Numbered from the stretch's first letter, positions 1-35,724 are shown. The stretch is 35,724 nucleotides of DNA from Myxococcota bacterium (GCA_022842935.1 JALHOP010000024.1:1-35724); one strand, 5' to 3'. Program-made: numbers and translations. The notes: generated by a model not told the origin, from the sequence alone.

Positions 1-1
1 C

Positions 2-142
2 CCGGCCCCCGCGCCACAACCGCCGGCGCGCCCGCCCGTGGTTGTGCGCCCGCCACCACCGCCGACCCCTCATCCGCCGCCCGCGCCGCCTCCGCCGATC
101 TGCGTACCCACGCCTCCTCCTCCGCCCTGGCGCGGCCCGTGA
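2..142 (+). CDS. C-terminal end of a proline-rich protein (partial)
   Basis: Only the last 46 codons are inside the window; the gene begins upstream. The frame is open from base 2 to a TGA at 140-142 and is extremely rich in proline, in runs of three to five separated by Ala, Val, Arg or Thr, ending in Trp-Arg-Gly-Pro. Such tails are usually flexible spacers in envelope or signalling proteins. No domain is visible, so no function is assigned. The frame choice rests on the consistent CCG/CCT/CCC proline codons and the clean stop. The low-complexity DNA could also look open by chance. Confidence 0.5.
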   Translation, partial: PAPAPQPPARPPVVVRPPPPPTPHPPPAPPPPICVPTPPPPPWRGP

Positions 143-244
143 TGCGTTGGAGAGTGAGCGCGCCTGCAACGTGCCCTGAAACGCGATCAGGTCGCCGACC
201 GGCATCACGCTCGCGCTGCGGCCCGATACCTCTCCGAACCAAAC

Positions 245-652
245 GTGAGGGCAGCGATGAGCGCGTGTCATGTAAAAGCAGGAGGGGCTCTGGCAGCTCG
301 GAGCGCCGCAGGATCTGAAGCGTCGCTGCTCGACCACCGTGGCGACACGATCCGCCGGATCGCGTCGCGCGTCACTGACCTCGTGCATGACTCGAGTGCA
401 CGTGGCGTCGAAGTGAAACGGCTGACGGCTGGATTGTTCATCTACGCGGGCAACCTCGACCGCGCCCACGACCTCCTTCTGGCCGCCGATGAGGCAAGGC
501 AGCTTGCTATGGCGTTGGTCGCGCGCGGAGTCTACGCGGCGCTCCCGCTGGTCGGCGAGGTGCGCAGTGAGAGCCTCGCGCTCGCTCGCGCCACATCCAG
601 AGGCGAGCGGTCGTTTGCCCGTGCGCTTGCGATCCTGAGGAACGCAGTTTAG
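245..652 (+). CDS. Hypothetical alanine-rich protein, 135 aa
   Basis: I do not recognise this protein. It begins at a GTG; an in-frame ATG lies four codons later at 257 and is an equally good start. The product is Ala-, Arg- and Leu-rich and probably helical. The middle (about residues 58-110) resembles one or two TPR-like helical pairs, with an AGNLDRAHDLL stretch, but is too short for a firm call. There is no signal peptide or membrane segment. Codon use favours G/C at third positions like its neighbours, which supports a real gene. The opposite-strand ORF across its end (507-740) is Arg-rich and looks like a shadow. The next gene starts 40 bases downstream on the same strand. Confidence 0.45.
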   Translation: MRAAMSACHVKAGGALAARSAAGSEASLLDHRGDTIRRIASRVTDLVHDSSARGVEVKRLTAGLFIYAGNLDRAHDLLLAADEARQLAMALVARGVYAALPLVGEVRSESLALARATSRGERSFARALAILRNAV

Positions 653-692
653 CGGGGGACTTGTCCTCGACATCGACTTGAGGTGAAGCCCG

Positions 693-1631
693 ATGCACGA
701 CAGGCTCGTTAGCGACATTCTCGCGTTCCAAGCCAAACATCCAAAAGTGCGGCTGGTGCTGCCGTACGTCGGCCCGATGGAGGCGCGGGCGTTGCGTTGG
801 CTGACGCCTGACGCTGCGGCTAAAGACAAGTTCGACGAGCTAGCAGATGTCGCTGGGGAACTCGTCGACTACTTGCCGATCGGAAAAGTCGAGCGCGAGT
901 GTGTGCTCGTCGACACCAAGGCGCCGCATCCGGTCGCGGTCTACATGGAGCAGCTCTGGCCCCTCGCGCCGTCGCTTGCCGCGTTCTTCGAGACGGTGGT
1001 GCTTCATCCGGGTGACAAGACGCCGATGCAACGTCTGACGGCTGCGGTGAAGCAGGGACGGAAGCTCGAAAAAGCCGAAAAGCCCGGTGAGGCCGCAGCG
1101 TTGGTCGAGCCGCTGCTAGCGCCATTCGCACAGGATCCCGACCCTGCGCGCGAAAACACCGAAGACCACGAGGAGCACGTCGCCGACGCTTGGAACTCAC
1201 TGGGAGTCTTCCGCGAGAGCGCTGGCGACCTCACCGGAGCCCGTGCAGCCTATTTGCACGCAGCGTGGTGGGGACTTCCACTCGGTGCCGCCAATTATTG
1301 CGACACGTGCTCGAACGCCACGGACGTGGCGGCCGCAGTGGTGTTCTTGGGGACCTTCATCGACCTCAACAAAGGTGCTCTGAGTCACGAGGAGGAAGCG
1401 GACCTCAGAGCGCGGCTCGTCGCATGGCAGCTTGGAGCTGGCGCAACCGCCGACGGCGAAAAAGGAGCCGTGGCGTGGCTCGAACGCTTTAGCGTTGCGG
1501 CGCGCAAGGACCTGTGGCCTGCACAGCGCAAGGTGCTCCTCGCTCGCTTCGCAAAGCAACGCATTCAAGCGTATGACGCAGCTCGTCTCGATGCGCTCGC
1601 GGCACCCTACTTGCGTGCCATGAAGAAGTGA
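693..1631 (+). CDS. Hypothetical TPR-like protein, 312 aa
   Basis: An unrecognised soluble protein. The ATG at 693 is preceded by a good Shine-Dalgarno (TTGAGGTGA, about eight bases upstream). The segment around residues 160-200 has the small/large residue pattern of a tetratricopeptide pair (AWNSLGVFRESAGDLTGARAAYLHAA), and residues 110-135 (KQGRKLEKAEKPGEAAALVEPLL) could be another helix pair. A protein-protein scaffold is therefore possible. There is no signal peptide or transmembrane segment. A Cys pair (YCDTCSN) near residue 205 is not part of a motif I know. It is the second of two forward genes and ends 90 bases before a convergent gene. That the gene is real is well supported; its role is not. 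Confidence 0.7.
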   Translation: MHDRLVSDILAFQAKHPKVRLVLPYVGPMEARALRWLTPDAAAKDKFDELADVAGELVDYLPIGKVERECVLVDTKAPHPVAVYMEQLWPLAPSLAAFFETVVLHPGDKTPMQRLTAAVKQGRKLEKAEKPGEAAALVEPLLAPFAQDPDPARENTEDHEEHVADAWNSLGVFRESAGDLTGARAAYLHAAWWGLPLGAANYCDTCSNATDVAAAVVFLGTFIDLNKGALSHEEEADLRARLVAWQLGAGATADGEKGAVAWLERFSVAARKDLWPAQRKVLLARFAKQRIQAYDAARLDALAAPYLRAMKK

Positions 1632-1662
1632 CCCGTTGCAAAAGACGCCTAAGCGCGACGCG

Positions 1663-1692
1663 TAACGCCACCACGAGGCCGTGGCGCCGTTA
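1663..1692. terminator. Possible bidirectional hairpin between convergent genes
   Basis: The gap between two convergent genes holds an inverted repeat: TAACGCCAC, a nine-base loop, then GTGGCG and CGTTA with a one-base bulge. The stem is GC-rich and correctly placed to end both transcripts. No run of T follows on either side, so an intrinsic terminator is only a guess. Confidence 0.25.
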
Positions 1693-1721
1693 GGGCAGTT
1701 GGACGGCACGCCGTTAGCGCC

Positions 1722-3017
1722 TCACGTCATGCGGGCGAGCTCGAGCATCGCGATGACTTTGCGCAGCGCAAGTCCAGGGATCTCGACGCGGTTGTAATGA
1801 TCCCGCGAATAGAGCGACTCCGAGAGCAGGTCGACGCGTTTCATGATCGCATCGGCCTCGTCGCGAATCGATTGCGGCTCTGCCGCACCCGTGGCCATGA
1901 CATCGTGCAAAGCGGCGCGAACTCGGAACGATGGGCCTCGCAAAGCCTCGAGCTCGCGCTGCGCCATGATGCCAAAAAGCGCGCGCTCGACGCCGCCATG
2001 CTGCGGCTCGATCGCGAAAGCTACGGCCTTGGCGACGGTGTCGGGGCCCTTCGACCTGTCACTGCGGCGACCCTCACCGCGTGACAGCCGCTCGTCGAAT
2101 TCAGCGAGTGTGCCGAGGCTCTTCACGATGTCGCGCGGGGCGGTCGGCGCCGGAATCATGTCGGGCTTGGTTGCGAACGGCACCTTGAGCGTGGGCTCGA
2201 TGGTCTCGAGGGCCCGATGAAGCTCCATATGTCCCTCATCGTTGTAGGCAGCGAACTGGAAGCCGTCGGCGTCGAACAATCGGTCCCGAACGAAGGGTGC
2301 TACCTCGACTTTCTGGGCGTCTGAAAGCGCCGCAAATGCCGCAGGAATCCCGCGCCCGTAGTCGTAATGCTGACCTGCGTTGAGGCACATCTCGATGAAC
2401 TCGAGCACCTTCTTCTCGTCGGCCGTGAGCTCGGTGGTCGTACCGGCCAGGCGCTCGAGGACTCTGCGGAGGTCGGGGTCGTTCGTGGTCACTCCGCGTT
2501 CGGTCGCCTTCTTCAGGAGAGCTTGTGCCTTGGTCGCAACGAACGCCTGGAGCTCCGGCGCTTCGACACGTCCGCCTTCGCTCGGCGCGAAGTTGCGACT
2601 CGCAGTCTCGAGGCTAAGGACCTGCGTGCGTAGCTCGCCCTGCAGCAACGGGGGCGCGTGTTCCACGGCCTTGCTGCGCAATTTCGGATGCACGAGCGCG
2701 CCTACGGTGCTCGCCGCGGCTCCCGCGCTGGCGACGAGCCACGGCACAATCGCGGCTACCTCGGTCAAAAAGCCGAGTCCAAGGGCGCCAGCAGCGCCTG
2801 CAAGCAGCGGCACGCCCCACCAGTCGGTGATGACCTTCACCTGCTTCTGCTTGCTTGCGAGTGGTGCCAAGCGCTGGTCGATGGTCTGGGCGACCTGGTC
2901 CATGCGCTGGGCCAGCTCGACGAGCTGCGGGCGATAGACAGCGACCTCGGTGCTTGGCTGGTGCACCTCCGACGCGACGACGAACGCGGTCTTAGGGACT
3001 GCAGCGACCTCCGTCAT
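1722..3017 (-). CDS. Hypothetical membrane-associated protein, 431 aa
   Basis: I do not recognise this family. I start it at the ATG at 3017 (MTEVAAVPKTAF), which has GAGG six bases upstream. The frame stays open for another 179 codons upstream, but that part is Arg/Pro-rich without protein-like composition and is probably non-coding. After a predicted coiled segment (about residues 25-60: QLVELAQRMDQVAQTIDQRL) comes a hydrophobic stretch of about 45 residues that could form two membrane helices (GVPLLAGAAGALGLGFL, then AIVPWLVASAGAAASTVGAL). The remaining 300 residues are helical, charged and presumably soluble. The layout suggests an inner-membrane hairpin with a cytoplasmic C-terminal domain. 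No catalytic motif is visible. Confidence 0.65.
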   Translation of the reverse strand: MTEVAAVPKTAFVVASEVHQPSTEVAVYRPQLVELAQRMDQVAQTIDQRLAPLASKQKQVKVITDWWGVPLLAGAAGALGLGFLTEVAAIVPWLVASAGAAASTVGALVHPKLRSKAVEHAPPLLQGELRTQVLSLETASRNFAPSEGGRVEAPELQAFVATKAQALLKKATERGVTTNDPDLRRVLERLAGTTTELTADEKKVLEFIEMCLNAGQHYDYGRGIPAAFAALSDAQKVEVAPFVRDRLFDADGFQFAAYNDEGHMELHRALETIEPTLKVPFATKPDMIPAPTAPRDIVKSLGTLAEFDERLSRGEGRRSDRSKGPDTVAKAVAFAIEPQHGGVERALFGIMAQRELEALRGPSFRVRAALHDVMATGAAEPQSIRDEADAIMKRVDLLSESLYSRDHYNRVEIPGLALRKVIAMLELARMT

Positions 3018-3316
3018 GCGATGCCTCGCAGACGACTGCATTCTGGTAGGCCTTGCAGGCTCTCGCGCAGCCCACGCGGCGCAGGTGCGATTGGATGGAG
3101 CAATGACATCGTTGTTCGGCTCCGCGCGTTGAGCACACAGGCGTCCGATGGACGCACGCGTTTCGTGGCTGAGTATCGGCGACGCGCCCAAGACGGCCCG
3201 TGTCGTCTCCCTGTCACCACGACAGGCCCGAGCCGGAGCGGCTCTCTGCCCCAACCACGACGGGCGCGCCGATTCGCGCCGCGTCGGTGGCCATGCGCAG
3301 GCCCGTTTTTTCGCTC
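3018..3316. other. Stretch of 299 bases with no convincing gene
   Basis: Six frames were inspected. Several are open, but all translate to Arg/Ala/Pro-rich low-complexity sequence typical of GC-rich shadows. It lies between the small ORF ending at 3317 and the ATG at 3017, and may be leader sequence or decayed coding DNA. I see no repeat, RNA gene or terminator in it. Confidence 0.4.
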
Positions 3317-3499
3317 TTAGCGGCCGCCGCTTGCGCCCTTGCGCTCCCGGGGCGCTCCGGCGCTCGCGTCGCGGATGATGCGGGTCTGTGTGCTCTCCGT
3401 CCCCACAAGGTCGGCGCCCGCACTGCTGCTGGTGGCGCCACGCTTCTCGCGACGGCGTTCCTCGACGGCACGGAAGTAGACTTCTTCGTTCCAACTCAC
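3317..3499 (-). CDS. Small charged ORF, about 60 aa, with strong ribosome binding site
   Basis: A perfect AGGAGG (complement of 3508-3513) precedes two consecutive GTG codons, at 3502 (spacing 5) and 3499 (spacing 8). I chose 3499. The product begins SWNEEVYFRAVEERRREKRG, a plausible amphipathic, highly charged helix, then becomes Ser/Gly/Ala-rich and stops at 3317. The strong ribosome binding site and the protein-like N-terminus are the only evidence. The function is unknown. It could be the 5' part of a longer gene broken by a frameshift, since the next 300 bases are open in other frames but unconvincing. Confidence 0.4.
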   Translation of the reverse strand: MSWNEEVYFRAVEERRREKRGATSSSAGADLVGTESTQTRIIRDASAGAPRERKGASGGR

Positions 3500-3703
3500 C
3501 ACGAGGTCCTCCTGAGAAGTCCCCCGCAACTCTGATGAGCAACTTCGAGGCCACAGGTCGCTTGCGGCCCAGTCACCCCTCCCATGCGGGGAGCTCGACG
3601 TCGGGGAGGGGGCGGCGGCGCCACAGGGTCTCCCGGACCTGGTCGTCAGAGCCCCCGAGGGACTTGGACAGGCATGGTGCAGTAGCCCCGGGAGGGACGT
3701 TGC

Positions 3704-4588
3704 CTACATATGTGGGCCGTTGGGCCCGTCGTCGCGCTTGAGCAGGCCCAGTCGTCCGCCCATGAGCCGATCGAGCCAGCGCTGTGGCAACATCGTCGGC
3801 ACCGTCCAGTTGGCGAAACGGCCTGCGACGAGTGCGACGCGGGGCTTCGGGCGTTTGGCGGTGAGCGCCGCATGGACCGCTTTAGCGACCACCGACGCTG
3901 GCAGTCCTTCCCGGCCGTGGTTGATCATGAGCTCAGCGACACCGTCGAGGATGGGGGCGTAGTCGGTATGGGCGTACTTCGAGCGGTCCGCTTTGTCCGC
4001 CTTGTCCCAGATGGGAGTCGCGATGCTGCCGGGCTCGAGCACGATGACATCGATGCCGTAGATCAACAGCTCGCGCCGAAGCGCGTCCGATAGCCCCTCG
4101 AGAGCATGCTTGGAGGCGACATAGGGGCCGAGGAAAGGAAAACCGAGGCGACCACTGACGCTGCTCATCATGACGATGCGTCCCGGCTTACCGGCGAACT
4201 TCGGTCGTGCGCCAAGAAGGGGCAAGAACGCTTGCGTGACGGCGATGGCGCCGATGACATTCACCTCGAATTGGTGGCGCACTTCGTCGAGCGCGACGTG
4301 CATCAAGGGGCCCGCGACCGCGATACCCGCATTGTTGACCAAGCCTCGCAGCGTGGCGTTGCCGAGCGTGTTGGCGACCTCGCGTGCTGCGCGGGCGAGG
4401 GCCGCGTGGTCCGTGACGTCGAAGAGGAGGGGCGTCACGTCGTTGCCGTACGCCGCCCGCATCGCGACCGCATCCGCATCTTTGCGCACGCTGCCAAACA
4501 CGTGGAAGCCCTTGCTGACGAGATGATGGAGCGTCGCCGCGCCGATCCCGGTCGATGCTCCCGTGACCACCACCGCGGGCTTCAACAA
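3704..4588 (-). CDS. Short-chain dehydrogenase/reductase (SDR), 294 aa
   Basis: A classical NAD(P)-dependent oxidoreductase of the SDR superfamily. The Rossmann glycine motif TGASTGIG is at residues 9-16, the NNAG motif at 85-88, the catalytic Ser in SSVSG near 142-145, and the Tyr-x-x-x-Lys pair at Y156/K160. The post-catalytic PGSI segment is also present. The basic residue after the second beta strand (SVRKD, about 33-37) hints at NADP preference. The substrate cannot be read; the length and C-terminal extension fit the diverse group of retinol-dehydrogenase-like or 17-beta-HSD-like SDRs. It can only start at TTG codons (4588 or the next one), because an in-frame TAG lies two codons before 4588. 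It begins seven bases after the stop of the upstream coiled-coil gene, so the two are probably co-transcribed and perhaps translationally coupled. Confidence 0.9.
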   Translation of the reverse strand: MLKPAVVVTGASTGIGAATLHHLVSKGFHVFGSVRKDADAVAMRAAYGNDVTPLLFDVTDHAALARAAREVANTLGNATLRGLVNNAGIAVAGPLMHVALDEVRHQFEVNVIGAIAVTQAFLPLLGARPKFAGKPGRIVMMSSVSGRLGFPFLGPYVASKHALEGLSDALRRELLIYGIDVIVLEPGSIATPIWDKADKADRSKYAHTDYAPILDGVAELMINHGREGLPASVVAKAVHAALTAKRPKPRVALVAGRFANWTVPTMLPQRWLDRLMGGRLGLLKRDDGPNGPHM

Positions 4589-4595
4589 ATTCTAC

Positions 4596-4943
4596 TCAGT
4601 GTATTTTGTCGACGTTTTCGTCGACCACGAGTTGGGTGGGCGAGACTCCGAGATGGCGCACAATGGCATCTTTCTCGGCGGCCAGACGCTTGGGGTTCTC
4701 GATGAGGCGCACGCGACCGCGCGCGATCTCACCTTCGTCGAGGATGTTGCGCTCCGAAAGCAAGCTTTGGAGGACGTAGACGTCTTCTTGCGAACGACGC
4801 AGCTGGGAGCGCAGCTTCTCGATGTTGGCGTTGAGCTCGCTCATTTGGGCGCGCCTGCCGAGACGATCACGAGCAAACTGGATCTCTCTGACAATCAACG
4901 CGAGCGCTAGCGATGCTCCACTGACGATCGCAAGTACGACCAT
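4596..4943 (-). CDS. Membrane-anchored coiled-coil protein, 115 aa
   Basis: Not a recognised family. The first 20 residues (MVVLAIVSGASLALALIV) form one membrane helix. A charged, heptad-like region follows, about residues 30-75 (MSELNANIEKLRSQLRRSQED), as in FtsB/FtsL-type or other bitopic coiled-coil proteins, although no specific relation is evident. The tail is polar and ends Asp-Lys-Ile-His. I chose the ATG at 4943 because GAGG lies six bases upstream. A GTG at 4949 is in frame but directly abuts that GAGG. It appears to head a two-gene unit with the SDR seven bases downstream. Confidence 0.6.
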   Translation of the reverse strand: MVVLAIVSGASLALALIVREIQFARDRLGRRAQMSELNANIEKLRSQLRRSQEDVYVLQSLLSERNILDEGEIARGRVRLIENPKRLAAEKDAIVRHLGVSPTQLVVDENVDKIH

Positions 4944-5058
4944 GATCACCCTCGATCCGAGCCTTGAGTATAGAGAGCCCGCACCGAGTCATCAACTGAC
5001 TTCGGAGGCCGCGACGTCATGGGACCGTCGCGGCCTGCCGCGTCATTTCGAGGTTCTT

Positions 5059-5610
5059 CTAGAAGCCTAGAGCTACGTCGAGCCCTGCGGTGAACATGTT
5101 GAAGTCCGGCGCAGTCTCGCTGTCAGCGGGAACCACGTAATACTGGAGGATGATTCCCAGCTTGACCAAGGTCAAATCGAGGAAGTGATAGCCGGCGGCC
5201 ACGTTAAACCCGAAGTCCCAGCTGGTGTCCGAGATACCGGGGATGTTGCCAGCGCCGTCCGTGGAAAAGCGCGTTCCGATCACGCCGACGTGGGCGCCAA
5301 CGAAGACCGGAACGACCGGGATGTAGAGCCTCGCGCCCGCAAGCAGCGGATAGAGGGTCATGTTGGCATCCCCGCCAGCGCCACCGCCATCGAAGCTAAA
5401 GCGGTGAAAGCCGAGCTGCAGCTCAGGGTCGATGATTGGGAGGGGGAGGGGGCGGATATAGAGGTCGCCGCCCCATCCATTCGAGTCGTCGCCGTCGGAG
5501 ACGAGAGCACGGCTGTAACCGAGGTCAGCGCCAACGCCGAAGGCTTTGGCCTCATGGGCGACACCGACGATGATGGCAAGCACGGCGCTGAATTGAATGA
5601 CACGCTGCAT
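5059..5610 (-). CDS. Secreted outer-membrane beta-barrel protein, 183 aa
   Basis: The protein has a Sec signal peptide (hydrophobic core VIQFSAVLAIIVGVAH, probable cleavage after HEAKA near residue 23). Alternating hydrophobic/polar strands with Gly and aromatic residues follow (GADLGYSRALV, LQLGFHRFSF, ARLYIPVVPVFVGAHVGVIG, FNVAAGYHFLDLTLVKLGIILQYYVV), and the chain ends in Leu-Gly-Phe. This fits a small eight-stranded barrel of the OmpA/OmpX or outer-membrane beta-barrel porin-like type. A GGGAG Shine-Dalgarno stands about ten bases before the ATG at 5610. It is divergent from the sigma-54 activator that begins 233 bases away, so the two may share a regulatory region. Confidence 0.7.
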   Translation of the reverse strand: MQRVIQFSAVLAIIVGVAHEAKAFGVGADLGYSRALVSDGDDSNGWGGDLYIRPLPLPIIDPELQLGFHRFSFDGGGAGGDANMTLYPLLAGARLYIPVVPVFVGAHVGVIGTRFSTDGAGNIPGISDTSWDFGFNVAAGYHFLDLTLVKLGIILQYYVVPADSETAPDFNMFTAGLDVALGF

Positions 5611-5809
5611 CGGTCTTTTGCTCCCGTTTTAGAGTCGGAAAGGCCCGCGGCCCCTTGGGGCGCGAGGTTATCGAGAATTTCATCCCTTGAAGCAGATCTC
5701 CAAGCAAGGCGCTTGTTGCGACGCCGATCGCGTGTGACTTATTCGGAGTTGCGCTGGATTGGCCCGACCCCATGACATTGGAGTCTGTCCTCACTCTTGG
5801 GTGCTGTAG

Positions 5810-5818
5810 TGGTACAAT
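5810..5818 (+). promoter_or_regulatory. Possible extended -10 promoter for the sigma-54 activator gene
   Basis: TGGTACAAT fits an extended -10 (TG-N-TATAAT with one mismatch). No convincing -35 stands 17 bases upstream, as is usual for extended -10 promoters. Transcription would begin near 5825, giving a leader of about 18 bases before the ATG at 5843. Confidence 0.35.
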
Positions 5819-5842
5819 CGGCGACATGGGCGAGGAGCGGGA

Positions 5843-7300
5843 ATGGCTGCACGGATGACCGATCACCTGGGTGACACCCAGGCGATTCGTCGCGACGCCG
5901 CTCTTGGCAGGGCGCTGACGACCATCCGCGTCGACGTCATCGGCGGCCCGGATGCTGGAACCTCGCAAACGTCGTCGGCCGACGCCCTGAGCGTCGGTAC
6001 CGCACCCGGCAACACCTTGCAGGTCACCGATCGCACCGTGTCTCGTTACCACCTCGAGCTCCGGCGCGAAGGCGACGAGATCGTCCTCACTGATCTCGGC
6101 TCGACGAATGGCACCCGCGTCGGTGAGGTGCGCCTCGAGCGTGCCCGCGTCACCAGCGGTACCACGTTGGCGCTCGGCATGACGCGACTGCGTGTGAGCG
6201 ACGGCGCCGAAACGCGCGTCGACGTGAGCGCTCGCAGTGAGCTCAAGGGCTTGAAGGGTGACACCGTCTTGATGCGTCGCCTTCTCGCGCTCGTCGAGAA
6301 AAGCGCCAAGAGCGACGTGCCGGTCTTGGTCACCGGCGAGTCGGGCACGGGCAAAGAGCTCATCGCGCGTGCGTTGCACGCCACCGGACCGCGCGCCGAT
6401 CATCCTTTTGTCGTCGTCGACTGCGGTTCGCTATCGCCGACACTTATTGGCAGCGAGCTCTTCGGCCACGAGCGCGGCGCCTTTACTGGCGCGGTTGATC
6501 GCCACGCGGGCGCCTTCGAGCAAGCGGGCGAAGGGACCGTCTTCCTCGATGAGGTTGGCGAGTTACCACCGACCTCACAGGCCGCGCTACTCGGCGTGCT
6601 CGAGCGCGGCAGCTTCCGGCGCTTGGGTGGACGCGCCGAGCTACCCATGCGGGCGCGCATCGTTTCGGCGACGAACCGCGATCTCCGCTCCGATGTGAAT
6701 CGCCACACCTTCCGCCTCGACCTCTACTATCGTCTCGCCATCGTGGTGCTCTTAGCGCCGCCTTTGCGCGACCGGCTCGACGACATTCCCCTGCTGGCTT
6801 CGCACTTTGCCCGGCGCGCGGGTCACGACGGCTCACTCGAGTCCCTCATCCCGCACGATGTGCTCGAGCGCATGAAGGCGTACTCATGGCCTGGCAACGT
6901 CCGCGAGCTGCGTAACGTCATCGACGCGGCGGTGACCCTGGGTGCAGATTGGATGCTCGACAATGTGCCGGAGCTCACGCGTCCCGCGTTGCCCCAGCCG
7001 CTCTCCGACGAGCTCACGTCGCCCTCGCTGTCGGGCGCTACGTCGACCTCCCAGATGCCACCGCCTCCCCCGTTGGAGGCTTCGGCTATCGAGGCCTACA
7101 ACGAAGCCCGTGCAACCGTGCTCGCTGAATTCGAGCGTCGATATCTGCGGCAGCTCTACCAGGCGACCGATGGCAACGTTTCGAAAGCAGCCAGGCTCGC
7201 CAATATGGATCGCAGTCACCTCGTCGACCTCCTGCGCAAGCACGGCATCCACCCGCCGCGTCGCGAGGTGTCGGCGACCGATGGTGGCAACGACGCTTGA
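5843..7300 (+). CDS. FHA-domain sigma-54 dependent transcriptional activator, 485 aa
   Basis: This protein activates RNA polymerase holding sigma-54 by ATP-driven remodelling. An N-terminal FHA domain (about residues 28-118) reads phosphothreonine partners; its binding residues are present as SRYH at 67-70 and GSTNGT at 86-91. The AAA+ domain (about 135-370) has Walker A GESGTGKE (165-172), the sigma-54-contacting GAFTGA loop (212-217) and Walker B VFLDEV (233-238). The C-terminal helix-turn-helix of the Fis type (about 435-475) ends at LVDLLRKHGI. There is no receiver domain, so input is likely through Ser/Thr kinase signalling rather than a histidine kinase. FHA-type activators of this kind are a hallmark of myxobacteria. 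The start at 5843 follows GAGCGGGA; an in-frame ATG occurs four codons later. No target promoter is evident in the window. Confidence 0.93.
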   Translation: MAARMTDHLGDTQAIRRDAALGRALTTIRVDVIGGPDAGTSQTSSADALSVGTAPGNTLQVTDRTVSRYHLELRREGDEIVLTDLGSTNGTRVGEVRLERARVTSGTTLALGMTRLRVSDGAETRVDVSARSELKGLKGDTVLMRRLLALVEKSAKSDVPVLVTGESGTGKELIARALHATGPRADHPFVVVDCGSLSPTLIGSELFGHERGAFTGAVDRHAGAFEQAGEGTVFLDEVGELPPTSQAALLGVLERGSFRRLGGRAELPMRARIVSATNRDLRSDVNRHTFRLDLYYRLAIVVLLAPPLRDRLDDIPLLASHFARRAGHDGSLESLIPHDVLERMKAYSWPGNVRELRNVIDAAVTLGADWMLDNVPELTRPALPQPLSDELTSPSLSGATSTSQMPPPPPLEASAIEAYNEARATVLAEFERRYLRQLYQATDGNVSKAARLANMDRSHLVDLLRKHGIHPPRREVSATDGGNDA

Positions 7301-7337
7301 CGCCACTTCTCCGCTTTCGTATGACGCGGACCCTTCC

Positions 7338-7421
7338 GCGGGCGTGGCGGAATTGGCAGACGCGCTGGACTCAAAATCCAGTTCTAGCGATAGAGTGTCG
7401 GTTCGACCCCGACCGCCCGCA
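7338..7421 (+). tRNA. tRNA-Leu, anticodon CAA
   Basis: A complete class II cloverleaf. The acceptor GCGGGCG (7338-7344) pairs with CGCCCGC (7414-7420), with discriminator A at 7421. The anticodon stem CTGGA/TCCAG encloses the loop CTCAAAA (anticodon CAA, reading UUG). A long variable arm follows, then the T stem GTCGG/CCGAC with loop TTCGACC. The CCA end is not encoded. It lies 37 bases after the sigma-54 activator gene and may be read from its own promoter or from upstream. TTG is used repeatedly as a start codon in this window, but start codons are read by the initiator tRNA, so this is not a link. Confidence 0.96.
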
Positions 7422-7472
7422 TCTCGATTCCCCGCGCGGAAACCATCGGTTCTGACGAGCGTATAGCTCGGC

Positions 7473-8375
7473 ATGACCACCATCGTCGCCTTGGGATTTT
7501 TCTTGGTCGCAAGTCACCAGCCTCGGGAGCTCGGCAAGGTGGCCTTCGAGCGTGACTTCGAGGTCGCCCGTGCGCGTGCGCTTGCGTCTGGCAAGCCCAT
7601 GCTCGTGTTGTTCGACGAGGTTCCGGGTTGTCACAACTGTACGTCGTTCGGGGACACGGTGCTCTCTGATGACCTCATCGTCGCGGCCGCCGATAGCGCC
7701 TTCGTTCCGGTTGCCGTCTACAACAACCACGATGGCGCCGACCGTCTGGTGCTCGAACGCTTCAAGGAGCCACCCTGGAACAACCCCGTGGTGCGCATCA
7801 TGGACGCCGAGGGACGGGACCTCGCGCCGCGTCTTGCCGACACGTATGAAAAAGAAGCACTCGCGCGTCAGATGGTCGCCGCGCTTACCGGGGCGAAAAG
7901 GGAGGTTCCGGGGTACCTGCGCGCGCTCGCGGATGAAGCCGATGCCCATCAGCCCTTGTACGTGTCCATGGGTTGCTTCTGGTCGGGCGAGGCGTGCCTC
8001 GGGGCGCTCGACGGAGTCGCGAGCACGCGAACCGGATTTCTCGAGGGACATGAGGTTGTCGAGGTATTGCCGGCACACGGTCATGACGCCGCGAGTGTCG
8101 CCAAACGTGCTCTCGGCGCGGGGTGTGCTATCGCGGTCTATGCGAGCACCCCGGCTCAGCGCGAGGCGCTGGTCAACGCCGGTGTCACAGCACAGCTCAC
8201 GACCGATACGTTTCGTTTCTCGGCCACAGACGACAAATATTCGTTGCGCTCTCACGTGCTCGCGCGCGTAGGGCTAACACCCGTTCAAGCAACCCGAGTC
8301 AACGCCGCGCTTGCCGCTGGTCGGGACCCCTTGCCGTGGCTTACGCCTCGTCAAGCGGCGCAGCTCAGGCGCTGA
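7473..8375 (+). CDS. Thioredoxin-like domain fused to an MsrA-like domain, 300 aa
   Basis: The N-terminal half (about residues 20-140) has a thioredoxin-like fold signature with the redox pair C53-x-x-C56 inside VPGCHNCT. This closely resembles the VPGUxxT (seleno)protein family, with Cys at the selenocysteine position and a second Cys where the family name has Thr. The C-terminal half (about 160-300) carries GCFWSGEA (C168), the active-site motif of peptide methionine sulfoxide reductase A, and a shortened MsrA-like continuation (TGFLEGHEVVEV, DDKYSLRSH). The likely role is a thiol redox or methionine repair factor. The first 14 residues are hydrophobic and may be an export signal. The Msr half is divergent enough that activity is uncertain. 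Its end overlaps the convergent PilZ-STAS gene by 11 bases. Confidence 0.75.
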   Translation: MTTIVALGFFLVASHQPRELGKVAFERDFEVARARALASGKPMLVLFDEVPGCHNCTSFGDTVLSDDLIVAAADSAFVPVAVYNNHDGADRLVLERFKEPPWNNPVVRIMDAEGRDLAPRLADTYEKEALARQMVAALTGAKREVPGYLRALADEADAHQPLYVSMGCFWSGEACLGALDGVASTRTGFLEGHEVVEVLPAHGHDAASVAKRALGAGCAIAVYASTPAQREALVNAGVTAQLTTDTFRFSATDDKYSLRSHVLARVGLTPVQATRVNAALAAGRDPLPWLTPRQAAQLRR

Positions 8376-9078
8376 GACGAGCGAACGCGTCTTCGGCGTC
8401 GCTGACTGTGTCGAATGCCATGAACGTATCGGCTGCGTGCGCATCACGAACCGCCCGTCGAAGCTGCAGAACGCCCACGCTGCGCGGTCCAACGAGGCCA
8501 CCGACGAGGTTTGCGTGGGGAAGCTCGCCCAGCCACGCGCTGAAGTCTTTCAATCCATCGGGTGCGCAGCAGACAAACTGCGTTGCATCAACGATCAAAA
8601 TCATGGGGTGCGGCAGCCGAGGTAGCTCCCGTGCGACCAGCGCGCGCAGCTCGATACAATCGTTCTTGTCGAGATATCCCGCCAGGGTGAGGGTGACTTG
8701 GTTGCCCCGGACGACAAGGCGGTATTTGACGCTGATCTCCGCATCGATTTCCTGGGCGGCTTCTCCGCTCAACGCGAGAAGGTGTGCGTCGAGGACCTCG
8801 CGGGTGACGTCATCGAGCTCGAAGAAGCGCACGCCCAGATAGCCACCTCGGTCACGGCGGACAACTTGCCCGTTCAAGTGGACCGGAAGCCCATTTGGCA
8901 GGCGAAATGCGATGCGCACACCACTGCCGAGCTGTAGGGCCGGCAAGTCTGTGATGAGAGCGCCGCCGCGGCTAAGGTTCACCACGGTTGCGGTCTGGGT
9001 GGATGCTGCAATCACAACGCTCGCCGCTTGCTGCATCGCGATACGGGGGTTTGCGCGTTTCTCTTCTGGGCTCGCCAT
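8365..9078 (-). CDS. PilZ-STAS fusion protein, last gene of the chemosensory operon, 237 aa
   Basis: The N-terminal PilZ domain (about residues 5-105) keeps both c-di-GMP contact motifs: R8-x-x-x-R12 and N34-x-S36-x-x-G39 (NLSRGG). It probably binds the messenger. The C-terminal 120 residues look like a STAS (anti-sigma-factor-antagonist) domain, with strands YRLVVRGNQVTLTLAGYLD and MILIVDATQFVCCAPDGL. At the usual phospho-Ser position before Gly-Leu the sequence has Asp, with Ala-Pro before it. It begins two bases after the receiver gene stops, so it is almost certainly an output or modulator of the Che operon. PilZ links it to c-di-GMP-controlled behaviour; STAS suggests a binding partner. 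Its tail overlaps the convergent thioredoxin-MsrA gene by 11 bases. Confidence 0.82.
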   Translation of the reverse strand: MASPEEKRANPRIAMQQAASVVIAASTQTATVVNLSRGGALITDLPALQLGSGVRIAFRLPNGLPVHLNGQVVRRDRGGYLGVRFFELDDVTREVLDAHLLALSGEAAQEIDAEISVKYRLVVRGNQVTLTLAGYLDKNDCIELRALVARELPRLPHPMILIVDATQFVCCAPDGLKDFSAWLGELPHANLVGGLVGPRSVGVLQLRRAVRDAHAADTFMAFDTVSDAEDAFARLSA

Positions 9079-9080
9079 CT

Positions 9081-9461
9081 TCAGCGGCGCTCTGCCAGCT
9101 CCAGGTGGCCGCGCACTTTTTGCAAGAGCTCGGTTCGCCCGATTGGCTTGGTGATGAAGTCGTCACAGCCGGCTGCGTAGGCCTCGGTGATCATGCTCTG
9201 GTCGCCCTTGGTCGTCACCATGATGATCGGGATACGTTTGGTCGCTTCGTCGCCCTTCAAGGTTCGGCAACATTGCAGGCCGTCGACGTTCGGCATGACG
9301 ACGTCGAGAAGGATGAGGTCGGGTGGCGGCGAACGACGCGCCGCCGTGATGGCTTCGGCCCCGTCGGTAGCCGTGAGCAGCTGGTAGTCCGTGTAACGAA
9401 ACATCAGCCGCTCGAACGACAGCACCGTGGGGGAGTCGTCGACCATGAGGATACGCTTCAC
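9081..9461 (-). CDS. Single-domain response regulator (CheY-like), 126 aa
   Basis: A lone receiver domain with the acidic pocket D8/D9, phosphoacceptor D53 (LILLDVVMP), the Thr of MVTT and the conserved Lys of DFITKPIG (K105). It is expected to accept phosphate from the CheA of this operon and pass the signal on by protein contact. I start it at the GTG at 9461, which overlaps the cheR stop as GTGA. The frame stays open upstream but only as a shadow of cheR. PGKP-like Ser/Thr output residues typical of flagellar CheY cannot be confirmed, and no flagellar genes are nearby, so a non-flagellar role is likely. The next gene, PilZ-STAS, follows after two bases. Confidence 0.9.
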   Translation of the reverse strand: MKRILMVDDSPTVLSFERLMFRYTDYQLLTATDGAEAITAARRSPPPDLILLDVVMPNVDGLQCCRTLKGDEATKRIPIIMVTTKGDQSMITEAYAAGCDDFITKPIGRTELLQKVRGHLELAERR

Positions 9462-10300
9462 GTGCTGCCCGCCCCTTCCGCGCGTTTGCGTGGCGTGTAG
9501 ATGGGGTAGCCCCCCCAGGGGGCACGGTCGAAAATTCGCCGAGCAGCCGAAACCGTCTCGGCCGCGCCCAGCAGAAGGTAGCCGCCCCCGAGCAAAGCTT
9601 CGTGCGCCCTTGTCAGCATGGCCGCTTTCGCGGACGCATCGAAATAGATGAGCAAGTTGCGAAGCAGTACGATGTCGTAGCCGACGAACCCGGCCCAACT
9701 CTCGGCAAGGTTGGCTCGGCGAAACTGCGCCATCGCGCGTAGCGTGCCTACGGCGCGATATTGGCCATCGTGGGGCTGGAAGTACCTCGCAGCCACGGCG
9801 GAGGGAACGCCTCGCTCGACTTCACGGCGGGTGTAGACGCCAGCGGCGGCTCGCTCGATGCGCTTGGCCGAAATATCAACACCCGTGATCTCGACACGCG
9901 AGGCGCAGAAGTTGGGGAAGTGCTCACGCAGGAGGATCGCGATGCTATAGACCTCTTGGCCGGTGGAGCAACCAGCACACAAGATGCGAAGCCGACGCGT
10001 CTCGGCACGTCTCTCCATGACGCGCGGGAGGACGAAGGCGCGGAGCGCCTCGAACGCGGGAGTGTCACGGAAGAACGACGTCTCGCAGTTCACCAGACCG
10101 TCGACGAGCTCGCTCGAAGAATCGTCGAGCGGCGGGCGCAGGTGGTCGATGAGGGGCGTAACCCCGTTCATGCCGCGGCTGCGTGCGATGTGCTCGAGCC
10201 GCGCTTCGAGGAGCTCGGCACGCCGGCGGTCGAGTGACGTCCCAGCGTAGGCGTGCAGAGCCTGGGAGAGCGTCTGGTAGTCGACGTCGCAAAGAGCCAT
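9458..10300 (-). CDS. cheR: CheR-type chemoreceptor methyltransferase, 280 aa
   Basis: An S-adenosylmethionine-dependent glutamate methyltransferase acting on chemoreceptors. The N-terminal helical CheR_N domain (about 1-60) is followed by NCETSFFRD, the family signature before the Rossmann domain, then SAM-binding motif CAGCSTGQEVYS (about 107-118), the acidic VDIS strand end, and LLRNLLIYFD near residue 215. The size is typical. It lies 64 bases downstream of cheB and overlaps the receiver gene by GTGA. With cheB it forms the adaptation pair for the soluble MCP encoded in the same operon. There are no C-terminal TPRs. Confidence 0.93.
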   Translation of the reverse strand: MALCDVDYQTLSQALHAYAGTSLDRRRAELLEARLEHIARSRGMNGVTPLIDHLRPPLDDSSSELVDGLVNCETSFFRDTPAFEALRAFVLPRVMERRAETRRLRILCAGCSTGQEVYSIAILLREHFPNFCASRVEITGVDISAKRIERAAAGVYTRREVERGVPSAVAARYFQPHDGQYRAVGTLRAMAQFRRANLAESWAGFVGYDIVLLRNLLIYFDASAKAAMLTRAHEALLGGGYLLLGAAETVSAARRIFDRAPWGGYPIYTPRKRAEGAGST

Positions 10301-10364
10301 GGCAGTTAGTCCGTCTCCATGTTTGCCGTTGTCGTGCCCCCAACGTCCGTGCGCCGCGTCACGT

Positions 10365-11429
10365 TCACTCCCTTGCGACCAGACGGCGTGTCAGTTCTCG
10401 GGCCACCTCCGTGATCGGCAGCACCTTGCTCGCAAGCCCGGCCTTCACGATCTCACCAGGCATGCCCCACACCACGCTGGTCGCTTCGTCTTGCGCGTAG
10501 ATCTCACCGCCCGCTGCGCGGATGGTCTGCGCGCCCAAGAGGCCGTCACTTCCCATTCCAGTTAGCACCAATCCGAGCGCGCGCGGCCCGTATGCGGTCG
10601 CGACAGACTCGAATAACAAGTCTACCGAGGGCCGGCAGGAACGCACGGGAGCCTCGTCAGAAAGTAGCACGCGGGGGATGCCACTTGCGTCGCGGCGTAT
10701 GCGCATGTGTTGGCCGCCGGGTGCGATGTACACATGCCCGGACAGCAGCTGGGCGTGATGGGTCGCCTCGTGAACTTGAAGGGGCGTCCGCGCCGACAGA
10801 CTGGTCGCCAGCTGCTCCGTGAACAGCTTGGGCATGTGCTGTACCACGACGATCGGCACGGGCACGGTGCCCGACATGGACGCAAAGACCTCCGCGAGCG
10901 CCATGGGACCTCCGGTCGAGACGCCGATCGCGATGACCTCGATGCGCCTGTTCGACGTGGGCTGTAGGCTAGGGCGGAGCAATGGAGACGGTGGCGATAG
11001 TCCGCTTTGGCGAAGTCGTGGTGCCCGCTGCGCGAGCGCATGTAACTTGTCGACAAGAATGGCTCGTAGCTCGCGTGGCAGCTCTCCATTTGTACTGACG
11101 GTGGACGGCTTGGTCACATAGTCTGCGGCGCCTGCCGCGAGTGCCTCGATGGTGACCAGCGCCCCGCGCCGACTCAAGGAGCTGAAGACCAGGACCGGGT
11201 TGAAGTGACGGCGGCGGCGTAGCTCCCGCAAGAAGGCGATGCCGTCCATCGTCGGCATCTCGATGTCCAGGAGCACGAGGTCAGGATTAAGCTCCTCGAT
11301 GCGGTCGAGCGCGACTTGGCCGTTTTCAGCCGTGCCTACCACATCGATCGAGCTGTCCGAGGCAAGTAGCCGCGTCACCATGGAGCGGCTGACCCTCGAG
11401 TCGTCGACGATGAGGAGGCGGATACTCAA
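10365..11429 (-). CDS. cheB: CheB: receiver-methylesterase, 354 aa
   Basis: A protein-glutamate methylesterase/glutaminase. The N-terminal receiver (1-125) has D9/D10 and phosphoacceptor D55 (LLDIEMP), with the Lys of YVTKPS at 107. The linker 125-160 is Pro/Ser-rich. The catalytic domain (about 163-350) keeps the Ser-His-Asp triad as S171 in GVSTGGP, H198 in VVQHMP and D295 in TGMGSDG. Phosphorylation by CheA should activate it against the methylated MCP. The start is a TTG at 11429 that overlaps the MCP stop as TTGA, so translation is probably coupled. There is no ATG near the N-terminus in this frame. Confidence 0.95.
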
Positions 11430-12712
11430 ACGCTGAAGCCCGACGATAGCGCCAAGAGCTCGTTCGAGACCCGCTGGACCTCGCTTGCGGCCGATTGAGT
11501 TTGGCTCGCGCCATAGGCTGTTTGCTTAGCTGCCTCTGCGACAGTGGCGATGTTGTGTGCGATACCGGACACGCCCCGCGATGCCTCGCTGACGTTGCGC
11601 GCGATGTCGCCGGTGGTCACCGACTGTTGTTCGACCGCGCTCGCGATGGTGCTCTGGATCTCACTGATCTGACTGATAATGGTGCTGATCTCGCCGATCG
11701 CGGCCGTCGCCTGACCCGTGCTCGCTTGGATCGATTCGATGCGCTGGCTGATGTCATCGGTCGCTCGCGCGGTCTCCTTGGCGAGCTCCTTCACCTCGTT
11801 GGCGACGACCGCGAAGCCCTTGCCGACCTCGCCGGCGCGGGCGGCTTCGATGGTTGCGTTGAGCGCGAGCAGATTCGTCTGTTGAGCGATACTGGTGATG
11901 ACCTTGATGACGGCGCCGATCTCGTTGCTACTCGTCCCCAGGCGACCGATCGTCTCGGTGGTGCCGCGTGCCACGCTGACGGCGCGTTCGGCGACCTTCG
12001 CGGCGTCAATCGCGTTGCGGGCAATCTCGTTGATCGACGCCGAGAGCTCCTCGCTCGCGGTTGCCACGGTCTCGACCGCGCGTTGGACCTCCTCGGCGGC
12101 GGACTGGGCGAGTGTTGCAGTCGAGGCCGTCTGCTCGGAGGCAGCTGTCATCTCGGTCGAGATCAGGCCCAGCCCGTCCGAGGAGCCGGCGAGTGACGAG
12201 GCCGTGCTCACCACCTTCTTGCTCATGGTGATGACGTAGTTCTGTAGCTCCGCTACGGCTTGTTCTAGACGACCGAGCTGGTCGTCACCCTCGACGACGA
12301 CCGCGGTGGTGAGGTTGCCACGGGCAAACCCCAGTAGCGCCTCATGAAGGCGCTCGATGCGCTCAGCGCCGGGGGCCTCGCGGCTATCCCCGAGCACGAG
12401 ATGCGCGGCATGCCCGACCACACCTCCATGATGGCGGATTGGCGAAATGGTTGCTTGCCCCTTTACACGCTTCAGTCGCGCGCGGTTGCCTCTTGGGGCT
12501 GCATCGAAAAGCTCCTCGAGAGGCATGCCGAGGATGTCCATGCCCTTGAAGGCGCGCTCGGCGCTCACGTTTGCATACACGACGCGCATCGCGGTGTCTG
12601 CGAGCACGATTGGGGTTGGCAGCGCCTCGAGGCTCGCAACCAAGCCCTCCGCGGAGCGCAGCTCGAACGACGATGGTCCGGCCTTCGTGGGTGTCTTCTT
12701 CTTGGTCGCCAT
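11426..12712 (-). CDS. Soluble methyl-accepting chemotaxis protein with PAS-like sensor, 428 aa
   Basis: A chemoreceptor without any membrane segment, so cytoplasmic. Residues about 20-110 form a PAS-like sensor ([24 protein letters not shown]). A short HAMP-like or linker helix follows (about 120-165), then the long Ala/Glu-rich MA signalling hairpin. The highly conserved tip is present at about 270-315 ([20 protein letters not shown] then [11 protein letters not shown]). Glu/Gln-rich methylation-type helices flank it ([17 protein letters not shown]). The basic N-terminus [10 protein letters not shown] is unusual for an MCP. The ATG at 12712 has GAGG seven bases upstream. Nine bases separate it from cheW. 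The ligand is unknown. Confidence 0.93.
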
Positions 12713-12721
12713 CTTCTGTCC

Positions 12722-13147
12722 TCAAGTCGGTGAAGCTACGCGCTTGGCGTCGAGCACCAAGAGCAAGCGGGATTCGAGCTTGTGAACCCCGACGATGAAG
12801 GCGCGGGGAGCACCGATGAGCGTCTGTGGTGGTGGTTCGAAAGAGTCTGCCGAAACAGTCAGAACATCTTCGACTGCGTCGACGACGAGGCTCACCGCTT
12901 CGTCACCGGCGCGTATGATCACGTGGGTGACGCTCGCGGCGGCTTCGCGCTCCCGCAAGTGCAAGCGGCGACGGAGGTCGACGGCTGCGATGACGTCGCC
13001 TCGCAAGTTGAGGAGGCCGCTTATCGCGGGGTCGGCCAACGGCACGGTCGTGAGGTCGCTTTCGCGCAGGACCTCTTGGACGTCGAACACCGATACGCCA
13101 CAGAGGAGCCCGTCGACGACGAAAGTGCAGAGCTGGGTCTCCTTCAC
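12722..13147 (-). CDS. cheW: CheW adaptor protein, 141 aa
   Basis: A scaffold linking CheA to the receptor. The whole protein is one CheW domain: the first subdomain begins LCTFVVDGLLCGVSVFDVQEV and contains the conserved GLLNLRGDVIAAVDLR segment (about 44-60), where Arg contacts receptor tips. The second subdomain continues to LLLVLDAKRV at the C-terminus. Typical length. It starts at GTG 13147, overlapping the cheA stop as GTGA, which suggests coupled translation and matched stoichiometry. Confidence 0.95.
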   Translation of the reverse strand: MKETQLCTFVVDGLLCGVSVFDVQEVLRESDLTTVPLADPAISGLLNLRGDVIAAVDLRRRLHLREREAAASVTHVIIRAGDEAVSLVVDAVEDVLTVSADSFEPPPQTLIGAPRAFIVGVHKLESRLLLVLDAKRVASPT

Positions 13148-15357
13148 GTGGTGTCTCCAGACGGGCGCGCGGCTCTCGCTACAGCGTCGGCATCGATGAT
13201 CTCGGCGACGCGTCCGTCGACGATGATGGTTCCCGATGAGCCACGACGAGGCGCGGGACCGACTTCGACACCGCTGACGTCGTCGATGACATCCATGATG
13301 CGCTCGACGATGATGCCGACACGCGTAATGTCGTCGTCGTAGACGATGGTGAAGAGCGCGTCGCTTGGTTCCGCTGCGCTAGCCCGCTCGCGCGGCTTTC
13401 GTCGACGCTCTTCGAAGATCTCGTTGCTGCGTACCAGGGGCAAGACACCGCCGCGATATTGAACTACGTCGCGGGCGCCGAGGCGCTCGACCTGCAAGCT
13501 GCGAAGCTCCTCGAGCCGGTCCACATGCTCGAGCGGAATGGCCATGTGTCCGCCATCGCGGAAAGAGGCGAGCAAGTAACGGCGCCTGGCGGGCTCTTCG
13601 GGGCGCTGCGCGGGACCTTTTCCTTCGCGGTTCGCGACCTCGTGCTCGAGGACATTTGCCACACGCGCGATGCCTTGCGCGTCGAGGATGATGCCGACTT
13701 TGCCGTCGCTCATCACTGTGACGCCGGAATAGACCGGGATCCCGTCGAGGTGACGCGATAGCGGCTTGACTACGATCTCTTCGGTATCCCCGATGTTGTC
13801 GACGATGAGGCCGAAGCGCTGCCGCGCTGCTTCGAGAACGACGATGTTCACTGCTTCGTCGGAGTCTGGCACCGCTTCGGGCAGTCGAGTCGGCGGCAAG
13901 CCCAGGACGGTCGCCAGGTCGACCAGCGGCAGCAGGGCGCCGCGCAGTCGCAATACGGGCGAAGCGTAGACTTTGTCGATGAGCTTGCTTACTTGCTCGG
14001 CCGGGACCCGTGTCAGCTCCGCGATGCTGACCTGGGGAAGTGCGTAGCGTCCTCCTCCACAGCGAACGATGAGCGCCTGGATGATTGCGAGGGTCAACGG
14101 TACGCGCAGACGGACAGTCATGCCGACGCCGCGCTTGGTGTCGAGATCGATGGTACCGCCGATCCGTTCGACCTGCGTCTTGACCACGTCGAGCCCAACG
14201 CCGCGTCCCGAGAGATTGGTCACCGCCTGGCGCGTCGAGAAGCCCGCGCGAAAGACGAGCTGGGCGAGGTCTCGCTCGCTCATCGTGACCGCCGCCTGTG
14301 TGTCGATGATGTTGCGGGCTACCGCCACGCCTTTGATGCGCGGCAGATCGAGCCCGGCGCCATCGTCGCTGACCTCGACCACGACCTGGCCGCCTTCATG
14401 GTAGGCGCCGAGCCGCACGAAGCCGTGTTCCGGTTTGCCAGCAGCGCGCCGCGCCTCTGGGGTTTCGACGCCATGGTCGACAGCGTTGCGTACCAAGTGG
14501 GTCAGCGGGTCCTTGATAGCCTGCAGGAGGCTACGGTCCACCTCGGTGTCCTGACCCACCATCTCAAGGTGCACTAACTTGTCGACACTCTTCGCCGTCT
14601 CACGGACCAGGCGCGGAAGCGCCGTCCACACCGAGCCGATGGGCTGGAGCCGCGCCTTCATGACCCCTTGCTGCAGCTCGCTGGTGATCGCCTTCAGGCG
14701 CTGGGTTGCCGCTGGCACCAGCGTGCTTCCGGGCTGGGCTAGACCCTGAACGATTTGGTTGCGCGCCAGCACGAGCTCGCCAACGTGATTGAGCAAGCGG
14801 TCGAGCAGATGAACGTCGACCCGCACGGTGCGATCCGTGCTCGCCGGCACATTGGGCTCGTGAAGGTCCTTTAGGGCTTCGGCCACGTTGGCGAACCCCC
14901 GGTGGACTGTTGCCGGCTCGTAGTCGGGGTTTTGTGTGTCGAGGCGCTCACGGAGGCTTGCGAAGTCGACGTCGCCCTCACTGTGAGTCGCCTCGACGGT
15001 CGGCAGCGTGCGGCGTATCGCATCGCCGACGGCGAGGAGCGCGCTCGCGATATCGGTGGTCATGCGGACGCGACCGTCTCGCAGCGACGACAAGAGGCTT
15101 TCGGCGCTGTGTGCCAGCGCCTCGAGCTGCGCGAACCCTAGCCAGGCGCAGGTTCCTTTGATGGTGTGGAAGCTTCTGAAGACGCTCGCGATCCGCTCAG
15201 GGTCACTACCGTTGGCCTCGAGGGCCATGACGTCGCTGGTGATGCGATCGAGGTGTTCACCGGTCTCGACCAGGAAATCCTTGACGATTGCGGCGATGTC
15301 CGAGGCGTCGTCCACTAGTTTGCGCTCGGGCGAGGGTTGCACAATACCCACGCGCAT
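13144..15357 (-). CDS. cheA: CheA histidine kinase with two CheW-like domains, 737 aa
   Basis: The central kinase of the operon. Hpt domain with phosphoacceptor H64 in FHTIKGT (about 20-125); no clear P2 CheY-binding domain, only a linker of about 45 residues; dimerisation helices (about 175-250, with LLNHVGELVLARNQ); ATPase domain with N box HLVRNAVDHG (287-296), G1 DDGAGL (331-336) and G2 GRGVGLD (384-390). The first CheW-like domain spans about 422-570. The second, more divergent one (about 590-735) starts RRRYLLASF and contains VVQYRGGVLPLV. I start at the ATG at 15357. The frame runs on upstream without protein-like sequence, and a GTG at 15315 is an alternative. The chosen start overlaps the divergent permease frame by 21 bases. 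Confidence 0.93.
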   Translation of the reverse strand: MRVGIVQPSPERKLVDDASDIAAIVKDFLVETGEHLDRITSDVMALEANGSDPERIASVFRSFHTIKGTCAWLGFAQLEALAHSAESLLSSLRDGRVRMTTDIASALLAVGDAIRRTLPTVEATHSEGDVDFASLRERLDTQNPDYEPATVHRGFANVAEALKDLHEPNVPASTDRTVRVDVHLLDRLLNHVGELVLARNQIVQGLAQPGSTLVPAATQRLKAITSELQQGVMKARLQPIGSVWTALPRLVRETAKSVDKLVHLEMVGQDTEVDRSLLQAIKDPLTHLVRNAVDHGVETPEARRAAGKPEHGFVRLGAYHEGGQVVVEVSDDGAGLDLPRIKGVAVARNIIDTQAAVTMSERDLAQLVFRAGFSTRQAVTNLSGRGVGLDVVKTQVERIGGTIDLDTKRGVGMTVRLRVPLTLAIIQALIVRCGGGRYALPQVSIAELTRVPAEQVSKLIDKVYASPVLRLRGALLPLVDLATVLGLPPTRLPEAVPDSDEAVNIVVLEAARQRFGLIVDNIGDTEEIVVKPLSRHLDGIPVYSGVTVMSDGKVGIILDAQGIARVANVLEHEVANREGKGPAQRPEEPARRRYLLASFRDGGHMAIPLEHVDRLEELRSLQVERLGARDVVQYRGGVLPLVRSNEIFEERRRKPRERASAAEPSDALFTIVYDDDITRVGIIVERIMDVIDDVSGVEVGPAPRRGSSGTIIVDGRVAEIIDADAVARAARPSGDTT

Positions 15358-17181
15358 TCCAGTTTTGCGACCTTGCGAGACTGCCGCCTTTTCAGGCATT
15401 TGCGAGCGCCAGTGCTGCTCGCTTTGACGATCGCCATTCTCGCCGTGGTCGCGGGGGTGGCCTTGAGCCTCTTCAGCGGACGTACGTCGTCCTGGCTGCA
15501 GCCAATCTACGCGTTCGGCGTGGTCGCGGCGATCGTGGTCGTGGTTGGTCACCTCTTGCCCGAGTCGGCGGAGACGCTTGGTGTGCAGACCCTCTTCGTC
15601 TTTGGCGTTGGGGTCTTGGTGCCGAGCATCGTCGAGCGGTTAGGCGCACGCGCCGATGGCAGCGGCCATCCCCCCGTCCAGGTCGGCTTCATCGCGCTCC
15701 TCGTGCATCAGGCCGGTGACGGAGCCGCGCTGGCGGCGGCTGCGCACGCTGGCGCAGGCCTCGAGGTTGCGATGGCCGTCGCTGCGCACACTGTGCCGCT
15801 CGTCACGCTCATGACCACTCTCATGGCACGGGAGCTCGGCGTGCGACGCGCGTTGCTGCGCGCCTCGTCGATGGCGCTCGCGACCCTCGTGGGTGCTGGC
15901 TCCCTTGCGATCGTGCCCGAATCGACGTTCGAGATGGTCGAGCCGTATGCGGCGGCGCTCATCGCGGGCGTTCTCGTCCACGTCATCTTGCACGCACCGC
16001 CGTCCACGGCGACGCGCGCCTTCCGCGGGCGTTTGCTCGAGCTCTTTGCCATCGCAATGGGCGCCGCGCTCGCCCTCGTCGGCGGACCGCGCGACAGCGC
16101 TTTAGCGGCTGCTTTGTCAGCGACGCTATTGCGGATCGCCCTGGCGGTCGCTCCTGCCCTCTTGGGCGGGCTGGTACTTGCCGCCGCGGTTCAGGCGCTC
16201 GGCGCCCGTCTTCCTTCGACCTGGATGCGAACGGGGCCGCGCCTCTTGCAGGCTCTGCGGGGAGCGGTGGTTGGCGTGCCTCTGCCCGTCTGTACCTGCG
16301 GAGTCCTGCCGACCGCTCGAGCGCTACTCGAGCGTGGCGCAACTCCTGCGTTGCTCGTCGCCTTCGTCGCAGCAGCGCCGCTTCTGGGCGTCGATACGTT
16401 TTTGGTGACTGCGCGCTTCATCGATACGCCGACGGCGCTTCTGCGCGTCGCGTTCGCGGTGGTCGTGGCCATGGTCGCAGCCTTGGCGGCGAGCAGGCGG
16501 GGGCGCACCGAAGCGAGCGGGGGTATTGTCATCCGGGCGCTCGCGCGTTCCCCTCAACGCCTTGCCGATCGCTCCCCGGCGACGCGGCCAGTGCGGGGCG
16601 ACGCGGGGCGAAGTTTCCTCGGGAGGGCCTTGCTCCACTTCGATGAGCTGGTCTTCCACGTCGTACCCTGGGCCGCTGCAGGTATCTTGGTTGCTGCTTA
16701 CGTCGACGTCCTCGTGCCTCCTCACCGCTTCGACGACCCTATAGTCGACGTCTTCCTGGTCACCCTCGCTTCTGTACCACTCTACGTGTCTGCTGCGGCG
16801 GTCACACCAATAGCTGCCGTGTTGTTGCTCAAGGGGCTTTCACCAGGCGCGGCGCTCGCGGGCCTGGTCGTGGGCCCGGCGACCGACATCGCCACGCTGG
16901 CTTTCTTGAGGCGGTCTTTTGGCGGCCGCGCTACCGGTTTTGCCCTGCTTGGCCTCGTCGGTGGTGCGTTGATGCTCGGCTTGGTGGTCAATGTCACTGG
17001 GCTCGTAATTGCTCCGCAACTCACATCCGAGAACGATCTGTTGGCGCGCCTGTCACTTGCGACCCTCGTCGTGCTCGTGGTGCGTAGCATCTGGCAAAGT
17101 GGCGTCGTTGCATGGGCCGAAGCCTTGTCGCGCACGCCGAGCCTCGAATGGCGTGTCTCGCGCGCCTACGCGCGCATGTGA
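15337..17181 (+). CDS. Multi-pass membrane protein: ZIP-like half fused to SO_0444/DUF318-type permease, 614 aa
   Basis: A predicted inner-membrane metal transporter with two parts. Residues about 25-220 resemble the ZIP family: GHLLPES at 71-77 (a ZIP helix-II motif), HQAGDG at 124-129 (like HNxxDG of helix IV) and HTVP at 151-154 (a weakened HExPH of helix V). Residues about 265-600 resemble the DUF318/ArsP group, specifically SO_0444-type Cu/Zn efflux permeases: PVCTCGVLP (317-325), then a His/Asp segment, then VPLYVSAAAVTPIAAVLLLKG and GLVVGPATDIA. Typical members have Cys and Asn where this has Ser (PLYVS) and Asp (PATD). The start is uncertain: TTG 15337 lies inside cheA, and TTGs at 15373 and 15400 or GTG 15412 would still include the first helix. 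An export role for divalent metal is inferred. Confidence 0.75.
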   Translation: MHNTHAHSSFATLRDCRLFRHLRAPVLLALTIAILAVVAGVALSLFSGRTSSWLQPIYAFGVVAAIVVVVGHLLPESAETLGVQTLFVFGVGVLVPSIVERLGARADGSGHPPVQVGFIALLVHQAGDGAALAAAAHAGAGLEVAMAVAAHTVPLVTLMTTLMARELGVRRALLRASSMALATLVGAGSLAIVPESTFEMVEPYAAALIAGVLVHVILHAPPSTATRAFRGRLLELFAIAMGAALALVGGPRDSALAAALSATLLRIALAVAPALLGGLVLAAAVQALGARLPSTWMRTGPRLLQALRGAVVGVPLPVCTCGVLPTARALLERGATPALLVAFVAAAPLLGVDTFLVTARFIDTPTALLRVAFAVVVAMVAALAASRRGRTEASGGIVIRALARSPQRLADRSPATRPVRGDAGRSFLGRALLHFDELVFHVVPWAAAGILVAAYVDVLVPPHRFDDPIVDVFLVTLASVPLYVSAAAVTPIAAVLLLKGLSPGAALAGLVVGPATDIATLAFLRRSFGGRATGFALLGLVGGALMLGLVVNVTGLVIAPQLTSENDLLARLSLATLVVLVVRSIWQSGVVAWAEALSRTPSLEWRVSRAYARM

Positions 17182-17191
17182 GTCCAACAAC

Positions 17192-18939
17192 ATGTCTAGC
17201 GCTCTCCTCCTGGCGTTCTGCCTCGTTGCGCAAGCCAAGCAGGGGGTGACACAGCCCTGGCTCGACTCGCATCTGTCACCCGATGCTCGTGCGGAGGGTC
17301 GCTAACCAGCTCGACGCGCGCAAGGGCGACGTCGCGACGGCCATGCCGTCTGGACTCGCCGTAGCCGCATCGTTCGACGTGCAACTTGCCTACGATGGTG
17401 GCGCCATGATCGGAAGCGAAGCACGCGCCAAGGGATACAACGTTATGCTCGCCGGTGGCGTGAACCTCACGCGTGAACCCCGCAATGGCAGAAACTTCGA
17501 GTACCTGGGCGAGGACCCCTGGCTTGCGGGCAAGCTCGGCGGGGCGCACATCCGCGGCGTCCAGTCGAACCACATTGTTTCGACCGTAAAGCATTTCGCG
17601 ATCAACGCGCAGGAGACGGGCCGCATGGTGTTGTCGGCCAACATCGATGAAGCTGCGCTCCGCGAAAGCGACTTTGCTCGCGTTTGAGCTCGCCATCGAA
17701 GACGGCAAGCCTGGCTCGGTGATGTGTGCCTACAACAAGGTGAATGGCGTCTACGCGTGCGAGCATGACGTTCTGCTCAATCGCGTCCTCAAGAACGATT
17801 GGAGGTACCCAGGCTGGGTGATGTCGGACTGGGGTGCCGTCCACGGCGTCGAAGGACCGCTGGTCGCTGGCCTCGACCAGGAGTCCGGTCAAGAGCTCGA
17901 CACCCAGATCTTCTGGGGCGCGCCGCTCGTCGAGGCGATCAAGGCAGGGAAGGTGAAGGAGGCGCAGAACGACGCCATGGCGCGCCGCATCCTGCGCAGC
18001 GTCTTCGCTGCCGGTGTGGTCGACCATCCCGTGCCGGCGAAGCCGCAAACCATCGACTACGCGAGCCACGCTCAAGTCGCGCAACGCGCTGCCGAGGAAG
18101 GCGCAGTCCTGCTCAAGAATGAGAACGGGCTCTTGCCTCTCGACGCGAAGTTGACCCGCGTTGTCCTCATTGCCGGACACGCTGACGTCGGCGTACTTTT
18201 GGGTGGAGGCTCGTCGCAGGTTCGGGCGGTGGCTGGAACGCCAATTGAGGTCCCTCTCACCAAGGGCGCCTCCTACGACGATGGTACCGATCGCGAGCGC
18301 GCCGTTGCCGCAGCGAAGGCCGCTGATGTCGCTATCGTTTTCGCCACGCAGTGGACGACCGAGGCGAGTGATGTCCCGAACCTCTCGCTCCCCGATGGTC
18401 AGGACGCACTCATCGAGGCTGTCGCGCGGAACAACGAACGCACCGTGGTCGTGCTCGAGACTGGCAATCCAGTCCTCATGCCGTGGCTTTCGAAGGCGAG
18501 CGCGGTCCTCGAGGTCTGGTACCCAGGTGAGCGGGGTGGTGAGGCCATCGCGAGGATTTTGTCCGGCGATGTGAACCCCTCGGGCCACTTGCCCATGACC
18601 TTTCCCGCGAGCGAGAAGCAGCTGCCTAGGCCGGTGCTCGATGGCTGGACAGCGGCCGTCAAAGCGGAGTCCGGAAGGCCCGAAGACGCCGTGAAGCCGT
18701 TCGATGTCGCGTATGTCGAGGGAGCGGACGTCGGTTACCGTTGGTTTGCGGCGAAGAGACAAAAGCCGTTGTTCCCGTTCGGTTTTGGTCTCTCGTACAC
18801 CCGTTTCGCTATCGCGAACGTCGCCCAACGGGGATGGCACGTGCTCGGGGGCACGTACACGTTTACGGCGGGTCAGGATGCTGCCGAAAAGGGAACGCGT
18901 GTGACCGTGCGGCTGTCCGAGCAAAGGCTGGCACCCTAG
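17192..18939 (+). pseudogene. Decayed glycoside hydrolase family 3 (beta-glucosidase-type) gene
   Basis: The ancestral product was a secreted GH3 beta-glycosidase. The ATG at 17192 opens a signal peptide (LLLAFCLVAQAK) and a typical mature start, QPWLDSHLSPDARAE, then hits TAA at 17303. The GH3 sequence resumes in another frame near 17300 (VANQLDARKGDVATAMPSG), so the segment that normally carries DEK and the first barrel strands, very roughly 80 residues, is deleted. A second break is an extra T in the TTT at 17673-17675: removing one base restores ESDLLAFELAIE. The rest keeps the nucleophile segment VMSDWG, the second domain and FPFGFGLSYT, but the C-terminal fibronectin-like domain is shortened. 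It starts 11 bases after the metal permease and ends 37 bases before a convergent kinase. Non-functional unless the frame breaks are sequencing errors. Confidence 0.88.
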
Positions 18940-18975
18940 GCTTGGCGGTCGCCGCCGAGGCTCGCAAGGTTGAAG

Positions 18976-21948
18976 CTACCCCACGAACCGCGCGAGGACC
19001 GACTCCAAGGCCCTCCGATCGATCGGCTTGGTCAAGTAGTCGTCCATGCCGGCCTCGAACGCCTTCACCTCATCGCCGCGCATCGCCATGGCGGTCAGCG
19101 CAACGATGGGGATGTGCTCGGTAGCTTTGTTCTTCTTCATCTCGCGCGCAGCCGCGAATCCGTCCTTCTTGGGCATTGCTAGATCCATCAACACCAAAGC
19201 CGGCTTGTGGGCGATGGCCATTGCAATGCCGGCGTCCCCGTCTTCGGCAAGCAAGACTTGATAGCCCATGTGCTCGAGGATGGACCTGGCGAGCTCGCGG
19301 TTGAGGTCGTGGTCGTCGACCACCAAGATCGCTTTTGCCGTCGGTGTTGGCGCGACGGGCTTGCGGCCGGTCGCGCGGTCGATCGCAGCAAGCAGTTCCT
19401 GGCGGGTCATGGTCCCCTTTTGTGCGATGGCGCGGACATGCTGGTTCGTACGCAAGCGTTCGGCTTCCGACGTATCGCCAGCCGTGAGCACGATGATCGG
19501 CACCTGCCTCGTCTGGGGCTCGGCCTCCATGGCTTCGATGACCTCGAAACCGGACATCTCGGGCATCAACAAGTCGACGATGAGAATCGCGGGGGTGTCC
19601 CGTAGCGCGTGCGCGAGCCCGTCTTTGCCGCGCTCGAATGTAGTAACGCGATAACCGGCGGGCTCGAGCAGTCCCCTGAGCAGCGTACCGACGTCGGGGT
19701 CGTCGTCGATGGCGAGCACCTTCGGCCTGTCCCCCGACGCGTTGACCGGCAACGTTTGCTTGATCTCGCTCAGGAAGCGCTGTGTGCCGATAGGCTTGGG
19801 AACGAAATCGTTAGCACGCGTTGCTGCCGTCACGATGGCTGGCGTGCTGCGCGTGCTCTCGCGTTGGCGCGGCTCGTCAAACAGCCGCACGTCGTCGTGG
19901 GCATCAGTCGCAGGGTTCAACATCACCTGGGCGAGCGGCATGGTGAAGCGGAAGGTCGTGCCCTCGCCCCTGATGCTGACGACCTCGATGGCACCCCCGT
20001 GTTGCTCGACCAGGCGCCTACAAATGGCGAGACCGAGGCCCGTGCCCTGGGTTGACTTGACCAGCGCGCTCTCGCCCTGCACGAACGGTTGAAAGAGGCG
20101 TGCGTGCAGTCCCTCGTCGATCCCAGGTCCGGCATCGCGGACATAGAAGCGCATCATGCCATCGGTTTTTTCCGTACCGACGGTCACTGTCGAGCCTTCT
20201 GGGCTGAACTTCAGGGCGTTGCTCAGCAGGTTGAGCAGGATCTGTCGGAGCTTTCCGACGTCCGCGCGCACCGGTGTGTCGTCTGCTATCGCGGGCAGTA
20301 CCTCGATTCGGCGCGCCATCGACGTTGCGTGAACGAGCTCCCGCGCCTCTTCGATTGCGTGCGAGGGCGCAACGTTCTCGATATCCAACGTCGCATGGCC
20401 CGCCTCGATCTTGGACAAGTCGAGAATATCGTTGATGAGACTCAGGAGGTGTCGGCCGCTCTGCAACACGTCATTGAGGTAACGCACTTCGCGACCCTCG
20501 CGGCGACCCTTGCCATGCTCGAGCAGCAGCTCCGAGAAGCCGATGATGGAGTTCAGCGGCGTACGCAACTCATGTGACATGTTGGCGAGAAAATCGGTCT
20601 TGAGCTGCCCAGCGCGTTCGACCTCGTTGTTCTTGGCCTGCAGCTCGCGCTGCTGGGCTTGAAGCTCGCCACGCTGCGCGATCAGCTCTTCCTTCTGCGC
20701 ATGCAACTCGTCGTTGGCACGCTCGAGACTAAGCGTTCGCTCGCGCACCCGATTCTCGAGATCCTCATGGATCGATGCGATGGCGTCGGCCATGCGATTG
20801 AAGGTCATGCCCAAGGTCCCGAACTCGTCGCGCGTATCGACCTGGACACGCGCAGTCAGGTCGCCCTCGGCGAGGGTCTCGGCCGCGATCGCCACCTTGC
20901 GCAAGGGCAACGCGATGCGCTCCGAGAACGCCCAGCCAAGGGTCAGGGCCAGCGCGATGATGACGGCACTGGCGATGAGCGTCCGCTGGACGAGCGGCCC
21001 GAGGCCGCCCAGCACGACGCGCTCGGGCACGATGGCAAAGATTGTCCAGCCGATGCTCGAGAGCCGTCGCGCCACGGCGAGGTTCTGTTCTCCGCTTTCG
21101 GGCGCGGTGAAGCGGTAGAGGCTGTCGAGACCCACGAGGCTCTTGGCCGTGGCGCGACGATACTCCTCCGGAACATCGATGCCTGACGCGAGGAGCTGTT
21201 CGGTCTCATCGCCGTAGCGTCGTGAGTCGATGATCTCGCGCACCATCGCGGGGTTCACTGGGCCGGTAGGGCGGAACACCTGGTTCTGGCGAAAGCTATG
21301 CGCGATGAGGATGCCCGCGTCGTTGAGCACGACGGTGTAGCTGCCCTCGCCGGTGCGGCCGTTCGCCGCTCGTACCGCGTCCCAGAACGCGTTGGCCCGT
21401 ACGTGGATGGCGACGAGGCACGTTCGTTCGGGGGTATGCACTGGCGCGGTGTAGGACAGGACCGCCAGCTGCCCGCCCATCGAGGGCATGGTGTAGATGT
21501 TGGTGACCGCGTGCCGCGGGAAGTAGTCACGTAGGAGCGCGACCTGGCCAGGAGGGTGCTGTGCATCCTTCCCGTCGCTTGCGTAGAAGAAGTTGCCGTC
21601 CCTATCGGTCATCGAGACGCCAACGACGTTCGAGTCACTCTCGATCAACGTTTGAATCGTGTCCTGCAAACTCGCGTCGGTCGTTCCTACTCTGCACGTT
21701 TCGAAGCTTGCTCTCGCTCGCGAGAGACGTGTCGCGGTCGATGAGTAGATCAAGTGAAAGCCCTCGAGCTCGCTCACAAGCTGGTCGGCTCGAGTGCCCA
21801 AGAGGTTCGCGGCATCCTCCGCGGCGATTTCTCGCGCCGCGCGAAACGAGAGCCACGAGCTCAGCGCCACAGGGACCGTTGAGGCGATGAAGAGCATCGC
21901 GAGGGTCTTGGCGCGCAGAGGCCAGTGGTCGAAGTAGAGAAAACTCAT
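18976..21948 (-). CDS. Membrane hybrid histidine kinase: sensor-HAMP-HisKA-HATPase-REC-REC, 990 aa
   Basis: Two membrane helices (about 13-33 and 318-342) flank an extracytoplasmic sensor of about 285 residues, probably Cache-like (VVGVSMTDRDGNFFYAS, GSYTVVLNDAGILIAHS). HAMP (about 342-395) and a Gln/Glu-rich coiled coil (395-445) lead to HisKA with H459 in MSHELRTPLN. The ATPase domain has N box LLNLLSNALKFSP, DAGPGI (605-610) and GTGLGLA. Two receivers follow: D792 (LIVDLLMP) and D922 (LMDLAMP). Between the ATPase and the first full receiver, residues about 703-734 resemble the end of another receiver (DFVPKPIG) without its first part. It starts 11 bases after the cheR-type gene, so the two form one unit. 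The signal and final output are unknown. Confidence 0.92.
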   Translation of the reverse strand: MSFLYFDHWPLRAKTLAMLFIASTVPVALSSWLSFRAAREIAAEDAANLLGTRADQLVSELEGFHLIYSSTATRLSRARASFETCRVGTTDASLQDTIQTLIESDSNVVGVSMTDRDGNFFYASDGKDAQHPPGQVALLRDYFPRHAVTNIYTMPSMGGQLAVLSYTAPVHTPERTCLVAIHVRANAFWDAVRAANGRTGEGSYTVVLNDAGILIAHSFRQNQVFRPTGPVNPAMVREIIDSRRYGDETEQLLASGIDVPEEYRRATAKSLVGLDSLYRFTAPESGEQNLAVARRLSSIGWTIFAIVPERVVLGGLGPLVQRTLIASAVIIALALTLGWAFSERIALPLRKVAIAAETLAEGDLTARVQVDTRDEFGTLGMTFNRMADAIASIHEDLENRVRERTLSLERANDELHAQKEELIAQRGELQAQQRELQAKNNEVERAGQLKTDFLANMSHELRTPLNSIIGFSELLLEHGKGRREGREVRYLNDVLQSGRHLLSLINDILDLSKIEAGHATLDIENVAPSHAIEEARELVHATSMARRIEVLPAIADDTPVRADVGKLRQILLNLLSNALKFSPEGSTVTVGTEKTDGMMRFYVRDAGPGIDEGLHARLFQPFVQGESALVKSTQGTGLGLAICRRLVEQHGGAIEVVSIRGEGTTFRFTMPLAQVMLNPATDAHDDVRLFDEPRQRESTRSTPAIVTAATRANDFVPKPIGTQRFLSEIKQTLPVNASGDRPKVLAIDDDPDVGTLLRGLLEPAGYRVTTFERGKDGLAHALRDTPAILIVDLLMPEMSGFEVIEAMEAEPQTRQVPIIVLTAGDTSEAERLRTNQHVRAIAQKGTMTRQELLAAIDRATGRKPVAPTPTAKAILVVDDHDLNRELARSILEHMGYQVLLAEDGDAGIAMAIAHKPALVLMDLAMPKKDGFAAAREMKKNKATEHIPIVALTAMAMRGDEVKAFEAGMDDYLTKPIDRRALESVLARFVG

Positions 21949-21959
21949 GGCTCCGAATC

Positions 21960-22808
21960 TCAGCGCTGTCGCCGGAAGATGCGATGCGCGGGGTCGGTGT
22001 CCGGGAAGACCTCGAAGTGGGCTTCGAGATCGACAGGTAAAGTCTCGACCATCCCCAGCACCAACGCGCCATCATCTTCTATGACGGAGCACACGCGCTC
22101 AAGAGCTTTCTCCTGCAGGCGGCGGTCGAAGTAGATGAGGACGTTACGGAGCAGGATGATGTCGAAGCTCGCGACCACGGCTCGTGTGGGGGCGAGGGCC
22201 CGGCCTACCACATCGTGGCTCTCGAAATGCACGCGCTGCCGCAAGCCTCGAGTGACTTCGAAGAGGTCGCCGCTCTTCATTGTAAACTGCGAGCGTAAGG
22301 GTTCGGGAATACTCGTTAAAGCGGACGCAGGGTAGACCCCACGTTCGGCGACTGCAAGGGACGTTCGGTCGAGATCGGTCGCGACCACCTGATAGTCCGA
22401 GTAGCCATAGATCTGCCTACCCATGTCGAGCAGCATGGCGACGGACCAAGCTTCCTCGCCGGTCGCGGTGCCGATCGACCACACGCGTAATACGTGTTGG
22501 GGTGCGCGCACCCAGAGAAAGCTCGGCAAGACGATGGTCGCGAGCGACTGAAAGACGGTCGCATCGCGAAAGAACTCGGTGACTGGCACCAGGAAGGCGC
22601 GCGTTAGCTCGGCGACTTCGTGCGGGTTCGTGACCAAGCGCTCAAGGTAGAGGTCGATGCTCTTGAGTCGCAGCGCGGCGAGTCTTTGCATGACTCCGCG
22701 AGTCAGTGTCTCTGGACGATAGTCTCGGAAGTCGACACCATTGCTCTCGACGATTCTCGCGAGCACCTTCGCAAGCTCGACTGGGTCCATGGCCGGCAGC
22801 GGAGCCAC
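21960..22808 (-). CDS. Second CheR-type methyltransferase, 282 aa
   Basis: An S-adenosylmethionine-dependent methyltransferase of the CheR family. The CheR_N helical part (about 8-75) leads to VPVTEFFRD (the family NxTxFFR motif with Val-Pro-Val at the first positions), the SAM loop WSIGTATGEEAWS (about 109-121), an acidic ATDLD strand end and LLRNVLIYFD near 218-227. It is clearly different in sequence from the CheR at 9458. No cheB, cheW or receptor gene is adjacent; instead the hybrid kinase follows after 11 bases. The start may be GTG 22808 or ATG 22790. It may methylate the receptor of the other cluster or an unknown target. Confidence 0.87.
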   Translation of the reverse strand: MAPLPAMDPVELAKVLARIVESNGVDFRDYRPETLTRGVMQRLAALRLKSIDLYLERLVTNPHEVAELTRAFLVPVTEFFRDATVFQSLATIVLPSFLWVRAPQHVLRVWSIGTATGEEAWSVAMLLDMGRQIYGYSDYQVVATDLDRTSLAVAERGVYPASALTSIPEPLRSQFTMKSGDLFEVTRGLRQRVHFESHDVVGRALAPTRAVVASFDIILLRNVLIYFDRRLQEKALERVCSVIEDDGALVLGMVETLPVDLEAHFEVFPDTDPAHRIFRRQR

Positions 22809-22814
22809 CGACGG

Positions 22815-23222
22815 TCAAAAGCTCGGACGCGCCCGGACGAGCCCGTAGGCACCCGCGCCCGGTGCGTTGAATTTGCAATAGCGGCCGCGCTTCGTCGTCC
22901 ACATGCGCGGGAACGCGACCATTGCGGTCGCTGAGATTGGCGGTTCGAGCGGTCGATTGCGCAGCCACGTGCGAACGACGATCATATCGATGCGATTGAA
23001 CGCAGCAGGGCGGCGTTCGCGCTGCTCCGGTGCCACCGGCCTGTCGACGATGTCTTTGCCACGCGTGATCTCACGGACCTCTTTGGCGTGTGCTTCGGTG
23101 TCCGTGTTCTTGTTCTTGCCCTTCTTCTTGGGGTCGCCCTTCTTTCCGACGTCCCGTCGCTGCGCGGGGCCCTTGCCGGAAGGGGGCTTGAACAAGCCGT
23201 CGCCACGTTTGTTGGTGCTCAC
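22815..23222 (-). CDS. Small basic hypothetical protein, 135 aa
   Basis: I do not recognise this protein. The N-terminal 70 residues are Lys/Arg/Gly-rich and probably disordered (GKKGDPKKKGKNKNTDTEAH). The C-terminal half has a more folded look (FNRIDMIVVRTWLRN, then VAFPRMWTTKRGRYCKF). There is no signal peptide and no Cys cluster. It starts at GTG 23222, 13 bases after the DUF155 gene stops, and ends six bases before the CheR-type gene, so it sits inside an apparent operon. Nucleic-acid binding is possible from the charge but is only a guess. Confidence 0.55.
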   Translation of the reverse strand: MSTNKRGDGLFKPPSGKGPAQRRDVGKKGDPKKKGKNKNTDTEAHAKEVREITRGKDIVDRPVAPEQRERRPAAFNRIDMIVVRTWLRNRPLEPPISATAMVAFPRMWTTKRGRYCKFNAPGAGAYGLVRARPSF

Positions 23223-23235
23223 ACCCGAATAGTAG

Positions 23236-24318
23236 TCACACCAGCTTCATGAGGGCGAGGAAGATCTCGAAGACGATGAGCGCGACGATGGAGGCTTCCA
23301 AACGCATCGAGTCGCGCGTCGTGACCTGGTCCATGAGGAGTGTGTTGAATTGGTGCAGAACGTTGAGCTTGTCTTCCAGGAGTCGCCGCCAGCGCGGAAT
23401 GTCGAACTCCTCGACCGCAGCCCGATGGATGCGCGCAAGCCAAGTGTCACCGATCATTTGGAGCGAGTTGTCGAAGCGGTCGGTGAGCTCGGACAAGTCG
23501 ACGAAGAGTCGCATGATGTCGAGCGAAAGCTGGCGGTAGCGCCGCGACAAGAATCCGCGAGCACCGCGGCCGCCGATCTCTTTGTAGAGGCGTGTCAAGG
23601 ACCGCTGCACGATCTGGTCATAGGCGCGCAGGTTCAGCAGCTGCATTGACGCGAGCTCGATGACGTCCGCTACTTCGAGGCCGCCGCGCGGGTCGACGAT
23701 CAAGGCGCTGTTCCAGTCGAGTACGACAAGCTCTTCGGGATTGTAGCTGAAGCTCTGGCGGAGGACGTGGGCCCGTTCGCCGCTCGCAATCCGTCCTCGC
23801 TCGCCGAGCAGCAAGCGCGCGATGTCGAGCTCGTTCTTAAGCTCTTCGCCGGTCAGCTTGGGCGTCGTGCCTTCGATGATGATGAAGGTGTAGTCCTCGA
23901 CGATGTTGGAGACGTCGCTGATCTTCGACGCGCCGGCGACGGCACGCGTGATGCCCTCGGCGATCGGGCGGGCCTCGTCAGTGATGCGCTCTTCACTGTC
24001 CAATACGCGCGCCGCGAGGGAGATCAGATCCTCGCCAGACATCGGGCCTGGCAGCGGGATCTCGAAGGTCACGACGACCGCCCCGAGATCGTAAATGCGG
24101 GTCACGACGCTACGTGCGGGTACCCCCTCGACGGCCGAGAATGGTGCGTCGAGCACGACCTGGAGCGGCGGCTGCGTGTTCCGGATGCGCGAGGCCGTCC
24201 GCACGAAGCTCAGGCGATCCGAGGTCTTGCGCAGAAGAGCTTCGGCCTCCGCAAGCCTCACCTCGTCGGCGACGTCGAAGATGCGCTGAGCAAGAATGCG
24301 ACCGCCGGTGACCTGCAT
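23236..24318 (-). CDS. RMD1/YagE (DUF155) family protein with C-terminal membrane anchor, 360 aa
   Basis: This resembles the RMD1/SIF2/RMND1 family (DUF155), known from mitochondrial and bacterial membrane proteins of unclear mechanism. The visible signature is an alpha/beta N-terminal region (VTRIYDLGAVVVTFEI), a central EELVVLDWNSALIVD segment, a long helical region (LEVADVIELASMQLLNLRAYD) and a single C-terminal membrane helix (MRLEASIVALIVFEIFLALM) close to the end, which is typical of the family. I start at ATG 24318. A TTG at 24357 would add 13 residues; neither has a clear Shine-Dalgarno. It is first in a close-packed reverse run followed by a basic protein, a CheR-type enzyme and the hybrid kinase. 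Confidence 0.75.
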   Translation of the reverse strand: MQVTGGRILAQRIFDVADEVRLAEAEALLRKTSDRLSFVRTASRIRNTQPPLQVVLDAPFSAVEGVPARSVVTRIYDLGAVVVTFEIPLPGPMSGEDLISLAARVLDSEERITDEARPIAEGITRAVAGASKISDVSNIVEDYTFIIIEGTTPKLTGEELKNELDIARLLLGERGRIASGERAHVLRQSFSYNPEELVVLDWNSALIVDPRGGLEVADVIELASMQLLNLRAYDQIVQRSLTRLYKEIGGRGARGFLSRRYRQLSLDIMRLFVDLSELTDRFDNSLQMIGDTWLARIHRAAVEEFDIPRWRRLLEDKLNVLHQFNTLLMDQVTTRDSMRLEASIVALIVFEIFLALMKLV

Positions 24319-24485
24319 ATCGGCCGAGCCGTGCCTCGCCGTGCACCTCGAAGTCAAGCATCGTCATTCTTCACGACCGCAAAAGCAGAAAGAATCCGAC
24401 CGCGTACGATTTTCACACAACGGCGCGCATGAATTCATCCGCCCACATCGGGTGCTCATTTGTATGTACGTGTGGGAGATCCACC

Positions 24486-26495
24486 ATGATCGAGTCCACC
24501 ACCCAGCGCCTGCACGTCCGGGCGTCAGGCAGCAGTGTCGTTGCCGCATCGGACGCCACCACCAATCTTGCCCGCCTTCGTGCCGTCGGTCGTCATGAAG
24601 GCGACGCCGTCGAGGCGCAACGGGGTCACGCGGCACCCGTCGTCCGCGATCGCGCAGCAGGCGCGAGCGAGAGCGCCATCGAGCAGCAAACGGCTGTCGT
24701 TCGTCGCTTGCAGGCCATGCTCACCGAGACCCGCGACGCCGTCGCTCACCTCGTCAACAATGGCACCAGCACGGCCGGTCACCGCGATGCTGACCCAGCC
24801 GTTACCGGCGCGGCTCACACCATCATGCGAGCCCCGGAAGAGCAGCGGCCGCAGCCCCTGGCCTCATCCGCGCAGACGAACGGCAACGGCACTGGTCCGG
24901 GCAGTGCGGGAGCAAACACGGTTCAGGCAGCCGCTCCTGTTGGCTACGTGATGAGTCAGGCCGAGGCGGAGGCCATCGCTGTCGAGATCTACGCGGACGC
25001 CTTTCCGGGGGTCTCGTTCACGCGCAACGAGCTCGCCGCCGCCGTTGCCCAACTACGGACCGGTCTCATCACGCGCGAGAAGCTCTGTGCCGAGGTCCAC
25101 GAAGGGGCGGCGCTCATCAACAACACGCAGGGCGATGTCGCCGGTGCGCAGGAGCGCGCGCCGGGGCGCCACCCAAACCGTCAGTCGACCATCGCGCAGG
25201 AGCTTCGCTTACAGCGACTCGCAGCGCTGATGGAGGCCGGGATCCTCCCCGAGAACAAGTTCACCATCAACGGTAACTTCTCTTACAACCAAGGAGCGGC
25301 AATTCCGAAAGGGCGCTTCGTCGAGAGTATGGAAGCTCTGCAAGCGCGCAATGCGCCGCGTGGTCCAGCGATGCTCGGGCGGGAGCTGCAGAGGTCCATG
25401 GAACGCTTCAAGACAAACGTCACCAACCAGCAGGTGTCGCAAGAGGGCAACGACGGCGTTGGCGACCGCCGCATCAACCGCTCACGAGCGGCAGGGCGTG
25501 TCGCTCGCGGAATCGATCCGAACATCAACCTAAAGAACGGAAACGAGACGCTGATCCGCGGCACGATGTCGCGACCGCCGGCGCCGCCTATCACGAGCAC
25601 CGCGAGCACCGGACAACCAGCCAACGGCGCCTTCAGCCTATCGAGCGCGTCGCTCTCCGATCTGTCGGAGCTCAGTGACGAAATGAATGACCGCTCGTTC
25701 GAGAATAACACGGAGCCGCCGCCCCCCCCGCCTCCGTCGGGCGATCCGATCGCACTCGACTTGAACCACGACGGCAAGATCGGCGTGACCGGCAACAGCA
25801 CTGCGAAGGACCACAAAGTCGAAAACGCCACGGTGGCTTTCGACCTCGACGGCGATGGTCGCCGCGACAAGACCGAATGGATGAACGGCGATGGTGACGG
25901 CCTGCTGGTCGACGACCACGATGGCGAGATGTCGCGCATCGCCGCGTATCGAGGCGATGTGGACGTCAAGCGTCTATTTGGCGACGAAAACGGACGCTTC
26001 GCTCATGGCTACGAGAAGCTCGCCGGCTTCGACACCAACAAAGATGGCAAGATCTCGGGCGGGGAGCTCGACCAGCTGAAGGTCTGGATCGATGACGGCG
26101 ATGCGCGCCTTGAGGAGGGCGAGCTCAAGACGCTAGGCGAGCTCGGTATCACCGAGCTGTCCGTTAGAATGGACCTCGTTCAGAACGAGAAGGGCGAGAC
26201 CCTGATGCGTTCGACGTTCGACCAGAACGGCCAAACACACATGACCGAAGATGTTTGGTTCGGCATGGATGGACGCGCCGAGTCGGGCCAACGCGGCTTC
26301 CTCGAGCACATGAAGCAGGCGCTCACCGAGTCGACCGCAGAGCTCCGGGGCCGGATGTTGCGCCGCCTAGATGCCGCGATCGTCGAGGTCGACACCATCA
26401 ACCGTGACCTTGAGGACCGCCGTAATCACGCGACGCTGGGCACGCGTGCCCAGCAGGGCTTGGTGGCGGCTCAGCTCGGTGGAATGCGGGTCTGA
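24486..26495 (+). CDS. EF-hand-like calcium-binding repeat protein, 669 aa
   Basis: I chose the ATG at 24486 because GGGAG stands about eight bases upstream; the frame is open from 24429. The first 400 residues are Ala/Arg/Gln/Asn-rich and largely helical, with no recognised domain and no obvious signal peptide. A Pro run (about 412-419) leads into an acidic C-terminal part with several DxDxDG loops: DLNHDGKIG (about 425), DLDGDGRRD (about 454), NGDGDGLLVDD (about 467), DTNKDGKISGGEL (about 516) and DDGDARLEEGEL (about 536). The arrangement resembles the Ca-binding module found near the C-terminus of RTX-type and other large secreted proteins (DLDGDG...W...GDG...ELFGD). Ca2+ binding is likely; the location is unknown. 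It is transcribed away from DUF155 and converges on the PEGA gene. Confidence 0.7.
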   Translation: MIESTTQRLHVRASGSSVVAASDATTNLARLRAVGRHEGDAVEAQRGHAAPVVRDRAAGASESAIEQQTAVVRRLQAMLTETRDAVAHLVNNGTSTAGHRDADPAVTGAAHTIMRAPEEQRPQPLASSAQTNGNGTGPGSAGANTVQAAAPVGYVMSQAEAEAIAVEIYADAFPGVSFTRNELAAAVAQLRTGLITREKLCAEVHEGAALINNTQGDVAGAQERAPGRHPNRQSTIAQELRLQRLAALMEAGILPENKFTINGNFSYNQGAAIPKGRFVESMEALQARNAPRGPAMLGRELQRSMERFKTNVTNQQVSQEGNDGVGDRRINRSRAAGRVARGIDPNINLKNGNETLIRGTMSRPPAPPITSTASTGQPANGAFSLSSASLSDLSELSDEMNDRSFENNTEPPPPPPPSGDPIALDLNHDGKIGVTGNSTAKDHKVENATVAFDLDGDGRRDKTEWMNGDGDGLLVDDHDGEMSRIAAYRGDVDVKRLFGDENGRFAHGYEKLAGFDTNKDGKISGGELDQLKVWIDDGDARLEEGELKTLGELGITELSVRMDLVQNEKGETLMRSTFDQNGQTHMTEDVWFGMDGRAESGQRGFLEHMKQALTESTAELRGRMLRRLDAAIVEVDTINRDLEDRRNHATLGTRAQQGLVAAQLGGMRV

Positions 26496-26514
26496 TCCCG
26501 TCGATGGTCGCGCG

Positions 26515-26546
26515 GGCGTGAGGCCTGATTCTCGCCGGGTCACGCC
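26515..26546. terminator. Possible bidirectional hairpin between convergent genes
   Basis: A perfect seven-base inverted repeat, GGCGTGA...TCACGCC, with an 18-base loop, lies in the 71-base gap between two convergent genes. The sequence after it is only mildly T-rich, so termination is plausible but not established. Confidence 0.3.
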
Positions 26547-26566
26547 GTGCGTGTTTCGTGTGCTTG

Positions 26567-28357
26567 CTAGTCGACGCGCTGTCCGGCTGCCATTTCTTGG
26601 GGCGATGCCTCCGCCGGATCGCGCGCCAGAAACCAGATGATTCCGCCGGTGATGATCGCGGCGGCACCGACACCGCCGCCGATGATTCCGACACGACCCA
26701 AGGTCCGGGCGCTGCTCTTGGCGTCGCCGCTGCTACTTGGGTCGTCGAGCACCTTCGCTTGAAGACCGGCCAGCACGAAGCCACCGATGGCGATAGCGGC
26801 TCCTGCGCCAGCAGTGATCAAGCCGACCGTACGTCGCGTGCTTCGTTGTTCGGCCTCGGTTAGGGCGACGTTTTCGCTCGCCGGTACCGTTGGTATGGTC
26901 CGTAGGATGTCGCCCGCCAGGCGCCGATCATCGCGCTCGAGGTAGGTTAGGCTCACCAGCTCAGCGATAGCGAGTACGAGTGGCTCGTCGTTGCTGCGGA
27001 CACGATCGACGCTCACCTCTCCCGCCTTGTGATTGCCGACGTACGCGACGATGTCGACCTTCGCATCGCGGCCGCTTGGCAAGACCTGCGCCACGTAAAC
27101 CGCCTCAGCCTCACCCATCACCTTCGCCATGCACTGCGCGTCGGCCGTGCAGCCCTCGTCGAGCGGGGCGCTTTCGCGGATATCTGTCTGGGCTACCCCG
27201 CGCAAAACCATCGCAGTCTCGCGCTTGGCGGCGCTCACTGGATCGGGCTCACCGAGCACCGCCTGTGTACCGGCCAGAACTGCCGTTGGCGCAGCCGGGA
27301 GCAGGGCGTCGATGAACGTACGCGCGAGCGGCGGCGCTGAACCCGGACGCACGCCGAGCGCGGCGTCTGCGCTGCGCAGTACGCGGTCTTTCGTTACGGA
27401 GTAGAGCTCTGCATGGACAGGCGTGAGCGCGGGCGCGCCAATGGTGTCACGCGGTGTCGTCGAAACGAGAACGATGTATTCCGAGCGGAGCACCTTGCCG
27501 AGCTCGCGTATACCTTGTTTGCGAACCTCGGGGCTCGGATCCCATGCCTTTGCTCGCGCCGCCGCGAACGCAGAGGCCTCGCGCAGAGGCGTCAACGTTG
27601 GCGCGATGCGCGTCGCCTTCTTGCCGACGACGACGCGCTGACCCCAGGGTAAGCTGCCGGCTCGACTGACGCGCACGTAGTGCTGTCCCAGCAACACGTC
27701 TTTCATCGTCAGCGGTGCAAGTCCGCGATAGCGACCGTCGACCTCGACAACGGCAGGTTCTCCCTCTGGCGCTTCGATCACCAGAGTGCCACGCCCGGCC
27801 GCGTTGTAGCGGGCTGCGATCTGCTGCCAACGCTTGATCATGGGCGGGTTGTAGATTTCAGGGTTAGGTACCGCTTCCGGGTTCAGAGCGAGGACCTCTT
27901 CGATTGCCTCGGCCGCTGCTTTGTTGTCCGAGCGCGTCAATCCAATGGCGCCCATCAGCTCGAGGGCTCGTCCGAGCGCACGCAGGTCACTCGCTTGAGC
28001 TAGGTGATCGCGATAGCCGCTTACCGCGTTCTGGGCGAGCCTTGCGGCTTCGTCGATCAATAGGTCATCGAACTTGGCTCGCGCTGCCCGCAGCTCGCGG
28101 GTTGCCTTGCGCAAGGGTTCGCGGGCGTCCGGCCCCGACACCAGAGCGCCGTCAATCTCCGCGAGGCCAAGCCATGGATGATCGAGGACGATGCCGCGTA
28201 CGCTCGACACGATGGCCATGGCGGCGGGAGAGGCGTTGTCGGTCGGGCTGCCAACGACAACGATTTCGGCCGCTTGCGCGGGCCGTGCGACCACCGTGCT
28301 GAGGCAGCTGGCGAACGCCAGAACCCACATTGTCCCTGTATGCGTGCGTGTGGTCAC
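26567..28357 (-). CDS. Envelope protein with PEGA domain and two C-terminal membrane helices, 596 aa
   Basis: I start at GTG 28357, which has AGGGAAG just upstream; ATG 28330 is the alternative. The N-terminus is a signal peptide (MWVLAFASCLSTVVARPAQAAE). A helical, TPR-like region (about 45-190) is followed by a PEGA domain (about 205-262: GTLVIEAPEGEPAVVEVDGR, then GLAPLTM and GQHYVRV), a fold that often binds envelope components. A mixed alpha/beta region follows, and the last 90 residues have two membrane helices (GLITAGAGAAIAIGGFVLAG and VGIIGGGVGAAAIITGGIIW). This PEGA-plus-hydrophobic-tail layout is common in myxobacterial proteins of unknown role. It is divergent from a Ser/Thr kinase with a PEGA-like tail, which suggests a functional pair. 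Confidence 0.75.
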   Translation of the reverse strand: MTTRTHTGTMWVLAFASCLSTVVARPAQAAEIVVVGSPTDNASPAAMAIVSSVRGIVLDHPWLGLAEIDGALVSGPDAREPLRKATRELRAARAKFDDLLIDEAARLAQNAVSGYRDHLAQASDLRALGRALELMGAIGLTRSDNKAAAEAIEEVLALNPEAVPNPEIYNPPMIKRWQQIAARYNAAGRGTLVIEAPEGEPAVVEVDGRYRGLAPLTMKDVLLGQHYVRVSRAGSLPWGQRVVVGKKATRIAPTLTPLREASAFAAARAKAWDPSPEVRKQGIRELGKVLRSEYIVLVSTTPRDTIGAPALTPVHAELYSVTKDRVLRSADAALGVRPGSAPPLARTFIDALLPAAPTAVLAGTQAVLGEPDPVSAAKRETAMVLRGVAQTDIRESAPLDEGCTADAQCMAKVMGEAEAVYVAQVLPSGRDAKVDIVAYVGNHKAGEVSVDRVRSNDEPLVLAIAELVSLTYLERDDRRLAGDILRTIPTVPASENVALTEAEQRSTRRTVGLITAGAGAAIAIGGFVLAGLQAKVLDDPSSSGDAKSSARTLGRVGIIGGGVGAAAIITGGIIWFLARDPAEASPQEMAAGQRVD

Positions 28358-28375
28358 GTCTTCCCTTGCCGTCCC

Positions 28376-28384
28376 TGCTATAGT
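28376..28384 (+). promoter_or_regulatory. Probable extended -10 promoter of the Ser/Thr kinase gene
   Basis: TGCTATAGT matches the extended -10 consensus TG-N-TATAAT with one mismatch. It lies in the 80-base gap between divergent genes, about 54 bases before the kinase ATG, and predicts a leader of roughly 45 bases. No good -35 is visible. The reverse complement of the same bases also gives a -10-like TATAGC for the divergent gene. Confidence 0.45.
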
Positions 28385-28437
28385 GAGGATGTAATCCAAA
28401 CTCGCGGTTTCTGCTCGCAAAGCGAAGGCACCGGGCC

Positions 28438-30249
28438 ATGTCGTTCCATCAGTTCCCGATGCGATTCGGCAAATACATCATCCTTGACCGGGTGAGTGCC
28501 GGTGGCATGGCTGAAGTGTACCGAGCCAAGGAGATGCGAGAAAGCGGCTTCTCGAAGATCCTCGCGATCAAGCGCATGCTCGACGGGGTCGCGACTGATG
28601 CGACCATGGCACCGATGTTCGTGGACGAGGCCAAGCTCGCCGCGCAGCTCGTGCATCCGAACATCGCGCAGACCCTCGAGCTCGGCCGTATCGACGATGC
28701 CCTTTACATCGCGATGGAGCTTGTTTGGGGCCGCGACCTGAAGGCGATCACCAAGGCCTGCAGCGCCAAGCACACCCCGTTTCCTGTTGGCATCGCTTGC
28801 TACGTCGTCGCCAAGGCCGCCGAGGCGCTCGACTTCGCGCACAACGCTCTTGGCGCGGATGGCCGCCCGATGCGGCTCGTGCACCGCGACGTTAGCCCGC
28901 ACAACATCATGATCGACTACGACGGCGAGGTGAAAGTCATCGACTTTGGTGTCGCCAAAGCGGATGCCAAGTCGAGCGAGACCGTTGCGGGTGTCATCAA
29001 GGGCAAGTTCAGCTACATGGCCCCCGAGCAAGTCACCGGCGCCGCCGTTGACGCCCGCACCGACATCTTCGCGCTGGGTATCGTGCTCTACGAGCTTCTG
29101 TCGGGTGAGCGCCTCTACGACGGCTCGAGTGCCTTTTCGATCTTCGACAAGGTCGTCAATCAGCCCGCGCCGCGTCTGTCGAGTGTGGCGCAAGTCGCGC
29201 CCGAGCTGGATGACATCGTCGCGCGTTGCCTCGCAAAGAATCCCGAGGACCGTTTCGAGAGTGCTGCGCAGCTTGCCGATGCTCTGGCGCCGTTCCGTAT
29301 CCAGGAGCGCAACATCGTCGGGCCGCGCGAGACGAAGGGTCTGCTCAAGCAGCTCTTTCCGAACGACGAAGCGGAGATGCGCGAGAAGGTGCGGCGTTAC
29401 CAAGAGATTCGCGAGCGTGATTGTGTGGACGCGCGCGAGTCGGTTCAGCGCGACTTCCTCGCCGGCCGCACGCAGATCTTGGCGCAGAGCGAATTCGCTT
29501 CGGCCTTCGTTGGCACCCAGGGGACCGCGGCGCCAACGGCGCTCTATGCGGCACTTACTCCTGCAAAGGTCGAGCAGCTACCCGCGCAGCAGCGTCCCAC
29601 CGACGAGCTCGACCCCACGCCGCCGCCCCGTCGCGGTCTCGCGATCGGCATCGGCTTTCTCGCCCTCGCGGCGGCACTCGTGGTGGTCGCCGCGGCGATG
29701 CAGGACAAGACGCCGTTAGAGCTGCTCCGTGGCCTTGTCGCCGATCGCGGCGCGGGTCCGATGGCGGCGAGCACGGTGCCGCCCCCAGCGCCGCAACCGG
29801 TACCAGCACCCGTGCCCGCAGCGCCTCCTGCTCCCACGCCGCCGGTCATCACCACGAGCGCCGAGCCGCCCCCCAGCGTTCGCACGGTAACGCCGCCGCC
29901 GCCACCCGCCCGGCCCCACGTGGGCACCGTCGAGCCGCCGATTGCTGACAGTCCACCCGCCAATCGGCTGCCGCACCGCCCCCAGGCAAAAGCGCCGCCC
30001 GCCGTGCGCGACGTTGGCTTCGGTCTCGTCACGATCGGCGCCAAAGGGGCCCCGGCTGCGCTGGTGTTTCTCGACGGTCAGGAGCTTGGTTACGCGCCGC
30101 TGCACAAACATCGCGTCAAGTTTGGCAAGCACACGGTCAAGATCGTTCCCATCAAAGACGAGCTGCGCGGGGAGCCCAAGACAGCGACGTTCGAGGTCGG
30201 CAAGGACCACGAAAAGGACCCTCTCTTGGTGCAGGTTGAGTTCAAATAG
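28438..30249 (+). CDS. Eukaryotic-type Ser/Thr protein kinase with membrane helix and PEGA-like tail, 603 aa
   Basis: An N-terminal Hanks-type kinase domain (about 10-290) with glycine loop SAGGMAEV (20-27), catalytic Lys K45 (AIKRM), catalytic loop HRDVSPHN (D151), DFG at 169-171 and APEQ for the activation segment. The HRDVSPHN form is characteristic of myxobacterial kinases. A helical juxtamembrane region, one membrane helix (about 402-422: IGIGFLALAAALVVVAAAM), a long Pro-rich spacer and a C-terminal PEGA-like domain (about 525-603: PAALVFLDGQELGYAPL) follow. The tail would sit on the far side of the membrane and sense the envelope. It could feed FHA-domain readers such as the activator at 5843, though that link is only inferred. 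It ends 30 bases before a good terminator. Confidence 0.93.
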   Translation: MSFHQFPMRFGKYIILDRVSAGGMAEVYRAKEMRESGFSKILAIKRMLDGVATDATMAPMFVDEAKLAAQLVHPNIAQTLELGRIDDALYIAMELVWGRDLKAITKACSAKHTPFPVGIACYVVAKAAEALDFAHNALGADGRPMRLVHRDVSPHNIMIDYDGEVKVIDFGVAKADAKSSETVAGVIKGKFSYMAPEQVTGAAVDARTDIFALGIVLYELLSGERLYDGSSAFSIFDKVVNQPAPRLSSVAQVAPELDDIVARCLAKNPEDRFESAAQLADALAPFRIQERNIVGPRETKGLLKQLFPNDEAEMREKVRRYQEIRERDCVDARESVQRDFLAGRTQILAQSEFASAFVGTQGTAAPTALYAALTPAKVEQLPAQQRPTDELDPTPPPRRGLAIGIGFLALAAALVVVAAAMQDKTPLELLRGLVADRGAGPMAASTVPPPAPQPVPAPVPAAPPAPTPPVITTSAEPPPSVRTVTPPPPPARPHVGTVEPPIADSPPANRLPHRPQAKAPPAVRDVGFGLVTIGAKGAPAALVFLDGQELGYAPLHKHRVKFGKHTVKIVPIKDELRGEPKTATFEVGKDHEKDPLLVQVEFK

Positions 30250-30278
30250 CGGAGGCTCCGTACGTTGTTTGACGCAAT

Positions 30279-30310
30279 ACGCCCTAGAGGCGCGGTTCTC
30301 TGGGCGTTTT
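30279..30310 (+). terminator. Rho-independent terminator after the kinase gene
   Basis: ACGCCC-(T)-AGAG, an eight-base loop, CTCT-GGGCGT, then TTT. The ten-base stem has a single bulged T and is followed by a short T run. It stands 30 bases after the kinase stop and separates it from the helicase gene. Confidence 0.7.
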
Positions 30311-30315
30311 AACCG

Positions 30316-30345
30316 TTGACTAGTCGTCGGATGCTCACGTAGTCT
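30316..30345 (+). promoter_or_regulatory. Possible promoter of the helicase gene
   Basis: TTGACT (30316-30321) and TAGTCT (30340-30345) are separated by 18 bases. The -35 is close to consensus; the -10 is weak. It would give a leader of about 125 bases before the ATG at 30479, long enough for post-transcriptional control, as is common for DEAD-box helicase genes. Confidence 0.4.
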
Positions 30346-30478
30346 TCCACAGCTTCCCGAGAGCTGCGCGCCCCGGTTTGCAGGTGCAACCCGTGGAAAT
30401 TGTGAGCGCGCCGGCCCGGTGGAGGCGAAGAGACAGCCCGCAAATTCTACTTACGGGCTACGTGTAACAAAGGGACTT

Positions 30479-32551
30479 ATGACAGACGTGCAACTTGGCG
30501 CGACGTCCACCGACGCGGAGACCGACTCCCTATCCGGTGATGACATCGACGCTGCGGCGCCCAGCGAGAAGAGGCCGCCAAATCTCGATACCGCTGCGGT
30601 GGATTTCGCAAAACTTCCTGAAACCGCTCCCCGTGCCTTCGAGGACTTCCCGGTGTCCGACGACATCAAGGGTGCCTTGGCGGACATGGGCTACACCTCA
30701 CCAACGCCGGTTCAATGTGGCGTCGTAACCCCCGCAGCCGCTGGCTCGGACCTCGTGGTTCAGTCGAAGACCGGGTCGGGAAAGACCAGCGCGTTCGGCA
30801 TCCCGCTCCTGCACCGCATCGAAGCGGGCAAGGGGGCTCCCGGTTTGCCTCGGGCTCTGGTCATCGTGCCGACGCGCGAGCTCGCGCACCAGGTCGCGGC
30901 CGAGCTACGGCAGCTGTCGATGCGCAAAGGCACGCGTGTCTTGGCGGTCTACGGCGGCGTACCCATGGGCCGGCAGATCGCCGTGCTCAAAGCGGGTGTC
31001 GACATCATCGTTGGCACTCCTGGTCGCCTGCTTGACCACGTGCGCCGCAAGAACCTCTCGCTCGCCGAGCTCGAGACCTTTGTCCTCGACGAGGCCGACG
31101 AGATGCTCTCGATGGGTTTCTGGGACGACGTTACGGCGATGCTCGGCATGGCTCCAAAGTCGCGCCAGACGATGTTGTTCTCGGCGACGTTGCCCTACGA
31201 AGTCGCCAAAGCGGCTGCGCAGTTCTTGCGTAACCCAGCGCGCGTCGACCTCTCGGGCGACACGCTCTCGGTGGACGGCATCGAGAATCACGTCTTCCAC
31301 GTGGTCCCCGAGATGCCGAAGCCCCGCCAGCTTCTCTACGTGCTCGAGCGCGAGCAGCCAGAGAGCGCGATCATCTTCTGCAACACGCGCAATGAGACAG
31401 AGATGATCGCCAAGTTCCTGACCACGTCCGGCTTCATTGCCGAGCCGCTGTCGGGCAACTTGAAGCAGAAGGAGCGCGAGCGCGTGATGGGCCGCATCAA
31501 GGCCAAGGAGCTGCGCTACATGGTCGCGACTGACATCGCGGCCCGCGGCATCGACATCACGGACCTTTCGCACGTCGTCAACTACTCGTTACCCGAGTTT
31601 ACCGAGGTCTTCTTGCACCGCGTCGGCCGCACCGGCCGCATCGGCAAGAGTGGCACGGCAGTCAGCTTGGTGGACGGGATGGGCTTGGGCACCTTGACCA
31701 AGCTCGAGCGGGACTTCGGGATCAAATTCACCACCCAGAAGCTTCCGCCTGAAGAAGAGGCAATCGCCTTACGGAGCAAACGCATCATGAAAGAATTGAC
31801 CGAGAGGGCGTCAGTCGCCGAGGTCGGACAGCACGTTTCGGCAGCCCAGGAGATCCTCGGCAGCCCGTCGGCGTCACAGGTCGTTGCCTACCTCTTGAAG
31901 TCGTACTTCAACACGCAGGCCTCCGATGCCGAGCGCCGCAGTCGCAGCGCGCAGGATCGCGAGCCCGGTCGTGAACATGAACGTGATAGCGGACCGCGCC
32001 CACCCCGTGGCGATCGTCCCGAGCGTAGCGCGGAGCCCCGTGGTGACCGCGCCGCAGGCCCGCGTGCCGATGGCGCCGCTGGAGCGGAGGGCGAGGGAGG
32101 TCGTCGTCGCCGCCGTCGCCGTCGAGGCCGTGGCCGCGGGGAGCGCAGCGATAACGGTACGTTCATGGAGACATTGGACGCGGCCGAGCTGTTGGCTCGG
32201 GAGCCGGGTGCGCCTTCGTCGTCGCCCGCCGCCGAAGGGGGGGAGAGCGCTCACACAAACGGCAATGCCGCGGCCGCTCCAGGTATCCCGGCTATCGATG
32301 TCGTCGAAGAGGGCTTCAAGCGCATGCGCGTGAACGTTGGCTTCGATGACGGCTTCAAAGGTAAAGGCGCAGTCGCCAAGAAGATCGCCTCGCTCGCTGG
32401 CTTGAACGAAGGGATCGTTCAAGAAGTCGAGGCGCGTCGTGACCACGCGGTTCTGAAGGCCACTCCCGAGATCGCCGAGCTTGTCCTCGAGCGCGTCGAC
32501 GGTGCGACCATCGGCAAGAAGGTCGTAGTCATCAACCTCGCGGGTCAGTGA
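30479..32551 (+). CDS. DEAD-box RNA helicase with DbpA-like RNA-binding domain, 690 aa
   Basis: An ATP-dependent RNA helicase of the DeaD/CsdA/DbpA group, acting in ribosome assembly or RNA decay. It shows the Q motif with PTPVQ (75-79), motif I SKTGSGKT (96-103, with Ser in place of the usual Ala), PTREL (131-135), DEAD (204-207), SAT (235-237) and HRVGRTGR in the second RecA domain. After the core comes a charged, disordered linker with an Arg/Gly tract (eight Arg in a row, then RGRG) and a C-terminal domain (about 620-690: MRVNVGFDDGFKGKGAV) typical of the DbpA/CsdA RNA-binding fold. I start at ATG 30479, with AAGGGA a few bases upstream; the frame is open from 30419 without protein-like sequence. 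Confidence 0.95.
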   Translation: MTDVQLGATSTDAETDSLSGDDIDAAAPSEKRPPNLDTAAVDFAKLPETAPRAFEDFPVSDDIKGALADMGYTSPTPVQCGVVTPAAAGSDLVVQSKTGSGKTSAFGIPLLHRIEAGKGAPGLPRALVIVPTRELAHQVAAELRQLSMRKGTRVLAVYGGVPMGRQIAVLKAGVDIIVGTPGRLLDHVRRKNLSLAELETFVLDEADEMLSMGFWDDVTAMLGMAPKSRQTMLFSATLPYEVAKAAAQFLRNPARVDLSGDTLSVDGIENHVFHVVPEMPKPRQLLYVLEREQPESAIIFCNTRNETEMIAKFLTTSGFIAEPLSGNLKQKERERVMGRIKAKELRYMVATDIAARGIDITDLSHVVNYSLPEFTEVFLHRVGRTGRIGKSGTAVSLVDGMGLGTLTKLERDFGIKFTTQKLPPEEEAIALRSKRIMKELTERASVAEVGQHVSAAQEILGSPSASQVVAYLLKSYFNTQASDAERRSRSAQDREPGREHERDSGPRPPRGDRPERSAEPRGDRAAGPRADGAAGAEGEGGRRRRRRRRGRGRGERSDNGTFMETLDAAELLAREPGAPSSSPAAEGGESAHTNGNAAAAPGIPAIDVVEEGFKRMRVNVGFDDGFKGKGAVAKKIASLAGLNEGIVQEVEARRDHAVLKATPEIAELVLERVDGATIGKKVVVINLAGQ

Positions 32552-32665
32552 TGCCACGATGATGCAGCTGGCGCTCGCCTGGGATTTTCTCTCGCGGTAG
32601 CGCCACCTGTGGTTGTTCGCGACACACGGTTGGGCCGGATCTGTCGGCCCTCCGATCTATGTTTG

Positions 32666-32681
32666 CCTCGTCACAACGAGG
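32666..32681 (+). promoter_or_regulatory. Hairpin covering the ribosome binding site of the next gene
   Basis: CCTCGT-CACA-ACGAGG is a perfect six-base stem with a four-base loop. Its 3' arm contains GAGG, the only Shine-Dalgarno for the ATG at 32688, six bases before it. Folding would hide the ribosome binding site, as in RNA thermometers or other translational switches. A second perfect stem (GGGCCG/CGGCCC) lies just upstream at 32632-32650. Confidence 0.45.
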
Positions 32682-32687
32682 TCTTTC

Positions 32688-33368
32688 ATGGAACGTCGTC
32701 GCAGTCGTGGTGAAGCAGAAATCGAAGCTCTCTTGGCGAAGCTGCCGCCGGGCAGCGAGCGTCACGCCTGCTTGAGCGCGGCGCGTGACTTCAAGGCATC
32801 GTGGGTTGCGCTCGGCGACCGTCTCACCAAGCTCCGTGAGACAGGCCAGTACGCCCAATGGGGTTACAAGACCTTCGAGGCCTATGTGCGCAACGAGCTG
32901 CGCATGAAACCCGAGACCGCCAACAAGCTGACCCGTAGCTACTCGTTTCTACGTGACCACGAGCCGGAAGCGCTCTCGGCGCCCATCGCGCGCGAGCTAC
33001 CGCCCCTCGATGTCGTCGACCTGCTTTCGCGCGCCCGTGAGAAGGCCAAGGTCAGCGACGAACAGTTCGATAATATCCGTCACGAGGCCTTCGACAACGA
33101 CGAGGGTCCCATGACGCGATCCGAAGTCATGAAGCGCTTCCGCGAGATCGACCCCGACGCCTTCAAGCCGCAGCCCAAAAAGGCTGGTGCTGTTGCTGCT
33201 GACGGCAACGTGCGAAAAGCGCTACTGTTGGCGGAGCGGCTCGAGAGCCTCTTGGTCGCGATTCAAGGCCTGTCGGAGGATGCTCAACGACATGCCAAAT
33301 CCGTGACCGTCGAGTTGCGAACGATTTTCTTGGAAACGCAGCAGCAGCCAGAGGCGAGCGCTGCTTAG
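32688..33368 (+). CDS. Hypothetical helical protein, 226 aa
   Basis: The start is ATG 32688, with GAGG six bases upstream inside a hairpin; the frame is open from 32613. The product is soluble and helical. Around residues 60-95 (WGYKTFEAYVRNELRMKPETANKL) it resembles a helix-turn-helix-like segment seen in plasmid partition and phage-derived regulators, where an Arg- or Lys-rich helix follows an 'F-x-x-Y' helix. DNA binding is an inference and no family is assigned. The C-terminal half has a coiled-coil-like helix (KALLLAERLESLLVAIQGLS). It stands 137 bases after the helicase and 19 bases before cysS, so it may be co-transcribed with cysS. Confidence 0.65.
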   Translation: MERRRSRGEAEIEALLAKLPPGSERHACLSAARDFKASWVALGDRLTKLRETGQYAQWGYKTFEAYVRNELRMKPETANKLTRSYSFLRDHEPEALSAPIARELPPLDVVDLLSRAREKAKVSDEQFDNIRHEAFDNDEGPMTRSEVMKRFREIDPDAFKPQPKKAGAVAADGNVRKALLLAERLESLLVAIQGLSEDAQRHAKSVTVELRTIFLETQQQPEASAA

Positions 33369-33387
33369 CGGGGTGTGACGAGAGCGG

Positions 33388-34829
<1,442 letters not shown>

Positions 34830-34845
<16 letters not shown>

Positions 34846-35724: not shown

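Follow-up and report, generated by a model that had tools for sequence, protein, structure and literature searches.

The window, by which we mean the whole 35,724-nucleotide stretch of myxococcotal DNA analyzed here, carries a gene in which a homologue of the ZIP metal transporters is joined in one frame to a permease of the SO_0444/ArsP_1 type, each half being homologous to its own family, as the initial annotation had proposed (Table 1). The joined form is an old and widespread family that is not peculiar to the window genome and has been conserved across ten or more named phyla. Import is the known role of ZIPs and export that of SO_0444 proteins; from comparison of the sequences, we favor for the joined family a metal exporter whose ZIP module has been repurposed. 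In full, this reading is of a two-module membrane metal transporter whose permease would export a soft metal and whose ZIP half would be a one-metal module, with the window copy altered or weakened, and we give it about an even chance. Both component families are already known. The initial annotation would have counted an existing description of the fusion against its novelty; we found no description of the joined form in the openly accessible literature (subscription journals and domain-architecture databases lay outside the search), and it is thus apparently undescribed there.

Gene model, distribution and shared history

The frame that starts at the TTG codon is a single open frame of 614 codons with no internal stops, and its GC content by codon position (0.73/0.53/0.77) is coding-like. 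This TTG falls within the 5′ end of the opposite-strand cheA gene, whose possible starts lie near 15351-15399; the GTG downstream is the likelier start, since it avoids the overlap with cheA and stands at the beginning of TM1, where the relatives begin. All of the motifs named in the initial annotation (HLLPE, HQAGDG, HTVP, CTCG, PLYVS, GLSPGAAL and GPATD) are located in this frame, GLSPGAAL at residues 500-507. The gene is flanked by opposite-strand chemotaxis genes and by a GH3 gene that is broken, and no metal gene was seen beside it at the locus.

Table 1. Position of the joined gene, its domains and its motifs in the window (residues counted from the TTG start).
Feature	Coordinates	Strand	Remarks
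Joined ZIP-like/SO_0444-type permease gene	15337..17181	+	614 aa with the TTG start given in the initial annotation
Gene as read from the GTG, the likelier start	15412..17181	+	GTG is residue 26, where TM1 and the relatives begin
N-terminal ZIP-fold domain (fold supported by prediction)	15412..16083	+	residues 26-249; eight predicted TM helices
HLLPE	15550..15564	+	residues 72-76, TM2; Pro75 in 98/99 and His72 in 48/99 joined proteins
HQAGDG	15706..15723	+	residues 124-129, TM4; His124 98/99, Asp/Glu128 99/99; aligns with ZIP HNxPEG
HTVP	15787..15798	+	residues 151-154, TM5; His151 99/99; Arg152 in 93/99, Thr152 in window copy
C-terminal ArsP_1/SO_0444-type permease domain	16120..16992	+	about residues 262-552
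CTCG	16291..16302	+	residues 319-322; CxC thiol pair, both Cys invariant (99/99)
PLYVS	16777..16791	+	residues 481-485; position 485 Cys in 98/99, Ser only in window copy
GPATD	16873..16887	+	residues 513-517; position 517 Asn in 97/99, Asp only in window copy

Both halves occur together at 20 loci other than the window in 195 genomes of the same phylum; 19 of these loci have them in a single open frame, and L009 is frameshifted. Weak matches in some other genomes of the phylum (e.g., G033-G037), which may be composition noise, were left out of these counts. A scan of 84,980 species with the family alignment returned 292 relatives, and all of the best 80 of these 292 have both halves in one open frame, a figure that is not the share among all relatives because the ranking favors full-length matches. 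The 80 come from Myxococcota, Gemmatimonadota, Planctomycetota, Fidelibacterota (Neomarinimicrobiota), Acidobacteriota, Pseudomonadota, Latescibacterota, Hydrogenedentota, Binatota, Bdellovibrionota and Rhodothermota, and one of them (L058) is identical in sequence to a locus of the same-phylum set (L035). The joined form is therefore a family and not a one-off. The window copy has every feature by which we delimit that family (both halves in frame, H-x3-D/E in TM4, a His in TM5 and CxC), and our searches of its own genome, the assembly of which is about 97% complete, turned up no second Zip-related or SO_0444-related gene. A scan of the genome contigs with the window protein alone returned no relatives, the window copy being too divergent for such a search.

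These counts also bear on whether the fusion was made by the assembly. The frameshift in the adjacent GH3 gene means that the assembly may contain errors, and two neighboring genes could have been fused by a sequencing error or by a chance open frame, but the same joint recurs in one frame at the 19 other same-phylum loci and at 80 of the 80 elsewhere, so we reject an artefact as extremely improbable. Furthermore, the two halves share a history: in a mirror-tree comparison of their separate trees, the distances correlate with r 0.64 against a maximum of 0.19 in 500 permutations. No relatives were found on plasmids, and no match to a defence system was obtained.

The surroundings of the joined genes differ between phyla. 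Across the 80 loci the neighbors vary and are mostly housekeeping genes (Lgt, Ddl, gyrase, Hsp90, branching enzyme), with Lgt and D-Ala-D-Ala ligase in Neomarinimicrobiota and a bacilliredoxin-like protein in Planctomycetota, and for this reason operon context was dropped as evidence. No metal regulator or chaperone recurs near the joined genes at the 80 loci checked. Context thus speaks neither for nor against a metal role, and the case for that role is drawn entirely from homology.

The N-terminal half is homologous to ZIP transporters

Searched separately against profiles, as the initial annotation had suggested, the two halves gave different results: the C-terminal half passes its Pfam cutoff, and the N-terminal half by itself stays below. 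The latter matches Pfam Zip (PF02535) at E 0.002-0.004 and 16.9-17.8 bits, under the cutoff of 35.1, and this match is not enough alone for a ZIP assignment. The homology is made firm by the relatives, by profile-profile comparison and by AlphaFold and Foldseek. PF02535 matches 40 of 59 related N-domains at E<=0.01, the best at 3.9e-11, and no other family recurs among the 59. A hidden Markov model trained on 99 N-domains recovers three bona fide ZIPs from the same order (E 6.7e-11, 3.8e-9 and 5.6e-4), against a best value of 0.29 among 600 shuffled control sequences, and hhalign places the N-domain profile on true ZIPs with 96% probability and with the TM4 and TM5 motifs in register. The same order also contains small, stand-alone ZIP-like proteins of about 210 residues (L006, L007, L010 and L046), of which L010 scores 40.8 bits with Pfam Zip, above the cutoff of 35.1. 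The profile searches whose failure would have counted against the original proposal thus did find ZIP similarity.

The structure prediction that had been recommended as a further check points the same way. Both AlphaFold models have eight helices in the N-terminal half, and Foldseek places six BbZIP chains at ranks 1-6 with probability 1.00, followed by a clear gap. The TM-scores to these chains are 0.42-0.54 depending on the target, and with values this moderate (about 0.5) the ZIP fold of the N-terminal half is supported rather than proven. Sequence searches of solved structures with the N-domain profile or the whole-family profile gave no matches, so it is profile and structure comparison that make the case for the fold.

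One metal site of the ZIP half is probably retained

The transport center of BbZIP comprises M99, H177, N178, E181, Q207, D208, E211 and E240, with M1 as the primary site (PMC9873690). To compare metal ligands we divide these residues into M1 (M99, H177, E181, Q207 and E211) and M2 (N178, D208 and E240), in line with the grouping in that paper and with the BbZIP structures. The positions of H177, E181 and Q207 are occupied in the joined family by His124, Asp/Glu128 and His151, all three of which are kept in 98 of the 99 proteins. The window copy, with H124, D128 and H151, matches three of the five M1 ligands; the equivalent of E211, acidic in 15 of the 99, is Leu in the window copy and mostly Val, Ile or Leu in the family. 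The M2 set is not preserved: the N178 equivalent (position 125) is mostly Ala, Ser or Thr in the family and Gln in the window copy, the D208 equivalent (position 152) is Arg in 93 of the 99, and the aligned stretch of TM6 shows no acidic residue. To judge from these alignments, the ZIP half has probably kept one metal site and had the second replaced by a positive charge.

The initial annotation called this half uptake-type. With the second site lost, Arg at the Asp208 position and three of five primary ligands matched, plain two-metal ZIP import is doubtful. The loss of the second-site ligands would also fit a ZIP half that is an inert scaffold or dimerization platform supporting the permease half only, as would the dimerization of ZIPs through a static domain formed by helices 2, 3, 7 and 8 (PMC9873690). 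Conservation of His124, Asp/Glu128 and His151 in 98 of 99 proteins across ten phyla is unexpected of an inert part, however, and the pattern of one site kept and the other replaced by a positive charge argues against a scaffold too, which makes it an improbable explanation in our view.

The permease half and its CxC site

The C-terminal half matches Pfam ArsP_1 (PF03773) at E 1.2e-22 and 80.9 bits, over the cutoff of 32.3. With the NCBIfam models it scores E 7.8e-45 and 153.5 bits for SO_0444 (NF033936) and E 7e-17 and 61.7 bits for the efflux transporter SaoE (NF040736), under the respective equivalog cutoffs of 300 and 325. A canonical joined protein (L035) reaches 209 bits with NF033936, and among the matches listed no joined member attains an NCBIfam cutoff. 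Weak NCBIfam matches to MTA phosphorylase and LldR were rejected as composition noise.

Cys319, Cys321 and Arg370 are invariant in the permease half of the 99 joined proteins, and the CxC thiol motif of SO_0444 is accordingly present in the window copy. The Cys of the second hairpin (YVC) and the Asn of GPATN are absent from the window copy; YxC and GPATN occur in seven of seven permeases checked, whether stand-alone or otherwise fused. That the CxC site is functional is supported by the existence of a natural UxC selenoprotein form in the SO_0444 family (PMC13188914). Growth under stress from Zn or Cu requires SO_0444 (PMC3219624), and a member of the SO_0444 family in Nitratiruptor is induced by Cd and Cu (PMC10092412).

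A proposed function for the joined family

By homology to SO_0444, the permease half would use its CxC site to export a soft transition metal (Cu/Zn/Cd class). The ZIP half would have ceased to be a canonical two-metal importer and would, as a one-metal module, capture, gate or exchange metal for the export half. A more far-reaching version, which we put forward tentatively, is that the family is an ancient class built as one coupled machine, its one-metal-site ZIP elevator module and its CxC export permease working together by exchange or hand-over; were it true, an uptake fold would have been turned to serve export.

Alternatively, both halves might be active in opposite directions on different metals (e.g., importing Zn or Fe and exporting Cu or Cd), making the protein a coupled exchanger. 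The central ligands of both halves are kept family-wide, the halves have co-evolved and the single chain has been retained across at least ten phyla, all of which suits an exchanger, but the ZIP half has lost its second metal site, its E211 equivalent is so rarely acidic, and no coupling element is seen in the sequence; we regard exchange of this kind as unlikely. The exporter with a repurposed ZIP module stays our preferred reading, and it would offer a testable function for proteins of many environmental genomes. The very long retention of the joined form in many phyla raises the question of whether metal export is something that a ZIP fold can serve; with Arg in place of the second site, the family is also a natural test of which ligands a ZIP requires.

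Divergence of the window copy

The window copy departs from the family at 17 of 65 near-invariant columns, the most of the 99 proteins (the other 98 have a mean of 1.2 and a maximum of 14). Ala327, Leu349, Phe440, Ser485, Asp517 and Phe528 are unique to it, where Tyr, Glu, Asp, Cys, Asn and His, respectively, are near-universal, and it has Thr152 instead of Arg. The His-rich tail present in 48 of the 99 is missing. The Cys-to-Ser and Asn-to-Asp changes noted in the initial annotation are therefore real (Cys at position 485 in 98 of 99 proteins, Asn at 517 in 97 of 99), but they are two of 17 departures, and overall divergence accounts for them as well as a specific change of metal choice does. 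Having lost Cys485, Asn517, Glu349, Tyr327, Asp440 and Arg152, the window copy may have an altered substrate or weakened export; its departures, the most among the 99, suggest that it may have switched substrate or be losing its efflux function.

At the extreme, the window copy could be decaying or neofunctionalized, its export half no longer handling metal while the family at large still does. The 17 altered positions with six residues unique among the 99, the lack of a His-rich tail and the frameshift in the adjacent GH3 gene are in keeping with this. On the other side stand the intact 614-codon frame with coding-like GC3 (0.77) and GC2 (0.53), the retained CxC and ZIP triad, and the two next most divergent proteins (L016 and L026), which belong to the same phylum, are nearest to the window copy in the C-half tree and are nearly as divergent in that half. 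A divergent subclade is therefore likelier than random decay, and we doubt that the export half has ceased to handle metal. The window copy supplies natural substitutions at Cys485, Asn517 and Arg152.

Comparison with known transporters

With the ZIP family (PF02535; BbZIP, ZupT) the N-terminal half has in common the predicted eight-helix fold, the His in TM4 with Asp/Glu four residues on, and the His in TM5. It differs in being shorter, in being joined to a permease and in lacking the second metal site, with Arg at the Asp208 position and mostly hydrophobic residues at that of Glu211 as described above. The stand-alone ZIP-like proteins of the same order (L006, L007, L010 and L046) share the HxxxDG and HR motifs and score 182-224 bits with the N-domain model (three tested), but they have no permease half. 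Likeness to SO_0444 (NF033936), ArsP_1 and DUF318 extends over the whole C-terminal half and includes CxC and the second-hairpin motifs YVCASGATP, GLSPGAAL and GPATN, which are degenerate in the window copy. The window protein, at 153.5 bits against a cutoff of 300, adds an N-terminal ZIP fold and has neither the Cys of the second hairpin nor the GPATN Asn; the ordinary SO_0444 members found are stand-alone or end in an HMA domain, unlike the joined form. Finally, SaoE (NF040736) has a related ArsP_1-type permease domain, to which the window protein scores 61.7 bits against a cutoff of 325, and is without the ZIP half that distinguishes the joined family.

Gene neighbourhood of the joined gene in other phyla

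At nine homologous loci, mostly from Neomarinimicrobiota (Fidelibacterota), an lgt-like gene overlaps or directly precedes the joined gene; downstream of the joined gene comes a D-Ala-D-Ala ligase-like gene, and several of the nine also have a cysteinyl-tRNA synthetase-like gene there (L074, L095, L103, L104, L109, L111, L113, L129, L132). This lgt/joined gene/ligase cluster is stable and of a housekeeping type, and it shows no evident link to metals. At other loci, mostly from Planctomycetota, a bacilliredoxin-like (Disulph_isomer) gene lies after the joined gene on the same strand (L082, L089, L097, L114, L124, L125, L131, L136).

Broken and unassigned frames

The beta-glucosidase-like GH3 gene in the window is split (Table) and is either a pseudogene or the product of assembly errors. 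A joined homologue from the same order (locus L009, G003:C255) carries a frameshift inside its permease half. The long open frame on the minus strand of the window, which found no match in a Pfam search at E 1e-5, may be a chance antisense frame.

Table. Coordinates of additional features
Feature	Location	Strand	Remark
GH3 gene, whole	window 17192-18939	+	at least three reading frames
GH3 gene, pieces	about 17192-17306, 17283-17687, 17647-18939	+	
Open frame	window 26570-28420	-	617 codons
ArsP_1-SPFH/Band_7 fusion	L015:1438-3540		HflK-like
ArsP_1-SPFH/Band_7 fusion	L027:1480-3588		HflK-like

Separate halves and other fusions

Separate ZIP-like proteins of about 210 residues, which lack the permease half and have motifs resembling those of the joined N-domain, are encoded at L006, L007, L010 and L046, adjoining a glutamate racemase-like gene in L006, L007 and L046. 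In two same-phylum genomes, an SPFH/Band_7 (HflK-like) domain is fused on the C side of an ArsP_1 permease, which is a further unusual fusion for this permease.
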